A stretch of 64,000 nt of DNA from assembly GCA_028693165.1 (NCBI GenBank), contig JAQUVX010000001.1, positions 186,001-250,000 of the forward strand, read 5' to 3'. The position numbers and the translations under genes were made by a program. The first letter of the stretch is position 1, and every line of letters begins with the position of its first letter. Shown here in pieces: positions 1-64,000 of the stretch. Origin of the DNA: Lachnospiraceae bacterium (GTDB lineage Bacteria > Bacillota > Clostridia > Lachnospirales > Lachnospiraceae). The notes beneath the pieces were generated by a model, which made no database searches, was not told where the DNA came from, and worked only from the letters and a program-made list of their open reading frames with translations.

Positions 1-411
1 CATCAGCTTTATCATCTTCGGTACAATAACCGCCGGTGACACCGCGCCCACCACTGCGCCCATGATTGCCGCATCCAGTCGCGATATCCCAAGCAAAGCA
101 GGCGCCAGAAGAATCATTCCCGCAATCTCAAAACACGCAGGCACAAAGCACATCAGCACTGCCGGTCTTCCAGCCCGTTTTAAATCTGCAATATCCAAAG
201 ATAGCCCCGCGCGAATCAAAATAATAATCAGCGCAATCCGTCTTAACTCCGCTGAAATGTTCAGAACCGACGAATCAATCAGATTCAGTAAATGCGGCCC
301 CAGAATCACCCCTGTCAGAATCATCCCGAATAAGCCCGGAACCTTCATTTTTTTGCACACCCACGCAAACATCATTCCAAATAACATCATAAAAGCAATA
401 CTGATCAGCAT
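1..411 (-). CDS. Cation:proton antiporter, CPA family (N-terminal part, runs off the left edge)
   Basis: The frame is open from an ATG at 411 to the left edge of the window (137 codons, no stop reached), so the 3' end is missing. The start is fixed by GGAGG nine bases upstream. The visible part is very hydrophobic, with about four membrane segments. It carries the VPGLFGMILTGVILGP and GAVVGAVSPAVI-type stretches of the sodium/hydrogen exchanger fold (PF00999), so the protein should exchange a monovalent cation for protons across the cytoplasmic membrane. It lies downstream of garR on the same strand but behind a hairpin at 438-481. The family is fairly sure; the ion specificity cannot be read from this fragment. 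Confidence 0.75.
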   Translation of the reverse strand, partial: MLISIAFMMLFGMMFAWVCKKMKVPGLFGMILTGVILGPHLLNLIDSSVLNISAELRRIALIIILIRAGLSLDIADLKRAGRPAVLMCFVPACFEIAGMILLAPALLGISRLDAAIMGAVVGAVSPAVIVPKMIKLM

Positions 412-437
412 ATCCTGTTCCTCCTTCAGACGCAGAA

Positions 438-481
438 AAGCTGATGGTTTCTGCGTGAAATTATGCAGAAGTCATCAGCTT
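438..481 (-). terminator. Intrinsic terminator downstream of garR
   Basis: AAGCTGATG...CATCAGCTT and TTCTGC...GCAGAA form a stem of about 15 pairs with one internal mismatch and a 10-nt loop. On the minus strand it is followed by a short T run (CTTTTC). It separates garR from the antiporter gene. Confidence 0.6.
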
Positions 482-561
482 ATGATAAGCAGTTTAAGAT
501 TTTCATCTAAGGGAGAACCTCATTCCCGTTGCGTTCTATTATACCGGATTGGGGAGAAATT

Positions 562-1452
562 TCAAGTGTTTTTCACAACACTTGCGCCGGAAAGCTTCTC
601 ATAAAATTTCACGATAGAAGCATGATCCTCTTTCTCGCAGCCCTCTGCTCTCAAAAACTGCATGGTTTCCATCAGCTGCGCTGTCAAAGGTGCCGGAGCG
701 CTGATCGCATGTGCTGCATTCAATGCGTTGGTCAGATCCTTGATGTGCAGCTCGACGCGGAAACCAGGCTTATAATTGCCGTCCAGCATCATCGGGGCCT
801 TTGCATCCATAACCGTAGAGCCAGCCAGACCGCCACGAATTGCCTGATAAACCAGCTCCGGATCTGTACCTGCCTTTTTCGCAAAGGTCAACGCCTCCGA
901 CACGGCGGCGATATTGATTGCAACCACCATCTGGTTTGCCAGCTTTGCCACATTGCCGGAGCCAAGTTCCCCCACGTATACCACGGAACCGGCCATCACC
1001 ATCAGCATCTCATAATATTTGTCAAATAATTCTTTCTTACCGCCGCACATGACCGACAGAGTTCCATCGATGGCCTTTGGCTCTCCACCGGATACCGGGC
1101 AATCCATCATATCCATATTCTTCTTTGCCAGTTCCGCGCCGATCGCCTTCGATTCGGTTGGATCGATGGAGCTCATATCGATCACGCAGGTTCCTTCCTT
1201 CGCCCCTTCCACAACGCCGTCTTCGCCGAGAACCGCAGCTCTCACATGCGGAGAGTTCGGAAGCATGGTTATGATCGTATCGCATTCCTGCGCTATTTCC
1301 CTGCCGCTGTTTGCAGCCTTCGCGCCTGCTGCCACAAGCTCTGCTATCGTGTCCTCATGATGGTCAAATACCACCAGCTCATACCCTGCTTTTAACAGAT
1401 TCAAAGACATTGGCCTGCCCATAATTCCCAATCCGATAAATCCTATTTTCAT
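562..1452 (-). CDS. garR: 2-hydroxy-3-oxopropionate (tartronate semialdehyde) reductase
   Basis: A 296-residue beta-hydroxyacid dehydrogenase that should reduce tartronate semialdehyde to D-glycerate with NAD(P)H in glycolate, glyoxylate or sugar-acid breakdown. The N-terminus has the Rossmann motif GFIGLGIMGRPMS. Further on are the substrate-binding DCPVSGGEPKA stretch and the catalytic-lysine region GSGNVAKLANQM, in the order and length (about 295 residues) of GarR/GlxR. The frame stays open 27 codons further upstream, but ATG 1452 gives the family N-terminus and has AAAGGTGG in front. No glycerate kinase or glyoxylate carboligase is next to it, so a 3-hydroxyisobutyrate-type substrate remains possible. 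A promoter is visible at 1496-1524. Confidence 0.85.
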   Translation of the reverse strand: MKIGFIGLGIMGRPMSLNLLKAGYELVVFDHHEDTIAELVAAGAKAANSGREIAQECDTIITMLPNSPHVRAAVLGEDGVVEGAKEGTCVIDMSSIDPTESKAIGAELAKKNMDMMDCPVSGGEPKAIDGTLSVMCGGKKELFDKYYEMLMVMAGSVVYVGELGSGNVAKLANQMVVAINIAAVSEALTFAKKAGTDPELVYQAIRGGLAGSTVMDAKAPMMLDGNYKPGFRVELHIKDLTNALNAAHAISAPAPLTAQLMETMQFLRAEGCEKEDHASIVKFYEKLSGASVVKNT

Positions 1453-1495
1453 AATGATTTCCACCTTTCTGGAAAGAAATTTTGTGTTTATCTGT

Positions 1496-1524
1496 ATTAT
1501 AGAAAATCCCAGCATTTCTTGCAA
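1496..1524 (-). promoter_or_regulatory. Sigma-A type promoter for garR
   Basis: On the minus strand TTGCAA, a 17-nt spacer and TATAAT. The -10 box lies about 45 nt upstream of the garR start codon. Confidence 0.55.
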
Positions 1525-1699
1525 TAGGCGCATGTACCAAATATCAGTTCAATATCTGTATTTTAAAACGATGACAAAATCTCCTGTCGCGGGCTCCTTC
1601 TGTATAGGGACAAGCTTTTGCAGTATCGTATCCTTTCGGTACTTGCGTTTGCATGCAGATCCGTATAGCACATATACTATACACACCACAAAAAATCTA

Positions 1700-1728
1700 T
1701 TGACTCTTTGTAGTCTTTAGAGTATACT
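1700..1728 (+). promoter_or_regulatory. Near-consensus promoter for the small RNA and abiF-like gene
   Basis: TTGACT (1700-1705), a spacer of exactly 17 nt and TATACT (1723-1728). Transcription should begin near 1735, directly in front of the two hairpins and about 95 nt before the Abi_2 start codon. Confidence 0.75.
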
Positions 1729-1734
1729 ATTTGC

Positions 1735-1799
1735 AGTGGTTGTGCTACGTTGCTTGTGAGGCGCGTAGCCCAGTGGAGTCCGTGCGCGGGCTCCTTTTT
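1735..1799 (+). ncRNA. Two-hairpin small RNA upstream of the AbiF-like protein (candidate abiF RNA)
   Basis: Hairpin 1 pairs GCTACG (1744-1749) with CGTAGC (1764-1769). Hairpin 2 pairs GGAGTCC (1775-1781) with GGGCTCC (1788-1794; one G-U pair) around a 6-nt loop and is followed at once by five T, so it looks like an intrinsic terminator. CAGTGG occurs twice, before each hairpin. A strong promoter precedes it, and the HEPN-type Abi_2 gene starts 30 nt after the T run. A conserved structured RNA ahead of Abi_2/AbiF genes is known (abiF RNA motif); I matched position and architecture, not a covariance model. It probably makes a short RNA, with read-through into the protein gene. Confidence 0.65.
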
Positions 1800-1828
1800 C
1801 AATCTAAACGAAATAGCAGGAGTTGCCA

Positions 1829-2761
1829 ATGACAAAATCATTTTTAACTTATAAAGAACAATTATGTAAATTAGTGAATGAGAAACAGCTGTCTGTTCCA
1901 AATCAGGAATATGCCATAGAGATCTTGGAGCAATTAAGCTACTATTCTCTCATCGGAGGATATAAAGATTTATTCAAACATTCATCTGGGAAATATAAAT
2001 ACGGTGTGACTTTTGATGAACTGGTGGCACTTTACTATTTTGACGAAGAGCTCCGTACACTTTTCCTAAAATACATCCTTCATGTAGAACGTCATATGAA
2101 ATCCATCATTTCTTATTACTTCTGTGAAAAATATGGATATGATCAAAATGCATACCTAAACACCTCTAACTACACGTTAACCAATAAAAATTCCATGGAT
2201 ATCAATAAACTCATATACTCTCTACAGAAAACCATTTCCCTTCCAAGTCACTATGCTTATATAACACATCATTCGAGAAAATATGGCAATGTTCCTTTGT
2301 GGGTGGCCGTGAATGCCATGACATTTGGACAAGTATCAAAATTGTATCAGTATATGACCAACGACGTTCAGTATAAAATCAGCAGAAAATTTCCGCACAT
2401 GACAGAGCGACAACTTCACCAGTTTATAACCGTAATCGCCCGTTGTCGAAATGTTTGCGCTCATGGTGAACGTCTATATTCTTTTCATATTCGTGAAACA
2501 ATTCCTGACACTATATTACATAGGAAACTTTGTATTTCTCAGAAAAACGGACAATATTCTTCCGGAAAGCAAGATCTTTTTTCCATTGTAATTGCACTTC
2601 GCTATCTCATAAGCAATTCCGAATTTCAAACATTCAAAGCCAGTCTTACTAAAAACATCAATCATGTACTTAAATGCTGTCCTCACTTAACGGAGGCACA
2701 ACTATATCGCGGAATGGGCTTTCCCATGAACTGGAAAGCAATTACAAAATTCCGAAAGTAG
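1829..2761 (+). CDS. abiF: Abi_2 (AbiD/AbiF-like) HEPN-domain protein
   Basis: A 310-residue member of the Abi_2 family of abortive-infection proteins. The N-terminus (MTKSFLTYKEQL...) and the block YSLIGGYKDLF are typical. The HEPN RNase-type motif R-x4-H is present as RNVCAH at residues 207-212, so metal-independent RNA cleavage or RNA binding is likely. ATG 1829 is chosen over an in-frame TTG at 1823 because AGGAG sits six bases before it. The gene follows the small RNA at 1735-1799 and its promoter, and is AT-richer than the sugar operons around it, which fits horizontal acquisition. By analogy with known AbiF loci the RNA would hold the protein in check or guide it. Family assignment is good; toxicity or phage defence is inference. 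Confidence 0.8.
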   Translation: MTKSFLTYKEQLCKLVNEKQLSVPNQEYAIEILEQLSYYSLIGGYKDLFKHSSGKYKYGVTFDELVALYYFDEELRTLFLKYILHVERHMKSIISYYFCEKYGYDQNAYLNTSNYTLTNKNSMDINKLIYSLQKTISLPSHYAYITHHSRKYGNVPLWVAVNAMTFGQVSKLYQYMTNDVQYKISRKFPHMTERQLHQFITVIARCRNVCAHGERLYSFHIRETIPDTILHRKLCISQKNGQYSSGKQDLFSIVIALRYLISNSEFQTFKASLTKNINHVLKCCPHLTEAQLYRGMGFPMNWKAITKFRK

Positions 2762-3040
2762 TAATGTTATAATATAAAAAGGACTTTGCCCCTCTTCCGA
2801 TACCATACCCAAAGATGTCATTTCGATTTTCTCATCGGTATAAAACAATCACAATGATTGCCGTATGTCCGCCTGATAAAGATCCAACTATAAACTCATT
2901 TTCCGCATCAGCACAAAAATTTCAGAATTCCATGCCTAAAATTGTATTGTAAATCCGTAAACAATATGGTATCCCGGCCGCATTTAGAAAGAAGTCTTTT
3001 ATTTTCATAAAGATCTACGTTTATTGTTTCGATGTTTAAA
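2762..3040. other. AT-rich intergenic stretch without a supportable gene
   Basis: Only a 45-codon open frame (2815-2952, plus strand) with no ribosome binding site and no recognisable product is present. The stretch separates the abiF-like unit from the convergent DUF6282 operon. Confidence 0.5.
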
Positions 3041-3068
3041 CGGCAGTTCAGGATATCCTGAGCTGCCG
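3041..3068 (-). terminator. Hairpin downstream of the DUF6282 gene
   Basis: CGGCAG-TTCAGG and CCTGAG-CTGCCG pair as a 12-bp stem (one wobble) around ATAT, ten bases after the stop of the minus-strand gene. The following T run is weak (TTTAAAC), so termination efficiency is uncertain. Confidence 0.5.
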
Positions 3069-3078
3069 CCGAAAAAAA

Positions 3079-3945
3079 TCACTCTGTCATTCCCAAAACT
3101 TTTTTAGGATTATCGTGTGTCATCTTATATATTTCATCATAAGTTAAACCACAATCCAGCATAGCATCCATAAACATCATCATTCCCTCGGCTGGATACT
3201 CCACTCCTGCCTGCCCGCGGTCTGTAGCCATATAACAGTTTTCGGCTCCAAGGTCCTGTATTGTTTTAGCCATGTATTCCGATGTGACATGATTTATTCC
3301 AATATCAAACCATAATTTTTCCACCATAACGCCTTGCGATACCAAAGATTTCTGAACATCTACCGGCAAGGTTGTACAAGTCCAGTCCGGATGCGTCAAA
3401 ACTGTTCGAATACCTTTTTCTCGTGCCGCCGTGCACACGGCAATGGACTCCCCAATACTGATATGTCCGGTTGCGACAGTCGCATCATATTCTTTTATGT
3501 AATCCAGACATACAAGCACTTCCGGCTTCAGCATGCCTTCCTCATCCAGAAGACGAATTCCAGGATGAGCCAAATTCTTATCTCTGCCAAAATACTCTAT
3601 CTGATTGCGAGCATGAAGCGTCGGCATCCAGATCACTTTGGCTCCCATTTGCAGATAATACTTGACTGCAATCGGATTGAGACCACCAATAGATAAATTC
3701 AGCACAGCCGAACTATATGCCTTGGCACTATACCTGCCGGATGTATTTATTATAATCGCTCTGGCCGGGGTAGGATCTAAATGATTTTTCAGCATGACCC
3801 CCGCCATTCCATACTGGTCTGCCTGCTTCAGCAACTCATCGTCATTAAGCGAGCGTTTGACAAAATCCGGTGACGTATGAGTGTGAAGATCATATGCGCC
3901 CTTCATCAGAGCAAAAACCTCTTCCGCATGTTTGGGATTGTACAT
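3079..3945 (-). CDS. DUF6282 family metal-dependent hydrolase (PHP/amidohydrolase-like)
   Basis: 288 residues. The N-terminal DLHTHTSPD motif (residues 19-27) and later His/Asp clusters (ATGHIS, LTHPDW, ATDRGQ) are the metal ligands expected of a PHP or amidohydrolase-type TIM barrel, and the whole reads as the uncharacterised DUF6282 family. The substrate is unknown. AAGGAG precedes the ATG. It is the last gene of an apparent operon with an SLC13 transporter 41 nt upstream and a serine hydrolase before that; a divergent LysR gene starts at 6402. The context suggests a cytoplasmic hydrolase acting on an imported organic acid, lactone or amide. Confidence 0.7.
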   Translation of the reverse strand: MYNPKHAEEVFALMKGAYDLHTHTSPDFVKRSLNDDELLKQADQYGMAGVMLKNHLDPTPARAIIINTSGRYSAKAYSSAVLNLSIGGLNPIAVKYYLQMGAKVIWMPTLHARNQIEYFGRDKNLAHPGIRLLDEEGMLKPEVLVCLDYIKEYDATVATGHISIGESIAVCTAAREKGIRTVLTHPDWTCTTLPVDVQKSLVSQGVMVEKLWFDIGINHVTSEYMAKTIQDLGAENCYMATDRGQAGVEYPAEGMMMFMDAMLDCGLTYDEIYKMTHDNPKKVLGMTE

Positions 3946-3986
3946 AATAGTTTCTCCTTTTCTCAGCTCACAATTATACTGTTATA

Positions 3987-5282
3987 TTAAAAAATTGGAT
4001 ACATAAAGCTAACCCAAAGAACACCGCATACACACATAATCGTACTGGGGATAATCGACTGCTTAAATACGCTCTTAAAATCATAGCCTCCAGCCTCCAT
4101 CGCTAGTGGAATTGCCGGACAGGACATCGGTGTACTATATGCAGAAGTTGCAGCAATATGAATCATAACGGCCGCTCCAATGGGATTGATTCCCATCACT
4201 TTGACCGTTGCCAAAATCACCGGCATCAATGACCACATAATTGCTCCATTGAGCATAAACTGAGTCATAAGGAAGGTCACAAGAAAAATAATAAAATAAA
4301 CTCCTATTGTATTATTAACTGATGCTGCCATATTGGCAATCATGGTACCAATCAAATCTGCAGCTCCGGTATTCGTAAGTGCCCCTCCCATAGACAAGGC
4401 ACCTGCAAATACAGCAAAATAGGGAACCGGTAATGCATCATTAATCTGTTTTCCTTTCATTACTCCTGTGACAACCATCAAAATAGCACCGATCAGAGAA
4501 ATCAGCCAAGGCTCAATGCCAATCTTGCCGGATACCAGCAAGGCTGCACAAGTTGCAAAAAATACCACATAGCCGCATTTTTCCTGAAACGGAGGCAGCT
4601 TTCTCTCTTCCTCTTCGCCACCCTTTACTTTCATTGTCACGATCATCGTAGAAGGTTCATCTGGCGCAAGATTAAATCCAACAGTAACAACATAAATCAA
4701 CATCATAATAATCCCAGGTGCACGAAGAACCATGTCATTGATAACCGTCATGGAATAGTTGTTAATACCAAATGTTTCAAAAAGAGAGTTTACCTGCATT
4801 ACAAATGCATACGCTGCCCCCATAGGAAGCCAGGACATTGTCGCCAATAATGCTACCACCAGAGGGTACATAACCTTCGAACGCTTAACACCGATCTCAT
4901 CCATTGAAGCCCCCAGAAGTGGAGCAACAATCGCAAATTCGGCGACGGCCTGACCAATAAACTGGCACAAGACCACTCCAAGAATCATATATCCAAAGAA
5001 AATCTTTCTGGCCGAACCCTTTGCCATTTTATTTACTTTTTTCGCCATGTTTTTTACGAATTGTGTTTTGGTAAAACCAGCAGAACACACAAACATACAG
5101 ACGCACAGCCATAGATTCTGATTCCCAAAATAGCTCATAGCATCTACGGTATCAATACATCCTGTCAGATAAAATGCACAAAGCGATGTAAGAGCAATCA
5201 CTCCCATCGGAAATCTATTCGATAAATATCCAATAACTGTAAGTAAACTAATAATCAAACAAATCACGATTTGTGTTGACAT
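3987..5282 (-). CDS. SLC13/DASS-type anion transporter (ArsB/CitM superfamily)
   Basis: 431 residues, almost wholly hydrophobic, with about eleven membrane segments and a charged cytoplasmic loop near residues 205-235 (MKVKGGEEEERKLPP). Two halves with re-entrant stretches (AEFAIVAPLLG; ATSAYSTPMSCPA) match the ion-transporter superfamily that includes SLC13 sodium/dicarboxylate carriers. It should import a di- or tricarboxylate-like anion with sodium or protons. The start has GAGGAGG seven bases upstream. It lies between the serine hydrolase and DUF6282 genes, so its substrate is probably processed by them. Confidence 0.75.
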   Translation of the reverse strand: MSTQIVICLIISLLTVIGYLSNRFPMGVIALTSLCAFYLTGCIDTVDAMSYFGNQNLWLCVCMFVCSAGFTKTQFVKNMAKKVNKMAKGSARKIFFGYMILGVVLCQFIGQAVAEFAIVAPLLGASMDEIGVKRSKVMYPLVVALLATMSWLPMGAAYAFVMQVNSLFETFGINNYSMTVINDMVLRAPGIIMMLIYVVTVGFNLAPDEPSTMIVTMKVKGGEEEERKLPPFQEKCGYVVFFATCAALLVSGKIGIEPWLISLIGAILMVVTGVMKGKQINDALPVPYFAVFAGALSMGGALTNTGAADLIGTMIANMAASVNNTIGVYFIIFLVTFLMTQFMLNGAIMWSLMPVILATVKVMGINPIGAAVMIHIAATSAYSTPMSCPAIPLAMEAGGYDFKSVFKQSIIPSTIMCVCGVLWVSFMYPIF

Positions 5283-5322
5283 ACTTTCTCCTCCTCAGAT
5301 TCCAATCATACAATTTTTCAGA

Positions 5323-6270
5323 CTATTTCCATTGAGACACGATCGTTTTCCAGATTGTATCCATGAGTATCTGTGTATCAAATTCATATGAATGCAGTGC
5401 AATGACAGCTTCATATTTTGGTAACACAATGGCCAACTGTCCTCCCCATCCAGACAGGTAATATGCCTCATCTCGATAAGCCCTCCAGAAAAAATAGCCA
5501 TATCCAGCAGTGATATCGCTGGTATCACAAAATTGTGCTTCCTGGCAGGTTTCGATTCTCCGCCCAGTTGCTTCCTGAATATACTCTGCGGAAACAAGCT
5601 GACACCCATTCCACTTCCCATGATTCAGACAAAGTTGTGCGATACGCGAGAACTCTTCTGTCGTCAGTTGTAGCCCGCCCGGTCCACAGGTATATCCTAA
5701 TGGATCAGTGAGCCACTGGGGATTGGCGATTTTCAATGGTTCAAACAATCTTGGTTGAAGCCAGTCAATCAGGTTTTCTCCTGTCAACTCACAAATCATA
5801 CGAGCCAAAATGTGTGGACACGCATTGTTGTATACAAATTTCTCACCTGGTTTCAACTGCAGCGACTGTGAAAATGTATAATTTACCCAGTCAAGGTTCT
5901 CCAAATCGTCACGATTTATCGATCCAGGTATCATCGAATATCCATCCATCAGCTTATGATCATGCCCGCTGCTCATCATCAGCAAATGTCGCACACGAAC
6001 CTGATTCCAATGCTCATCGTAATACTTTGGCAGGTACCGGTTCAAGATCTCAACCGGTTTCGTATCTAAGCTAAGCAGCCCCTCGTCTATAGCAATTCCC
6101 ACAGCTAGACTTACGATACTCTTGGTTGCAGAATGAATATCCGTTCTTCGATCTGTCTGCTGAAAGTGAAACTCTGCCACTGTTTTATCCTTTTGTTTTA
6201 CCAGGATATGATGCACGCCAAGCTTTTTTTGACAAACCTGTTCCGCAAAAGGTGCAATATCAATTCCCAT
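5323..6270 (-). CDS. Serine hydrolase, class C beta-lactamase fold
   Basis: 315 residues of the Beta-lactamase (PF00144) family. The nucleophile motif S-x-x-K is SATK at residues 47-50, and the second motif Y-x-N appears as YNN in FVYNNACPHIL. There is no signal peptide, so the enzyme is likely cytoplasmic: an esterase, amidase or D-peptidase-like enzyme rather than a resistance beta-lactamase. Two ATGs lie six bases apart; 6270 is preferred because AAGGAG is eight bases upstream of it but only two from 6276. First gene of the transporter operon, divergent from LysR. The substrate is unknown. Confidence 0.75.
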   Translation of the reverse strand: MGIDIAPFAEQVCQKKLGVHHILVKQKDKTVAEFHFQQTDRRTDIHSATKSIVSLAVGIAIDEGLLSLDTKPVEILNRYLPKYYDEHWNQVRVRHLLMMSSGHDHKLMDGYSMIPGSINRDDLENLDWVNYTFSQSLQLKPGEKFVYNNACPHILARMICELTGENLIDWLQPRLFEPLKIANPQWLTDPLGYTCGPGGLQLTTEEFSRIAQLCLNHGKWNGCQLVSAEYIQEATGRRIETCQEAQFCDTSDITAGYGYFFWRAYRDEAYYLSGWGGQLAIVLPKYEAVIALHSYEFDTQILMDTIWKTIVSQWK

Positions 6271-6317
6271 CCTCATGTCTCCTTTATGTTATTTCAAAAA
6301 GCACTTTTCTTAATAAG

Positions 6318-6346
6318 AATATAATATTTAATTGACCATTTGACAA
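6318..6346 (-). promoter_or_regulatory. Promoter for the serine hydrolase-SLC13-DUF6282 operon
   Basis: On the minus strand TTGTCA (6341-6346), a 17-nt spacer and TATATT (6318-6323). It overlaps the promoter of the divergent LysR gene, an arrangement usual for LysR-controlled operons. Confidence 0.45.
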
Positions 6347-6387
6347 ATGTTAATTATAATATACAAATATAGGAAAAATCCTATATT
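6332..6387 (+). promoter_or_regulatory. Promoter and palindromic site of the LysR gene
   Basis: TTGACC (6332-6337), a 17-nt spacer and TATAAT (6355-6360). Just downstream lies a perfect 8-bp inverted repeat, AATATAGG (6366-6373) and CCTATATT (6380-6387), with a 6-nt AT spacer. Its position at the expected transcription start suits autorepression by the LysR protein. Confidence 0.6.
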
Positions 6388-6401
6388 GAAGAGGACACAA
6401 T

Positions 6402-7331
6402 ATGAACAATAAAAATATTCAGTATTTTTTGACAGTTGCCAATGAACATAGTATTTCCACCGCTGCCCAAAAGCTCTATATTACCCAACCATCCTTATCC
6501 CAGGCCATCAAACGCATAGAAGATTATGTGGGTGTCCCCTTGTTTAAGCGAACAACAAATGGTCTTCAACTTACCAATACCGGTGAGCAGTTCTATTCGA
6601 CTGCCATGCAAACAGAAAAAATATGGCAGAATTTTTCCTTAAATTTATCTGCTCCTGACACTTTGAAGGAGGGCACTCTTTCTTTTGGAATTACCATGCA
6701 GCTTGGCCTGAAAGTTCTCCCTGACATTCTGATTCGTTTCCACCAAAAGTTTCCCAAAGTCAACTGCAATGTCCATGACGCAGCCCATACCCAGCTTGAG
6801 AAAGAAATGATGGATGGCAGTCTGGATCTTGCCATTACACACATTCAGCACCATCAGGAGCACCCCACCCTCTCCTATGACACTTTTTTTCGTGATCCCT
6901 TTGTGATTATTTCTTCTCCCGAAAGAGATTTTTCAGATATTCCCGGCATAATTACAACCGGTCCTCACGGCCCGGAAATTGATATTCGTGGATTAAAAGG
7001 CGAGAAATTCATTTACACAAAAAGGAATAATCAAACACGACGTATTATCGATGCCACCCTGGCACGGGGCAGTATTTTAAAACCCGAAGAATACCTGGTC
7101 AACAACCAATTTCAAACCATACAAGCCCTTGTTTCTGCCAATTTAGGCATAGGGATTATCCCACGTAGCTATCTCGTCCCTTCAATTCAAGTAAACATAT
7201 ATAACATCCCTGAGGAATACGAAGCATATTGGGACTCCTGCATTATAACTCGAAAAAATTATACGTTGAATTCTCTGGAACGCAGTTTTGTTCAGATATC
7301 AAAAGACATCTGTATTGCAAAATGTACCTGA
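6402..7331 (+). CDS. LysR-type transcriptional regulator
   Basis: 309 residues. The N-terminal winged helix-turn-helix (residues 1-60; AAQKLYITQPSLSQAIKRIE) is diagnostic of LysR proteins, followed by a periplasmic-binding-protein-like effector domain to the C-terminus. It is transcribed away from the serine hydrolase/SLC13/DUF6282 operon and is its obvious candidate regulator, with the imported anion or a derivative as effector. AGAGGA lies before the ATG. A palindrome at 6366-6387 suggests autoregulation. An intrinsic terminator follows the gene. Confidence 0.85.
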   Translation: MNNKNIQYFLTVANEHSISTAAQKLYITQPSLSQAIKRIEDYVGVPLFKRTTNGLQLTNTGEQFYSTAMQTEKIWQNFSLNLSAPDTLKEGTLSFGITMQLGLKVLPDILIRFHQKFPKVNCNVHDAAHTQLEKEMMDGSLDLAITHIQHHQEHPTLSYDTFFRDPFVIISSPERDFSDIPGIITTGPHGPEIDIRGLKGEKFIYTKRNNQTRRIIDATLARGSILKPEEYLVNNQFQTIQALVSANLGIGIIPRSYLVPSIQVNIYNIPEEYEAYWDSCIITRKNYTLNSLERSFVQISKDICIAKCT

Positions 7332-7346
7332 ATGAACTATAAAACA

Positions 7347-7377
7347 AAGAAAGGGCCCTGAAAACAGGTCCTTTCTT
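7347..7377 (+). terminator. Intrinsic terminator of the LysR gene
   Basis: AAGAAAGG...CCTTTCTT with further CCTG/CAGG pairing around an AAAA loop (one bulge), 15 nt after the stop codon. It can act in both directions because the next gene is convergent. Confidence 0.7.
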
Positions 7378-7470
7378 CCATGTATGAAATTCTTGTTTTA
7401 TTTAGAGCTTCCCATCCTGATTTACCCCGGTGTTCTCCTAAGCACGCGCCTCAAATCCCCCCGCACACCA

Positions 7471-9345
7471 TCATTCATAAATCCTATACCCATTTTTCCC
7501 AGCATGCTTTGCCTCATACAAAGCGATATCCGCCTTCTTGTAAAGAACCGCCAACTCCTCCTGCCCCTTCGTCGCCACAACTACACCGACTGAACAGGAG
7601 ATCGGGAACGGGTAATGATCCTTTTCCTGAATCTGACAGATGTTTTCAACCAGCTCTTTCGCCTTCGTCTCAGCATCCTCTTTTTTGCTGATCGACGTCA
7701 TAAACGCAGTGAACTCGTCGCCGCCAAGCCTTCCCACAATATCCGTGGCGCGAAATGTCTTGTTCAGGGTTGCGCCGACCGAGATTAAGACGCGATCCCC
7801 CATCCCATGTCCATAGGTATCATTGATCTGCTTAAAACCATCCAGATCCATAATCAAAAACGCGCACTGCAAATGTGCATTTCTCCGTTCGTTCAGAACC
7901 ATGTTGGCTTTCTCTTCGAAGCTGCTGCGGTTGTATACCAGCGTGAGGGAATCCCGCTGCGCCTCCTTATCCTTTGTGACGTCTTCCGATATTCCAATCA
8001 TCTTGATCGGCCTGTTCCGCTCGTCAAACACAACGTGAAACAGAACCTGCTCCCACCAATACACGGTATCTTTGCCGCAGACAGACCGCTCTTTGATTCG
8101 CCAGCATCCCTGCACATCCTGCTCTCCACGGTAAACCTTTTTCATCGCCGCACGCACGAGCGGGATGTCATCCGGATGAACATACCCTTTTTCAATCGCA
8201 CTTTCCGGTATGTTTTCCCGAAGTTCATAAAATCCATGCTTCTCATCTTCATTATCAATCTTCGTCACACACATGGTGTTCAAATCAATCTCCCAGATGC
8301 ACAAATGCGTGCGCGCAAGCGCCATCTTCAAACGCGTCCCATCCTCCAACTGCCGCATCTGCGCCCGCTTCTTTACGATGAAAATGATCAGAACCAGCAT
8401 GCCGATCGTCAGCACAATCACCATCAGCCCGCCAATCACGAGCAATGGGTGTTTGTAGACAAAGACGATTAGATCATTGTCATATGCCGCATGAATAATG
8501 CCTTCATAGACGGCTTCGTTGATATCCAGATCCCCCATCCTGTCAATGCTCTTGTCAAAAATGGACAGCAGCGCCGGATCTTCCTTCGTGCTGATTCCAA
8601 ATGCGAGTTTCCAGCCAAAGTCTGAGATGGTATGGCTCTTGAGTCCGCTGTATTTCGGAACACTCATATAATATTCCGCACAGTACGAAGCGATGATCGC
8701 CATGTCAGCCTGACCACGTTTTACCAGGTTTAAGCATTCCTCGTTGGAGGAACAGGTGATAAGAGTCGCATTCCTGATACTCTCCGCGATCTTCGGATTC
8801 GCATAGTCTCCATCCACAACAGCAATGGTTCGGCTCTCACCGCCATGATAAAGCTCCATCTGTGCATTCTTGGAGACGATGGCGCTGTTGATCATCAGAT
8901 AAGGCTTTGACAGGTTCACACGGTACTCTTCCGCCATGGCGGCGTCATCGGCCAGGCCGGAAATCATATCCGCCTCACCGGACTGCACCGCCTTCAATGC
9001 TTCCGCGTAGCTATCCATAATTTTGTATTCAATCTGAAATCCGCTGTACTGCTCCAGGCGCGTCAGTATCTCCGCAATCACCCCAGCGTATTGGCCGTCA
9101 GAATCTCTGGCATACTCCAGCGGTCTCCAGGAAGCGTCGGCGGCCACAACCACCACCGGATGCTTCTCCTGATATGCCTGTTCCTCCTCCGTCAAAGGAA
9201 CCTGTTCGTAGTCGAATCCATGCGTATCCAGATCCGAGGCCGCCTGCAATTTTACCACAAATGCTGCCGCCACAGACAGTACCACTGCAATCCCCAGGCA
9301 AATACTCCCTCTTAGAAATACATTGTGTCCTCTGATGTTTCTCAC
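7471..9345 (-). CDS. Membrane diguanylate cyclase with solute-binding sensor domain
   Basis: 624 residues: an N-terminal membrane anchor/signal (residues 8-35), an extracytoplasmic SBP_bac_3-like solute-binding domain (about 60-300), a second membrane segment (about 305-330), a PAS-like region (about 345-455) and a C-terminal GGDEF domain. The active motif GGDEF is at about 541-545, and an intact I-site RATD sits five residues before it, so it should make cyclic-di-GMP from GTP with product inhibition. No EAL domain. The start is set at GTG 9345, which has GGGGAGGGG upstream and gives a normal signal anchor; an ATG 81 bases further upstream has no proper site. A TATAAT at 9507-9512 (minus) is a possible -10. 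The ligand is probably an amino acid or similar small polar molecule. Confidence 0.85.
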   Translation of the reverse strand: MRNIRGHNVFLRGSICLGIAVVLSVAAAFVVKLQAASDLDTHGFDYEQVPLTEEEQAYQEKHPVVVVAADASWRPLEYARDSDGQYAGVIAEILTRLEQYSGFQIEYKIMDSYAEALKAVQSGEADMISGLADDAAMAEEYRVNLSKPYLMINSAIVSKNAQMELYHGGESRTIAVVDGDYANPKIAESIRNATLITCSSNEECLNLVKRGQADMAIIASYCAEYYMSVPKYSGLKSHTISDFGWKLAFGISTKEDPALLSIFDKSIDRMGDLDINEAVYEGIIHAAYDNDLIVFVYKHPLLVIGGLMVIVLTIGMLVLIIFIVKKRAQMRQLEDGTRLKMALARTHLCIWEIDLNTMCVTKIDNEDEKHGFYELRENIPESAIEKGYVHPDDIPLVRAAMKKVYRGEQDVQGCWRIKERSVCGKDTVYWWEQVLFHVVFDERNRPIKMIGISEDVTKDKEAQRDSLTLVYNRSSFEEKANMVLNERRNAHLQCAFLIMDLDGFKQINDTYGHGMGDRVLISVGATLNKTFRATDIVGRLGGDEFTAFMTSISKKEDAETKAKELVENICQIQEKDHYPFPISCSVGVVVATKGQEELAVLYKKADIALYEAKHAGKNGYRIYE

Positions 9346-9558
9346 CCCGAACCCCTCCCCTTGTCGCTGTTTCTGTCGCCTTTCAGCCAAACTCTGCACC
9401 AGTCCCCAGGAGATTTCGGATCTCATCCTTGATTTTGCATTCCATCATCAGATGCAGAATACAAAGATCTTACCCCTACCCGTTTCTCCCTCTGTTATAT
9501 AAAGAAATTATACCGCAAAGCAGAAGGAAACACCATGGCTTTTGCAGCACAAATCCGG

Positions 9559-10707
9559 CTACTTTCCGAAAATTTCCGCTGCCTCCTTCATATTCTCCAT
9601 AATCGAAACGCCGAACGGACATCTGGTCTCGCAGGCTCCGCAGCGGATGCATTCTCGCGCATGATGCGGCAGGACTGCATAATGCTCCCGCACCGTTTCC
9701 GGAATCTCCTTCTGAGCCTTCGCCAGATTCAGAAATTTCGTCACAGACGCGACATCGATCTTTTTCGGGCAGGGCGCACAATGGCTGCAATACATGCAGT
9801 GTCCCTTCCAACTGATATTCGGGAAGGCGGCAAATGCAAGCGCATAATCCTTCTCCTCCTCGGTCGCCGTCTCGTAGGCCACGCTTGTTTTCATCTGCTC
9901 CACCGAACGAGCACCCGCGAGAACCGTCGCCACCGCCGGGCGGGTCAGCGCATAGTGAATACACTGGGCCGGAGTCAGCGCTTTCCCCGCCGGAGACAGC
10001 TTTTCATCCAGCAGATCCCCGCCGCCAAATGCTTTCATAACCGTGATTCCCACACCCCTGCGCTGACAGAGTTCGTACAACTCCTGCCGCTCCTGATCCA
10101 TATTGACAAGCGGCTTCGCGTAATTCTTTTCACTCCACAGCTCTTCCACATTCTCGGTGGCCGGCTGAAGGTCGTAGCATGGATTGATACTGAACATCAA
10201 CACCTCGATCGCACCGCTCTTTACCGCCTCCAGCGCAACCTCCGGATTGTGACTGCTCAGCCCGATATGATGAATTCTCCCGGCCTGTTTCAGTTCCCGG
10301 GCGTATTCAAGCACCGGTCCATTGGCAATGGTCTCCCAGTCACACAGAGAATCCACGTAATGAATCATCCCCACATCCAGATAATCCGTCTGGAGCAATG
10401 TCATCAGCTCCTCAAATCCCGCCCGCACTTCACGGATGTCGCGGGTTCGCATGTACTGTCCATTCTTCCATACCGAGCAGATGTGTGCCTGGATGATAAA
10501 ATCCTCCCGTCTCCCCACCAGCGCTTTTCCGACACTGGCGCGCAGCTGCGGGTCCGACGCATAGAGATCAAAATAATTGATGCCGTATTCCTGCGCCGCA
10601 TCCAACATCCGCGCCGTGTTCTTGTATTGATTCTCCGAAAAACCCTCGCAGCCCATGCCGATCTCACTGACCTTGAGACCGGTGTTTCCTAAATCACGAT
10701 AGTTCAT
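9559..10707 (-). CDS. Aldo/keto reductase with C-terminal 4Fe-4S ferredoxin domain
   Basis: 382 residues. Residues 1-270 form an aldo/keto reductase barrel (MNYRDLGNTGLKVSEIGMG; GLSSHNPE; VLAGARS). The C-terminus carries two cysteine clusters, CMYCSHCAPCP and CIRCGACETRCPFG, typical of the Fe-S-extended AKR subfamily of anaerobes. It probably reduces or oxidises a carbonyl compound with NAD(P)H and/or ferredoxin; the substrate is unknown. It stands alone on the minus strand, between the cyclase gene and the CCG/ferredoxin pair. Confidence 0.85.
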   Translation of the reverse strand: MNYRDLGNTGLKVSEIGMGCEGFSENQYKNTARMLDAAQEYGINYFDLYASDPQLRASVGKALVGRREDFIIQAHICSVWKNGQYMRTRDIREVRAGFEELMTLLQTDYLDVGMIHYVDSLCDWETIANGPVLEYARELKQAGRIHHIGLSSHNPEVALEAVKSGAIEVLMFSINPCYDLQPATENVEELWSEKNYAKPLVNMDQERQELYELCQRRGVGITVMKAFGGGDLLDEKLSPAGKALTPAQCIHYALTRPAVATVLAGARSVEQMKTSVAYETATEEEKDYALAFAAFPNISWKGHCMYCSHCAPCPKKIDVASVTKFLNLAKAQKEIPETVREHYAVLPHHARECIRCGACETRCPFGVSIMENMKEAAEIFGK

Positions 10708-10908
10708 AAGACGTATCCTCCATATTGTTCTTGACTTATAGATCTGATTGAGTTAAATTATTTATAAAGAGATGGGTTTGTTACCGTACGGATTTGCCTA
10801 GGCGGGGTGCTCGTTTCTTTTTTTTATGTTTATGACATCATATAAATACATTTTTTGATTCTTATCATGCAGATTTTAAATGGCTTAGCAAGAGAATCAT
10901 CCTTTATA

Positions 10909-11607
10909 TCAGTGCCCTTCAATATGATCCACCAGTTTCCCATGATACTCATCCAGACTATCCGGCATCGCTTCCGATACACGGTTCAGCAGCAGATCCG
11001 GCAAGTAGCGCGGGATTTTTCCTCCCGCAGTCATGGCACGCACACAGCCGATGCAGGTGACAACCACATTGTCGCAGGGAAACTGATCCGCCCGCTCTTT
11101 GATCCGCGCCTCCACCCGCTCATTCGGCACATAGCCATAGAAATTATCCCCGCAGCAAACGGACCTTGTTCCACTGAATTCTGCTTCCAGGATGGTAATA
11201 TGCATCTTGCAAAGCAGACTGCGAATCGCCTTATGTACCTGCGGTTTATGGCGATATCCGCAGGAATCGTGCACAGAGACCGTCAGTCCGCTGTGATCCG
11301 GCAGCTTAAGCCCATCTATGTGATCCAGCATTTCCCAGATAGAGATGGTATGGATCCCGGCATACAGAGAGCGGAAACGCCGATCGCAGCCCGCACAGTT
11401 ATTGATCACGGTTGCTCCCTCCGGCAAACGCGGATCGTGGCGGCAGCAGATATCATGAAATTTCACATCCCCCAGATACTCTTTCAGCAGTTCCCACAGC
11501 ATCCTGGGAACCTCCGGTTTGTACACACTCATCGCACAGCCCGGATTAAAATAACATTTTTCCATATCAATCCTGTCAATCGAACAGCTTTCTCTGATCC
11601 TTGTCAT
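10909..11607 (-). CDS. HdrB-like CCG-domain iron-sulfur protein
   Basis: 232 residues with two cysteine-rich CCG-type repeats (PF02754): CYFNPGCA...ICCRHD...NCAGC in the first half and HDSCGYRH...VCCGDN...TCIGC in the second. Each follows the C, CC(G), CxxC spacing that holds non-cubane clusters in heterodisulfide reductase HdrB, GlpC and lactate oxidase LldE. A role in thiol/disulfide or ferredoxin-linked electron transfer is inferred. ATG 11607 is preferred because AGGAGG is nine bases upstream; an ATG at 11616 abuts the same site. The small ferredoxin gene ends 15 nt upstream, so the two should work together. Confidence 0.75.
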   Translation of the reverse strand: MTRIRESCSIDRIDMEKCYFNPGCAMSVYKPEVPRMLWELLKEYLGDVKFHDICCRHDPRLPEGATVINNCAGCDRRFRSLYAGIHTISIWEMLDHIDGLKLPDHSGLTVSVHDSCGYRHKPQVHKAIRSLLCKMHITILEAEFSGTRSVCCGDNFYGYVPNERVEARIKERADQFPCDNVVVTCIGCVRAMTAGGKIPRYLPDLLLNRVSEAMPDSLDEYHGKLVDHIEGH

Positions 11608-11622
11608 ATCCGTCATCCTCCT

Positions 11623-11847
11623 CTATACAGGCCCTGGTGCCCCAAGCGGGCAGACATACGCGCAGGTACCACAATCAATGCAGCGTCCTGCATCAATCTC
11701 GTACCTTCCATTCCCCTCATGGATCGCATTGACCGGACACGCAGCCGCACAGCTTCCGCACATCACACACGCCTTCAAAATGACGTAATAAAACGTATCC
11801 TCCACACCGGAAACAACCGGAGCGGCATACCCCTGTTTCTGATTCAC
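11623..11847 (-). CDS. Small 2x[4Fe-4S] ferredoxin
   Basis: 74 residues with two complete clusters, CVMCGSCAAACPV and CIDCGTCAYVCPL, after a 25-residue N-terminal extension. GTG 11847 is chosen as start because GAGGAGG, overlapping the SorC stop codon, sits just upstream; longer versions of the frame would overlap the regulator gene without a ribosome site. Encoded between SorC and the HdrB-like protein; likely electron donor or acceptor of the latter. Confidence 0.75.
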   Translation of the reverse strand: MNQKQGYAAPVVSGVEDTFYYVILKACVMCGSCAAACPVNAIHEGNGRYEIDAGRCIDCGTCAYVCPLGAPGPV

Positions 11848-11860
11848 CGCAGCTTCCTCC

Positions 11861-12838
11861 TCACTCCCCATCATACGCCAACGCGGCTTCCGCGCAATCC
11901 GTATCAATGATCAGCGTATCCACGAATCCTCCCCGCAGGGCGCCGTGAACCGCTTTCCCTTTTGTTTTTCCATAGGCAATGCATACCACATTTTTGCATT
12001 TCACAAAATCTTCAAACTCGATTGCGATCATTCTTTCCGCAAGCACGGTATGAATTTCTTTTCCCTCCTTATCAAAAAAATGTCCGCCGATATGACCGAT
12101 TGCCCCCTGCTTACTCAACAACTCAAACGTGTTTTCCCCCAGATAATGCTCCCATGTTTTATACTCAATCGAACCAACACTCGTCAAGATCACATCCGCA
12201 TTCTGTGCCAGGGAAAGCGCGTGTTGGATCGTATCATCCTGTACCAGACTTTCTTTTAGTTCTTTATTCTTTACAAACAGTGGCGCATAAATATACTGAT
12301 AGGTTCCGCCGTATGCGGACGCGAGATCCTTTGCCAGATCCATTGCATCGCGCTCCGGTCGCTTCACATTCGATGCTCCCATAATCGGAACCACCGTAAT
12401 CGGAATGTTTTTCTTATTATTTGCATCAATATAGCGAACGATATGATACAGTGTGTTTCCCCAGGAAATCCCCACTACCATGCGATCCTTTACCACCGAA
12501 TCAAGATAATAGGCGGATACCTCCGACAGGCGTCTCATGACCTGGTCCTTATTACTTTCTTTCGCCATTACAACGCGGATATTTTTGACATGATATAATT
12601 GTTCCATTTTCATTTCTAATTCCAAATCCCGCTCCCAGGGTTCTTTAATTGATATTTCCACGACACCCAAGGCCCGTGCTTCTTTCAGCATCCGCGAAAT
12701 CTTGGACCTGGACGTATACATCCGGTCAGCAATTTCGTTCTGTGTCATTTCAGAATTATAATAAAGGTTCGCAATGACTGCCAGCGTATTCCACTTTTCC
12801 TGAATCGTCATGGATTCATAGTTTTTGAGATCTTTCAT
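11861..12838 (-). CDS. SorC/DeoR-family sugar-binding transcriptional regulator
   Basis: 325 residues. The N-terminal helix-turn-helix (MTQNEIADRMYTSRSKISRMLKEA, written with breaks: MTQNEIADRMY / TSRSKISRM) is followed by the SorC sugar-phosphate-binding domain with the GISWGNT and GGTYQYIYAPLF blocks. ATG 12838 has GGAGG seven bases upstream and gives the family N-terminus. It is followed by the ferredoxin and CCG genes and lies just past the end of the ula-like operon, so it may regulate either. Members bind phosphorylated sugars and act as repressors or activators. Confidence 0.8.
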   Translation of the reverse strand: MKDLKNYESMTIQEKWNTLAVIANLYYNSEMTQNEIADRMYTSRSKISRMLKEARALGVVEISIKEPWERDLELEMKMEQLYHVKNIRVVMAKESNKDQVMRRLSEVSAYYLDSVVKDRMVVGISWGNTLYHIVRYIDANNKKNIPITVVPIMGASNVKRPERDAMDLAKDLASAYGGTYQYIYAPLFVKNKELKESLVQDDTIQHALSLAQNADVILTSVGSIEYKTWEHYLGENTFELLSKQGAIGHIGGHFFDKEGKEIHTVLAERMIAIEFEDFVKCKNVVCIAYGKTKGKAVHGALRGGFVDTLIIDTDCAEAALAYDGE

Positions 12839-12874
12839 GGTAATTCCTCCGTTTTCATTGCGTCTGTTTCTGAT

Positions 12875-12902
12875 ATTATACAACAAAAAGAGTGGAGATC
12901 AA
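12875..12902 (-). promoter_or_regulatory. Possible promoter of the SorC gene
   Basis: Minus strand TTGATC (12897-12902), a 16-nt spacer and TATAAT (12875-12880). The -35 box lies in the loop of the terminator hairpin at 12885-12920. Confidence 0.4.
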
Positions 12903-12920
12903 AGCTCATCCACTCTTTTT
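12885..12920 (-). terminator. Terminator of the ula-like/transketolase operon
   Basis: Perfect 12-bp inverted repeat AAAAAGAGTGGA / TCCACTCTTTTT with a 12-nt loop, 55 nt after the last gene of the operon. The stem itself supplies the T run in both directions. Confidence 0.8.
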
Positions 12921-12975
12921 ATCACGTTTTTATCACGATAATCTTACCGATATAACAACTGCCGACATCCGGGCA

Positions 12976-13914
12976 TCACAGGAACGATTTAATCTTCCGG
13001 TAAATCCCTTCTGCATCCAGACCATATTTATGAAGCAATTCGATCGCTGCGCCGGATTCTCCGAACACATCATTGATTCCAATCTTCATGACTCTGGTTG
13101 GGGCTTCTTCCGAAAGAACATCGCAAACCGCACTGCCGAGCCCGCCAATGACAGAATGCTCTTCTACGGTGACAACCCGTCCCGTCTCCTTCGCCGCCGC
13201 TAAAACCAGTTCCCGGTCAAGAGGTTTTATCGTGTGAATATTGATCACCTTTGCCTCGATGCCATCCGCCGCCAGCCGCTCTGCTGCCAGTAAGGTTTCA
13301 CTGACCGGCAGGCCCGTGGCAAAAATCGCAAGATCTTTTCCTTCCCGCAAAACAACGCCTTTGCCAAGCTCAAAGCGATACTCCGGATTGTCATTGATGA
13401 CAGGAACGGCCAGGCGGCCAAATCGTAAGTAAACCGGCCCGTCGTGTTCGTACGCGGCCATGACCGCGGCCCGCGCCTCCACATCATCCGAGGGATTTAA
13501 AATCACCATTCCCGGAATGGTTCTCATCAGCGCAATGTCTTCGTTGCATTGATGGGTCGCTCCGTCTTCTCCAACCGAGATGCCCGCGTGCGTTGCCCCT
13601 ATTTTTACATTCAAATGCGGATAGCCCACGGAATTTCGAACCTGCTCAAATGCCCGTCCCGCCGCAAACATTGCAAAGGAGCTTGCAAATGGCACTTTCC
13701 CGGTTGCTGCCAGACCTGCCGCAACCCCAATCATATTCGCTTCTGCGATTCCACAGTCGATGAATCGGTCCGGAAATTCCTTTTTAAACAGTTCTGTCTT
13801 GGTCGCTGCCGCAAGATCTGCATCCAGGACAACGACATCCGGATGGTTCTTTCCCAACTCGACCAATGCCTTGCCATAGCTTTCACGGGTTGCAGCCTTT
13901 TTTACCTCTGACAT
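12976..13914 (-). CDS. Transketolase, C-terminal subunit
   Basis: 312 residues covering the pyrimidine-binding and C-terminal domains of transketolase (GIAEANMIGVAAGLA; GEDGATHQ; TVEEHSVIGGLG). Together with the preceding 278-residue subunit it makes one transketolase that moves two-carbon units between ketose and aldose phosphates using thiamine diphosphate. The start codon overlaps the end of the N-terminal subunit gene by 13 nt and has its own GGAGA, so translation is coupled; this is the natural two-subunit form, not a frameshift. Last gene of the operon that starts at 20789. Confidence 0.9.
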   Translation of the reverse strand: MSEVKKAATRESYGKALVELGKNHPDVVVLDADLAAATKTELFKKEFPDRFIDCGIAEANMIGVAAGLAATGKVPFASSFAMFAAGRAFEQVRNSVGYPHLNVKIGATHAGISVGEDGATHQCNEDIALMRTIPGMVILNPSDDVEARAAVMAAYEHDGPVYLRFGRLAVPVINDNPEYRFELGKGVVLREGKDLAIFATGLPVSETLLAAERLAADGIEAKVINIHTIKPLDRELVLAAAKETGRVVTVEEHSVIGGLGSAVCDVLSEEAPTRVMKIGINDVFGESGAAIELLHKYGLDAEGIYRKIKSFL

Positions 13915-14738
13915 AATGCTTCTCCTTCCTGTTCCAATTCCTCCATCGCCACCTGATATTGCTCATCATTTGGAGCTTTCCCGTGCCATGCAGCCTGATT
14001 CTCCATGAACGAGACTCCTTTTCCTTTGACGGTCTTTGCAATGATTGCAACCGGCTGTCCTTTTATGGTTCTGGCTTTCGCAAACGCCTCTGCGATTTCA
14101 TCCATGTTGTTTCCATCGATACAGATCACATGGAAATTGAATGCTTCAAATTTGCGGTCGATTGGATAGGGTGAGTTCACTTCGCTGATGGCACCATCAA
14201 TCTGAAGATTGTTGTTATCTACAATCACCACGAGATTGTCCAGTTTTTTATGCGCAGCAAGCATACTTGCTTCCCATACCTGCCCCTCCTCGAGTTCGCC
14301 ATCTCCAAGCAGCGTATAGACCCGGTAGGAATCCCCTGACATTTTCGCTGAAATCGCCATGCCGACGGCCGCAGAGATTCCCTGCCCTAGCGATCCCGAT
14401 GACATATCCACGCCAGGAATGTGCTTCATATCCGGGTGCCCCTGCAAATAGGAGCCGAGCTTGCGAAGCGTTTTTAAATCTTCCTTCGAAAAAAATCCCC
14501 GTTCTGCCAGTACCGAATAAAATCCTGGAGCCGTATGACCTTTTGAAAGGACAAAACGATCCCGGTCTGCTTTCTTTGGTTCCTTCGGATCAATATTCAT
14601 TTCAGCAAAATATAAATAAGTAAACATATCTGCTGCCGATAAGGATCCGCCCGGATGTCCTGCTTTTGCAGCGTGTACCGCAGTCACAATCCCTTTGCGC
14701 ACTTCATTGGCAGCCATCTCCAACGCTCGTTTTGACAT
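13902..14738 (-). CDS. Transketolase, N-terminal subunit (thiamine diphosphate-binding)
   Basis: 278 residues with the ThDP motif GDGELEEGQ...DNNN and conserved AKAGHPGGSLSAAD and GSLGQGIS stretches. It forms the diphosphate-binding half of transketolase with the following gene. ATG 14738 has GGAGGA seven bases upstream and gives the normal N-terminus. In this operon it converts the D-xylulose 5-phosphate formed by AraD/UlaF into glycolytic intermediates. A second, single-chain transketolase is encoded at 39534-41534. Confidence 0.9.
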   Translation of the reverse strand: MSKRALEMAANEVRKGIVTAVHAAKAGHPGGSLSAADMFTYLYFAEMNIDPKEPKKADRDRFVLSKGHTAPGFYSVLAERGFFSKEDLKTLRKLGSYLQGHPDMKHIPGVDMSSGSLGQGISAAVGMAISAKMSGDSYRVYTLLGDGELEEGQVWEASMLAAHKKLDNLVVIVDNNNLQIDGAISEVNSPYPIDRKFEAFNFHVICIDGNNMDEIAEAFAKARTIKGQPVAIIAKTVKGKGVSFMENQAAWHGKAPNDEQYQVAMEELEQEGEALCQR

Positions 14739-14775
14739 ATCCTCTCCTCCGCTTTGTCTGGACCTTCCGCTTGTT

Positions 14776-15432
14776 CTATTCGCCAAAAACAGCCTTATAA
14801 TCTGCCTGGAATTTCGCAATTCCCTGATCGGTTAACGGATGCTTTGTCATCTGCTCGATCACAGAATAAGGAACGGTCGCAATATCCGCTCCCGCCAGCG
14901 CACAGTCTGTCACGTGAATCGGATTTCGCACACTGGCCGCGATAATCTCAGCCTCAATCCCATAGATATCAAAGATTTCTGCGATGGTCTTAATCAGATC
15001 AACGCCCGGCTGTGAAATATCATCCAGACGACCAAGGAACGGAGAAACATAAGCCGCTCCCGCTCTGGCTGCCAGCAGTGCCTGATTGGCCGAGAAGATC
15101 AGCGTCACATTGCATTTGATCCCTTCGCCGGAAAGCACTTTGGTCGCTTTTAATCCTTCCACGGTCATTGGAATTTTCACTACCATATTCTTGTGGAGCT
15201 TTGCTATCTCCCGCCCTTCAGCGATCATGCCCTCGGCATCGGTCGTCGTCGCCTTCACCTCGCCGCTGATCGGTCCATCCACAATGTCTGCGATTTCTTT
15301 CAATACCTGAACCTGACTTTTTCCGCCTTCCTTTGCAATCAGAGACGGGTTCGTGGTAACTCCGCAGATCACTCCCATGTCATTTGCTTTCTTAATATCC
15401 TCAATCTTCGCTGTATCTACAAATAATTTCAT
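14776..15432 (-). CDS. Transaldolase, TalC/FSA-type
   Basis: 218 residues of the small transaldolase family: N-terminus [22 protein letters not shown], Schiff-base lysine in VVKIPMT, and [15 protein letters not shown]. Where E. coli fructose-6-phosphate aldolase has Gln59 and Tyr131, this protein has Glu (GEVKATT) and Phe (SPFLGR), which favours true transaldolase activity (transfer of dihydroxyacetone) over FSA activity. It works with transketolase in the non-oxidative pentose phosphate pathway. GGGAG lies before the start. A close paralogue is encoded at 41545-42198. Confidence 0.85.
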
Positions 15433-15467
15433 TCTGATTCTCCCATTCTTTTCTGCTGCGCTGCGTG

Positions 15468-16166
15468 TCAGATACTCTGCCCGTAATAGGCATCTGCCCC
15501 ATGTTTTCTGTAATAGTGCTTATCCTGCAATTCCTGCGGCGCAGGATTGACTTTCGGATTGATCAGCTCGGTGCGAAATGCCATCTTGGCACATTCTTCC
15601 AGGACAACTGCGTTATGCACCGCTTCCATCCCATCTTTTCCCCAGGCAAAGGGTCCATGGTTTTTGCACAATACGCCCGGAACTGCCGCAACGTCTTTCT
15701 TTTTTCTCTTAAATTCATTTACGATCAGTACGCCAGTGTTTTTCTCATATGCCGTATCAATTTCTTCCTGGGTCAGGCACCGCAGACATGGGATCTCACC
15801 ATAGATATAGTCCGCATGGGTCGTTCCATAACACGGAATATCTCTCCCTGCCTGCGCCCAGCTTGTGGCATAGGCGGAATGCGTATGTACGATGCCTCCC
15901 ATTTCCGGAAATGCTTTATACAGCTCCACATGGGTGGCCGTGTCCGAGGACGGATTATAAGCGCCCTCGATCTTATTGCCCTCCAGATCCATGATTACCA
16001 TATCCTCCGGCTTTAGCTGGTCATATGGAACTCCGCTTGGTTTGATGGCAAAATAGCCCGTTTCCCGGTCAATCTCGCTTACATTGCCCCACGTGAAGGT
16101 GACCAGACCATGCTTTGGCAGTTCCATGTTGGCCTGATATACTCGCTCTTTCAGTGCTTCTAACAT
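15468..16166 (-). CDS. araD: L-ribulose-5-phosphate 4-epimerase
   Basis: 232 residues, the exact size of AraD/UlaF. Zinc-binding histidines are visible in [14 protein letters not shown] and [10 protein letters not shown], and the substrate-binding GNVSEID and PSGVPYD blocks are intact. It converts L-ribulose 5-phosphate to D-xylulose 5-phosphate by retro-aldol chemistry. ATG 16166 has AAAGGAGG five to six bases upstream; the frame stays open further upstream without a ribosome site. Because it follows UlaE- and UlaG-like genes, the ulaF role is likely. Confidence 0.92.
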
Positions 16167-16182
16167 GTGATCCTCCTTTCGG

Positions 16183-17214
16183 CTACTCAAATTCATACAT
16201 TGCAATTTCATTGATTTCGCGGTTTGTTGTAACCAGGACATCCCGATCTCCCCGGTGAAATCCATACGCATTTGCCGGTCCGCAGTCATGGTCGATTACA
16301 TCCACCTGATACGTCCCGTCCGCCCATGTGACTTTCAGCAAATCGCGGTTTCCTTTTCTGTGTCCGATCATAACAACCGACTTTCCTGCGATTGTGCCGC
16401 TCCAGATTGCATGAAGGAATTCCACCTTTTCCGGATATTCATAATCCAGTTCATAGGCTCCATCCGTTTCCCGGTAAATCTGAACCCTATCTCCGTGGAA
16501 GGGTGTCATGACCAGAAGTTCTTCCCTGCCATCCCCATCCAAATCAATGAACACCGCATCGCTGGCCGGTATTTCAAGTAAAGTTTCAATCGTCCACTCC
16601 GCATGTTCGCGGGTCGGAGGATCAAAGCGAAACACACCGTTTTCGCTGCAAACCAGAGAAGCGGTTTTTCCGTCTCTCACCATCCTGTAATACCCATGAT
16701 TTTTTAACATATTGTCCTTAATTACCGTAAGCTCCAGCTGATGCGTCTCATTAAAGCCGCTCAAATCCTCCGGGAGAAGTGCGGCGTACACCTTTCCGGG
16801 ATTGCTCCAGTCATCCTTGTACGCATGACCGGATTTTAATGTACAGGCGATCAGATACTGCTGTCCGTCACATTCCACGATGTCAAACCGGTGCACAAAC
16901 GGAAGGTCGGTCAGCGTGCGGATCTTCCATGCTCCGTTTTCCGGTGTTGCAATCACGATTTTTGCCTCTTTGGAATCATTGGGGGAATAGAACTTGTGCG
17001 TTGCCAGAAACTGTCCGTCTGTCCCCGGAACCTGAACCATCGTCATCACTCCGCCTGGTCCCTCCCACACCGTTTCTTCTTCCCTGCCTTCCGTATCAAA
17101 TAAGATACACCGGTCCGTCTTTTCTGCTGCTACCAGAATATGGTCTGCACCTTTATAATGCAGCGGCGCAATCGAGTAACATTTTTCCAACTCTGCCATT
17201 ACTTTTTTCTTCAT
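16183..17214 (-). CDS. Predicted cytoplasmic beta-propeller protein with an FG-GAP/VCBS-like repeat
   Basis: 343 residues without a signal peptide. Sequence is rich in short beta strands, and DLDGDGREELLV (near residue 240) is a calcium-loop motif of FG-GAP/VCBS propeller blades; similar but weaker repeats occur elsewhere (IVECDGQQYLI, GTIAGKSVVMI). No catalytic motif of a known sugar enzyme was recognised. The ATG overlaps the stop of the kinase gene (ATGA), indicating tight coupling. Within this operon it might be a lactonase, mutarotase, isomerase or a scaffold; all of these are guesses. Confidence 0.6.
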   Translation of the reverse strand: MKKKVMAELEKCYSIAPLHYKGADHILVAAEKTDRCILFDTEGREEETVWEGPGGVMTMVQVPGTDGQFLATHKFYSPNDSKEAKIVIATPENGAWKIRTLTDLPFVHRFDIVECDGQQYLIACTLKSGHAYKDDWSNPGKVYAALLPEDLSGFNETHQLELTVIKDNMLKNHGYYRMVRDGKTASLVCSENGVFRFDPPTREHAEWTIETLLEIPASDAVFIDLDGDGREELLVMTPFHGDRVQIYRETDGAYELDYEYPEKVEFLHAIWSGTIAGKSVVMIGHRKGNRDLLKVTWADGTYQVDVIDHDCGPANAYGFHRGDRDVLVTTNREINEIAMYEFE

Positions 17215-18695
17215 ATTGCTTCCTCTTCCTTCCCGCCCCACAGCTTCCTGTAATTTTGATTCATCTGTGCCCTGTATCGTTCGTATTGCAGCACAATGGT
17301 TTCGTCTGGAAGATAGACCTTCGCCTTATCCTGTTTGCTGATTTTGTCAAAGGCTTCTTCCACAGAAGCATAAATGGACATGGACGCAGCCGCAACCATC
17401 AGCGCACCTCTTGCTGTCGCGTCAGCCTTTCCGCGTCTCACGAGCTTCATGCCATAGACATTCGCCTGCATTTCATTGAACGGTTCGCTGTTTGAAAGTC
17501 CGCCATTGATATAAATATCCGACACCTTCAGATACTTGTTCATCACATCAATGCCATTTCTGATTTCAAAACAGATTCCTTCCAAAAGGCTCCGCAGCAT
17601 ATCCTGCTTCGTCGTTCCCAAGGTCATGTTTGCAAAAACACCCTTTGCCATATTGTTCCAATCCGGGGTCGATCTTCCCATAAAATAGGGAATACAGAGG
17701 CAGCCATTGGAACCAGCCGGTGTCTCCTTGATCTGCCGATTGATTTCGTCGAAGGAGGTTTCCGGGAAAAATTCCTTTCGAAACCAGTCAAACGCGGAAC
17801 AGCAGGTTAATACACTCGATTCTAATATGTACTGCCCCTTCACCGAAGAAACATTGCAGATCACATCCTGCTCCAGATTTTCCGGAACCTGATCCGTCTC
17901 TGTGATCAGATAGCCGCCAGTTCCTGTGGTCACAGAAAGAATGCCTTTTTTCACCACACCCTGTCCGATGGCACCGCACTGCTGATCCCCGCCCGCAGTA
18001 ATCACCGGAATCCCCTTCGGACATCCCGTGATCGTGGAAATCCGGTTTGTTGTATAACCACAGATGCTTCCAGGTTCTGTCAACTCACATAATTTTTCTT
18101 GTTCGACATGAAAGAGTTCCAATAATTCCTCATCCCACTCATGTGTTCTGATGTTCATTAAAAGCGAACGGCTTCCATAGGTGTAATCCGTACAGATCCG
18201 TCCGGTCATGAGATAGATCATATAGTCCGGAATCACCATGAATTTATAGGTCCGGTCATAGAGTTCCGGACGTTCTTCCCGAATCCAGGTCATTTTCGTG
18301 GCAGAAAACACCGGATTAATCCTGGAACCACACCGTGAAAACACCTGATCGTTTAAACCTTCCATGCGTTCGCACAGGTAATTCGTCCGCTTATCCTGCC
18401 ACATGATTGCATTGCAAAGCGGATTCATCTCACGATCAACCGGAATCACCGATGATCTCTGAGACGTGATGGAAATGGCATCGATCTTCTGATTTTTCGT
18501 TTCAGCCTCTGCCGAGACCTGTCTCAGGATGCTGTATAAAGCCTGCTCCCAGTCAGCCGGGTTTTGTTCCACCCAGCTGTTCTCCAGATAGGACGCCCGA
18601 TACAGCTCCTGCGCTTCGATCAGATTCTGTCCAAGCTCGTCAAAGAGGATTCCCCGCATACTCGATGTTCCCACATCGATCACCAATATATTCAT
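17211..18695 (-). CDS. FGGY-family carbohydrate kinase
   Basis: 494 residues with the N-terminal phosphate-1 motif VIDVGTSSMRGILFD, ITAGGDQQCGAIGQG and the C-terminal INGGLSNSEPFNEMQA block of the FGGY (xylulokinase/gluconokinase) family. It should phosphorylate a pentulose, hexulose or related polyol with ATP. Genes for UlaG and UlaE upstream and AraD downstream suggest L-xylulose or an L-gulonate-type compound as substrate. CAGGAGG precedes the start; the gene overlaps the propeller gene by four bases. Confidence 0.85.
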   Translation of the reverse strand: MNILVIDVGTSSMRGILFDELGQNLIEAQELYRASYLENSWVEQNPADWEQALYSILRQVSAEAETKNQKIDAISITSQRSSVIPVDREMNPLCNAIMWQDKRTNYLCERMEGLNDQVFSRCGSRINPVFSATKMTWIREERPELYDRTYKFMVIPDYMIYLMTGRICTDYTYGSRSLLMNIRTHEWDEELLELFHVEQEKLCELTEPGSICGYTTNRISTITGCPKGIPVITAGGDQQCGAIGQGVVKKGILSVTTGTGGYLITETDQVPENLEQDVICNVSSVKGQYILESSVLTCCSAFDWFRKEFFPETSFDEINRQIKETPAGSNGCLCIPYFMGRSTPDWNNMAKGVFANMTLGTTKQDMLRSLLEGICFEIRNGIDVMNKYLKVSDIYINGGLSNSEPFNEMQANVYGMKLVRRGKADATARGALMVAAASMSIYASVEEAFDKISKQDKAKVYLPDETIVLQYERYRAQMNQNYRKLWGGKEEEAI

Positions 18696-18726
18696 TGCTG
18701 CCTCCTGCCTTTATGCCTGCCGGTTT

Positions 18727-19830
18727 TTATAAGCAGGAACGGAACGGTATATTCTGCGGTGCCTCAAAGCAATCCTCGAATCCTCTCTGGTGATGATAGT
18801 AAAGCTTGTTCTGATCTGCCGGATAGGTATATTTTCCGCCTACCTGCCAGAAGAACGGATGGAACTTATATTCATTTCTGTCCTTCTTGAAATCATATAA
18901 TACTTTTATTTCTTCGCAGTCCGCCTGGAAATTGGTCCATACATCCCAATGAATCGGCACTACAACCTTGCACCGTAAATTTTCCGCCATACGCAGGATA
19001 TCTACCGATGACATCTTGTCCTGCATACCGATCGGATTCTCGCCGAACGAACCGAATGCAACGTCAATGTCATAATCTTTTCCATGCTTCGCAAAATAAA
19101 TCGAGAAATGAGAATCGCCGGAATGATAAATATTACCGCCTGGCGTTTTTACCAGATAATTGACTGCCTTATCATCCATGTCCGTCGGGCACACGCCAGT
19201 CAGCTCTTCTCGGTCGGCCCCTGTCGCATCCGTTGTCACGATACAGGTTCTGTCAAAGCTGTCCAGTGCAACGATTTCGATATCCTTGATCTTGATGGTA
19301 TCTCCCGGTTTCACCGTGATGCATCGCTCTGCCGGAACGCCCCACTTCTGCCACAGCTCCACGGATTTCTTAGGTCCGATGAAGGGAACCGGAATCTCAT
19401 TTCCGTGCTCGTCGGTGGTGGTCATGCCGCTTTGAATCACGTGTGCCGCCCATTCTGCGCTCATGTGATCCTGATGATAATGTGTCGCAAGTACCGCATC
19501 TACCTTTTTGAATGCAAATGGATCAATCACAAACGGAACATTGCGCAGATTTGGCTGCATGGCTCTTCCACCGCACATATTTGCCATCTGATGTCCCACT
19601 GCCATCTTGCCGTTCCCGTGGGTCCGTTTGCCATTGCCGCACCATAAATCAATGGTAAGATTAGTGTCTGCCGGAGTTTTAAACCACACGCCCGTACATC
19701 CGAGCCACCACATTGCAACATTGCCCGGTGTCACGACCTCACGTTCAATATCCTCGACCAACCAGGTGCCCCACTCAGGGAAGGTGCTTTCGATCCAGCT
19801 TTCTCTTGTCATTTCACTAATTTTGCTCAT
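18727..19830 (-). CDS. ulaG: L-ascorbate-6-phosphate lactonase UlaG family (metallo-beta-lactamase fold)
   Basis: 367 residues, close to the usual 354 of UlaG. The metal motif HxHxDH is HYHQDH at residues 117-122, and the UlaG-typical N-terminus ([23 protein letters not shown]) and [10 protein letters not shown] are present. Known UlaG opens the lactone ring of L-ascorbate 6-phosphate to 3-keto-L-gulonate 6-phosphate. Here no ascorbate PTS and no UlaD decarboxylase are adjacent, so another phosphorylated lactone is possible. AAGGAG precedes the start, and the gene has its own promoter with an upstream operator at 19878-19935. Confidence 0.88.
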
Positions 19831-19877
19831 GCTATGTCTCCTTTTTCTTTTTTTGCTTTGTCGTTGTTGTTGCTCTC

Positions 19878-19935
19878 ATCGTATCATCTATCCTTAGTGC
19901 CTTCAACATTATTTCGCCATCTGCACAAATGTGCA
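19878..19935 (-). promoter_or_regulatory. Promoter with upstream TGCACA-N2-TGTGCA operator (in front of ulaG)
   Basis: Minus strand: inverted repeat TGCACA-N2-TGTGCA (19922-19935), 15 nt, TTGAAG (19901-19906), 17-nt spacer, TACGAT (19878-19883). The same repeat at the same distance is found in front of ulaE. Both -35 and -10 boxes are imperfect and the operator centre lies about 60 bp upstream of the start, as expected of an activator site. Confidence 0.65.
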
Positions 19936-19943
19936 AATTGTTT

Positions 19944-20789
19944 TTATTGGAACTGCTGATCCAGGATGGCACGCATATTTTGATTGGCGAAACGGATCTC
20001 GTCCTTCCAGTTCTCACCGCCCAAATCCCAGAGTTCTGTCACGTAGCGCCGTACCCCCGCTTTCCATGCAGTCTCAATAATCCGTTCAAACTCGACATGC
20101 CCCGTGAGAAATGGTACCTCTCTGAAAATTCCCGGCAGCGTTTCCTTCAAATGCAGTGCAATCAGCTTTCCTTTTCCCAAAGCCAGATCCACACACACAT
20201 CATGACGATTTGCTACTGCTGCATTCGTAATATTGCCTGCATCCGGATAGATCTTTAAATAAGCAGAATCCACCATATTGACATACTGAAGTGCTTTTGC
20301 CGTTGTGTTCATAAAATCATTTTCCATGGTTTCAAATCCGACCAAAACGCCTTTTCTTTCCGCCGTTTCCGCTATTTTTTTGATATTCTCCAGAAAATAC
20401 TTTTTTGTTTCTACCGTAGACTCTCCATAATACACATCATATCCGGGAATCATCACGGTACGGATTCCAAGATCCGGTGCCAGTTCAATCGCCTTTTCAG
20501 CAATCAGCATGGCTTTCGTGCGAATTTCTTCTGACAAATCCCCCAGTGCATATTTGGTCAGAGCACTCACACTCATCGAGCCGATTGGGGTTTCCGTCTG
20601 AAACATAGCCTTTACAATTTTTTTCTTTTCTTCTTTGTCCATAAAAATACGGTCGATTTTTTCCTCGGTTGCATCAATGCTGATTTCCAGATAATCATAC
20701 CCGCACTCCCTCGTGCATTGCAGCTTCTCGCTCCAGGAAAGAGAGTTCCTCATTGCTTTTTCATATAATCCAATTTCATATTGCTTCAC
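19944..20789 (-). CDS. ulaE: L-xylulose-5-phosphate (L-ribulose-5-phosphate) 3-epimerase
   Basis: 281 residues of the xylose-isomerase-like TIM-barrel fold, with the UlaE/SgbU signature: N-terminal IGLYEKA, YDYLEISID, IPGYDVYYGEST, GFETMENDFMN, IYPDAGN, ALHLKETLPG. It interconverts L-xylulose 5-phosphate and L-ribulose 5-phosphate, the substrate of AraD. GTG 20789 is preferred over an ATG 15 bases upstream because GGAGG would otherwise be inside the coding region and because E. coli UlaE begins just before IYEKA. First gene of the operon, with a promoter and operator at 20829-20886. Confidence 0.9.
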   Translation of the reverse strand: MKQYEIGLYEKAMRNSLSWSEKLQCTRECGYDYLEISIDATEEKIDRIFMDKEEKKKIVKAMFQTETPIGSMSVSALTKYALGDLSEEIRTKAMLIAEKAIELAPDLGIRTVMIPGYDVYYGESTVETKKYFLENIKKIAETAERKGVLVGFETMENDFMNTTAKALQYVNMVDSAYLKIYPDAGNITNAAVANRHDVCVDLALGKGKLIALHLKETLPGIFREVPFLTGHVEFERIIETAWKAGVRRYVTELWDLGGENWKDEIRFANQNMRAILDQQFQ

Positions 20790-20828
20790 ATTCTTCTCCT
20801 CCATGATTTTGCGGTCTTTGTTGGCTAC

Positions 20829-20886
20829 ATCGTATCATTACCGGATCAATTTTTCAGCTTTTTTTCAACTTGTGCACATTTGTGCA
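20829..20886 (-). promoter_or_regulatory. Promoter with upstream TGCACA-N2-TGTGCA operator (in front of ulaE)
   Basis: Minus strand: inverted repeat TGCACA-N2-TGTGCA (20873-20886), 15 nt, CTGAAA (20852-20857), 17-nt spacer, TACGAT (20829-20834). The layout matches base for base in spacing the promoter at 19878-19935. The bases before the repeat are also conserved (AACAAWTTGCACA). Confidence 0.65.
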
Positions 20887-20986
20887 ATTTGTTCTTCTCC
20901 TCCAGCAGAAATGCTCCCATCAAAAAAAGCAGCCGTCCATGATTTTAATCACAACGACTGCCTTTTTATCCTAATTTTTATTCTGC

Positions 20987-21532
20987 TTACTCTTCCGGCC
21001 TGATCACATAAGCCGCGACAATCTCCCCATAGTAAGCCGTATGGAAATCCCGGTTCCGGTCGCAAAACGAACTGTCGACATCCTGCGGATAGAACTTGTC
21101 TCTGGTTTTTTCCGGGATGGCTTCTGGATCTTGCGTCTGCTTGTAGATCACGCGGCACTCCAGGGTGAGCGGTGCTTCCCGGATACCCGGAACAGAAATT
21201 ACTTCTGCGGTTTCAAGATGCAGATTCAGCTCTGAGATTTTATCCGAATCCCGCCCGGATTTCGTTCCGGCTACACCGAGTATTTTCTTATTGAAATCTC
21301 CCATCGGGATATTGATGGTGAATTCCGGGTTTTTCTCCAGCATGGAATGGGTAAAACGATGTTCCCTCACAAATACCGTAAAAATCGGTACTGCCCACTC
21401 GATGCCCAGGGTGCCCCACGAGATCGTCATCGTGTTGACCTGATCGTCCGCTTTTGTGGTCAGCAAAACACCGCTCTTGGCTGCCTTCAAAATTTCTCCC
21501 GCATAGTCCAATACATCAATCTTCTCTTTCAT
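20987..21532 (-). CDS. Flavin reductase-like FMN-binding protein
   Basis: 181 residues of the Flavin_Reduct (PF01613) split-barrel family: NTMTISWGTLG, the FTINIP and GTKSGRDSDK blocks and LTLECRVIYKQ. Such proteins bind FMN and reduce it with NAD(P)H, or act as flavoprotein reductases. GGAGG is seven bases before the start. It is divergent from an HxlR regulator at 21646, a very common pairing for redox- or electrophile-responsive flavoproteins. Confidence 0.82.
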   Translation of the reverse strand: MKEKIDVLDYAGEILKAAKSGVLLTTKADDQVNTMTISWGTLGIEWAVPIFTVFVREHRFTHSMLEKNPEFTINIPMGDFNKKILGVAGTKSGRDSDKISELNLHLETAEVISVPGIREAPLTLECRVIYKQTQDPEAIPEKTRDKFYPQDVDSSFCDRNRDFHTAYYGEIVAAYVIRPEE

Positions 21533-21564
21533 GAAAAACCCTCCTTGTTTTCTGATTTGTCTGT

Positions 21565-21593
21565 ATTATAATAAGACTATATCTTTTTTACAA
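21565..21593 (-). promoter_or_regulatory. Promoter of the flavin reductase gene
   Basis: Minus strand TTGTAA (21588-21593), 17-nt spacer, TATAAT (21565-21570). The spacer and flank contain an imperfect inverted repeat (ATATCTTT near 21580 and AAAGATA near 21605) that could bind the divergent HxlR protein. Confidence 0.55.
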
Positions 21594-21645
21594 GAACTTA
21601 CAATAAAGATAGATACTATCATAAAAGAAAGTATGAGGTGATCCA

Positions 21646-21990
21646 ATGAAGGAAAACAGCATTGATCCTTGCAAGACTGTAAATATGAAGCCCTTTGACT
21701 ATGCCCTTTCCATCATCAGCGGGAAATGGAAAATGCACGTCCTGTTCTGGCTGTGGAAGCAGGAGGTGATGCGCTATTCGGAGCTCAAGCGGTGTCTTGG
21801 CAAAATCACTTACAAGATGCTTTCCAACACCTTAAAAGAGTTAGAAAGCGACGGTCTGATCGTGCGCCACGAATATCCCCAGGTTCCGCCAAAGGTCGAA
21901 TACTACCTGTCCGAGAAAGGCGATACGCTTCTGCCCGTGATCCAGTCGATCTGCCAATGGGGTCATGACCAGCTTGACGAAAAGCCGTAA
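21646..21990 (+). CDS. HxlR-family transcriptional regulator
   Basis: 114 residues, a single winged-helix domain with the HxlR signature: ALSIISGKWKMHVLFWL, RYSELKRCLGKITYKML, LKELESDGLIVRHEYPQVPPKVEY. GAGGTG lies five bases upstream of the ATG. It likely controls the divergent flavin reductase gene through the shared 113-bp intergenic region; members often sense electrophiles or redox state via a cysteine, here Cys in DPCKTV or RCLGK. Confidence 0.88.
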   Translation: MKENSIDPCKTVNMKPFDYALSIISGKWKMHVLFWLWKQEVMRYSELKRCLGKITYKMLSNTLKELESDGLIVRHEYPQVPPKVEYYLSEKGDTLLPVIQSICQWGHDQLDEKP

Positions 21991-22048
21991 GAAAGCCGCA
22001 AAGGATCTTTTTCGGTTATAATTTGGCTCTGTTATGGCTGTTTTTTGG

Positions 22049-22077
22049 TTGCTTTTCAACTCTTTTTCTGCTATACT
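22049..22077 (+). promoter_or_regulatory. Promoter of the XRE-Uma2 gene
   Basis: TTGCTT (22049-22054), 17-nt spacer, TATACT (22072-22077), about 55 nt upstream of the start codon. Confidence 0.5.
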
Positions 22078-22130
22078 AGACGTAACAAGAAGTCTGCATA
22101 CTCACAGCATTTTGGAAAAGAGGGCTGCAT

Positions 22131-22934
22131 ATGACCATACAGGATATGAAAGAACGAAAGAAAGAGCTGGGCTACACCTACGCTCAGATTGCATCGTTAT
22201 CCGGCGTTCCGCTCGGCACGGTGCAGAAGATTTTTAACGGAGCGACCACCTCTCCCCGGTACGAGACCCTGCAGGCCTTATCGAAGGTGCTTGCCAAGCC
22301 GCAGGTTTCCTATCATTCCCAGCCGCAGACGGACCCGGTACGGGAAGCACTGTCCGTCTATACGACCAAGCGGCAGGGAGATTATACGCTGGAAGATTAC
22401 TATGAGATTCCGGACGATGTCCGCATGGAGCTGATCGACGGGACTCTCTACGATATGTCCTCCCCCACATCCGCGCACCAGTTGATCACGGGTTTCCTCT
22501 ATACCAAACTGCTGAACCATGTCTTTTCCAGCGGCGGCACCTGCCTTCCCATGGTTTCTCCGATGGATGTGCAGCTTGACTGCGATGATAAGACCATGGT
22601 GGAGCCCGATGTCATGGTCGTATGCGACCGCGACAAGATTATCCAGCGCTGTGTGTACGGCGCGCCGGACTTTATAATCGAAGTCCTCTCTCCCGCCACA
22701 AGGAGAAAAGACACCGTGATCAAGCTGGGCAAATATTCCAATGCCGGTGTCCGCGAATACTGGACGATCGACCCCATCAAAAAAAAGGTAGTCGTCTATG
22801 ATTTTGAACATGACGACTACCCGATTCTTTATGGTTTTGATGCCAAGGTTCCCGTTCGCATCTGGGATGGAAGCTGCGAGATTGATTTTGCGGAACTATA
22901 TGAACATATTCGCTTTCTCTATGAGCGGGATTAG
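22131..22934 (+). CDS. XRE helix-turn-helix fused to Uma2-family (DUF820) nuclease-like domain
   Basis: 267 residues. Residues 8-58 form a Cro/C1-type helix-turn-helix (YTYAQIASLSGVPLGTVQKIF). Residues 85-265 form a Uma2 domain of the PD-(D/E)XK superfamily, with VEPDVMVVCD and IIEVLSPATRRKD...K...KYSNAGVREYW carrying the predicted acidic/lysine active site. Uma2 proteins are widespread but poorly understood; DNA binding plus nuclease activity is inferred. The stop codon overlaps the convergent citF stop by four bases. GAAAAGAGGG provides a modest ribosome site. Confidence 0.8.
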   Translation: MTIQDMKERKKELGYTYAQIASLSGVPLGTVQKIFNGATTSPRYETLQALSKVLAKPQVSYHSQPQTDPVREALSVYTTKRQGDYTLEDYYEIPDDVRMELIDGTLYDMSSPTSAHQLITGFLYTKLLNHVFSSGGTCLPMVSPMDVQLDCDDKTMVEPDVMVVCDRDKIIQRCVYGAPDFIIEVLSPATRRKDTVIKLGKYSNAGVREYWTIDPIKKKVVVYDFEHDDYPILYGFDAKVPVRIWDGSCEIDFAELYEHIRFLYERD

Positions 22935-24484
22935 CACTCCTCGTCCAGCTCCCGAACGACATCCAAGATGGTTCCGTCCCGGTTTTCGATGATGCCGACG
23001 ACGCGGTCCTTAAACGGAATTTCATCCGGGGTTCCGACGATTTCGTATGCCATATCACGCAGCTCCTCGATCGTGCAAAACGGCAGATGGGTGTTTTTAT
23101 ATGCCTCAATCAGATCTGTTCTGCGCGGATTGATGGCGATGCCGTAATCCGTTACGATGATATCCACGGTCTCTCCCGGCGTCACGGCCGTCACAACACG
23201 GTCGCAGATGGTTGGGATGCGGCCTCTGACCAGCGGAGCGATGATGATCGAGCACTTGGAACCGGCTGCGATATCCGGATGTCCGCCTGGTGCTCCTCTG
23301 ACGATTCCGTCAGAACCCGTCACGACGTTGACATTGTAATCGATATCCACTTCCAGCGCCCCCAGAATAACGAAATCCAGCTTGTTGGCAAACGTGCCTT
23401 TGTTCATCGGATTTGCATATTCCGAAGTCGAAATCTCAAAGTGACGCGCATCATTCTTGATGGACTCGATGGAAGCACGGTCGAAGCACTGAGCATCCAC
23501 GATATTGCGCACCAGTCCGTCCTTTAGCATCTCACAGATCGGCTGTGTGATTCCGCCGATGGAGAAACCCATATGGATGTTTTTCTCTTCCATGATCGGG
23601 CGCAGCATGGTATTGACCGCCAGAGAAGCACCGCCTGCACCGGTCTGGAAGGAGAATCCGTCCTGGAAATAAGGCGAATCTGCGATCAGTCTGGTGCAGT
23701 ATTTTGCCATCATCAGTTCTCTGACATCCTTGGTCATACGGATCGCGTTGCTGATGATCTTGTCCGGATTACCGATCTCGTCAACCACGCAGACGTAGTC
23801 CACATTGGTCATGGAAATACTTGCCGGGAAATTCGGGAAGGGCACCAGACAGTCGGTGATCACCACCACATTGTCTGCATACTGGGCATCCACCATGGAA
23901 TACGAAAGCACTCCGCAGTCGCTCTTTCCGCCGACACCGCGTGCGTTGCCATATGCATCGGAAGTCGGTGCACCGATGAAGGCAATATCGATATGTACAT
24001 CCCCCTCCTCGATCGCGCGGACACGGCCGCCGTGGGAGCGGATGATCGCCGGTGTCTTTAATTTGCCGCGGGAAATCGCTTCTCCGATCTTGCCGCGTAC
24101 ACCGGAGGACTGGATTCCTGTCACGATCCCCTGCTCAATGTACTCTGCAATCGGATCATGGGCTGCTCCCAGGGAACTTGCACAGATGGTGATGTCCCTG
24201 ATTCCCATGGCCGCCACCTCTGCCATAACCATATTTACAACATAATCTCCGTCACGGAAATGATGATGGAACGACAATACCATGCCATCCTGAATCTTAC
24301 ATTTTTCCAGAGCTTCCCGGATGTTGGAAACCATCTTGTCCTGCTTCGGATCTACCACGCCGCGAACCATCGGAGCCGCCTTCTTATATCTGACGTTATC
24401 TCGGTAATTGGGTCCCTGATACCCTTCTTTTCCGTACTGCTTTAAAATTTCATCCGGAATTTCTCTGCCAATTTTGTTTATCAT
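22931..24484 (-). CDS. citF: Citrate lyase alpha subunit (citrate:acetyl-ACP transferase)
   Basis: 517 residues, normal for CitF. Motifs include GMVLSFHHHFRDGD, GVRGKIGEAISRG, PTSDAYGNARG, FQTGAGGASLAV and GAPGGHPDIAAGSK. It exchanges the acetyl group on the CitD acyl carrier for citrate. ATG 24484 lies one base after the citE stop and has AGGAGG nine bases upstream; an ATG 18 bases further upstream would overlap citE. Last gene of citD-citE-citF. The 3' end overlaps the convergent XRE-Uma2 gene by four bases. Confidence 0.93.
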   Translation of the reverse strand: MINKIGREIPDEILKQYGKEGYQGPNYRDNVRYKKAAPMVRGVVDPKQDKMVSNIREALEKCKIQDGMVLSFHHHFRDGDYVVNMVMAEVAAMGIRDITICASSLGAAHDPIAEYIEQGIVTGIQSSGVRGKIGEAISRGKLKTPAIIRSHGGRVRAIEEGDVHIDIAFIGAPTSDAYGNARGVGGKSDCGVLSYSMVDAQYADNVVVITDCLVPFPNFPASISMTNVDYVCVVDEIGNPDKIISNAIRMTKDVRELMMAKYCTRLIADSPYFQDGFSFQTGAGGASLAVNTMLRPIMEEKNIHMGFSIGGITQPICEMLKDGLVRNIVDAQCFDRASIESIKNDARHFEISTSEYANPMNKGTFANKLDFVILGALEVDIDYNVNVVTGSDGIVRGAPGGHPDIAAGSKCSIIIAPLVRGRIPTICDRVVTAVTPGETVDIIVTDYGIAINPRRTDLIEAYKNTHLPFCTIEELRDMAYEIVGTPDEIPFKDRVVGIIENRDGTILDVVRELDEEC

Positions 24485-24485
24485 A

Positions 24486-25388
24486 TCACAGGTCCTCCTC
24501 ATAGATTCCGGCTGCTTTTGCCAGCTTAAGTGTTCTCACAGCGCCTTCATAAAACGCGATATCGATCATCTTTCCATCAACCATGAATACGCCGATACCC
24601 TGCGCCTTTTTCTCATCAATCTCCCTTACGATCTTATCCGCAAAGATGATTTCTTTTTTTGTTGGTGTGAACACCTCATGAACAATCTCAATCTGTCTCG
24701 GATTGACCAGTGATTTTCCGTCGAAGCCCATCATTTTGATCATGCGGACTTCCTTTTCAAATGCTTCCATGTTGTCCAAATCAGTAAATACGGTATCCCA
24801 GCACTGAACCTTGGCCGCTCTCGCCGCGATAACCATCTGCTGCCTTGCTCCCTGTAGCTCAACTCCTGTTCCTGAGATCACAGTCTGAAGATCTCTGGTG
24901 TAATCACCGCCGCTGAGTGCGATACCGATCAGTCGGTCGGAGGAATTGCAGACCTCCAGTGCATTCATGACACCGCGGCAGGATTCCAGCGCCGCCATCA
25001 AAAGTGTAGAACCTTCCGGTCTGCCAAACTCACGCTCTGCGGCCAACACATGCTCTTCCACCACATGTACATCCTGTGCACTCTCGGTCTTTGCGATTCG
25101 GATGGTATCTGCTCCTCCCGCTACGCAGACACGGATGTCTTCCTTCCAATGCGGGGTATCCAGTCCGTTCATGCGAACAACACGCTCCACTCCGCGATAA
25201 TTGATTTCCTTCAGCGCATGGTACAGCGAGTACCGTGCACTGTCCTTCTGATTCTCGGCCACCGCATCCTCTAAATCCAGAATAATGGAATCGGTTCCAT
25301 AGATATAAGGATCTTTGATCAGTCCCGGCTTCTGACAGTTTAAGAACATCATCGAACGTCTCAATCGTTTCTTGTTGGGATGCATCAT
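24486..25388 (-). CDS. citE: Citrate lyase beta subunit (citryl-ACP oxaloacetate-lyase)
   Basis: 300 residues with the HpcH/HpaI-like fold: RRSMMFLNCQKPG, DSIILDLEDAVAENQKDSAR, VVRMNGLDTPHW, LMAALESCRGV and FDGKSLVNPRQIE. It cleaves citryl-ACP to oxaloacetate and acetyl-ACP with magnesium. ATG 25388 overlaps the citD stop (ATGA) with GGGGAGGT eight bases upstream; a second ATG follows immediately. Confidence 0.93.
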   Translation of the reverse strand: MMHPNKKRLRRSMMFLNCQKPGLIKDPYIYGTDSIILDLEDAVAENQKDSARYSLYHALKEINYRGVERVVRMNGLDTPHWKEDIRVCVAGGADTIRIAKTESAQDVHVVEEHVLAAEREFGRPEGSTLLMAALESCRGVMNALEVCNSSDRLIGIALSGGDYTRDLQTVISGTGVELQGARQQMVIAARAAKVQCWDTVFTDLDNMEAFEKEVRMIKMMGFDGKSLVNPRQIEIVHEVFTPTKKEIIFADKIVREIDEKKAQGIGVFMVDGKMIDIAFYEGAVRTLKLAKAAGIYEEDL

Positions 25389-25684
25389 TTGATTGCACCT
25401 CCCCACGGAAGCGTCTCTGTGATGTCATTGGAACGATAAACCGCACATTCCACACGCGCTTTTAATGTACAGTCAAGTGCCCCCTTGTCTACAACGACAA
25501 CCTTTGCATCTGTGACCTCCAGTCTCTCAAGAACATCTAACACTGTTTTCCGAATCTGTCTGCCAAATTGATGGATGACATTGCTCTCTACGATGAGCTC
25601 CAATGTTCCGCTGCCAGGCTCCACGGTCACCTGGGCATCGCTGGACTCTAACGTTCCGGCCACTGCCGATTTTTGAACTACCAT
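25385..25684 (-). CDS. citD: Citrate lyase acyl carrier protein (gamma subunit)
   Basis: 99 residues, typical of CitD. Ser14 in AGTLESSD is the predicted site for the phosphoribosyl-dephospho-CoA prosthetic group. First gene of citDEF. No citC ligase, citX or citG genes for making and loading this group are found in the window, so they must be elsewhere if the enzyme is active. The upstream gene is a LysR regulator on the same strand, 95 nt away. Confidence 0.92.
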   Translation of the reverse strand: MVVQKSAVAGTLESSDAQVTVEPGSGTLELIVESNVIHQFGRQIRKTVLDVLERLEVTDAKVVVVDKGALDCTLKARVECAVYRSNDITETLPWGGAIK

Positions 25685-25779
25685 GTATGTACCCTCCTGA
25701 ATGATTTGATAGCTTTAAATTATCACAATTCAGGAAAATGCTCCAATACTATTCTGTCAATAGAAAAATAGGCAAATGC

Positions 25780-26739
25780 TTATAATTCTTCTGTCTCACT
25801 GAAACGCTTCGCATATTCTGCACGGAAGGTTTCCTGATTCGAACGCACGGATTCAATCAGTACCTGTGCAAACCGCTTCACCGCATTGGACCGGTAGGAA
25901 TAGGGTGGGTACCCCAAGGCCAGCGACCGAAAACTTCCGCCGGGACCGATGGAATAATAATCCAGATCATAGTTCAGATCGACAAAGGTTTCCGGCAGCA
26001 CGGTGATCCCCATACCATTGGACGCCAGCTTTGCCACCATGGTAATGTTCTTAAAGGTAAAGGACCGTGACGGCTGAATCTGATACTGATCGAACAGTTC
26101 TCTGGTAAAGTCATAAAGACGATACGTGATATCATACATAAGGAACGGATATCCGGACAACTGCTTCGGGTCCACCCACGGGATGCATCCCGGATTCCTG
26201 TGGATTTCGGCATGAAACGGCATAGATTTCGGCACGGCCAAAAAAATCTCCTCCTCCAGAAAGGGTTCGCAGGGCAATGCCGGATTGCTCAGAGGCGGTA
26301 CCAGAATCGCCAGGTTGATTTCCCCCCGCTGCAGTTTGAATTCCATGTCCTTGGTGTGTCCTTCGACCACCCGGATCGAGATATTGGGATATTTCTGCGT
26401 AAATTCCGGCAGAAAGATCGGAAGCAGGATCGGCGCCCGCTGAGAAGACAGCGCCAGCGTGATAGACCCGGACATCATATCCGATAAATCCGCCAGATGA
26501 TTCTTCATATCCTGTTCCGCTTTGATCATCTGCCGCGCCGTATCAAGAAAGATTTCCCCTTCCTGCGTCAGCTTCAGCCCTTCCTTGGTCCTGAAAAAAA
26601 TAGGCTTCCCAAGGTAATCCTCATACTTCTTTAAAAATTGACTCAGCGTTGGCTGAGAAATATAAAACCGGCTTGCCACAACCGACATATTGCCCAGTTC
26701 TTCCAAGGCAAATAAGTAATGTATATTTTTAATATCCAT
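25780..26739 (-). CDS. LysR-type regulator of the citrate genes (predicted)
   Basis: 319 residues with a LysR helix-turn-helix (VVASRFYISQPTLSQFLKKYE) and an effector domain (LALSSQRAPILLPIFLPEF). It sits between citDEF (same strand, downstream) and the divergent CitMHS transporter gene, so control of both by citrate is likely. A 5-bp inverted repeat with 9-nt spacing at 26811-26829 is a possible binding site. Confidence 0.85.
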   Translation of the reverse strand: MDIKNIHYLFALEELGNMSVVASRFYISQPTLSQFLKKYEDYLGKPIFFRTKEGLKLTQEGEIFLDTARQMIKAEQDMKNHLADLSDMMSGSITLALSSQRAPILLPIFLPEFTQKYPNISIRVVEGHTKDMEFKLQRGEINLAILVPPLSNPALPCEPFLEEEIFLAVPKSMPFHAEIHRNPGCIPWVDPKQLSGYPFLMYDITYRLYDFTRELFDQYQIQPSRSFTFKNITMVAKLASNGMGITVLPETFVDLNYDLDYYSIGPGGSFRSLALGYPPYSYRSNAVKRFAQVLIESVRSNQETFRAEYAKRFSETEEL

Positions 26740-26810
26740 AGTAAGCTCCTTTCTTGTGAATATATCATTTTCGCTCTTATCATGTCAATGGCATCCATGT
26801 AATTCATATA

Positions 26811-26829
26811 AGTAAACAACAATATTACT
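26811..26829. promoter_or_regulatory. Candidate LysR binding site
   Basis: AGTAA-N9-TTACT, just upstream of the CitMHS promoter and between the two divergent genes. Size and position fit a LysR box; the sequence alone is weak. Confidence 0.35.
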
Positions 26830-26845
26830 ATTGGCTTTTAAATAT

Positions 26846-26874
26846 TGGACAAACTGCATGATTTACCATACAAT
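26846..26874 (+). promoter_or_regulatory. Promoter of the citrate transporter gene
   Basis: TGGACA (26846-26851), 17-nt spacer, TACAAT (26869-26874), 66 nt upstream of the start codon. Confidence 0.5.
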
Positions 26875-26940
26875 GACATCACAAACCTGGGGATGTGAAT
26901 ACAGCAATTATTAAATTTCTTGTTAATAGGGGGTATACTT

Positions 26941-28254
26941 ATGACATTATCTGCAGCAATCGGTTTTATCATGGTGTTGACTTTGGTTTTCTGTCTGATT
27001 TGGAAAAAACTGCTTCCACCCGTTGCCTTTATCATTCTGCCAATCATCGCAGCGCTGGCCGCAGGATTCGGTCTGACAGAGATCGGAGATTTTGCTTCAG
27101 ACGGCATCGCAAAGATGGTATCGACCGTATCCTTGTTCGTATTTTCCATCTCCTTCTTCTCTCTCATGAGTGACGTCGGAGTATTTGACGCAGTGGTCAA
27201 TGCCTTGACGAAAAAAGCCGGCACCAACGTAACCGCAATCATGCTGGCTACCGCAGCCATCGCTGTCATCGGTCATCTGGACGGTTCTGGCGCAACGACC
27301 TTCATCATCACGGCTTCCGCCATGTATCCGATCTTCAAAAAGATGAAACTGGACAAACGTGCCCTGATGCTGATCACCTGTCTGGCCATCGGCGTTATGA
27401 ACATCATGCCATGGGGCGGCCCTACACTTCGCGCTGCTACCGTACTTGGAATCGAAGCTACCGATCTGTGGCATCCACTGATTCCGGTTCAGCTGATCAT
27501 GCTGGCCATTACCTTTATCGTTGCCTTTCTGTTAAGCAAAGTAACGAAAAAAGGAGCCGCCGGTACTGCTGATGACAGCGCAGACCGTTCTGCAAATCAG
27601 GCACCGACAGCAGTGGAATCGGCAAAGGACGACAGCCCAAAATGGAAGCTGTACTTTAACTACATCCTGACGGTCGGCGTGGTTGCCGTCCTGGTTTCCG
27701 GCAAGCTTCCTTCCGCTTTTGTATTTATGATTGCGCTGGCCCTTGGCCTGACCGTCAACATTCCGAACTTGAAGCAACAGAGCGGAAAACTGAAGGAATA
27801 TGGTGTCGCAGCCATGAGCATGGTTGTAACCTTGTTCGCCGCCGGCGTCTTCACCGGTATCCTCGGCGGAACCGGTATGCTGGACAGCATGGCGGAAGCG
27901 ATCGTATCCATCATTCCGGCAGCACTTGGGCCGTATGCTCACATCATCATCGCTGTCCTGGCTGTACCGCTGATCATGTGCCTGGGAACCGATGCATTCT
28001 ATTTCGGGCTGCTTCCGGTTGTCATCAGCATCTGTTCCAAATTCGGAGTTGCTCCGGAGGCGGTTGCACGGGTTCTGATTGTTGCAGAAAATGTAGGTGT
28101 CATGATCAGCCCTATGACCCCGGCTGTTTTCCTCGGGCTTGGTATGCTGGATCTGGATATCGGAGACCACATCCGTTTTTCTCTCCCATGGATCTGGGGC
28201 TGCAGTATTACTGCGATCATCCTATCCGTTGTACTCGGAATCGTTCCGGTATAA
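26941..28254 (+). CDS. CitMHS-family citrate (metal-citrate) symporter
   Basis: 437 residues with about twelve membrane segments and the CitMHS motifs HLDGSGATTFIITASAMYP, NIMPWGGPTLRAA, GGTGMLDSMA and GTDAFYFGLLPV. Members import citrate complexed with magnesium or calcium together with protons. ATG 26941 has AGGGGG seven bases upstream; a TTG 21 bases before lacks one. A cytoplasmic hydrophilic loop lies near residues 195-230. Divergent from the LysR gene and functionally paired with citDEF. A strong terminator follows. Confidence 0.88.
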   Translation: MTLSAAIGFIMVLTLVFCLIWKKLLPPVAFIILPIIAALAAGFGLTEIGDFASDGIAKMVSTVSLFVFSISFFSLMSDVGVFDAVVNALTKKAGTNVTAIMLATAAIAVIGHLDGSGATTFIITASAMYPIFKKMKLDKRALMLITCLAIGVMNIMPWGGPTLRAATVLGIEATDLWHPLIPVQLIMLAITFIVAFLLSKVTKKGAAGTADDSADRSANQAPTAVESAKDDSPKWKLYFNYILTVGVVAVLVSGKLPSAFVFMIALALGLTVNIPNLKQQSGKLKEYGVAAMSMVVTLFAAGVFTGILGGTGMLDSMAEAIVSIIPAALGPYAHIIIAVLAVPLIMCLGTDAFYFGLLPVVISICSKFGVAPEAVARVLIVAENVGVMISPMTPAVFLGLGMLDLDIGDHIRFSLPWIWGCSITAIILSVVLGIVPV

Positions 28255-28304
28255 CACTCCAGGATAACAACATTTTCTATCACAACGTTTCATCCAGCAA
28301 AAGA

Positions 28305-28348
28305 AAGAGTGCGGCATATCAAATCACAAGCTGATATGCCGCACTCTT
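28305..28348 (+). terminator. Strong intrinsic terminator between CitMHS and bglA
   Basis: Perfect 16-bp stem AAGAGTGCGGCATATC / GATATGCCGCACTCTT, 12-nt loop, then CTTTTTCTT on the plus strand. It also separates the convergent bglA gene. Confidence 0.9.
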
Positions 28349-28367
28349 CTTTTTCTTATTTATTCTT

Positions 28368-29786
28368 CTAACACGAAAGATCTTCTCCGTTGGAAGCGAT
28401 CACCTTCTTATACCAGAAGAAGGAATCCTTGCGGTAACGATCCAGGGTCTTTAAATCAAACTCATCACGATCCACGTAGATAAAGCCATACCGCTTTACC
28501 ATCCCCTCATGAGTAGAGATCAGATCGATGGCTGACCATGGGCAGTAGCCCATCATCTCACAGCCGTCCGTGATCGCCAGACGAATCTGCTCGATATGCT
28601 TTTGCAGATACTCGATCCGGTATGGATCGTGAACCTTGCCGTCCTCGGTCAGCTTGTCGTATGCTCCAAGACCATTCTCCGTCACGATCATCGGCAGACG
28701 ATATCTGGAATACATCTCGCGGATGGTGGAACGGAAGCCCATCGGGTCGATCTCCCATCCAAAGTCGGACTGCGTCAGATTCGGGTTCGAGATGCCCTTA
28801 TAGAAACCGGCCTCTCCGCGTGCAGACTGCTGGTCAGCGGCCGGATCCAGCTTCTCGTGACCGTTGCTCGCCTCCACGGTGGCGGTGTTGTAATAGTTGA
28901 ATCCGATGAAATCCGGATGACCATTCTTTAAGGCTTCGGCGTCTCCCGGTGCGAATTCAGGCGTTGCATCATTCTCCTCTAAGTAAGCCCAGACAAGATT
29001 GTTGTACACGCCGTAAACGGCCATATCCAGGTAGAGCCAGTTGCGGATTGCATTGTAATTCTGTGCCGCCAGGGTATCCTCCGGCTTACAGCTTGCCGGA
29101 TAGACTAAGGCGATATTTGGAGCCGGGCCGATCTTCGCACCCGGAAGCATCTCGTGACACAGAGCCATGGCTTTGGCCTGAGCGACCAGCATATGATGGT
29201 TCTGCTGGTAGGTCTCTTTGATCACATTGGTACAGCCCTCCGGAATCATAATGGTTCCGATAATCGGGCCTACCAGGGTCAGCATGTTCTGCTCGTTGAT
29301 GGTCAGCCAGTATTTTACCCGGTCACCGAAGCTGGTAAACATCACCTTTGCAAAGTTCAAAAACCAGTCAACCGACTCCCGGTTCGACCAGGAACCTCTG
29401 CGATCCAGCGCTGCCGGCATATCGAAGTGGAACATCGTCACCAGCGGCTCGATCCCGTATTTTAAACATTCATTGATCACGTTGTTGTAATATTCGATGC
29501 CCTTGGGATTGACCGCCCCGGTTCCCTCCGGAATCAGGCGGGACCAGGAGACCGAAAAACGGTAGGTCTTAAATCCCATCTCTGCCATCAGGGTGATGTC
29601 CTCTTTATACCGGTGATACTGGTCTGCACATACCGTTAAATCCGAAGTTCCCTCCGGAACTTTTTTTACATCCTGACAGGACGGCCCTTTCCCATCTTCC
29701 AGGTTCGCACCCTCCACCTGATAGGCGGAGGTGCTTGCTCCCCAGAAAAAGTCTTTGGGAAATGGTTTTAATGTTTTGTGCTGCAT
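28368..29786 (-). CDS. bglA: 6-phospho-beta-glucosidase, GH1
   Basis: 472 residues, standard for GH1. N-terminal FPKDFFWGASTSAYQVEGA, acid/base glutamate in LTINEQN and nucleophile in VTENGLG; SYRF-like SVSWSRLIPEG block. It hydrolyses phosphorylated cellobiose or aryl-beta-glucosides delivered by the PTS genes upstream (celA, celB, celC order on the minus strand). AAGGAGG lies seven bases before the start. Confidence 0.93.
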   Translation of the reverse strand: MQHKTLKPFPKDFFWGASTSAYQVEGANLEDGKGPSCQDVKKVPEGTSDLTVCADQYHRYKEDITLMAEMGFKTYRFSVSWSRLIPEGTGAVNPKGIEYYNNVINECLKYGIEPLVTMFHFDMPAALDRRGSWSNRESVDWFLNFAKVMFTSFGDRVKYWLTINEQNMLTLVGPIIGTIMIPEGCTNVIKETYQQNHHMLVAQAKAMALCHEMLPGAKIGPAPNIALVYPASCKPEDTLAAQNYNAIRNWLYLDMAVYGVYNNLVWAYLEENDATPEFAPGDAEALKNGHPDFIGFNYYNTATVEASNGHEKLDPAADQQSARGEAGFYKGISNPNLTQSDFGWEIDPMGFRSTIREMYSRYRLPMIVTENGLGAYDKLTEDGKVHDPYRIEYLQKHIEQIRLAITDGCEMMGYCPWSAIDLISTHEGMVKRYGFIYVDRDEFDLKTLDRYRKDSFFWYKKVIASNGEDLSC

Positions 29787-29813
29787 GGTATTCCTCCTTA
29801 TAATGCGATGCGA

Positions 29814-30125
29814 TTAACCGTTGACTTTTCTGTAAAGTTCAATCATCTCTTCTGCCATGATTTTGAATACTTCTGCACTCATCATTTGATCTTCCGCATG
29901 GGTTAAAATCAATCCCATATGAAGATCCTCGCCTGCTGCTTCCTTCTGGATCAGATCGGTGTGAGGCAGGTGTCCCTGCTTCATCATCTCATCCCCTTCT
30001 TTGATCAGATTCTCGGCTTCCTCATACAGACCTTCTTTGGCCTTCTGTATTGCTCCAATATAATTTGATTTTGCGCCTCCGGCTGATGTGATCAGCTGAA
30101 AACAGATCAATTCCATTTCACCCAT
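29814..30125 (-). CDS. celC: PTS lactose/cellobiose family IIA component
   Basis: 103 residues, all-helical IIA of the Lac family. The phosphorylated histidine is His76 in LTHAEDQ. It passes phosphate from HPr to the IIB protein. GGAAG lies ten bases before ATG 30125; an internal ATG at codon 4 is also possible. Lies between celB and bglA in one operon. Confidence 0.92.
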   Translation of the reverse strand: MGEMELICFQLITSAGGAKSNYIGAIQKAKEGLYEEAENLIKEGDEMMKQGHLPHTDLIQKEAAGEDLHMGLILTHAEDQMMSAEVFKIMAEEMIELYRKVNG

Positions 30126-30165
30126 GCTTTTTTATCTTCCTTTCGATCAATTTCAAGTTTCTGAT

Positions 30166-31458
30166 TTACTGCTGTGCTTCTTCTTCCTGCTTCACATAGC
30201 GCTTGTCCGTCGCACGGATAAATGGCAGATATACGAAGAAGGAAAGTACCAGGATTACTACCTGAAGCAATGCGGTTCTCCATCCTCCTACCAGGAATCC
30301 TGAGATAATTGGCGGACAGGTCCACGGTACTACTACGCCGCCATACATCGGGCATAAGCCGGTGTAGATGGCAAAATACTCAATCACGCCTGACAGAATC
30401 GGCATAATCATAAACGGGATTGCCAGCATCGGGTTCAGCACGATTGGCGTACCGAACAGAACCGGCTCATTAACATTGAACAGAGACGGTGCGATGCCCA
30501 GCTTTCCAATCTCTTTTAACTGCTTTGACTTTGCGAGGCAGAACATGTACAATACCAGACCGATGGTAACGCCGGAACCGGTTACGGTCATGAACTGATC
30601 CAGGAACTGCTTGGTTACAATGTGACCGCCATTTGCAAGCGTCAGCGGCAGTCCGGAATCCAGGATTGCCTGGTTTGCTGCGGAGTTTGCCAGAAGCAGC
30701 GGGCCCATGATGCCATCGCCGATCAGTGTAGAGCCATGAATTCCAAAGAACCAGAAGAACGGAATGACAAAGCCCATTGCAACGACACCACCGAAGGAAT
30801 CCGTCAGTCCCTGTAACGGAAGCTGAAGTACCTTGTAGATCCACTCAATCGGTGTCACACCCAGAGTCAGCTTGAATACTGCATAAATAATGGTTGCGCC
30901 GGTAATGATGACAGCGCCCGGAATCAATGCGATAAATGCGTTTGCCACGCCATCCGGAACACCGGCCGGCATCTTGATCGTGATGTTCTTTTTCATGAAG
31001 ATGCTGTAGATCCAGCCTACTAAAAGGCCGCTGGCGATTGCTGCAATCATGCCCTGACCACCGGTCCAGGTTTTCATGATCACGCCGATGTTGCCGCCAT
31101 CCTGTCCAACTACGGAAGATGGCTGTAAGATCAGGTACACACTCAGGGCGATCACGCCGGCCGGAAGACCATTGTACCCTTCATTTTTCACATATGTATA
31201 GCCGATACCAATCGCTGCAATCAATGCAATAATGGAAAACGTACAATCGGTTGCCTGACCCAGCACAGAGGAAATTCCGGTAGCTGCCAACATGTCGGTA
31301 AATGGCTTGAACGGGAAGTTATTGAGCAGTAAAAACAGTGCACCGATCATCATCATCGGCATCGAGTAAAGCAAACCGTTCTTCAATGCCTGCATTGCCT
31401 TTGTATTTACAAAATCCATAATTTTCGGAATGACTTTATCATTAAAAAATTCTTTCAT
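30166..31458 (-). CDS. celB: PTS cellobiose/beta-glucoside IIC permease
   Basis: 430 residues with about ten membrane segments, of the PTS_EIIC lactose/cellobiose type (GLLYSMPMMMIGALFLL; FWFFGIHGSTL; FNVNEPVLFGTPIVLNP). It carries the sugar across the membrane during phosphorylation. GGAG before the ATG; 30 nt after celA. Confidence 0.93.
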   Translation of the reverse strand: MKEFFNDKVIPKIMDFVNTKAMQALKNGLLYSMPMMMIGALFLLLNNFPFKPFTDMLAATGISSVLGQATDCTFSIIALIAAIGIGYTYVKNEGYNGLPAGVIALSVYLILQPSSVVGQDGGNIGVIMKTWTGGQGMIAAIASGLLVGWIYSIFMKKNITIKMPAGVPDGVANAFIALIPGAVIITGATIIYAVFKLTLGVTPIEWIYKVLQLPLQGLTDSFGGVVAMGFVIPFFWFFGIHGSTLIGDGIMGPLLLANSAANQAILDSGLPLTLANGGHIVTKQFLDQFMTVTGSGVTIGLVLYMFCLAKSKQLKEIGKLGIAPSLFNVNEPVLFGTPIVLNPMLAIPFMIMPILSGVIEYFAIYTGLCPMYGGVVVPWTCPPIISGFLVGGWRTALLQVVILVLSFFVYLPFIRATDKRYVKQEEEAQQ

Positions 31459-31488
31459 TTTAAGACTCCTTTTATTATATTCTAGTAA

Positions 31489-31797
31489 CTACTTTCCTGC
31501 AAGCTTTGCTGCGAATTCCAGCACTTTTTCTCCGTTACACATACCATAATCCACCATTGGGATGACATCCAGCGGAACGTCATAGCCTTCACAGATCTTA
31601 GAGGCTTTTCCCTTTAAATATCCAACCTGCGGCCCTAACAGTGCGCAGTCGATTCCCTCAACACGCTCGTCCATCTCGTTCGCCGGGAATGCAGCAATAT
31701 CGACTTCCATGCCTTTTTTCGCTGCTGCTTCTTTCATCTTGGTCACCAGTAAGCTGGTAGACATACCCTGATTGCAAAACAATCTGATCGTTAACAT
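31489..31797 (-). CDS. celA: PTS cellobiose/beta-glucoside IIB component
   Basis: 102 residues. Phosphocysteine Cys8 lies in LFCNQGMSTSLL. It receives phosphate from the IIA protein and gives it to the sugar on IIC. ATG 31797 has GGAGG nine bases upstream and gives the family N-terminus, although the frame is open 35 codons further. First gene of celA-celB-celC-bglA. Confidence 0.92.
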   Translation of the reverse strand: MLTIRLFCNQGMSTSLLVTKMKEAAAKKGMEVDIAAFPANEMDERVEGIDCALLGPQVGYLKGKASKICEGYDVPLDVIPMVDYGMCNGEKVLEFAAKLAGK

Positions 31798-31855
31798 ACT
31801 CCCATACCTCCACTCTTTTTGTTGTTCCAGAATCGCGATTTCTTTAACTGTGCTC

Positions 31856-31884
31856 ATTGTACCAACGCTGCAAGGAAAACTCAA
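31856..31884 (-). promoter_or_regulatory. Promoter of the celABC-bglA operon
   Basis: Minus strand TTGAGT (31879-31884), 17-nt spacer, TACAAT (31856-31861). A 12-bp inverted repeat lies 10 bp upstream of the -35 box. Confidence 0.6.
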
Positions 31885-31894
31885 GAGCATAAAA

Positions 31895-31932
31895 TACCAC
31901 ATTCAATCTGGTAATTCAAATTGAATGTGGTA
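31895..31932 (-). promoter_or_regulatory. 12-bp inverted repeat between licR-like gene and celA: activator site and/or terminator
   Basis: TACCACATTCAA (31895-31906) and TTGAATGTGGTA (31921-31932) pair perfectly over a 14-nt loop. On the minus strand it is followed by TTTT, so it could end the regulator transcript. Its centre is about 64 bp upstream of the predicted celA start, which is where a LicR-type activator would bind. Confidence 0.6.
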
Positions 31933-31954
31933 ATATTTGGTTTCTCGTATGTAC

Positions 31955-33847
31955 TTACCGTTTCAGCAGCCTTGCAAACATGTGATATTTCGGATAGGCC
32001 AGAAGCTGTGCTACCGCATTGGCACTCAGTGCAAAGCGGGCGGTTGCCTCATAAAACTTCTGCCGCTCGGAATCTTCCCTGCGTCCGATGGAGGTCAGTA
32101 TGACCACCTGTACGGGCAGACGGTTCCAGGTAATCGGTTCATTTAAGACTGCCACATAAGCGAAGGACTCCTCGGATGCAATCCGGTTCGGATGCGGAAT
32201 CGCCACAAGATTGCCATAATCCATCTGCGCGCAGGCTTCCCGCTCCAGCACCTGCTCGTAAAAATCAGGATCCACCTTCTCCTGTGCCGCGATCACCTTA
32301 CAGATATACTCCAGAATATTTTCCCGGGTGTCCGGGTGAATGCCGGTCAGGAAACGCTGCGGTCCGTAATACCGCTGGATCATGTTCGTGCTGCTGCCGT
32401 TCTGCAGAATATCGCTCACCTTCTGGATATCCTCAATGCCCATCAGGACGCCCACCTCCACGATCGGCACGGACACTTCCTTGGAAATCGGGACTGTCGT
32501 GAAGATATAGTCAACCTTCGACACATCAAACGTCTCAAGCCCGATCAGATCGCATACATAGATGTGCTTGATATAGTCGCCAAATTCTCTCTCATATTTA
32601 TATTTCAACAATCTGGACGTACCCTTTCCGGTACTGCAGACGACCAGAATGTCATAGCGGTCTTTGGTCTTTTCCTTCTCCATCTCCAGCTCAAAGATCA
32701 GGGCAAAGTATCCGATCTCGTCCTCCGAGATCTCTTTTTGATAATGATTGCGCAGTACACTGCAAGTCACATAGGCCACCTGATAAGCCAGCGCGTATTT
32801 TTCCTTGATCTCAGAAAGCATCGGATTCCTAAGCGGAATGTCAAAACGCATGCGGACATCAAATGGAACCAGGTGCTGATTCAGCGTCATCCGCATCTCG
32901 AAGTTGCTGTAGAAATCCAGATGATATTCCTCGCTCGCCATCTTCAGCATGTCCAGCGCCAGCTTGTCCGTCTTTTCGTGAATGATAAAATTGGAGTCAT
33001 TCTCCACCACATTGCCGATCATCCGCTTTCCTGCCAGATACAAAAGCAGGTAATTCTCCTCGTCCGCCGTGCAGCGGATCTCGTCCTCATCCTGTATACT
33101 CAAGAGCAGTTCGTGAATAAATGCCTGCTCCTTGATTCCAATTTCCGGAAGATTCTCTTTCTTGAGCTTTAAGTAATTTCCGAATTTCATCCGTTTCCAC
33201 GCCACATAGACATAGTAGACAAAATTCTCAAACGAGAGCTCAGACAGATAGACATTGTACCGGGTCATCAGCGTCCGCACCTGCTCGGCCAGCTTTAAGA
33301 TCTCCTGCTGCTGGTTGCCCAGCTTCTGTTCCTCCAGACTGTCCCGCTTGACGAAATAATCACACATCAGCCTGCGAATGTCAAATTCATCCCCTTCGAC
33401 CCGCATTCCGTAATTCGGCCTGCGCTCGATGGACAGACGATAGCGCTTTAGCGTCGCCTCCACAAGTCTTAACGCATTTGTTAGCGTGGTCTTGGAAATA
33501 TACATAAACTCGCACAGATCCTCGGCCTTCACATACTCATTCCGCGTCACCAGGTAAGCCAGCAGATATTCCATCCGCTCTTTTCCACTGTCCGGTATGG
33601 GATTCTCCTGCTCTGTCTCCCGCCGATAGGCATCAAATTGCTCCTGATCCACCACCTTCAGCCGGTAGCCGAACCTGGCCTTGGACTCCACCTCGGCTCC
33701 GTGATGGCTCAGCAGATCATGCAGTTCATACAGTTTCAGTCGCACAGTTTTCTCGCTGACACCAAGCTGCGACGCCAGCTGTCCGGCCGTCCGGTATTCA
33801 TCCTGCAGCAGTAACGCTGATAATTCATTCATCCTTGCCCAAGCCAT
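31955..33847 (-). CDS. licR: LicR-type PTS-regulated transcriptional activator
   Basis: 630 residues: two N-terminal helix-turn-helix regions (about 1-80 and 90-170), PRD1 (about 190-295), PRD2 (about 300-405), an EIIB-like domain with phosphocysteine in VVCSTGKGTS, and an EIIA-like domain with phosphohistidine in AIPHPN. The multidomain order is that of LicR/MtlR activators, not of the short BglG antiterminators. Phosphorylation by HPr and the PTS proteins would tune its activity. It lies directly upstream of celABC-bglA, its likely target. GGGAGA before the ATG; a promoter at 33888-33916. Confidence 0.87.
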   Translation of the reverse strand: MAWARMNELSALLLQDEYRTAGQLASQLGVSEKTVRLKLYELHDLLSHHGAEVESKARFGYRLKVVDQEQFDAYRRETEQENPIPDSGKERMEYLLAYLVTRNEYVKAEDLCEFMYISKTTLTNALRLVEATLKRYRLSIERRPNYGMRVEGDEFDIRRLMCDYFVKRDSLEEQKLGNQQQEILKLAEQVRTLMTRYNVYLSELSFENFVYYVYVAWKRMKFGNYLKLKKENLPEIGIKEQAFIHELLLSIQDEDEIRCTADEENYLLLYLAGKRMIGNVVENDSNFIIHEKTDKLALDMLKMASEEYHLDFYSNFEMRMTLNQHLVPFDVRMRFDIPLRNPMLSEIKEKYALAYQVAYVTCSVLRNHYQKEISEDEIGYFALIFELEMEKEKTKDRYDILVVCSTGKGTSRLLKYKYEREFGDYIKHIYVCDLIGLETFDVSKVDYIFTTVPISKEVSVPIVEVGVLMGIEDIQKVSDILQNGSSTNMIQRYYGPQRFLTGIHPDTRENILEYICKVIAAQEKVDPDFYEQVLEREACAQMDYGNLVAIPHPNRIASEESFAYVAVLNEPITWNRLPVQVVILTSIGRREDSERQKFYEATARFALSANAVAQLLAYPKYHMFARLLKR

Positions 33848-33887
33848 ACTGTCTTTCTCCCATCACGTCAATCGTTACGATGAGTTT

Positions 33888-33916
33888 ATTATACGGCTGT
33901 TTTGCCTTTCCGTCAA
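33888..33916 (-). promoter_or_regulatory. Promoter of the licR-like gene
   Basis: Minus strand TTGACG (33911-33916), 17-nt spacer, TATAAT (33888-33893). The -35 box overlaps the treC stop codon. CGTCAATCG occurs both here (33911-33919) and at 33865-33873. Confidence 0.65.
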
Positions 33917-35577
33917 TCGGTTGCCATCTTGTTCCGCGTCCGGTACAAAACCATCGTCTCATACGGTTTTAACGCTGTAACCTCCGCGCTTCCCTCTGTG
34001 TTTCCATAATTTCCCGCCAGATATGCGTATCCGGAAATGTCCAGGGCTTCCGGAAGCGTCACCTTTCTGTCCCGAAAATTATTCAGCACCAGCAGTGTTT
34101 CCTCCTCCGTTTCCCGCTGATAACAAAACGTTTCCTCCTGCTCTTCAAACAAAAATCCCACAGTTCCCTCCGCGATCACCGGATACTGCTTGCGCAGTGA
34201 AATTAACTTCTTATAATAATTCAGAATGGAATCGGCATCCGCGCGCTCTGCCTCTGCATTGATCGAACTGTGATTGTCCGGGATCGAGATCCATGGCTTC
34301 CGGTTTGAAAATCCAGCGTAATCTTCTGCATTCCACTGCATCGGAGTCCTGCCATTGTCTCTGGACCTGGCTCCCAGAATCTGAAGCGCCTCCGCCTCCG
34401 TCTTCCCTTCCGCGAGCAGAATCTTATAGTAATTGATACTCTCCACATCCCGGTACTCACCGATGGTCTGATAGCCCGGATTGGTCATGCCAAGTTCTTC
34501 TCCCTGATAGATATACGGCGTTCCACGCAGCATATGAAAGGCCGTTCCCAGCATCTTGGCCGACTCCTTCCAGTATCTGTGCTCATCTCCCAGCCTTGAG
34601 ACGATTCGCGGCTGGTCATGGTTGCACCAGAACAGGGCATTCCAGCCATTCTGCTCCTGCATCCCAAGCTGCCATTCGGACAAGAGGCGTTTCAGCTGCC
34701 GGTAATCCGGCGCCTTCAGCTCCCATTTCTTTCCGTCCTTATAATCCACCTTCAAATGATGAAAGCTGAAAACCATGGACAGCTCCCGTTCTGCCGGATT
34801 GGAATAGCGGACACAGTGATTCAGCGTGGTGGAGGACATCTCGCCCACGGTAATCATGTCCTGGATTCCCGTATCGTGAACCAGTTCCTTCAAATATTCA
34901 TGGATGTGGGGACCATCGGTATAGAACCGGCGTCCATCTCCCGTCCGGTCTGATTCAAACTGTTCCGGCTTGGAGATCAGATTGATCACATCGAAGCGAA
35001 ATCCCCGAATTCCCTTCTGCTTCCAGAACCGGATCACATTCTTAAGTTCTTCCCGAACCCTGGGGTTCTCCCAGTTGAGATCCGCCTGCGTCACATCGAA
35101 CAGGTGAAGATACCATTTTTTCAAATGCGGCACGTACTCCCATGCACTTCCGCCAAACTTGGACTCCCAGTTGGTCGGCGGCGTATCGGGCGCGCCATCC
35201 TTGAATATATAGTAATCCAGATACTCCGGGTCTCCGGCCAGCGCCTTCTGAAACCATGCATGCTCCGTGGAGGTGTGGTTAAAGACCATGTCAAACATCA
35301 GCCCCATCCCGCGCTGATCTGCCTGCGCGATCAGCTCCTCCACATCCTCCATGGTTCCAAAGACCGGATCAATCGCCAGATAATCCGAGATATCGTATCC
35401 GTTGTCACGGAGCGGGGATTTGAAAAACGGGGTCAGCCACAGATCGTCCACGCCAAGCTCCTTTAAGTAATCCAGTCGGCTGCACACGCCGCGCAGGTCT
35501 CCCAGTCCGTCTCCGTTTGCATCCATAAATGATTTCGTGTAAATTTGATAAATCACATGATTTTTAAAGGTTCCCAT
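33913..35577 (-). CDS. treC: Trehalose-6-phosphate hydrolase, GH13
   Basis: 554 residues of the GH13 oligo-1,6-glucosidase/TreC subfamily. Conserved regions: DMVFNHTS, GFRFDVINLI with the nucleophile Asp, TVGEMSS with the acid/base Glu, and FWCNHDQPR. It splits trehalose 6-phosphate into glucose and glucose 6-phosphate. ATG 35577 has AGGAGA upstream and gives the standard N-terminus (FKNHVIYQIYTKSF); the longer frame would overlap the PTS gene. The trehalose assignment rests on the adjacent EIIBCA and GntR genes. Confidence 0.9.
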   Translation of the reverse strand: MGTFKNHVIYQIYTKSFMDANGDGLGDLRGVCSRLDYLKELGVDDLWLTPFFKSPLRDNGYDISDYLAIDPVFGTMEDVEELIAQADQRGMGLMFDMVFNHTSTEHAWFQKALAGDPEYLDYYIFKDGAPDTPPTNWESKFGGSAWEYVPHLKKWYLHLFDVTQADLNWENPRVREELKNVIRFWKQKGIRGFRFDVINLISKPEQFESDRTGDGRRFYTDGPHIHEYLKELVHDTGIQDMITVGEMSSTTLNHCVRYSNPAERELSMVFSFHHLKVDYKDGKKWELKAPDYRQLKRLLSEWQLGMQEQNGWNALFWCNHDQPRIVSRLGDEHRYWKESAKMLGTAFHMLRGTPYIYQGEELGMTNPGYQTIGEYRDVESINYYKILLAEGKTEAEALQILGARSRDNGRTPMQWNAEDYAGFSNRKPWISIPDNHSSINAEAERADADSILNYYKKLISLRKQYPVIAEGTVGFLFEEQEETFCYQRETEEETLLVLNNFRDRKVTLPEALDISGYAYLAGNYGNTEGSAEVTALKPYETMVLYRTRNKMATD

Positions 35578-35590
35578 CTTTTCCGCTCTC

Positions 35591-37528
35591 CTATTCCCCT
35601 TTTGCGATGACATCGTTTCCGCCGCAAACCTGTCTGCCCTGTACAAATTCCAGTGCTGTCGCCTGACCCATACCCGTGACGATCATCATGGTCACCGCAG
35701 GATAACCGGCTGCATGAATTTTGTCCAGATCGAACCGAATCAACGGATCTCCCGCCTTCACGCGATCTCCCATATGTACCACCGATTCAAATCCGTCCCC
35801 GTTCATCTTGACCGTATCCAGACCGATGTGAAGCAATACTTCCATGCCGTTATCCAGCGTCAGCCCGCAGGCATGACCGCTGTCCTCCATGACGACACTG
35901 ACGGTTCCGTCTGCCGGTGCGGTCAAAGTCCCGCTCTCCGGCTCAATGGCGATGCCGTCTCCCAGCGCCTTGCTGGAAAAGACCTGATCCGGAACCTCCT
36001 CGATCGCGACGGTTTTGCCGGATACAAAGGCAAGCAATTCGGTGGAGGTGTGATGGGATGCCGATGCCTGGGAAGTCTGAGGTGCCTGTGAAGCCTGGGA
36101 CATCTGCGCATTCTGCTCGCCCAGTTTCTTCTTTCCGATCGTTACAACCAGGAGAAATGGTACAACAATCGTCTCCACCATCGCCACGGCAAACATACCC
36201 ATGGAATTTGGCTGAATCGACAGGATACCGGGGATGCCGCCCACGCCGATTGCATTTGCCACAACCCCGGAGCCCACGGAGATGACGGCCGCTATCGCAG
36301 AACCTGTCATACCGCAGAAAAATGGAAATCCGCTTTTTAAATTCACACCGAAGATCGCCGGTTCTGTCACTCCAAGATAACAGGAAATGCAGGCCGGGAT
36401 AGAAATTTCTTTCGCTTTCGCATCATTTTTCTGAAGGAAAATCATACCCAGTACCGCGGAGCCCTGTGCGATGTTGGAAAGAGCGATCATCGGCCAGAGT
36501 GTCGTCCCGCCAAAGTCTGCGATCAGCTGCAGATCGATGGCATTACTCATATGATGGAGTCCGGTGATGACAAGCGGCGCATAAAAGAAGCCAAATACTG
36601 CGGCAAATACCACTTTCAGGCTGCTGTTCAGTCCTGCATTGACCAGATTGGAAACGATCGCTCCCAGCTTCCAGCCAATCGGCCCCAGAATTCCGTGTGC
36701 AATTGCCACCGCAAGAATCAGTGAGCAGAACGGAACCACAATCATGGAGATCACCGGAGGGCAGATCTTTCGGAAGAACCGCTCCAGAAATACCAGCGTG
36801 AATCCTGCTAAAACAGCCGGGAGTACCTGTGCCTGATAGCCGATCATGTTCACCTGGAACAGTCCAAAATTCCAAAATGGAATATCCGCCGCTGCTGTAG
36901 TTGCCACCGCATAGGCATTCAAAAGCTGCGGGGACACCAAGGTGATTCCCAGCACAATACCGAGGACCTGCGTCGTTCCCATCTTTTTCGTGATGGACCA
37001 GACGATGGCAACCGGCAGGAAATGGAAGATGGCTTCGCCGATCAGCCACAGGAAGCTGTACATACCGCTCCAAAAGACGGACAGCTCAACCAGGGTTTTC
37101 GTTCCGCCCTCAAACAACGCAACCTCGCCGATCACATTGCGAAAGCCGAGAATCAGACCGCCGACGATGATGGCCGGAATCAGCGGAGAAAAGATCTCCG
37201 CCAGATTCGCCATGGTGCGCTGAAGCAGGCTCTGATTCTGTTTGGCCGCAGCCTTGACCGCGTCCTTGGATACCCCTTCGATTCCAGCCACCGCAACAAA
37301 ATCATTATAATAGGTACTGACTTCATTTCCGATGATGACCTGAAACTGCCCCGCCTGAGTAAAGGTTCCCTTGGTGGACGGAAGCGCCTCGATCGCCTGC
37401 ACATCCGCTTTCGCCGGATCTTGCAGAACGAAGCGCATTCTGGTTACACAGTGCGACACTGCAGCGATGTTTTCTTTTCCCCCAACCAGCCGCAAAAGCT
37501 TCTCACTTTCTTCTCTGAATCTTCCCAT
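35591..37528 (-). CDS. treP: Trehalose-type PTS transporter, fused EIIBCA
   Basis: 645 residues: EIIB (about 1-85; phosphocysteine in AVSHCVTRMRF), EIIC with about ten membrane segments (about 105-460), a low-complexity Q/S/A linker (about 465-490) and a Crr-like EIIA domain (about 495-640; active His in LLHIGLDTVKMNG). Glucose-superfamily PTS; trehalose specificity is inferred from treC and treR on either side. ATG 37528 has AGGAGG six bases upstream. Having its own EIIA makes it independent of a separate Crr protein. Confidence 0.9.
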   Translation of the reverse strand: MGRFREESEKLLRLVGGKENIAAVSHCVTRMRFVLQDPAKADVQAIEALPSTKGTFTQAGQFQVIIGNEVSTYYNDFVAVAGIEGVSKDAVKAAAKQNQSLLQRTMANLAEIFSPLIPAIIVGGLILGFRNVIGEVALFEGGTKTLVELSVFWSGMYSFLWLIGEAIFHFLPVAIVWSITKKMGTTQVLGIVLGITLVSPQLLNAYAVATTAAADIPFWNFGLFQVNMIGYQAQVLPAVLAGFTLVFLERFFRKICPPVISMIVVPFCSLILAVAIAHGILGPIGWKLGAIVSNLVNAGLNSSLKVVFAAVFGFFYAPLVITGLHHMSNAIDLQLIADFGGTTLWPMIALSNIAQGSAVLGMIFLQKNDAKAKEISIPACISCYLGVTEPAIFGVNLKSGFPFFCGMTGSAIAAVISVGSGVVANAIGVGGIPGILSIQPNSMGMFAVAMVETIVVPFLLVVTIGKKKLGEQNAQMSQASQAPQTSQASASHHTSTELLAFVSGKTVAIEEVPDQVFSSKALGDGIAIEPESGTLTAPADGTVSVVMEDSGHACGLTLDNGMEVLLHIGLDTVKMNGDGFESVVHMGDRVKAGDPLIRFDLDKIHAAGYPAVTMMIVTGMGQATALEFVQGRQVCGGNDVIAKGE

Positions 37529-37549
37529 CTCATACCTCCTGATTTCCAC

Positions 37550-37609
37550 CTTGTTTAAACATGTCGTTCCTTATGTGTCGATTATATCTTGTTTAAACAA
37601 GTTTGTCAA
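37550..37609 (-). promoter_or_regulatory. tre promoter with two TreR operators
   Basis: Minus strand consensus TTGACA (37604-37609), 17-nt spacer, TATAAT (37581-37586). A perfect 14-bp palindrome CTTGTTTAAACAAG (37588-37601) fills the spacer, and a second copy with two changes (37550-37563) lies about 20 bp downstream of the -10. Their centres are 38 bp apart. Binding by the GntR-type TreR would block RNA polymerase directly. Confidence 0.82.
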
Positions 37610-37652
37610 TAGCGTAATTTTAGAACTTTACGAAAAATTCCAACAGCGAAAA

Positions 37653-37685
37653 AATCCGATTACTCCATCTAAGAGTAATCGGATT
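37653..37685 (-). terminator. Intrinsic terminator of treR
   Basis: Perfect 13-bp stem AATCCGATTACTC / GAGTAATCGGATT with a 7-nt loop, followed on the minus strand by TTTTT, 4 nt after the treR stop codon. Confidence 0.9.
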
Positions 37686-37688
37686 CGG

Positions 37689-38414
37689 TCAAAGTTTCAC
37701 GCGCTGTGCCTGATCATAAAATACAAAACAATCCGGCCGGTGGCGTGACTGCGTATATTCAAACATAATTCCTTTTGCATTGTAAGTAATGCTGCTGACC
37801 ACCGCCAGACAATTATAATCGCCCAGCTCCAGATACTTGGAGTCGATCTCGTTGATCCGCTCCACGGTCATCTTACGCTTGGTCGTGACGATATTCTCCC
37901 CCAACACCTGCTCCATGTACTCATACACGGAAGCCTCGGCGATCTCCGGAGTCAGATCCTTCACGATCTCTTTGAGAAAATAATTGTGATCAATAATCAG
38001 CGCCTGCCCATCGATATAGCGAACTCGCTGGAGGTAATAAATCTCCGCCCCCACCGGAAATGTGGTGCGCCTGCTGATGCGCTCGTCGGCAATCAGTTCG
38101 GCAAAGCAGACCACCTTCGTCTCATACTGCTTCTTGTTTCGCGCCACGGCTTCTTTGAGACTTTCAATGCCGCTCAGCATAAATTCCGCCTGCTCATACG
38201 GCTGATAAATGATGCGCACACCCTTCCCGTGGATGCTCTGCACAAATCCCTCCTCCGCAAGCTGGCGGATCGCCCTGCGGACGGTATTCCGCGAACAGTC
38301 AAACTCCTCGACCAGCGTGTGTTCCGATGGAATCAGCGACTGATACTCGTACTCCCCGCCCTCAATCCGCTGTCTCAGTTTCTGATAGATCTTATCGTAA
38401 ATTGCTCCTGGCAT
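37689..38414 (-). CDS. treR: GntR-family trehalose operon repressor
   Basis: 241 residues: winged helix (residues 1-70; GAIYDKIYQKLRQRIEGGEY, CSRNTVRRAIRQLAEEGFV) and a UTRA effector domain. The size and domain order match TreR, which releases DNA when it binds trehalose 6-phosphate. The palindromic operators at 37550-37601 are the likely targets. AAGGGA lies upstream of the ATG. A further palindrome at 38438-38447 suggests autoregulation. Confidence 0.87.
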   Translation of the reverse strand: MPGAIYDKIYQKLRQRIEGGEYEYQSLIPSEHTLVEEFDCSRNTVRRAIRQLAEEGFVQSIHGKGVRIIYQPYEQAEFMLSGIESLKEAVARNKKQYETKVVCFAELIADERISRRTTFPVGAEIYYLQRVRYIDGQALIIDHNYFLKEIVKDLTPEIAEASVYEYMEQVLGENIVTTKRKMTVERINEIDSKYLELGDYNCLAVVSSITYNAKGIMFEYTQSRHRPDCFVFYDQAQRVKL

Positions 38415-38437
38415 AGTCCTTGTCCCTTTACTTGTTC

Positions 38438-38447
38438 ATACATGTAT
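38438..38447. promoter_or_regulatory. Palindrome upstream of treR
   Basis: ATACATGTAT, perfect 10-bp palindrome within TCATACATGTATACAG, 24 nt upstream of the treR start. Possible autoregulatory site; resemblance to the TTGTTTAAACAA operators is only partial. Confidence 0.35.
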
Positions 38448-38877
38448 ACAGGATAGCATAATTGCAGGGGAAATGCAAGGCAGGGGAATCGAAATCACTA
38501 TGTTCTTTGAACAGGACACGACCACCCAGCCAGTGATCTGCCTGTTCAGAACGTGGGGACAGCCATATCCTTTGGGCAATGAGACTGATTTTGCATGTCC
38601 GCTTTATCGTGGTACATTTCCGATCGACTTTATATCCTGCATTGGACAATTCAAGTCCAAATATCATTTGAATTGCCCGAACGATCCCCGAATTTTTGCT
38701 TTATGTTAACTGTTTGGATCATTTTCCAGGAAACGTGCCTCCTGCTGCACATGTTTTACGCATTTCCTGGATAATGAAAGCAAGATTAATGTAATCATTG
38801 TCCAATCGCCTGATTAAAATGTATTTCAACGCAGCTTGAAACACACATTCAGACACTGTTTGGATAACAACGAGCAG
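38448..38877. other. Intergenic stretch with repeats, no supportable gene
   Basis: Holds a 9-bp inverted repeat TCCAGGAAA (38725-38733) / TTTCCTGGA (38763-38771) with an inner GTGC/GCAC stem, and an 11-bp direct repeat ACTGTTTGGAT (38709-38719 and 38855-38865). Open frames of 78-79 codons on either strand lack ribosome sites and recognisable products. It may be a decayed element. Confidence 0.4.
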
Positions 38878-39414
38878 CTACCGCAATGGTAACCGCGCAA
38901 GATAATATCGTTCTATTTTATTTACACAACGGATCGCCAACCATGCACTGATCCCGCCAAGGACAATGCCGCCCAGAATATCCGTCGGATAATGCACATA
39001 CAGGTACAGTCTCGAAAAAGCAACCAGTGCCGCCAGCCCCAGTGCCGCGAACCGCATTCTGTCCTTCCGGAAAAGGAGCACAAAGGCCGCCGCAAAAGAA
39101 GAGGTCGTGTGACCGGACGGAAACGAATATTCTCCCGGCGGTGGGATCAAGAGGGAAATCTGAGAGACCTCAAAGGGACGCGGTCTCTCAAAAAGCGGTT
39201 TTAAGATCTGGTTACCGAGAATCATGCCCAGCAGTAATGCGGCCAGTACCATAATTCCTGTTTTTCGATACTGTCTGCTGGAGCAAAACGCCAGTCCCAA
39301 CACAATCCATATAAAACCGCCATCTCCCAATGCCGTGACAAACATCATGGTCTGATCTCCGATTTCCGATTGCAGATGCGTCTGAATCCAGCTAAGGATC
39401 ATTAATTCTTTCAT
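38878..39414 (-). CDS. PAP2-family membrane phosphatase
   Basis: 178 residues with about five membrane segments. The three acid-phosphatase motifs are intact: KPLFERPRP, PSGHTTS and SRLYLYVHYPTD. It likely dephosphorylates a lipid such as undecaprenyl diphosphate or phosphatidylglycerol phosphate. GAGG seven bases before the ATG. Stands alone between the tre and pentitol loci; apparently a housekeeping gene. Confidence 0.88.
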   Translation of the reverse strand: MKELMILSWIQTHLQSEIGDQTMMFVTALGDGGFIWIVLGLAFCSSRQYRKTGIMVLAALLLGMILGNQILKPLFERPRPFEVSQISLLIPPPGEYSFPSGHTTSSFAAAFVLLFRKDRMRFAALGLAALVAFSRLYLYVHYPTDILGGIVLGGISAWLAIRCVNKIERYYLARLPLR

Positions 39415-39533
39415 CGCGCAGCCTCACTTTCCGTTTCCATTCCTCTACATTCTATCAAATCATGTATGGCAATGATAGGGGAAGTCGAAATAAATTTGTC
39501 CCCTCATCCGGTTGACTGTTTTGCGTGTTATGA

Positions 39534-41534
39534 CTAATCACCGACGGAGATCATCAGCGTTTTCACGGTTTCCGCCACATTTTGGGCCGTAAATCCGAAT
39601 TTTTGAAACAAAAGTTCTGCGGGTGCCGAGGCTCCAAATCCGGGCATTGTCACATAAGCGCCGTCCAGACCTACATACTTACCCCAGCCAAAACCACTGA
39701 GTGCCTCAATCGCCACGCGCCTGCGAACAGACTTTGGCAGTACCTCTTCCCGGTACTCTGCACGTTGTTGTTCGAACACATCCATGGATGGCATACTGAC
39801 CACCCGCACATCAATTCCTTCTTTTTGAAGAAGCTCTGCTGCCTCAAGGGCAAGAGAAACCTCGGAACCGCTTGCCATCAGGATGGCATCCGGTATGGAT
39901 TTTTCAGCATCTTTCAGCACATAGCCGCCTTTCAGGGCCTCTTTCCCGGAGCCGGCAAGCTGTAAAAGCTCCTGTCTGCTAAGTACCAATGCCGTAGGCG
40001 CTGACGTGGCCGTCGCCGCATAATACCATGCTGCCGCTGTTTCTCGTGCATCTGCCGGACGGAATACATTGAAATTCGGCATCGCACGGAGCATCGCCAG
40101 CTGTTCGACCGGCTCATGGGTCGGACCATCCTCCCCGACCCCGATACTGTCATGGGTAAAGACATACGTCACCGGAAGCCCCATAAGAGCAGATAAGCGT
40201 GCCATTGGTTTTGTATAATCGCTGAACACAAAGAAGGTCGATACAAAGGGACGGAGGCCATGAAGCGCCAGACCATTGCCGATTGCGGCCATTGCCAGCT
40301 CCCTCACACCAAAATGCAGATTCCTTCCCGTATAATCTGTCTTTGAGAAATCCCCCTCACCACTCATGTAGGTCTTGGTCGATGGAGATAAATCAGCCGA
40401 TCCTCCGATCAGCCCCGGCATCACCGTTTTCAATCGGTTAATCATGATGCCGGACAGATTTCTGGTAGACTGAGGCTTCTCCTCACAGGACCAGAATGCC
40501 TCATCCTCATACAGCTTTTGGGCTATATCCCTGTCATGATATGCATTCCATTTCTGCAGCAGCTCCGGATATGCTTTCCCATATGCATCAAACAGCCGGT
40601 TCCATTGATCCTCTGCGGCTGTTCCCTGCATGGAAAGTTTCCTGTAATGTTCATAGATCTCCTCCGGAACAAAGAACGGCTCTTTCCATTCCCAGCCCAG
40701 TGTCTCCCTGAGCGCCGCCACATTGGCTTCCCCCAAAGGCTCCCCATGCGCACATGCCTGCCCCTGCTTGTTTGGGCAGCCATAGCCGATAACCGTCTTT
40801 ATGGTGATGAAGGACGGCCTTTCCTGATCGGCTCTGGCTTCCTCCAAGGCTTTCCCTATGGTCTGCAGATCATTGCCGTCTTCCACCGTAAGGATCTGGA
40901 AGCCAAAGGCCTCCATTCGCTGCTGCACATTCTCCGTAAACGCGATGTCTGTGCTTCCCTCTATGGAAATCCGGTTGGAATCATATAATACAATGAGCTT
41001 GGACAGCCCCAACGTGCCTGCCAGCGAGAATGCTTCGGAGGAAATGCCCTCCATCATGCAGCCATCCCCGCCCAAAACATAGGTGTAGTGATCCACAATC
41101 GGGAATTCTGGTCTGTTAAATACCGCTGACAAATGTGCTTCGGCCATCGCCATGCCGACTGCCATCCCCATCCCTGCGCCTAAAGGTCCCGTCGTTGCCT
41201 CTACTCCAACCGTATGTCCATACTCCGGATGTCCCGGTGTCCGGGAATCCAGCTGTCGAAAATGCGCCAGATCCTCTGCGGTAAGACCATAGCCAAACAG
41301 ATGAAGAAGGGCATACTCCAGAGCAGATCCATGTCCGCCGGATAAGATAAAACGATCCCTGTCCTCCCACACCGGATTCCCCGGATTATGCTTCATATGA
41401 TGGGCAAACAATTCATAGGCAACCGCTGCCGCGCCAAGGGGCAGCCCCGGGTGTCCGGAATTCGCCTTCTGCACGGTATCCGCAGCCAGAACCCGGATCG
41501 CACTGACCGATCTGATTTCCATGTCCTGTTTCAT
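39534..41534 (-). CDS. tkt: Transketolase, full-length
   Basis: 666 residues, the usual single-chain length. N-terminal NSGHPGLPLGAA, ThDP motif GDGCMMEGISSEAF...YDSNRISI, GEDGPTHEP, and the C-terminal domain ending GFGASAPAELLFQKFGFT. ATG 41534 has AGAGG upstream and follows the transaldolase stop by ten bases. In this operon it processes the ketose 5-phosphate formed by the FGGY kinase. It duplicates the activity of the two-subunit enzyme at 12976-14738. Confidence 0.95.
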   Translation of the reverse strand: MKQDMEIRSVSAIRVLAADTVQKANSGHPGLPLGAAAVAYELFAHHMKHNPGNPVWEDRDRFILSGGHGSALEYALLHLFGYGLTAEDLAHFRQLDSRTPGHPEYGHTVGVEATTGPLGAGMGMAVGMAMAEAHLSAVFNRPEFPIVDHYTYVLGGDGCMMEGISSEAFSLAGTLGLSKLIVLYDSNRISIEGSTDIAFTENVQQRMEAFGFQILTVEDGNDLQTIGKALEEARADQERPSFITIKTVIGYGCPNKQGQACAHGEPLGEANVAALRETLGWEWKEPFFVPEEIYEHYRKLSMQGTAAEDQWNRLFDAYGKAYPELLQKWNAYHDRDIAQKLYEDEAFWSCEEKPQSTRNLSGIMINRLKTVMPGLIGGSADLSPSTKTYMSGEGDFSKTDYTGRNLHFGVRELAMAAIGNGLALHGLRPFVSTFFVFSDYTKPMARLSALMGLPVTYVFTHDSIGVGEDGPTHEPVEQLAMLRAMPNFNVFRPADARETAAAWYYAATATSAPTALVLSRQELLQLAGSGKEALKGGYVLKDAEKSIPDAILMASGSEVSLALEAAELLQKEGIDVRVVSMPSMDVFEQQRAEYREEVLPKSVRRRVAIEALSGFGWGKYVGLDGAYVTMPGFGASAPAELLFQKFGFTAQNVAETVKTLMISVGD

Positions 41535-41544
41535 ATGATATCCT

Positions 41545-42198
41545 CTACTTTCCAAAGACTTTTTCATAATCAGCGCGGAATTTGGCAATTCCCTGATCCG
41601 TCAGCGGGTGTTTTGTCATCTGCTCAATCACAGAATACGGCACTGTGGCGATGTCTGCGCCGGCTCTGGCACAGTCAATCACATGGATCGGATTACGGAT
41701 GCTGGCCGCTATGATTTTCGTTTCAATATCATGTGTGCGGAAGATCTCCACGATCTCACAGATCAAATCGATGCCCGGCATGGAAATATCATCCAGACGT
41801 CCCAGAAATGGAGAAACATAGGCTGCACCGGCCCGCGCTGCAAGCAGTGCCTGCGCCGCCGAAAACACCAGCGTCACATTTGTCCGGATTCCCTCTTTAC
41901 CAAGCTGTTTTACCGCCTTCAGCCCCTCCATCGTCATGGGAATCTTTACTACCATATTCGGGTGAATCGCTGCAATCTCCCGCCCTTCCTTTACCATATC
42001 TTCCGCGCTGACGGTAGTTGCCTTGACCTCCCCACTGATCGGTCCATCCACGATGGATGCAATCGTTGCGATCACTTCCGCAAAATCAAGCCCTTCCCTT
42101 GCAATCAGGGATGGATTGGTTGTCACTCCACTGATGACCCCCAGATCATTCGCCTTCTTTATTTCTTCTACATTTGCTGTGTCAACAAAAAATCTCAT
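41545..42198 (-). CDS. Transaldolase, TalC/FSA-type (second copy)
   Basis: 217 residues, highly similar throughout to the protein at 14776-15432 ([53 protein letters not shown]). Glu and Phe again occupy the positions that distinguish transaldolase from fructose-6-phosphate aldolase. The ATG overlaps the transporter stop (ATGA) with GAGGGA upstream. Works with the following transketolase. Confidence 0.85.
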
Positions 42199-43529
42199 GC
42201 TTTTTCCCTCTTCTCTCTTCTCCTGGTCAGCTCCAGTCCCATTTCCTTGGTCTGCTGATCCAGGGTATAAAAACGACTTGTAAGCAAGATGCCCCCGCAT
42301 AAAATCAACGGAATCCAGATAAAGCTAAATTCAATATAGCCAAGTGTTTTGCCTGTCTGCACCGCATTCGCCACATAGCCTCCGCTCTTCAGCAGCAGCC
42401 CTACCACAGCACTGGCCAGCCCCATACTTGCTTTTACGGAAAAGCCCTGGAAGGCTGCAATCAGACCCGACACACTTTTATTCTTTTTATATTCCGAATA
42501 ATCAATCACATCCGGCTGCATGGCAAAGACCGTACCGAAAATCCCATAGATGCCAAGTCCTGTAATGATCAGACCTCCAAACAGACAGAGCATCGAGTTC
42601 TTTCCAACATAGATCATCAAATCACCTGCGATATAAATGAGTGTACTCAGGCACAACACTTTTTTCTTGGTAAATTTCTTTTCCAATGCCGGCAGCGCCA
42701 ACAGCATGGGCAGGCCAGACAAAATTCCCAGAAGTCCCACCAGCGTAAGCCACTGTGTCTTTTCCAGATTATAGGTAAAATAATAAATAACGGTTGTATT
42801 TCTGATAACATACAAGGCAAAATACAGGAAGTTCAGAGCGAATAAAACGTAACTCTGGTCTGTCAGTCCCTTCATATCTTCCCGCAGCGTGGTTTTCTCC
42901 CGTGTGATCGTCGAGGGAACCACTTCTTCCGTGCTCAAAAATGTCAGCACAAAAATCACCATTGCTGCGATTCCATAGATACTCATGGTAATCAGATAAC
43001 CTTTTGCTGTGTCTCCCTTTCCCAGATACGTTACAAGCGGTGCTGTAATCGTCATGACCACTGCTGTTCCAAGCATGGCGCAGATCATTCGGGTGGATAC
43101 CAGACAATTTCTCTCGTGTGGATCGGACGTCAACCTGGGTACAATGGTATTCAGTGGAATATTCACCACCGTATAAGCCGTGCATAACAGGCAGTAGGTT
43201 ACATAGGCCCATATGATTTTTCCCGTGCTTCCCAGATCTGGTATGTAAAAGGTCAGTATCGTCAGCACCGCAAACGGAACCGCCCCGATCAGGAAATAGG
43301 GTCTTCCCTGCCCCCATCTGGTATGTGTCCGGTCTACGATCACCCCCATGCCCGTGTCTGTCATAGCGTCAATGATCTTTGTTACAAGCATCAGTGTTCC
43401 GGCTACCGCAGCCGAGATGCCAAAAACATCTGTGTAAAATACCATCAAATAAGATGCCATCGTGCTGAACACCAGGTTACAGCCAAAATCCCCCATGCCG
43501 TAGCCGATTCGTTTTCCCCATTTGTTCAT
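42195..43529 (-). CDS. GPH-family (glycoside-pentoside-hexuronide) sugar/polyol:cation symporter
   Basis: 444 residues, about twelve membrane segments. The GPH signature is clear: [13 protein letters not shown] near the N-terminus, [20 protein letters not shown] after TM2 (written in parts DAMTDTGMG / [11 protein letters not shown]), and the late [15 protein letters not shown] block. It should import a pentitol, pentose or glycoside with sodium or protons. Fourteen bases separate it from the kinase gene; the 3' end overlaps the transaldolase gene. Confidence 0.88.
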
Positions 43530-43542
43530 ATACCCTCCCGCT

Positions 43543-45066
43543 TTATGAAAGTACAGTCAACGCCTTCATATCATCTTTTAGATGATGATAAACTGATCGA
43601 TACAGTTTAAAATACTGATTGTATGTCTCATGGTTTTTGGTGTCCGGCATAATCTTCTCATCCAGAACCTGCCACTGTTTTACCTCCTCATAGGTTAAAA
43701 GACCGGTCCCGATGCCTGCCAGTATCACATCCCCCATATTGGCTTCCACATCATTTTTCGGGCAAACCACCGGATATCCCGTCACATCCGCAAAAATCTG
43801 CCGCCATACCTTTGATTTTGTCACTCCGCCCGCAAGCAGGATATGGTCGCCCAGCTCTTCGCCGGTGGCCTCCATGGCATCCCGAAGCGAATAAGCAACC
43901 GCCTCCATAAACGCACGGTACAGATGGGCTTTTGTGTGAATCAGCGATAATCCAAGGATGGTTCCTTTCGCGTCAGAATCCCAGACAGGACTTCGCTCTC
44001 CCATGAAATAAGGAAGCACTACCAGTCCCTCACTCCCGGCCGGAAGCTTTTCTGCCTGTTCATTCAGTACATCATAGGCATTTGCTCCGCCCTTTTGCTC
44101 TTCGTCCACTTCCCGCTGGCAGAGGGTATTTCGAAACCACTTCACGATGGCTCCCGCCGTAGCCCCTCCCGCAAAATAATAAGAAAGCTCTTTGCCTTTA
44201 TACAGATACGGCCATACGATCAGGCCCTTGCCCTTTACCGGCTTATCTGAAATCAGGGCCGCACACATGGAGGTTCCGATTGCCGCTGCATAGACCCCGG
44301 ACTCCATAACCCCAAGTCCCACATTGGCCGCACCACAGTCAATTCCGCTTGCAATCACCGGTGTACCTTCTGCCAGCCCCAGCTCCCCGGCGATTTCTCT
44401 GGTCAGTCCGCCAACGATATCAGAAGATTCTACGATCCGCTGCGGCATCATCGTCAATGGAATTCCCATCGCCTCCATCAGTTCCCGGGACCATTCCCGC
44501 CTGTTCATATCAAAAATACCGCCTATATTTCCTGCGGAGGAATAGTCAATCGCAATCTCTCCCGTGAATTTGTAGATCACATAATCATTGGGGGGAAGAA
44601 AGAGTGTCGTCTTTTCCCAGTTTTCCGGCTCATGATTCTTATACCACAGAATCTTCGTATAGCCATAATAAGGATCTGCCCCATTATGTGTGATTTCCAG
44701 CAGTTTTTCTTCACCAATGTGCTCTAAAGCCCATCTGCTTTCCTCATCTGCACGTCTGTCCATCCAGATCATGCACGGGCGAATCGGATTCATCTGCTGA
44801 TCCAGCGGAATCCCAGATCCGCCATACAGACCGCTGATTGCAATTCCAGCAATATCCGCCTTATCAATTCCTGATTTCTCAACCGTGTTTTTAATCGAGG
44901 CTTTGCATGCATCCAGCCACACCTGCGGCCATTGTTCCGCCCACAGCGGCTTTGGCGTCAGCACATCATATTCCTGTAAATCCATTGCGATAAGCTTTCC
45001 CTCCAGATCCATCATAATCGTCTTTGTACCCGAAGTTCCAATATCGGTTCCCAATAAATATTTCAT
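43543..45066 (-). CDS. FGGY-family kinase, xylulokinase-like
   Basis: 507 residues with LGTDIGTSGTKTIMMDLEG, WMDRRADEE, ASGIDCGAANVGLG and LLAGGVTKSKVWRQIFADVTG. The WAEQWPQVW and ITHNGADPYYGYTK stretches are typical of xylulokinase-like members. With an SDR polyol dehydrogenase before it and transaldolase/transketolase after, it most likely phosphorylates D-xylulose or D-ribulose derived from a pentitol. AAGGAG before the ATG. Confidence 0.87.
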   Translation of the reverse strand: MKYLLGTDIGTSGTKTIMMDLEGKLIAMDLQEYDVLTPKPLWAEQWPQVWLDACKASIKNTVEKSGIDKADIAGIAISGLYGGSGIPLDQQMNPIRPCMIWMDRRADEESRWALEHIGEEKLLEITHNGADPYYGYTKILWYKNHEPENWEKTTLFLPPNDYVIYKFTGEIAIDYSSAGNIGGIFDMNRREWSRELMEAMGIPLTMMPQRIVESSDIVGGLTREIAGELGLAEGTPVIASGIDCGAANVGLGVMESGVYAAAIGTSMCAALISDKPVKGKGLIVWPYLYKGKELSYYFAGGATAGAIVKWFRNTLCQREVDEEQKGGANAYDVLNEQAEKLPAGSEGLVVLPYFMGERSPVWDSDAKGTILGLSLIHTKAHLYRAFMEAVAYSLRDAMEATGEELGDHILLAGGVTKSKVWRQIFADVTGYPVVCPKNDVEANMGDVILAGIGTGLLTYEEVKQWQVLDEKIMPDTKNHETYNQYFKLYRSVYHHLKDDMKALTVLS

Positions 45067-45097
45067 ATACGCTATCTCCTTTTTCTGATGGGGTGAT

Positions 45098-45874
45098 TTA
45101 GAAGCAGGTAAATGCTCCGTCTACCAGGAAGTCTGATCCTGTTGTAAATGTGCTGGTATCTCCTGCCAGATAGACACAGATCGACTGCAGTTCCTCCGGT
45201 CTTCCCATGCGTCCCAGCGGCGCCATCTCGTTCCACTTCTCAATCAGAGGCTTTAAGCTTGGGGAATTCAGGGTAAGTTCTGTTCCAATGTATCCTGGGC
45301 TGATGCTGTTTACTCTGACGTTCTTTCCTGCCCACTCGATGGCAAGTGATTTTGTCAGTTGGATCACACCGGCCTTCGAAGCATTGTAGGAGCACTGTGG
45401 CTGCGGTACATTTACAATATGTGCGGACATGGATGCTGTATTTATAATGGAGCCCCCGCCCTGCTGAATCATGATTTTTCCTGCCGCCTGTGCAGTCAGG
45501 AACACACCGGTCAGATTGATGTCGATAACTTTCTTCCACTGCTCATAAGTCATTTCTTCCGCAGGAATGTTCATGCAGATACCTGCATTGCAAAAAGCCA
45601 CATCCAGTCTTCCGAAGCCGGCAACCACCTGATCTATCATGGCATTGACCTGTTCCGGATTGGTCACATCCGTCTGAATCGCCATGGTAGAAATCCCATG
45701 CTGATCCTTCAACTCCTGCGCCGTCTTCCTGGCCTCCTCAATATCCACATCAACAATTGCGATGTCTGCTCCTGCCTCTGCAAACGCGGTTGCTACGCTC
45801 TTTCCAATTCCTCTTGCACCTCCGGTAACAAAGATCTTCTTTCCATCCAGTCTCATCTTCTCAATAATTCCCAT
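45098..45874 (-). CDS. Short-chain dehydrogenase/reductase, predicted polyol dehydrogenase
   Basis: 258 residues. Classical SDR: cofactor motif TGGARGIGKS, NAG in FCNAGI, catalytic Ser/Tyr/Lys in NTASMSAH...YNASKAG, and C-terminal TGSDFLVDGAF. Aspartates after the second strand (VDVDIEEA) indicate NAD preference. Resembles arabinitol/sorbitol/xylitol dehydrogenases. First gene of the operon SDR-kinase-GPH-transaldolase-transketolase, divergent from a ROK regulator. The substrate is inferred from context. Confidence 0.85.
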   Translation of the reverse strand: MGIIEKMRLDGKKIFVTGGARGIGKSVATAFAEAGADIAIVDVDIEEARKTAQELKDQHGISTMAIQTDVTNPEQVNAMIDQVVAGFGRLDVAFCNAGICMNIPAEEMTYEQWKKVIDINLTGVFLTAQAAGKIMIQQGGGSIINTASMSAHIVNVPQPQCSYNASKAGVIQLTKSLAIEWAGKNVRVNSISPGYIGTELTLNSPSLKPLIEKWNEMAPLGRMGRPEELQSICVYLAGDTSTFTTGSDFLVDGAFTCF

Positions 45875-45899
45875 GTTCTTGCTCTCCTTTTTTAAATTT

Positions 45900-45961
45900 A
45901 TTTTGTAAAATCATTTTGTAAAATGTATTTATATAATATACCCGTTTTTAATTAAGCGCAA
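45900..45961 (-). promoter_or_regulatory. Promoter and tandem operators of the pentitol operon
   Basis: Minus strand TTGCGC (45956-45961), 17-nt spacer, TATTAT (45933-45938). Immediately downstream are two copies of ATTTTGTAAAAT (45900-45911 and 45913-45924), one base apart. They overlap the transcription start region, so a bound ROK protein would repress. Confidence 0.65.
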
Positions 45962-46011
45962 TACTGTAAAATACCCAATTTTCAAAATTATTTTTGTGCA
46001 CTTTTACTAGA

Positions 46012-46053
46012 TTGTATTTTCTCAAGCAAATAGCTATAATTATTTTATAAAAT
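46012..46053 (+). promoter_or_regulatory. Promoter and operator of the ROK regulator gene
   Basis: TTGTAT (46012-46017), 17-nt spacer, TATAAT (46035-46040), followed by ATTTTATAAAAT (46042-46053), a perfect 12-bp palindrome related to the two boxes in front of the SDR gene. Suggests negative autoregulation. Confidence 0.6.
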
Positions 46054-46142
46054 ATTTTTATATTATAGGAGATCGCATCCTATCATATAAAACGCTCGCG
46101 AGGATCGCACTGCGGCGGTGAGGAAAGATAAGAGGAATCATT

Positions 46143-47264
46143 ATGGATAAATTTTCATTGAAGGATATCAAGAAATTAAACTATTCCGGCGTTTATCACT
46201 ATATCTATCAGCATGATCTGGCAGCTAAACAGGCGATTGCCAATGATTTGAGCATGAGCCTTCCTACGGTGACACAGCATCTCAATACGCTCCTTGAAAA
46301 AGGACTGATTGTCCAGAACGGCAGCCTGAACTCTTCCATTGGCCGAAAAGCCACTGCATATTCCATTGTGGCAGATTCTAAGTTAACCATTGGGGTCGAG
46401 ATCCTGAAACAGAGGCTGACAATCGTAGGCGTCGATCTGCGCGGCAACACGGTCAATGTCAAAACCCGTGATATTCCTTATGATAACTCTGATTCTTATT
46501 ACCAGGCCGTCAGCAAAGAGATCCTTTCCTTTATTCATGATCTGAATGTCCGCGAGGATCAGGTGCTTGGAATCGGATTTGGACTACAGGGTCTTGTCTC
46601 ACAGGACGGCGAAGAAATCATCTACGGAAAGGTCCTTGGCTGTACAGGAATCACTATACGCGTCTTTAAGCAGTATCTTGATTATCCCTGCCGCTTCGTT
46701 CATGACGCGGAATGCGCCGCCATATGCGAGCTCTGGGATAATCCTCAGCTTCAGGATGCCATGTATCTCTCCCTCGGTTATCATATGGGAGGTGCACTGA
46801 TCATAAATGGTGCTGTCAGCAATGGGCGGACCGGACGGACCGGAACCATCGAGCATATGACTCTGGTTCCGGATGGTCTTGATTGTTACTGCGGACAAAA
46901 GGGCTGTGTGGAATGCTACTGCTCCGCTCTGTCTCTGCTCACCAGACATAAGGATCTGGAATCCTTCTTTCAGGATCTTCAGGCACAAAAAAAGACCGCC
47001 CAAAACCACTGGCGATCCTATCTGGAGTATCTTGCAATTACCATTAATAACCTTCACATGACGATTGACTGCGACATCATCTTAGGTGGTCATGTAGCAC
47101 CCTATCTTCAAAGTACAGATCTGGACTTCCTGCACAGACGCATACGGGAAATCACCGCTTTCCCGGAACATGATACCTTTATCTTCCTGGGTGCACGCAA
47201 AAAACATGCGGTATCCATCGGTGCTGCCCTGCCTTATATCCGGACTTATCTGGAGCAGATCTAG
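46143..47264 (+). CDS. ROK-family transcriptional repressor (NagC/XylR type)
   Basis: 373 residues: N-terminal winged helix (residues 10-70; AIANDLSMSLPTVTQHLNTL) and a ROK sugar-kinase-like domain. The ROK zinc site is visible as H in EHMTLV followed by CYCGQKGCVECYC. The ATP-binding motif is degenerate, as in regulators. Divergent from the pentitol operon, which it probably represses until the polyol or ketose is present. AGAGGA before the ATG. Confidence 0.88.
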   Translation: MDKFSLKDIKKLNYSGVYHYIYQHDLAAKQAIANDLSMSLPTVTQHLNTLLEKGLIVQNGSLNSSIGRKATAYSIVADSKLTIGVEILKQRLTIVGVDLRGNTVNVKTRDIPYDNSDSYYQAVSKEILSFIHDLNVREDQVLGIGFGLQGLVSQDGEEIIYGKVLGCTGITIRVFKQYLDYPCRFVHDAECAAICELWDNPQLQDAMYLSLGYHMGGALIINGAVSNGRTGRTGTIEHMTLVPDGLDCYCGQKGCVECYCSALSLLTRHKDLESFFQDLQAQKKTAQNHWRSYLEYLAITINNLHMTIDCDIILGGHVAPYLQSTDLDFLHRRIREITAFPEHDTFIFLGARKKHAVSIGAALPYIRTYLEQI

Positions 47265-47282
47265 GAACGTACCAAAAAACGG

Positions 47283-47314
47283 ATGCAGGGGGTTATATTG
47301 GTATCCCCCTGCAT
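47283..47314 (-). terminator. Terminator between ROK and Rpn-type genes
   Basis: Perfect 10-bp stem ATGCAGGGGG / CCCCCTGCAT, 12-nt loop; on the minus strand followed by CCGTTTTTT. It ends the minus-strand Rpn-type gene. Confidence 0.8.
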
Positions 47315-47383
47315 GATTGCCAAGCTTAAGTTTTAAGTTCTCTAAGTTTCAGGATGTGATAGATTTTGTTGGTTCCTGCAATG

Positions 47384-48328
47384 CTAAATCATGTTACCTG
47401 ACTTCTCCTTAAGAAGTTTTCGCAATCGTTCTATCTCCTGGTTCGCGGCTTCGGTTCTCTGACGTTCTTCCTCCGCTTTCCGATTCGCGGCTTCCTTCTC
47501 ACGTCTTTCGGCTTCCTTCTCCCGCCTTTCCGCTTCGTTCTCCGCCTCCAGCTCATCAATCCGTTTCCGGTACTTATCCATCGGAAGCTCCATCGCTCCG
47601 CTCAACAACGGTTTCATCTCTTCCTCACCTCCAAGCTCTTCATAGTGCTTATAAATATGATCATAAAGCTGTCTTGTCAGCTCCAGCAACTGATTCGCAT
47701 CATCCTGCGTGATATTGCCAACCGTCAGATTTGCTTTGATACTGTCCATTATATCATGCCGGATCAGCCGCTGCAACTGCTGGAAATTCTCTCTGGTCGG
47801 TTCTTTACGGATCAGTTTGCGGAGCTTCAAAAGCTGGAATGGAATCAGGATCACAAGCTTGCGCTGGTTTAACTCGGTCACGTCATGATCCAGATAATAA
47901 AAGTTTTTCACCTCATAACGAAATACCTCCTTTGTCCAGAAATGCAGCGACAGGATGCTTTTTTCCGGGCGGTCTGACATCTCATCCAGATAGATTACCA
48001 TCGGTTCCGGAAAGTTCAGCTCCCAGTCATTGCCACGGTTCTCCATAGCATAGTAAAAGGAGTATTCAAAAACCCGAATCACGATCGTCTCATCCTGCGT
48101 CATCTGTGCTTCCAGATGGTACGTGGATTTTCCACCGATCGTAATAAAAAGATCGGCGAACCGGTTCGTCAACTCTGCATTGACCGACTCTTTATTTGGA
48201 TATGTAACTTCAGAATCCAGTGGATAATTTGTGCCGAACAGGCCGTTAATCAAATTGATAATGGCAAGATTGGATAATGCGAATATCCGTTTGAAGATCT
48301 TGTCATAGATTTTGTAGATCTCTTTCAT
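47384..48328 (-). CDS. Rpn/PDDEXK-family putative transposase nuclease
   Basis: 314 residues. N-terminal YDKIFKRIFAL...NGLFGTNYP and the PD-(D/E)XK-like site FADLFITIGGKSTYHLEAQM (D, then ExQ) identify the Rpn/transposase_31-like family common in Clostridia. These are nuclease-like proteins linked to recombination and usually not flanked by insertion-sequence ends. The last 60 residues form a charged coiled coil with repeated EAERREK units. ATG 48328 gives the usual start; upstream GGGAAAG is a weak site. No terminal inverted repeats were seen around it. Confidence 0.75.
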   Translation of the reverse strand: MKEIYKIYDKIFKRIFALSNLAIINLINGLFGTNYPLDSEVTYPNKESVNAELTNRFADLFITIGGKSTYHLEAQMTQDETIVIRVFEYSFYYAMENRGNDWELNFPEPMVIYLDEMSDRPEKSILSLHFWTKEVFRYEVKNFYYLDHDVTELNQRKLVILIPFQLLKLRKLIRKEPTRENFQQLQRLIRHDIMDSIKANLTVGNITQDDANQLLELTRQLYDHIYKHYEELGGEEEMKPLLSGAMELPMDKYRKRIDELEAENEAERREKEAERREKEAANRKAEEERQRTEAANQEIERLRKLLKEKSGNMI

Positions 48329-48380
48329 AGATGTGCTTTCCCTTCGATTGTAAGACACATCCCGAAACTTAGATGTCACT

Positions 48381-48410
48381 ATTATAATGCATAATGGGAT
48401 ACCGCGTCAA
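48381..48410 (-). promoter_or_regulatory. Promoter of the Rpn-type gene
   Basis: Minus strand TTGACG (48405-48410), 18-nt spacer, TATAAT (48381-48386), 52 nt upstream of the start codon. Confidence 0.6.
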
Positions 48411-48587
48411 GTAAAATACGTGATAGAATTGGGCAGCGAATGGGAGGCATAAATATGCTTACCTCTTCCACACCTCCCAACGCTTCGCAATCATTCCATC
48501 ACGTTCTCCTGCTCTCAACCCACAAGATCTGTTTCTTTTGTAATCTGCCACTCAATATCCCGCCTTGGTCATTTCCTCCTCATGGCA

Positions 48588-50129
48588 TTACCGACTACGG
48601 ATCAATCCCTCCGCCGTCAGCTCATACACCGTATCACAGACCTCCTCGATATACGTTCGATCATGAGAAATGCTGATCACAGCTCCCGGAAATTCTCTGA
48701 TCATCTTCCGGATTACCGGGCCAGATAACGGGGAGAAATTGCGGGTCGGTTCGTCTAAAATCAAAACATTGGCCTTGGACAGACTCATGTGCAGAAGCAG
48801 CACCTTCGCTTTCTGCCCTCCGGACAATTCCCGGATCGGATGATCCATCTCATCTGAGGTAAATTTAAGGGAACCTAAATACGTGCGGATTCTCGTCTGC
48901 TCCTCCTTATCACCGGACGTATCCAGATAATCAACCGGTGTCTGATCCAGCATCAGAAGCTCGTCGTAATTCTGCGGCATGTATTCCGCGTGAAGATCGG
49001 TCCGGTTCAATAGCTGCCCTGCAATCTTCTTTAACAGGGTAGTTTTTCCCGATCCGTTGGTTCCAACGATGCAGATCTTTTCCGGGCCTTTTACGCGAAG
49101 GAACAGGTTCTTTGATAATGGACGCGTCCCATCCGGCGTATCAAGCGTAGCCAATTCATATTCCAGAACCATCTTTCCTGCCGGAATCGCGGCCTGTTTC
49201 TCACCCAGCTTGAAAAAGATCGCCTCCTCCTGCTCCGGAAGCGCTGTCATGGCTGCATCCTCTTTCTCAAAACGCCGCTCCATCGATTTTACCGCATGCA
49301 TCTTCTTTTTCAAGAGTCTCCCGCCGGCAGGATTCTGCCTGGATATGACATTTTGTGCATGTTCGACACTCTGGTAGATCCGTCTCTGCTTTTCATCACG
49401 AATTTCCTTTTCTCTTCGATCACTCAGCGCCTTCTGTTCCTGCTTTTCAAACCGATGGAGCCGTTCGCTCACGTACTGGCTGTACGACATCTGAAAAACC
49501 GCATACCTGCATTGACGCTTTCTCTGAATCTGCTCCATATGGACAATCTTATTCGCGGTATGCTCAATCAGTGTCTCATCATGGGAAATATACAGCACAA
49601 TATGGTTCCAGTCCCGGATGATTCGTTCCAGCAATTCCAGCGTCACGATATCGATGTCATTGGATGGCTCATCCAGAAGAAGCACCGTCGGCTCCTGCAT
49701 CAGCAGCCGGATCAGCTGTGCTTTGATCTTCTCCCCTCCCGACAGACTTCCCATCCGCTGATCACTATAAAAGAATCCATGATCTAATTGAAAATTTCTC
49801 GCATATTCCGCGAAATCTTTGGGGCTTTGGTCGAAAAAGCGCTCCTCTTCCGAGAAAAACTCATACACGGTCTTCTCCTTATCCTGCTCTGGCATTTCCT
49901 GCGGCAAATATCCAAGCCGCTCACTTCCCGCGATGCGCCTTCCTTCACATTCCGCATAATCCTCCACCAGCTCCGGGCGATAAATCCACTTCATCAGCGT
50001 CGATTTCCCGTTTCCCTCCTCACCGATTATAACTGCCTTATCTCCATCCTTTAACGCCAGCTGAAAATCCTGCAAAATGATTCTCAAATCCTTTTTATGA
50101 GTAATGGTAAGTCCATGAATCTGTAACAT
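48588..50129 (-). CDS. ABC-F family ATPase (possible ribosome-protection antibiotic resistance)
   Basis: 513 residues, two ABC domains in one chain without membrane segments. Domain 1: Walker A GEEGNGKST, signature LSGGEK, Walker B LLLDEPSND. A charged linker follows (about 195-300). Domain 2: GTNGSGKTT, LSGGQKAK, LILDEPTRN. Length and linker resemble the Lsa/Vga/Msr-like resistance group, whose members free ribosomes from lincosamides, pleuromutilins or macrolides. ATG 50129 has GGAGG eight bases upstream. The long leader with a short ORF and a terminator supports drug-inducible attenuation. Resistance itself is inference. Confidence 0.83.
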   Translation of the reverse strand: MLQIHGLTITHKKDLRIILQDFQLALKDGDKAVIIGEEGNGKSTLMKWIYRPELVEDYAECEGRRIAGSERLGYLPQEMPEQDKEKTVYEFFSEEERFFDQSPKDFAEYARNFQLDHGFFYSDQRMGSLSGGEKIKAQLIRLLMQEPTVLLLDEPSNDIDIVTLELLERIIRDWNHIVLYISHDETLIEHTANKIVHMEQIQRKRQCRYAVFQMSYSQYVSERLHRFEKQEQKALSDRREKEIRDEKQRRIYQSVEHAQNVISRQNPAGGRLLKKKMHAVKSMERRFEKEDAAMTALPEQEEAIFFKLGEKQAAIPAGKMVLEYELATLDTPDGTRPLSKNLFLRVKGPEKICIVGTNGSGKTTLLKKIAGQLLNRTDLHAEYMPQNYDELLMLDQTPVDYLDTSGDKEEQTRIRTYLGSLKFTSDEMDHPIRELSGGQKAKVLLLHMSLSKANVLILDEPTRNFSPLSGPVIRKMIREFPGAVISISHDRTYIEEVCDTVYELTAEGLIRSR

Positions 50130-50169
50130 AAAATCCACCTCCATTTATATGACAGACTTGCTAAGATAT

Positions 50170-50214
50170 AAAAAGCGAGCCTGCTTTTGCATACGCAAAA
50201 ATAGACTCGCAAAA
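50170..50214 (-). terminator. Terminator hairpin in the ABC-F leader (candidate attenuator)
   Basis: Minus strand: outer stem GCGAG/CTCGC and inner stem TTTTGC/GCAAAA, followed directly by TTTTT. It lies between the leader ORF stop and the ABC-F ribosome site, where it would end transcription unless ribosome stalling changes the fold. Confidence 0.7.
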
Positions 50215-50259
50215 TGAACCTTATGAAAACAGCTCGGGCATCATCACGATAATCTAAAT

Positions 50260-50352
50260 TTAAGTACACACCAACAAACCTGCTCCTGCAAGTCCGATCA
50301 AACCTATGTGTTTCCCTAAAATTAAACTATCTGTTAAACATTCCCTCACCAT
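50260..50352 (-). CDS. Candidate 30-residue leader peptide upstream of the ABC-F gene
   Basis: ATG 50352 to TAA 50260; begins MVRECLTDSLILGK and ends with the hydrophobic LIGLAGAGLLVCT. It lies inside the roughly 270-nt leader of the ABC-F transcript, 46 nt before the attenuator hairpin. The ribosome site is poor (GAAAGAG too far upstream), so translation is uncertain. Regulatory short ORFs are usual in leaders of ABC-F resistance genes. Confidence 0.45.
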   Translation of the reverse strand: MVRECLTDSLILGKHIGLIGLAGAGLLVCT

Positions 50353-50407
50353 ATGCACATGATGTGCTCTTTCGTTGTATTGTGTGTCATGTGACTCACT
50401 GATTAGC

Positions 50408-50437
50408 AGTATAGCATAGATTCCCGAATCATGTAAA
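50408..50437 (-). promoter_or_regulatory. Promoter of the ABC-F leader
   Basis: Minus strand TTTACA (50432-50437), 18-nt spacer, TATACT (50408-50413). It gives an untranslated leader of about 270 nt before the ABC-F start. Confidence 0.55.
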
Positions 50438-50461
50438 GCAGAATTTTCTACGGAAAATCTT

Positions 50462-51301
50462 CTACGGAAGGGGTGCCGAAAGATCCTCCACCGGAATCTG
50501 TATTTCCGTCACAAATTCCGACTGATCATTGGTAAATCCATAGTCAATCAGCGTGATCTCCTTTGAAAAGCCACAAACACGATAGGAATGTTCCTCAATA
50601 TAAGACATCATCTTCTGATACTGCGCCGGGGCGCTCTCGTGGGAGCCGCGGAAGCGCAGAACCAGGCAGGTTTCTTCCGGGAGCCACGCCGTATTCCCTG
50701 TGTGCTGATCCTCCTCATCCAGAAGCAGGAAAATCAGATCGTAGGTCTGATAGGAATGCTCCTCCAGCGTTTTCTGTGCCAGTCCGATGCCGATCTTTCC
50801 AAGAAAAATCGCGGTGTTCTGATCATTTTCCTCCAGCTGCCGGATATACAGCTCCAGGCTTCCCATCTCCGGCGTCCCAAAGCTGCGCTTTAAGAGCGCA
50901 ATCTTCCGGGGTCCGAAGCGGCGCAGCGCAATCACATCCAATTGGGCGGTCACCGCATCTTCGATCTGCGCGATACGGTTGTCTATTTTGCGCTGCATTT
51001 TTCTCAGTTCTTCCTGGTGCGCAATGATCTCATTTCGCTGGCGCAGCAGCAGCGTCTGAATGGTATCAATCTGCCGGTTCTGCAAAAATTCCCTGATCTG
51101 CGGCAGGGGTGCATTCAGCGCGCGCAGATAACGAATCGTATTCAGCGCCTCGAACTGCTGCGTGCTGTAATAACGATACCCGGTCTCTGCATCCGTATAC
51201 TCTGGTTTGACCAGTTCTTCCTTGTCATAATATCGCAATGTGCTGATGCTGATATGAAAAAGCCTTGCCACCTCACCGATTGAAAACAGATCGTGCTTCA
51301 T
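50462..51301 (-). CDS. MerR-family multidrug-responsive regulator (BmrR-like)
   Basis: 279 residues. N-terminal MerR domain (FSIGEVARLFHISISTLRYYD), a long coiled helix (about 75-120) and a C-terminal GyrI-like effector domain. It should twist the divergent promoter at 51337-51367 to activate the MATE gene when it binds a drug or lipophilic cation. ATG 51301 gives the family start; GGGGGA upstream. Confidence 0.87.
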   Translation of the reverse strand: MKHDLFSIGEVARLFHISISTLRYYDKEELVKPEYTDAETGYRYYSTQQFEALNTIRYLRALNAPLPQIREFLQNRQIDTIQTLLLRQRNEIIAHQEELRKMQRKIDNRIAQIEDAVTAQLDVIALRRFGPRKIALLKRSFGTPEMGSLELYIRQLEENDQNTAIFLGKIGIGLAQKTLEEHSYQTYDLIFLLLDEEDQHTGNTAWLPEETCLVLRFRGSHESAPAQYQKMMSYIEEHSYRVCGFSKEITLIDYGFTNDQSEFVTEIQIPVEDLSAPLP

Positions 51302-51336
51302 CCTGATCGCAGTCCCCCATGCTTCCGATTTTCTTC

Positions 51337-51367
51337 TTGACTCTACAACTATTATAGACTTTATAAT
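51337..51367 (+). promoter_or_regulatory. MerR-type promoter with 19-bp spacer for the MATE gene
   Basis: TTGACT (51337-51342), a 19-nt spacer and TATAAT (51362-51367). The spacer carries the imperfect dyad ACTCTA-N9-TAGACT. The over-long spacer with a central dyad is the hallmark of MerR-activated promoters. Confidence 0.82.
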
Positions 51368-51405
51368 AATCCTTGGCAACAGCCAAATGGAGGATCAATA
51401 CAGAA

Positions 51406-52743
51406 ATGGAATCTTATAATTTAACTCAGGGAAATATTTTAAAAAATCTGATTCGTTTTTCACTGCCTTATCTGCTTTCCTGCTTTTTGCAGACCTTTTA
51501 TGGACTGGCAGACCTTTTCATCACCGGCCGCTTCAACGGTGCGGATGCTATCACCGCCGTTTCCGTCGGCAGCCAGGTAACCCATATGCTTACCGTGATT
51601 ATCGTCGGACTGGCCATGGGCGCTACGGTAGCCATCAGCCGTGCCGTCGGAGAACAGAACCAGGATCGTGCCATAAAAATTATCGGAAATACCGTCCTGC
51701 TCTTTTCTGGCTTTGCCCTTATGCTTACGGTTATTTTGCTTTTCAGTATCAATGGAATTCTGACCGTTTTGTGTGTTCCGGAGGCTGCGCTTTCTGAGAC
51801 CCGGAATTACATTACCATCTGCTTTCTGGGGATTCCGTTCATCACCGCCTATAATATTCTGAGCAGTATTTACCGCGGATTGGGGGACACGAAGCACCCG
51901 ATGTACTTTGTCATGATCTCCGGCATGATCAATATCCTTCTGGACTGCCTCTTTATCGGTTTTTTCCAGATGAAAGCCTCCGGCGCAGCACTGGCTACTG
52001 TGATTGCACAGGCCATCAGCGTGATGCTCGCATCGGTTTACATGCCTCGTACCATCCATGTCCGGATTTCTCCTGCAGCATTTCGCATTGACAAGAAGAT
52101 TATGGCACAGATTCTGCGGATCGGCGTACCGATCTCCGCCCAGGACGGCCTGATTCAGATCTCGTTTCTGATCATCACGACCATCGCCAACCGCCGCGGA
52201 GTCGAGATTGCCGCCGCGGTAGGAATCGTGGAAAAGGTCATCGGGTTTCTGTTCCTCGTACCGTCCGCCATGCTCTCCGCCGTATCGACGATCTGCGCGC
52301 AGAATATCGGTGCAAAGCAGTATGACCGAAGCAGAAAGACTCTGTTTGCTGCCATGAAGATCAGTGTGGGATTTGGGATACTCTTTACGATCCTCTGTCA
52401 GTTCTGCAGCCCGCAGATCCTAAAGCTCTTTATCAAAGACGACCCAAAGGTCATCTTTTTCGGGGTGCAGTACCTCCGAATCTACGTGTTTGACTGCATC
52501 TTCGCCGGGATTCATTTCTGCTTCAGCGGCTACTTCTGTGCTTGCGAAAAGCCGATATTTTCCTTCATCCATAACATCTTGTCAATCGTTGTGGTGCGTA
52601 TTCCGGTCGCCTACCTCGGCTCTATACTCTGGCCCGCAACACTGTACCCGATGGGTCTCGCTTCCCCGCTGGGTTCTATTCTGTCCGCCATTATATGTGT
52701 CGCTGCTTATCGAATGATGGAGCGGGGTAAGGCTGGTTTTTAG
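51406..52743 (+). CDS. MATE-family multidrug efflux transporter
   Basis: 445 residues with about twelve membrane segments and the MATE repeats (LPYLLSCFLQTFYGLADLFI near residue 25; PISAQDGLIQISF near 245). It should export cationic drugs or metabolites with sodium or protons. ATG 51406 with GGAGG eleven bases upstream. Divergent from and likely activated by the MerR regulator. Confidence 0.9.
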   Translation: MESYNLTQGNILKNLIRFSLPYLLSCFLQTFYGLADLFITGRFNGADAITAVSVGSQVTHMLTVIIVGLAMGATVAISRAVGEQNQDRAIKIIGNTVLLFSGFALMLTVILLFSINGILTVLCVPEAALSETRNYITICFLGIPFITAYNILSSIYRGLGDTKHPMYFVMISGMINILLDCLFIGFFQMKASGAALATVIAQAISVMLASVYMPRTIHVRISPAAFRIDKKIMAQILRIGVPISAQDGLIQISFLIITTIANRRGVEIAAAVGIVEKVIGFLFLVPSAMLSAVSTICAQNIGAKQYDRSRKTLFAAMKISVGFGILFTILCQFCSPQILKLFIKDDPKVIFFGVQYLRIYVFDCIFAGIHFCFSGYFCACEKPIFSFIHNILSIVVVRIPVAYLGSILWPATLYPMGLASPLGSILSAIICVAAYRMMERGKAGF

Positions 52744-52745
52744 TT

Positions 52746-53996
52746 TTACAACTGCAGCGCAAATGCCGGCTCCATTCTCTGCATTGCTCCCCTGCTCAAA
52801 CCATATCGTTCAGCAATTTTTTTCCAGTTTCCAGACACCGTCTGCTTCACCCCTTCAACGTAGGCTCTGGCATCCTTTTCGGATACCCCATAATACATGG
52901 CAGCGTCTACGGCCAGATCGTAATCAAGTTCTGAATTATTATCGTTTACATTCAAAGATAATGAATTACCATAAATATCCGGGTTCACGTCATACAGCGG
53001 AGAAAGAACCCAGCCATTGTTTTCTAAAATAAAGCCATGATTTCTCATATGGTCATCGGTATTTGACACCGCCATACTAAATACAATGCGCTTCCATAAC
53101 TCTTGCAAATCACTCCCTGGTCGTGCCCCATTTGCCTTAATAAAAGAGGCAATTTCAAGATAACTGCTGCCGTCCTGCGCCGATGCTCCATCAGACTTGC
53201 CAAGAAGTGTCATGGCTGATGAGAAATGAATTCTCTGACTTCCGTCACGATCAAATCGTTTGACGAGGTAAGTGCTTCCCGTTTTTGAAAAAGTTTCCAG
53301 CTTAGCTTCCGGTACATTTAATCCACATGCCTCCGCTAAATCATGCGTAACCATTTCCCATGCACCCGTATTCCACTCATCATTTTTTGATGGAAATTTG
53401 GCTATCCATAATGCCCCATCCGGTGCCATGACCGTCGCTTTTGGCCTTGCTCCTCCCAGGGAAGATCCCGGTGCAAGCAGTTGATTCAACCATTTTTCCT
53501 CCAACCCGCTCTGATCATGTTCAAAAGAAATTGATGCGGTCTCCAATTCCCGAAGTGTAGTCCATGGCGGGGCCGCCAACTCCTGATTAGAAGAAACAAA
53601 CTCCTCATTAGGATCGATTTTAAAACGCAATCCGCCCATTCTTGCCATATCATGTACGCCAAGCAAATAATTACTTTCCAGCAATTTCCTTGGCTTTTCA
53701 GCCACCTTTCTTGCCCGGATTGCCTCTCTTCTTTTCATAAGGAGCCGTCCCCATCGATCCGGACAGGAATCCGAAAAAATCCCGAACAGATCTTTTTCCT
53801 CCGGTAAATAGTGTCTGCCTCGATAGAGCATTAAATCCGGGTCCAAAAAGGTCGATGCCTGTGCAATCCACTGCTCATCGTATTCAAAAGCAAATAATTC
53901 TCTGCCTCTGGTCTGGCTTGCGTATAACCTGCCGATGAAAGTATTCCTATATGGGAGCCAGTCTGCGTATACATAAATCGTCTTTTCAAGCTTCAT
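52746..53996 (-). CDS. hipA: HipA-family Ser/Thr kinase toxin
   Basis: 416 residues with the HipA N-terminal subdomain, the GSSLGGARPK phosphate/P-loop-like motif (about 178-187), the catalytic SNTDDHMRNHGF motif (HipA N-D-x-H-x-x-N) and the metal-binding DVNP. Active HipA phosphorylates an aminoacyl-tRNA synthetase and induces dormancy. It overlaps hipB by 11 nt and has GGAG before the ATG. The standard hipB-hipA order supports a toxin-antitoxin pair; the specific target is not known. Confidence 0.87.
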   Translation of the reverse strand: MKLEKTIYVYADWLPYRNTFIGRLYASQTRGRELFAFEYDEQWIAQASTFLDPDLMLYRGRHYLPEEKDLFGIFSDSCPDRWGRLLMKRREAIRARKVAEKPRKLLESNYLLGVHDMARMGGLRFKIDPNEEFVSSNQELAAPPWTTLRELETASISFEHDQSGLEEKWLNQLLAPGSSLGGARPKATVMAPDGALWIAKFPSKNDEWNTGAWEMVTHDLAEACGLNVPEAKLETFSKTGSTYLVKRFDRDGSQRIHFSSAMTLLGKSDGASAQDGSSYLEIASFIKANGARPGSDLQELWKRIVFSMAVSNTDDHMRNHGFILENNGWVLSPLYDVNPDIYGNSLSLNVNDNNSELDYDLAVDAAMYYGVSEKDARAYVEGVKQTVSGNWKKIAERYGLSRGAMQRMEPAFALQL

Positions 53997-54324
53997 CCTG
54001 CTCCACTCCTTTCACCTTTCCAGCTCTCTTTTTGACCGTAAGATTCAGATCCTGTAATTTCCGCCCAAGCTCATCATCTTTTGCAATCAGCAAAAGATCT
54101 TTATCCATATAATTCAGTGCATGAAGCACTGCGGCATAACATCCCATCGCAACAGATGGTGCCCCTCTCTCGATGGCGCATAAAGTTGCCCTGCTGATGC
54201 CTGCCCGTTCTGCCACAAGTCCTGCTGATAATTTTCTTCTTAAACGTGCATACTTGATCTGTAGCCCCATCTGTTCCAGATACCGCATGGTTTCCGGTAA
54301 TAGTACGGTTGATTTCTTCGCCAT
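53986..54324 (-). CDS. hipB: HipB-like XRE antitoxin
   Basis: 112 residues with a helix-turn-helix at about 22-75 (LSAGLVAERAGISRATLCAIERG). First gene of the hipBA pair; it should bind HipA and the AT-rich inverted repeats around the promoter. AGGAG before the ATG. Confidence 0.83.
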   Translation of the reverse strand: MAKKSTVLLPETMRYLEQMGLQIKYARLRRKLSAGLVAERAGISRATLCAIERGAPSVAMGCYAAVLHALNYMDKDLLLIAKDDELGRKLQDLNLTVKKRAGKVKGVEQDEA

Positions 54325-54347
54325 AATATCATCTCCTAATATCTATT

Positions 54348-54376
54348 ATATTATACAATATATGCTGTTTTGTCAA
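54348..54376 (-). promoter_or_regulatory. hipBA promoter with AT-rich dyad
   Basis: Minus strand TTGACA (54371-54376), 17-nt spacer, TAATAT (54348-54353); an overlapping TATAAT at 54350-54355 has a 15-nt spacer. The -10 region is part of an AT-rich inverted repeat (TATATTGTATAATATA) suited to HipB autorepression. Confidence 0.55.
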
Positions 54377-54449
54377 TTTTTATTTACATTATCAAAAGAA
54401 AAAGCTGTCAGGGGCCGGATATGATATGACGTTTTCTTATAGAAAAAAG

Positions 54450-54497
54450 CCCTCATAAGCCGCTGGCTGCATGAATCAGCCGATGGCTTACAAGGGG
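54450..54497 (-). terminator. Terminator of the flavin-linked reductase gene
   Basis: Nested stems CCC/GGG, TAAGCC/GGCTTA and GGCTG/CAGCC, followed on the minus strand by GGGCTTTTTTC, 34 nt after the stop codon. Confidence 0.75.
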
Positions 54498-54530
54498 ATT
54501 TCTCCTACCGCTTATTTTATTTTTTACAAT

Positions 54531-56351
54531 TTATTTATTCTCAGCCGCATTCTTACCAGCGATCCGGCCAAATACAGTAATATCTGCGATTGCATCGGAG
54601 CCCAGGCGGTTAGTGCCGTGGATGTCTCCGGTTACCTCACCGGCTGCATACAGACCGGAGATCACATTGCCGCTCTCATCCAGTACCTGCGCATCAGTGT
54701 TGATCTTTAAGCCGCCCATGGTGTGATGAATAGCCGGGGTGGTCTTTAAGATGTAGTACGGGCCATCGGTAAATGCAATCAGGTCGCCGCGCTTGTTGAA
54801 CGCTTCGTCTTTGCCCTTTTCACAGTATTCGTTGTACTGGTCGATGGTCTTCTGAAGCTCAACGGCATCGATTCCGAAGTGTGCCGCGGCCTCCTCCACG
54901 GTGTCTGCCTTTACCAGATTTCCGCTTGCCAGAAGCTGCTCATACTCATTTTTGTGAGTCTCATTTACCTTGGATGCCTTCATGCTGTCCTCGTCCCAGA
55001 ACATGTAGGAAACTCCACCGGTCTGTTCGGTCACTGCCATGGAGATGACATCACGGCGCTCCAGCTCTTCCACGAAGCGCTTGCCCTCCAGGTTTACCAG
55101 AATCGCACGTCCATCCAGACGCACATCACCGACATAGAGCAAGGCTCCGGTCTCCGGGTCACAGGTCGGGTAGGTCTGAATATACTGCATATCAACCACC
55201 TGTGCACCCAGCTTCTCTGCCATGTCGATACCGTCACCGGTGCTTCCGACACTGTTGGTGGAAAGGATTTTTTCATCCATATCCGCATTGTATTTCTTTC
55301 TCATCTCCAGATTGGAACCGAAACCGCCGGTTGCCAGAATCACGCCTCTGTCTGCGTGATAGGTAATCTCCTGGCCTTCATACTCCGCTTTGACGTCGGT
55401 TACTTTTCCGTCGGTCTGCACCAGCTCTTTGGCCGGAGTGGAGGTGTGAATCTCAACACCAAGGCTCTCTGCCTTCTTGGTCAGCTTGTCAATCAGCTCA
55501 ACGCCGCTTGCATTCAGCGGAACCAGACTTCTCTTGACAGAATGTCCGCCAAAGAACAGCTCATAATCCTCGAACGTTACACCCACATCATCTCTCAGCC
55601 ATTCCGCTGCCGGAAGTGCATTGTCTGCCAGAATCCTTACCAGTTCCGGATCATTCTCATTGTCTCCGCCTTTTAAGATGTCCTCGTAGAACTGATCCTT
55701 GCTGTCCTCGATTCCCTCTTCCTTCTGAAGCCAGTTTCCAGGTGCCGCCATCTCACCGCCGGAGATGAGGGTGTTTCCGCCCGGCATGGACATCTTCTCA
55801 AGCACGATAACCTTCGCGCCGCCCTCTGCCGCACTGATCGCTGCGCTCAGTCCCGCACCGCCCGCGCCCACGATAATCACATCCGCACTGTAGCTGTCCT
55901 CACGTGCGTCTTTTACCGTCTCTGCCGTCACGGCTGCCAGTTGATCTGCCGTCGCGCCGGTCTTGGAAAATGCATCCGCTACCGCCTGTGTGAATCCGGT
56001 GGAGGTCAGGGTTGCGCCTGACACGCCATCGACTTCGATGCTGTTCTGGGCGATCATCGCTTCTGTCATGGTGTCCATGGCATCCGCAAATCCAGGTGTC
56101 TCTGCATTCTCAAGCACCTTGATCTCGGTGATCTTGGAATCTGCAAACGTCACCTCGACCACAATCTTGCCGCCTTTGCCGCTGCCCTCGCCCTGATAGG
56201 TTCCGTCCGGAATCCCACTCTGTGCCTCGGTCTGAACTGCCGCAGTTCCCTCTGTCACGGTTTCTGCTGTCTGTGGCGCTGCCGGTTTGGAGCAGGCCGC
56301 CAAAGACAATGCCAGCATGCCGGCAAGTACCACGAGTCTGGTTTTTCTCAT
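54531..56351 (-). CDS. Lipoprotein FMN/FAD reductase, fumarate/urocanate reductase-like
   Basis: 606 residues: lipoprotein signal with lipobox LAACS (cysteine about residue 20), an FMN_bind domain (about 48-130) with the flavinylation motif DGVSGAT, and an FAD-binding domain of the flavocytochrome c/succinate dehydrogenase flavoprotein family (about 155-605; DVIIVGAGGAGLSAA, MPGGNTLISGGEMAAPG, LGSDAIADITVFGRIAGKNAA). No haem motif CxxCH. It should be anchored outside the membrane, carry covalent FMN added by ApbE and reduce an enoate such as fumarate or urocanate as terminal electron acceptor. GGGAGG before the ATG. Divergent from a two-component system. Confidence 0.88.
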   Translation of the reverse strand: MRKTRLVVLAGMLALSLAACSKPAAPQTAETVTEGTAAVQTEAQSGIPDGTYQGEGSGKGGKIVVEVTFADSKITEIKVLENAETPGFADAMDTMTEAMIAQNSIEVDGVSGATLTSTGFTQAVADAFSKTGATADQLAAVTAETVKDAREDSYSADVIIVGAGGAGLSAAISAAEGGAKVIVLEKMSMPGGNTLISGGEMAAPGNWLQKEEGIEDSKDQFYEDILKGGDNENDPELVRILADNALPAAEWLRDDVGVTFEDYELFFGGHSVKRSLVPLNASGVELIDKLTKKAESLGVEIHTSTPAKELVQTDGKVTDVKAEYEGQEITYHADRGVILATGGFGSNLEMRKKYNADMDEKILSTNSVGSTGDGIDMAEKLGAQVVDMQYIQTYPTCDPETGALLYVGDVRLDGRAILVNLEGKRFVEELERRDVISMAVTEQTGGVSYMFWDEDSMKASKVNETHKNEYEQLLASGNLVKADTVEEAAAHFGIDAVELQKTIDQYNEYCEKGKDEAFNKRGDLIAFTDGPYYILKTTPAIHHTMGGLKINTDAQVLDESGNVISGLYAAGEVTGDIHGTNRLGSDAIADITVFGRIAGKNAAENK

Positions 56352-56373
56352 TGTAATATCCTCCCTTGAAAAG

Positions 56374-56402
56374 TTGTTATTTAATTAACATTGTAGTATA
56401 CT
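56374..56402 (+). promoter_or_regulatory. Promoter of the two-component operon with palindromic -10
   Basis: TTGTTA (56374-56379), 17-nt spacer, TATACT (56397-56402). The -10 lies in the perfect 10-bp palindrome TAGTATACTA (56394-56403), so a similar -10 exists for the divergent reductase gene. Confidence 0.5.
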
Positions 56403-56471
56403 ATACCTGCTTTGTATTTATCTCCACTTTCCAATCTTTGCACTTTTACGAACTTCCGGAAAGGATTCCAT

Positions 56472-58166
56472 ATGAAATTTCGAAAAAAAATATTTTGTTT
56501 TTTTACCATCCTGCTGACCGGCTGTTTTGCCTTTTTCCTGATCATTGTTTATCGCAATGTCTCCACCACGAACCGCAGCCTCACGCAGTCTCTCAGCACA
56601 CAGGTCATTGAGTCCAAAGCACAGGAGGCCAGCTCCTGGTTCGAACAGCGCTTATCCGAGCTGCGCATGATTGCCCTGCAGGACGCTGTTACCGACGGGA
56701 ACATCGATTCCCTGAGGCCTTACATCAACCGCCTCAACAGCAATATCGGCCGCAATTTCGGCAATGAATGGGGCACCTTTGCCATCGGACGGACCGACGG
56801 TAAAGGCTGGGTCTCCGACGCTGTGACCATCGACGTATCCGGACGATCCTATTTTCAGGAGGCCATGTCCACCGATCAGGAATATGTGCTCAGCACCCCA
56901 GTGATCTCCAAAACCGATGCCGGTCCGATCTGCCTGCTCTGCTACCCCCTGCGCGATTCCAAGCAGAAGACCTTTGGCTTTTTGAACGCGGCAATCTCTC
57001 TAAACAAACTGACACAATTGGTTCAAGAGATTGAATTCTATGACAGCAAATCCTGGATCATGGACACCAGCGGCATCGCATACACCGCCGCAGACACCTA
57101 TCCCGATCCGGTACTCGTCGATGAGATTCTCCCCCGTCTTCAGGAGAATCCATCCCTGCGAAGCTACGAAAACAAAGAGATGGAAGTCTTTTTCACGCCC
57201 ATTTCGTCTGCCAAAAATCTGATTCTATGCACGGCTGTCGAGCGAAGCCGCCTCATGCACGACACCAACCAGTTGATCGTGCTTTTGCTGGCGGCCTGGG
57301 CCGTGGTTCTGGCGGCGGCACTGATCGGCTGCCGGATTCTCGCCAGCGGCATTACCCGTCCGCTCAGCAGACTGGAACAGTCCATGGCATCGGTAGAGCA
57401 GGGAAATTTAAACATCCGCGCAGATATCCGTGGAAAGGATGAGATCACCTCACTCTCCCAGAGCTTCAACCGCATGCTGGACCGGATCGAAGCGCTGATG
57501 GACGAGATTGCTCTGAGAGAATCCCAGCGGCGGGAAGGGGAATTAAAGCTTCTCCAGTCTCAGATCAACCCGCATTTTCTCTATAATTGTCTGGACACAC
57601 TGCAATGGAAAGCCTATGATCATGACGATGAGGAAATAAGCCAATTGATTGCTGCCCTCTCCTCCTTTTTCCGCATTTCGCTGAGCAAGGGCAAGGAGAC
57701 CATTCCGCTCACCAAGGAATTGGAACATATCCGCAATTATCTGTTCATCCAGCAGATGCGGTTTCAGGATGTGTTAAGCTATGTGATTGAATCCGATCTT
57801 GAGACGGAGCATTATTTTATACTTAAGCTCACGCTGCAGCCTCTGGTTGAAAATGCGATTCAGCACGGGATCAAACCGAAGCTCTACCCGGGAACAATCC
57901 GCGTCCGTGTATGGGAAGAAGACGACTGTCTATACTTTCTTGTATCGGATGACGGCGTTGGTATTGCACCGGAAAAGCTTCAGAAATTACAGGAGGCGCT
58001 TGATCAGCAGCTTCCGGGCGAAGGGTACGGCATGTACAATGTCAATCAGCGCTTAAAGCTGTTCTACGGCTCTGCCTACGGACTGCAAATCACCTCAGAG
58101 GAAGGAATCGGCACCTGCGTCACCGGGCGGATTCCGACCGTGAAGAAGGAGAACGACGATGTATAA
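56472..58166 (+). CDS. YesM/LytS-type sensor histidine kinase with extracellular sensor
   Basis: 564 residues: first membrane segment (about 8-28), extracellular double-Cache-like sensor (about 35-270), second membrane segment (about 275-297), HAMP (about 298-350), His_kinase domain with phosphoacceptor His368 in QINPHFLYN, and an ATPase domain (LVENAIQHGI; DDGVGI). It should sense an outside ligand, perhaps the substrate of the divergent reductase, and phosphorylate the following regulator. GGAAAGG before ATG 56472; overlaps the next gene by eight bases. Confidence 0.87.
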   Translation: MKFRKKIFCFFTILLTGCFAFFLIIVYRNVSTTNRSLTQSLSTQVIESKAQEASSWFEQRLSELRMIALQDAVTDGNIDSLRPYINRLNSNIGRNFGNEWGTFAIGRTDGKGWVSDAVTIDVSGRSYFQEAMSTDQEYVLSTPVISKTDAGPICLLCYPLRDSKQKTFGFLNAAISLNKLTQLVQEIEFYDSKSWIMDTSGIAYTAADTYPDPVLVDEILPRLQENPSLRSYENKEMEVFFTPISSAKNLILCTAVERSRLMHDTNQLIVLLLAAWAVVLAAALIGCRILASGITRPLSRLEQSMASVEQGNLNIRADIRGKDEITSLSQSFNRMLDRIEALMDEIALRESQRREGELKLLQSQINPHFLYNCLDTLQWKAYDHDDEEISQLIAALSSFFRISLSKGKETIPLTKELEHIRNYLFIQQMRFQDVLSYVIESDLETEHYFILKLTLQPLVENAIQHGIKPKLYPGTIRVRVWEEDDCLYFLVSDDGVGIAPEKLQKLQEALDQQLPGEGYGMYNVNQRLKLFYGSAYGLQITSEEGIGTCVTGRIPTVKKENDDV

Positions 58167-58899
58167 AATTATAATATGTGACGATGAACTGATCTTGCGA
58201 TCAGGGCTGAAAAAACTGATCGAACATGCAGAACTGCCGCTGGAGGTCAGTGCTCTTGCAGCCAACGGCGTCGAGGCTCTGGAACTGATTCGGCAGTTAA
58301 AACCATCCATCGCCCTGATGGATATCAATATGCCGGGACTGTCCGGGCTCGATGTCATCGAAGCGGCCAGAGACATTTCCCCGCAGACACATTTTATCAT
58401 CATTTCCGGCTACGATGATTTCCAGTATGCGAAACGCGCATGCAGGCTTCACGTCGCCGACTATTTGCTGAAACCGATCAACAAGGAGGAATTTCTCCTG
58501 CTTTTAAAGGAAGTCATCTCTCACATCCAGGAGGCGCAGCTCACCACCCGCCTGATCGTGGATGCCGCCACCGCAGACACGACAGCCAAAAAGATCCTGC
58601 TTTACATTCAGGAGCATTTTACAGACCCGGAACTCACGCTGGCCATGGTGTCGGATCATTTTCATCTCTCACAGTCCTACGTGACACGTATCATCAAACA
58701 GGAGAAAGGGAACAGCTTTTCGGAACTTCTGACCATGCTCCGTCTGGACAAAGCGGTCTCCATGCTCGCCGATCCGCAGGACTACAAGCTTGTAGTCATC
58801 GCGGAAGCCTGCGGTTACAGCAGCCAGCATTATTTTTGCCGCGTATTTAAAAATTCCACCGGCTATACACCGATGGAATATAAGAAACAACTGCGTTAG
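58159..58899 (+). CDS. YesN-type response regulator with AraC DNA-binding domain
   Basis: 246 residues. Receiver domain (1-120) with Asp8/Asp9 and phosphoacceptor Asp55 in LMDINMPG; AraC/XylS helix-turn-helix domain (about 145-245; YSSQHYFCRVFKNSTGYTPMEY). Partner of the kinase, with overlapping genes. Likely activates the divergent flavin-linked reductase gene. Confidence 0.9.
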   Translation: MYKIIICDDELILRSGLKKLIEHAELPLEVSALAANGVEALELIRQLKPSIALMDINMPGLSGLDVIEAARDISPQTHFIIISGYDDFQYAKRACRLHVADYLLKPINKEEFLLLLKEVISHIQEAQLTTRLIVDAATADTTAKKILLYIQEHFTDPELTLAMVSDHFHLSQSYVTRIIKQEKGNSFSELLTMLRLDKAVSMLADPQDYKLVVIAEACGYSSQHYFCRVFKNSTGYTPMEYKKQLR

Positions 58900-58931
58900 C
58901 GGGCATTCTTCCTGCCAATCACCGGATTGCC

Positions 58932-59402
58932 CTATGATTCATTCACGAGCTTCCCCGTCATGTGATCGATGGTAAATTCCAGCATCTGTACACGCGCGAA
59001 CGCTTTTTCGATCTCTTCTTCCACCGCTTCCGGTGTCGGACAATATTTTAGGCCAAGCTGACGGACAAGCTGCAAGGCCTCAGCAGGATCATCCAGTTTT
59101 CTGATTTTCCCAAACAGGATAATACTTTTGATATTCAGCGCCCAGTCCCCTTCTTTGCGGAAGCCTTCATCCATGACACAGAAGGATGCCTTATCATCTG
59201 CCGCGATCGCATCCAGCTTATGTCCTTCCTTGGCACAGTGGAAATACAGCTTGCCATCCAGATAGAGGTAATCCATCGGAAACGCATAGGGATATCCGTC
59301 CTCCCCATGCACCGCCATCACACCCCTCGGCTGCTGCTTTAACACCTCAATACACGCCTGCTCTGATAATGCCTGCTTAAATCTTCTCATCTCTCGAAAC
59401 AT
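58932..59402 (-). CDS. Pyridoxamine 5'-phosphate oxidase-like flavin-binding protein
   Basis: 156 residues of the PNPOx split-barrel family (NimA/HugZ-like): YAFPMDYLYLDGKLYFHCAKEGHKLDAI (first half YAFPMDYLYLDGKLYF) and IILFGKIRKL. Probably binds FMN or F420-like flavin and detoxifies or reduces small molecules. ATG 59402 has GGAG eight bases upstream. 28 nt downstream of a LysR gene on the same strand, probably co-transcribed. Confidence 0.8.
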   Translation of the reverse strand: MFREMRRFKQALSEQACIEVLKQQPRGVMAVHGEDGYPYAFPMDYLYLDGKLYFHCAKEGHKLDAIAADDKASFCVMDEGFRKEGDWALNIKSIILFGKIRKLDDPAEALQLVRQLGLKYCPTPEAVEEEIEKAFARVQMLEFTIDHMTGKLVNES

Positions 59403-59430
59403 AGTGATCACTCCTTCCGTGCTTCATTGC

Positions 59431-60306
59431 TTACATGTTCAGACATTCGCAAAAGGCCTTTGCTGCCGGGGAAAGCCATTTGCTTTTTCGGTAGATCAGC
59501 TGGAACTTCATCCTGATCTCCATATCCTTGATTTTGAATTCTGCTACCATCCCAGTCTCCAATGCTTTGCGGGCCGCAAAATACGGCAGCACGCAGATTC
59601 CAAGATTCTGGGCTGTCATGTCCAGAATCGTATGGATCGAGCCAATCTCCAGCGCGGCGCGCGGCAGCAGCTCACACACGGCGCAGCTCTGCTCAAACGC
59701 CCGTCGGTAATTGCACTGCCGCTCGGTCAGAATCATCCGCTCGGCAAGGACTTCCGACAGTGCAAGGTGTTCGCACCCCGCAAACGGATGCTGCGGCGCA
59801 CAGAGAAAGACCAGCGACTCCTCCTTCTCCCACGCACAGCTCCAGTCAGGATCGTACAGCTTTTTATCCAGCACCAGCATAAGGTCGATCTGGTTTTGAT
59901 GCAGCATCTCTCTGATTGCATCGCCCGTTCCGGTGCTGACTGAAATCCTCACATCCGGAAACCTGCGCACATAATCTGCGAGAACCGGAGGAAGAAAGCA
60001 CGTGCTGATCGATTCAAATGTCCCGATTCGCAAAAATCCGTTAACGGCCTGTGTATCCGAGAGCTGCTGCTGCGCTTCCTGGGCCAAGGCCGTCAGCTGA
60101 TTTGCATAGCGCAGAAGCTCCTCTCCCTTTTCATTCAGCGAAAATTTCTTTCCGATACGGTCAAACAGCTTCGTTCCAAGTTCGTCCTCCAACTGGCTGA
60201 TCTGCGCTGTCACGGTGGACTGCGCATACCCCAGCTGCTCCGCGGCCTTGGAAAAGCTCATATTCTCACAGACACGGACAAACGTCTCCAAATTTCTCAG
60301 CTCCAT
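59431..60306 (-). CDS. LysR-type regulator (CysL/YtlI-like)
   Basis: 291 residues with helix-turn-helix FSKAAEQLGYAQSTVTAQISQLE and an effector domain. ATG 60306 has GAGGAGG five bases upstream; the frame continues 46 codons further upstream but into the divergent promoter region. Divergent from the glutaredoxin-like gene and followed by the PNPOx-like gene, either of which it may control. Confidence 0.87.
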   Translation of the reverse strand: MELRNLETFVRVCENMSFSKAAEQLGYAQSTVTAQISQLEDELGTKLFDRIGKKFSLNEKGEELLRYANQLTALAQEAQQQLSDTQAVNGFLRIGTFESISTCFLPPVLADYVRRFPDVRISVSTGTGDAIREMLHQNQIDLMLVLDKKLYDPDWSCAWEKEESLVFLCAPQHPFAGCEHLALSEVLAERMILTERQCNYRRAFEQSCAVCELLPRAALEIGSIHTILDMTAQNLGICVLPYFAARKALETGMVAEFKIKDMEIRMKFQLIYRKSKWLSPAAKAFCECLNM

Positions 60307-60358
60307 CGTCGCCTCCTCTATATCGATATTTGTGATAAGAAAATTCGTTTTTTTCAAT

Positions 60359-60387
60359 TTTACAAATATGGTACCACATGTTACGAT
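60359..60387 (+). promoter_or_regulatory. Promoter of the glutaredoxin-like gene
   Basis: TTTACA (60359-60364), 17-nt spacer, TACGAT (60382-60387), 30 nt upstream of the ATG. Confidence 0.5.
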
Positions 60388-60417
60388 ACCTGTAAATAAA
60401 AAAGGAGGAACATACTT

Positions 60418-60672
60418 ATGAAATTTGTAATGATTGGAAGTCACTTCTGCGAGGACACTCTGGAGGCATTGAACACACTCAGCACCAAAACAGTCAGCTA
60501 TGAATTTGTCGATATCACCGGTCAGCCGGATGGTCTCAAACGCTTCCTTAATACGCGGGACAACAGCTCACTCTTTGATGCAGTACGCGGCCAGGGGATC
60601 GGAATCCCTTATTTCCGTTTCGAGGATGGCTTTGAAACCTTCGACTTAAATGAGGTACTTGCCAGAATCTAA
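60418..60672 (+). CDS. Glutaredoxin-like protein with a single N-terminal cysteine
   Basis: 84 residues with a thioredoxin-like pattern: strand MKFVMIGS, HFCEDT in place of CPYC, then YEFVDITG, a helix, and GIPYFRFEDG with the cis-proline. Only Cys11 remains of the active site, so a monothiol or non-redox role is likely. Strong AAGGAGG before the ATG. Its neighbours (LysR, PNPOx) suggest a stress response. Confidence 0.75.
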   Translation: MKFVMIGSHFCEDTLEALNTLSTKTVSYEFVDITGQPDGLKRFLNTRDNSSLFDAVRGQGIGIPYFRFEDGFETFDLNEVLARI

Positions 60673-60692
60673 GCTGCAAGCGCGTTACTCTA

Positions 60693-63227
60693 TTACGAAT
60701 GTCTTATATACGTTCCGGTGATACTCTGCGGGTTGGCTGCCACTTCCTCAGGCGTTCCGACCGCAATGACGCGTCCGCCGTCCAGGCCGCCGCCTGGACC
60801 CATGTCGATTATATAATCTGCGTTGGCAATGACATCCAGATCATGCTCGATGACGATAACGGTAGCTCCATATGCCACCAGCCGGTCAAACACGTTTAAA
60901 AGTGTGCGGACGTCCAGCGGATGCAGGCCGATCGTCGGCTCATCAAACACAAACACCGCGTCCTCCTGCTGCCTTCCCATCTCCGAAGCCAGCTTCAGCC
61001 GCTGTGCTTCGCCGCCGGACAGGCTTGGGGTCTCTTCGCCAAGCGTCAGATAGCCCAGGCCAAGATCCTGTAAAACCTGCAAACGCTGATGTACCGTCTT
61101 CAAATCCTCACACGCCGGCAGCGCATGGTTCACATCCATATCCATGATATCCGGCAGCGAATATTCCTGCCCTGCCTGATTCTTCCGTCTGACCCGCTCC
61201 GCCTCCCTGGCATATCTTGACCCCCGGCAATCCGGGCAGGGAATCTCCACATCGGGCAGAAACTGTACGTCCAGACTGATCGTTCCGGTTCCGTCACAGG
61301 TCGGGCAGCGCAGCTTTCCGGTATTGTAAGAGAAATCACCTGCCTTGTAGTGCATCGCTCTGGCATCCGGCGTCTTCGCGTACAGCTTGCGCAGCTCATC
61401 ATGCACATTCGCATAGGTGGCTACCGTGGAGCGCACATTGATCCCGATCGGCGTTGCATCGATCAGCTTGACCTGATGCACGCCTTCCGCCTCAACTGCC
61501 TTCACGTGATCCGGGAGTCTCTTTCCTGCAATCACAGCTTCCAGTCCGGGAATCAGACTTTCCAGAATCAGGGTGGTCTTGCCGGAGCCGGACACACCTG
61601 TTACCACGGTGAGTCTGCCCTTTGGAATAGCGATATCCAGGGGCTTCACCGTATGGATCTGCGTGGTTGACAAATGGATCGCGCCGAACGTAAACAATGC
61701 ATCCGGCGCAGGCTGTTTTCGCACGCGAACGGAAGCCTTTCCACAAAGAAATGGCCCTATCTGAGAAGCTTCATTCTTCTCAAGCTCCGGAATGGTTCCC
61801 TGTGCGATGACCGTTCCGCCATCCGCCCCCGCTTCCGGTCCCATCTCGATGATCCAGTCTGATTCCGCTAAGATCTGCGTATCATGGTCGACCAGCACGA
61901 CGGAATTCCCGTCCGCGATCAGATCATGCATCACCCCGGTAAGACCAACCATGTTGGAAGGATGCAGACCGATGGACGGCTCGTCCAGGACATACAGCAC
62001 ACCGGTAGTGCGGTTCCGCACGGCGCGGGCTAACTGCATCCGCTGCCGCTCGCCGGTGGACAGCGTGGCGGCAGCACGGTCCAGGGCAAGATAACCAAGC
62101 CCCAGATCCATCAGCCGTTTTGCTACCAACTGAACGGATTCGCAGATCGCTTCCGCCATCGGACGCATCTCGACCGGCAGAGAATCCGGCACACCGGCCA
62201 CCCACGAAACCAGTTCACGCAAGCTCATCGCGCAGGCCTCGTCCAGAGAAATCCCGCGCACCTTCGGTTCCCGCGCAGCGGCGGAAAGCCTGGAACCTCC
62301 GCAGTCCGGGCAGACGCCCTGCTTTAAGAACTTCTCCACCCGTTTCATACCGGTCTCATCCTTTACCTTCGCCAAGGCATTCTCCACGGTATAGTTGGCG
62401 TTATAGTAGGTAAAATCCAGTTCCCCCGCCTGATTGCTGTTCTTGGGCTTATAGAAAATGTGCTTCTTTTCCGCCGGACCGTGAAAAACGATCTCACGCT
62501 CTTCTTCGGTCAATTCAGAAAATGGCACATCGGTACGGACTCCCATCGCGCGGCACACATCGGTCATCAGCGACCACATCAGGCTGTTCCACGGTGCCAC
62601 CGCGCCCTCGTCGATCGTCCGTGATTCGTCTGGAACCAGAGTCGCCTGATCCACCGTCCGAACCACACCGGTTCCGCCGCAGGTCTGACAGGCTCCCTGG
62701 CTGTTGAATGCAAGCGCCTCCGCAGAGGGAGCAAAAAAGTGTTCCCCGCAGTTCGGGCAAACCAGCTCCTGACCGGCGGCAACCGCCAGGGATGGTTCCA
62801 GGTAGTGCCCATTGGGACAGCGATGGCTGGCAAGCCGGGAAAACATCAGACGCAGACTGTTCAGCAGCTCGGTTCCCGTACCGAACGTGCTGCGAATGCC
62901 CGGAACACCGGGACGCTGATGCAGCGCCAGTGCCGCAGGCACATAAAGCACCTCGTCCACCTGTGCCCTGGCCGCCTGTGTCATCCTGCGGCGGGTATAG
63001 GTGGAAAGTGCATCCAGGTAACGTCTGGAACCTTCGGCGTATAAGACACCGAGGGCAAGCGATGATTTCCCCGAACCGGAAACACCGGCGATGCCAACGA
63101 TCCGGTTCAGCGGAATGTCCACATCGATGTTCTTTAAATTGTGCACCCGCGCGTTTCGCACCTGTATCGCTCTGGGAGCAGAATTCTCCGCGCGCGCCGT
63201 TTGACTTTCCTTCTTTTGATCACCCAT
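60693..63227 (-). CDS. UvrA paralogue (excinuclease ABC subunit A-like, short class)
   Basis: 844 residues, about 100 shorter than canonical UvrA. Two ABC ATPase modules: GVSGSGKSS...STGERQRMQLARAV...LDEPSIGLHP and GVSGSGKTT...LSGGEAQRLKLASEM...FDEPTIGLHP. Zinc-finger cysteines are present (CPNCGEHFF; CQTCGG; CPDCGG; CPTCDG; CPDCRG). The region between Walker A and the first zinc module is short, as in UvrA2/DrrC-type proteins that lack a UvrB-binding domain. Role in DNA repair or in resistance to DNA-intercalating drugs is inferred. AGGGAAG before the ATG; a LexA-like box lies upstream. Confidence 0.87.
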   Translation of the reverse strand: MGDQKKESQTARAENSAPRAIQVRNARVHNLKNIDVDIPLNRIVGIAGVSGSGKSSLALGVLYAEGSRRYLDALSTYTRRRMTQAARAQVDEVLYVPAALALHQRPGVPGIRSTFGTGTELLNSLRLMFSRLASHRCPNGHYLEPSLAVAAGQELVCPNCGEHFFAPSAEALAFNSQGACQTCGGTGVVRTVDQATLVPDESRTIDEGAVAPWNSLMWSLMTDVCRAMGVRTDVPFSELTEEEREIVFHGPAEKKHIFYKPKNSNQAGELDFTYYNANYTVENALAKVKDETGMKRVEKFLKQGVCPDCGGSRLSAAAREPKVRGISLDEACAMSLRELVSWVAGVPDSLPVEMRPMAEAICESVQLVAKRLMDLGLGYLALDRAAATLSTGERQRMQLARAVRNRTTGVLYVLDEPSIGLHPSNMVGLTGVMHDLIADGNSVVLVDHDTQILAESDWIIEMGPEAGADGGTVIAQGTIPELEKNEASQIGPFLCGKASVRVRKQPAPDALFTFGAIHLSTTQIHTVKPLDIAIPKGRLTVVTGVSGSGKTTLILESLIPGLEAVIAGKRLPDHVKAVEAEGVHQVKLIDATPIGINVRSTVATYANVHDELRKLYAKTPDARAMHYKAGDFSYNTGKLRCPTCDGTGTISLDVQFLPDVEIPCPDCRGSRYAREAERVRRKNQAGQEYSLPDIMDMDVNHALPACEDLKTVHQRLQVLQDLGLGYLTLGEETPSLSGGEAQRLKLASEMGRQQEDAVFVFDEPTIGLHPLDVRTLLNVFDRLVAYGATVIVIEHDLDVIANADYIIDMGPGGGLDGGRVIAVGTPEEVAANPQSITGTYIRHS

Positions 63228-63289
63228 GTCTACTTCCCTGTCCTGCTGGTTTCTTTGTAAATCATTCTGCTACAAGCAGCTCTTTTATC

Positions 63290-63341
63290 ACATTACCACA
63301 TCTTCTTGCATTCGTCAACAGGGAATTCGAATGTATGTTCG
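63290..63341 (-). promoter_or_regulatory. Promoter and LexA-like box of the uvrA paralogue
   Basis: Minus strand TTGACG (63313-63318), 17-nt spacer, TAATGT (63290-63295). Ten bases upstream of -35 is CGAACATACATTCG (63328-63341), one change from the Gram-positive LexA pattern CGAAC-N4-GTTCG. Confidence 0.5.
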
Positions 63342-63361
63342 ATTTTGTGGAGTTGTTTTCC

Positions 63362-63468
63362 TTACAGCCCATAGAAGAAGGACGCGGTAGCTCCTCCGTC
63401 GATCAGAATGTCCGCCACATTTGCTACCTCATCTGACCGGCACCTGTCAAAATCACGACATCCTTCAT
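63362..63468 (-). pseudogene. Remnant of a short-chain dehydrogenase gene
   Basis: From ATG 63468 the minus strand reads MKDVVILTGAGQ, the cofactor-binding start of an SDR, then hits a stop after two codons. In another frame it continues at once as DEVANVADILIDGGATASFF and a stop at 63362, the usual C-terminus of such enzymes, itself missing the strand between VANVA and ILIDGG. About 230 central residues are gone, so the gene is dead through internal deletion. Confidence 0.65.
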
Positions 63469-63496
63469 CTCATTCACAGCCCCTGTATTGTTTTTT

Positions 63497-64000
63497 CTAC
63501 ACCATTTTTCCTAGGTCAAACGCTTCCTTCATAGAAGATTTGGAGCGGATATCCCCCTTCTCCCATGCACCGATTCCAAAGACCGTACCCTTTTCCACGG
63601 CTCCGTCCAGACAGCAGATATAACCGCCAAACTCGGTAAGCGTACGCTCCATCGCTGCTTTATCCGAATCTGCGGCAGTCATAATGTAATAGAATTCCTT
63701 GTTCCGAAGCAGCGTATAGAAAGAACAGTTACGGTCGATAAATGTTTTCATCTGCCCTGACATGGTGTAGAAATAGATCGGTGTTGCAAATACAATGACG
63801 TCTGCGCAGATCATTTTCTCCTGAATGACCTCCATGTCATCCTTCTCGGAACAGGCTCCCTTGTTTCCCACGCAATAGCCGCATCCGCTGCAATAATGGA
63901 TCCGATAGTCCTTCAGAAATACTTTTTCCACCTCATGCCCGCTCTCGCCCGCACCTTTCGCGAACTCATCACAGAGGATATCGGAATTGCCGCCTTTGCG
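63497..64000 (-). CDS. NADPH-dependent FMN reductase/flavodoxin-like protein (3' part, runs off the right edge)
   Basis: The frame is open from the right edge (first codons RKGGNSDILCDEF) to a stop at 63497, 167 codons; only the first few residues of the usual MKKILVINGSPR start are missing. The flavodoxin-like fold is shown by GNSDIL (FMN phosphate loop), YCSGCGYC cysteines, and DVIVFATPIYFYTMSGQMKTFIDR (first half DVIVFATPIYFYTMSGQ). It should reduce quinones, azo dyes or iron with NAD(P)H. A GTG at 63931 is not the true start because the conserved frame continues upstream of it. Confidence 0.85.
   Translation of the reverse strand, partial: RKGGNSDILCDEFAKGAGESGHEVEKVFLKDYRIHYCSGCGYCVGNKGACSEKDDMEVIQEKMICADVIVFATPIYFYTMSGQMKTFIDRNCSFYTLLRNKEFYYIMTAADSDKAAMERTLTEFGGYICCLDGAVEKGTVFGIGAWEKGDIRSKSSMKEAFDLGKMV

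Follow-up and report, generated by a model that had tools for sequence, protein, structure and literature searches.

A two-hairpin RNA family accompanies one branch of AbiF-type HEPN proteins and probably forms a type III-like toxin-antitoxin unit in a Lachnospiraceae chromosome

A short two-hairpin RNA gene with its own promoter lies directly upstream of an Abi_2 gene in this Lachnospiraceae chromosome, which raises the question of whether the RNA is the antitoxin partner of the encoded protein and whether it belongs to the abiF RNAs already catalogued. Throughout, the window is the whole 64,000-nt stretch of DNA that was analysed. We conclude that the locus is probably a type III-like AbiF toxin-antitoxin unit on the chromosome that has an RNA family of its own, here called R1; the protein family and the principle of an RNA antitoxin are already known. 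The literature searched contained no description of R1, and the PbAbiF paper (Zilberzwige-Tal et al.) might contain R1-type RNAs.

Promoter, RNA and AbiF-type gene in the window

On the + strand the window carries, in order, a promoter, the two-hairpin RNA, a ribosome binding site and a 310-codon gene. The promoter (1700..1728; -35 TTGACT, 17-nt spacer, -10 TATACT) is followed by R1 (1735..1799, ~65 nt, predicted 5' end at A1735), which was delimited from an alignment of related RNAs (A1) and its covariation and consists of two hairpins and a T run. Hairpin 1 (1744..1769, from the alignment and covariation analysis) has a lower stem and, in the consensus register, the apex C-U-[UGUG]-A-G-G. 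Hairpin 2 (1772..1796, from the terminator scan, fold and alignment) has a UGCG loop with a G-C closing pair inside C-G and is at the same time the hairpin of an intrinsic terminator, the T run of which occupies 1795..1799 in the terminator scan. The ribosome binding site AGGAG (1818..1822, read from the sequence) lies 6 nt 5' of the ATG of the AbiF-type gene (1829..2761, 310 aa), which was assigned by Pfam, PADLOC and protein alignment. A promoter scan found no further + strand promoter-like site between the RNA and the gene.

A near-consensus promoter with a 17-nt spacer had been proposed by an earlier sequence-only reading of this DNA, and it is present and conserved in position before the RNA in relatives. 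The consensus match of TTGACT-17-TATACT was by itself within chance (11 sites vs 9.5 ± 3.1 in shuffles). Of the R1 RNAs that precede an intact Abi_2 gene, 43 of 46 had a promoter matching at least 9 of 12 positions, with a mean best score of 9.98 relative to 6.63 in shuffles; the -10 element ended 6 or 7 nt 5' of the RNA in 43 of 45 R1 loci scoring at least 8, and the spacer was 17 nt in all 12 R1 promoters listed.

The protein matched Pfam PF07751 (Abi_2) at 163.7 bits, against a cut-off of 25.6, and PADLOC AbiD at 225.4 bits; NCBIfam gave no match at E ≤ 1. The same reading had named the Abi_2 gene and its R207-x4-H212 motif, and both residues proved invariant in 26 aligned proteins, as were N208, C210 and A211 of R207-N-V-C-A-H212 (alignment A2, omitting L037 and L045, which have internal stops). 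The product has 26% identity to the phiC2 AbiF copy and is a probable RNA-cutting defence toxin.

The closest neighbours are metabolic genes on the opposite strand, encoding a dehydrogenase, a DUF6282 protein and a CitMHS transporter (Pfam). The gene at 1829-2761 is the sole Abi_2 match in its own genome (94% complete), in which a search with the R1 model returned one convincing copy (next best E 0.02). A search for the DUF6282 neighbour and another for the hydroxyisobutyrate dehydrogenase neighbour, each covering 26 genomes, revealed no empty insertion site, as DNA similarity stopped at the dehydrogenase gene in the 11 dehydrogenase loci compared; there was no tRNA gene in the window to serve as an attachment site, nor were there long flanking repeats in 1440-3100. 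Elsewhere in the window, a fluoride riboswitch (RF01734, 48.7 bits, 459-536, - strand) lies 5' of a - strand open frame that leaves the window at 1-411 and reads antiporter-like by eye.

R1 as a structured RNA family outside the Rfam abiF model

The region 1734-1800 had a folding energy of -28.7 kcal/mol (z -2.66; 3 of 200 shuffles equally low) and contained a terminator-like site at 1775-1794 followed by TTTTT; the two hairpins ending in a T run at 1735-1799, as first read from the letters, are present. Briefly, 44 RNAs (41 distinct), the window copy among them, were aligned in A1. This alignment omits L008, with its tandem copies, L017, which the pattern missed and the model found, and L001 and L002 (copies of the window); the window R1 scored 63.1 bits with the resulting R1 model, the window being among the model's own 44 building rows. 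Bases were paired in 96.7% of the cells of this alignment, and changes on both sides occurred at 15 of 17 pairs. Cells with both-sided changes numbered 142 vs 39.5 in shuffles (0 of 500 reaching this count), with slid controls giving no more than 25; ancestry is kept by the slid controls and lost in the shuffles. R1 is therefore a real, conserved structured RNA family.

The loop of hairpin 1 was YGNG in all 44 aligned RNAs, and that of hairpin 2 was UGCG in 34 and UUCG in 2. The two apices are alike, in that a near-invariant C-G closes both loops, and hairpin 2 adds a covarying pair; we take these apical loops to resemble UNCG loops. Among the 41 distinct RNAs, neither of the two pairs placed at the apex of hairpin 1 showed covariation support, one being invariant and the other U-A in 35, U-G in 3 and unpaired in 3. 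In the window, the lower stem of hairpin 1 formed 5 of 6 consensus pairs with a gap at the sixth, and the minimum-energy fold closed the apex otherwise than in the consensus register. R1 is present in the window as a single copy rather than as tandem repeats. At one related locus (L008:248-381), two tandem R1 copies stand before one Abi_2 gene, recalling the repeat antitoxins of type III systems.

We searched 1600-1900 with the Rfam abiF covariance model (RF03085), as the sequence-only reading had proposed, and found no match at E ≤ 10; Rfam 15 as a whole gave no match for the window RNA. RF03085 was likewise absent from 15 relatives' loci and from the genome itself, and the filing of R1 under this family was dropped on the strength of the window and those 15 loci. 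As a positive control, RF03085 detected both motifs, at 37.6 and 19.5 bits, upstream of AbiF in phiC2, in agreement with the RCd22 motifs described in the C. difficile report (PMC12373285). In the reverse direction, the R1 model matched neither phiC2 nor three RF03085 loci. When 299 genomes from the bacterial family were scanned under stricter filters, which drop a weak G042 match seen under looser ones, RF03085 gave 23 matches in 20 of them, and coordinate comparison placed none of these matches at Abi_2 genes of the R1 clade. The sequence-only reading had taken the joint absence of a model match and of hairpin covariation as evidence against it; the Rfam match was absent, but covariation was strong.

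Two further observations were made in these scans. Among the 15 relatives' loci, two (L016 and L028) had Atu_C8 matches overlapping R1 (29.4 and 26.5 bits, E 0.086 and 0.5); these lie below the gathering score of 50 and were taken as chance. At L062:1441-1540, an RF03085 match has, by eye, a second similar hairpin just upstream.

Occurrence of R1 with and without an Abi_2 gene

Compared across relatives, R1 and one branch of Abi_2 proteins belong together. R1 was found in 46 of 52 relatives (44 by pattern, L017 and L026 by model; downstream of the gene in L026); these 52 are relatives with the N-terminus found (L027 and L056, which lack it, were left out) and include near-copies or the same species from two collections. 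It was not detected in six relatives at 30-32% identity (L049-L054; Bacilli, Erysipelotrichaceae and 'Tenericutes' records), two of which (L049, L050) likewise lacked RF03085 at the gathering score.

In the 299 genomes, R1 accompanied 34 of 35 Abi_2 matches of at least 175 bits with an N-terminus, and 0 of the 20 more distant matches listed. It lay upstream in 33 of the 34 and downstream in 2, one having both and G190 having R1 only downstream; the one clade match lacking R1 was G084:C18. The 55 matches were listed by hand, the 175-bit cut was picked after viewing the table, and at least 3 of the 35 genes are broken or cut (G122, G174, G130). Pieces lacking an N-terminal match were omitted, namely G076:C95 and G205:C17 (both with R1) and G156:C13 (contig end) at 175 bits or more, as well as weaker pieces with R1 (e.g. 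G097:C9, G205:C32, G136 and G147) that were tallied as broken or partial.

A tree built from 103 of 112 proteins, after removal of near-copies, placed the 61 R1-linked proteins on one side of one branch, with an SH-aLRT support of only 79, and the RF03085-linked proteins stood apart from them (11 vs 61 rows; a usable Abi_2 protein was lacking at 13 of 24 RF03085 loci). The 31 rows labelled none lacked R1, and 9 of these 31 were tested for RF03085, at the gathering score only. R1 also occurred outside this family within its order and class (presumably Clostridia, by names) and at 9 of 66 viral-contig loci fetched. It flanked the Abi_2 gene on both sides in L004, L038, L044 and L282 (L038 and L044 from one isolate), the L282 copies lying at 232-298 and 1322-1388 of a scaffold deposited as faecal phage.

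R1 was frequently found without the toxin gene. A total of 71 copies of at least 40 bits were detected in the 299 genomes, and 35 of them lacked any intact Abi_2: an intact Abi_2 was downstream of 31 (counting both L008 tandem copies) and upstream only of 2, while the remainder had a broken or partial Abi_2 (11), a tiny remnant (1), none found (23) or contig edges (3). Wider samples added 30 copies, with an intact gene downstream of 15, upstream only of 0, broken or partial in 3, a tiny remnant in 1, none found in 10 and a contig edge in 1. In both samples together, the Abi_2 gene started within 14-47 nt of R1 for 42 of the 46 copies followed by an intact one, 14 copies were immediately followed by a broken or partial Abi_2 and 2 by a tiny remnant, and three of the copies scored as none (L107, L148, L177) showed apparent Abi_2 first codons by eye; fragmented genomes may inflate this apparent loss. 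Such remnants behind R1 point to loss of the toxin gene rather than gain of the RNA, and we speculate that recombination between flanking R1 copies could delete the gene and leave one RNA. Among the 33 copies for which no Abi_2 was found, 18 kept a promoter of at least 9/12, and 94.6% of cells were paired, a value biased upward because the copies were picked by the model. In this clade the toxin gene rarely lacks R1, and R1 often lacks the toxin gene, as expected of a toxin-antitoxin pair.

Behind solitary R1 copies no single partner gene served as a replacement effector; a zeta-toxin-like gene recurred, following 5 of the 33 in both samples. At these loci (L100, L113, L143, L144, L153; two genera), R1 stands ~215 nt before the gene (Pfam PF06414, 26.5 bits in L100, the one tested), a ~60-codon ORF intervenes in 4 of 5, no Abi_2 was found and the usual promoter is absent. 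Here R1 has possibly been adopted by another toxin-antitoxin operon, and solitary copies could point to a function of R1 apart from AbiF.

Proposed mechanism and comparison with known systems

Most likely, judging from the comparative evidence, the two-hairpin RNA keeps the AbiF toxin in check. A single promoter would serve RNA and gene; hairpin 2 would end most transcription to give a ~65-nt RNA, and occasional read-through would supply the mRNA of the putative AbiF ribonuclease. R1 may bind the HEPN homodimer, probably via the apical loops of its two hairpins, which resemble each other (C-N-[YGNG]-N'-G, UNCG-like), and so block or mask an RNase site to which both protomers would contribute R207 and H212, with hairpin 2 doubling as terminator and antitoxin element. 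If RNA supply fell, e.g. through phage shut-off of host transcription, unbound AbiF would cut RNA and growth would stop. Since the R1 and C. difficile RNA models match in neither direction, this mechanism is transferred on the basis of protein homology and gene order. Of the AbiF-type RNA-HEPN unit suggested from the sequence alone, the layout stood and comparative evidence for an antitoxin-like RNA was added, and the identity with the Rfam abiF RNA fell away. We advance only tentatively the fuller proposal that R1 is an undescribed antitoxin family, one RNA of which clamps a HEPN dimer via two UNCG-like loops, the second set in the terminator so that terminating makes the antitoxin, and that solitary R1 copies shield against AbiF from phages or mobile DNA.

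Terminator-like hairpin 2 directly precedes the gene, as it would in a pure attenuator whose hairpins regulate AbiF only in cis, with no RNA acting in trans and a phage factor relieving termination. Terminators should need little loop conservation, and that of both R1 loops exceeds this need; R1 also occurs 3' of the gene, and only there in G190, and about half the family-wide copies precede or follow no intact Abi_2. The C. difficile RNA has cis action too (PMC12373285); we regard attenuation alone as unlikely.

A mobile or selfish RNA that spreads independently and merely tends to adjoin Abi_2 would account for solitary copies in many contexts, over half with a good promoter, and for the four loci at which R1 copies flank the gene; the near-complete association with close Abi_2 matches vs none among distant ones, and the many copies before intact, broken or remnant genes, which indicate toxin loss, make it distinctly improbable. 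Least credible is an RNA-guided nuclease, in which R1 would carry or accept a guide and direct AbiF to a target RNA like a Cas13 crRNA: the RNA alignment showed no single-stranded segment of variable sequence that could be a guide, most of the ~65 nt being conserved hairpin, and R1 is frequently without an intact nuclease gene.

The toxin-antitoxin reading places the locus beside type III systems such as ToxIN, in which an RNA antitoxin gene lies upstream of an RNase toxin gene with a terminator between them, and in which tandem antitoxin repeats are common but not universal. The R1 unit shares this layout, a structured RNA that ends in a terminator standing immediately ahead of a toxin gene seldom found without it (34 of 35), but differs in its HEPN fold and in the single RNA copy of the window, tandem copies being seen in L008. 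RF03085 abiF RNA is, like R1, a small structured RNA adjoining Abi_2 genes. C. difficile AbiF-RCd22 (PMC12373285) shares with the R1 unit an Abi_2 HEPN toxin, an upstream RNA with a pair of hairpin motifs, a common promoter, a terminator ahead of the gene and the R-x4-H site; RCd22 has RF03085 motifs and a separate terminator, whereas in R1 the second hairpin itself terminates. In the PbAbiF-AbiFr structure (PDB 8vz6), as described in PMC12737573 and PMC12373285, each monomer of the dimer holds its own RNA copy, two in all, whereas R1 offers two similar loops in one RNA, so that one RNA per dimer may be possible.

At ~65 nt, R1 is a very small candidate natural inhibitor for structural work, its many solitary genes would allow a direct test of RNA anti-addiction, and its covariance model would annotate RNAs missed by Rfam 15. 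Cas13 has two HEPN domains in one protein, whereas the window protein has one Abi_2 domain in 310 aa; no CRISPR-like repeat array was found in 1440-3100, the stretch searched. AbiF is a proposed Cas13 ancestor, and PMC12737573 treats the change of its RNA partner from inhibitor to guide as an open question. A second RNA family attached to the same protein family, and invisible to the first model, would mean that the AbiF-RNA partnership has diverged strongly or been rebuilt.
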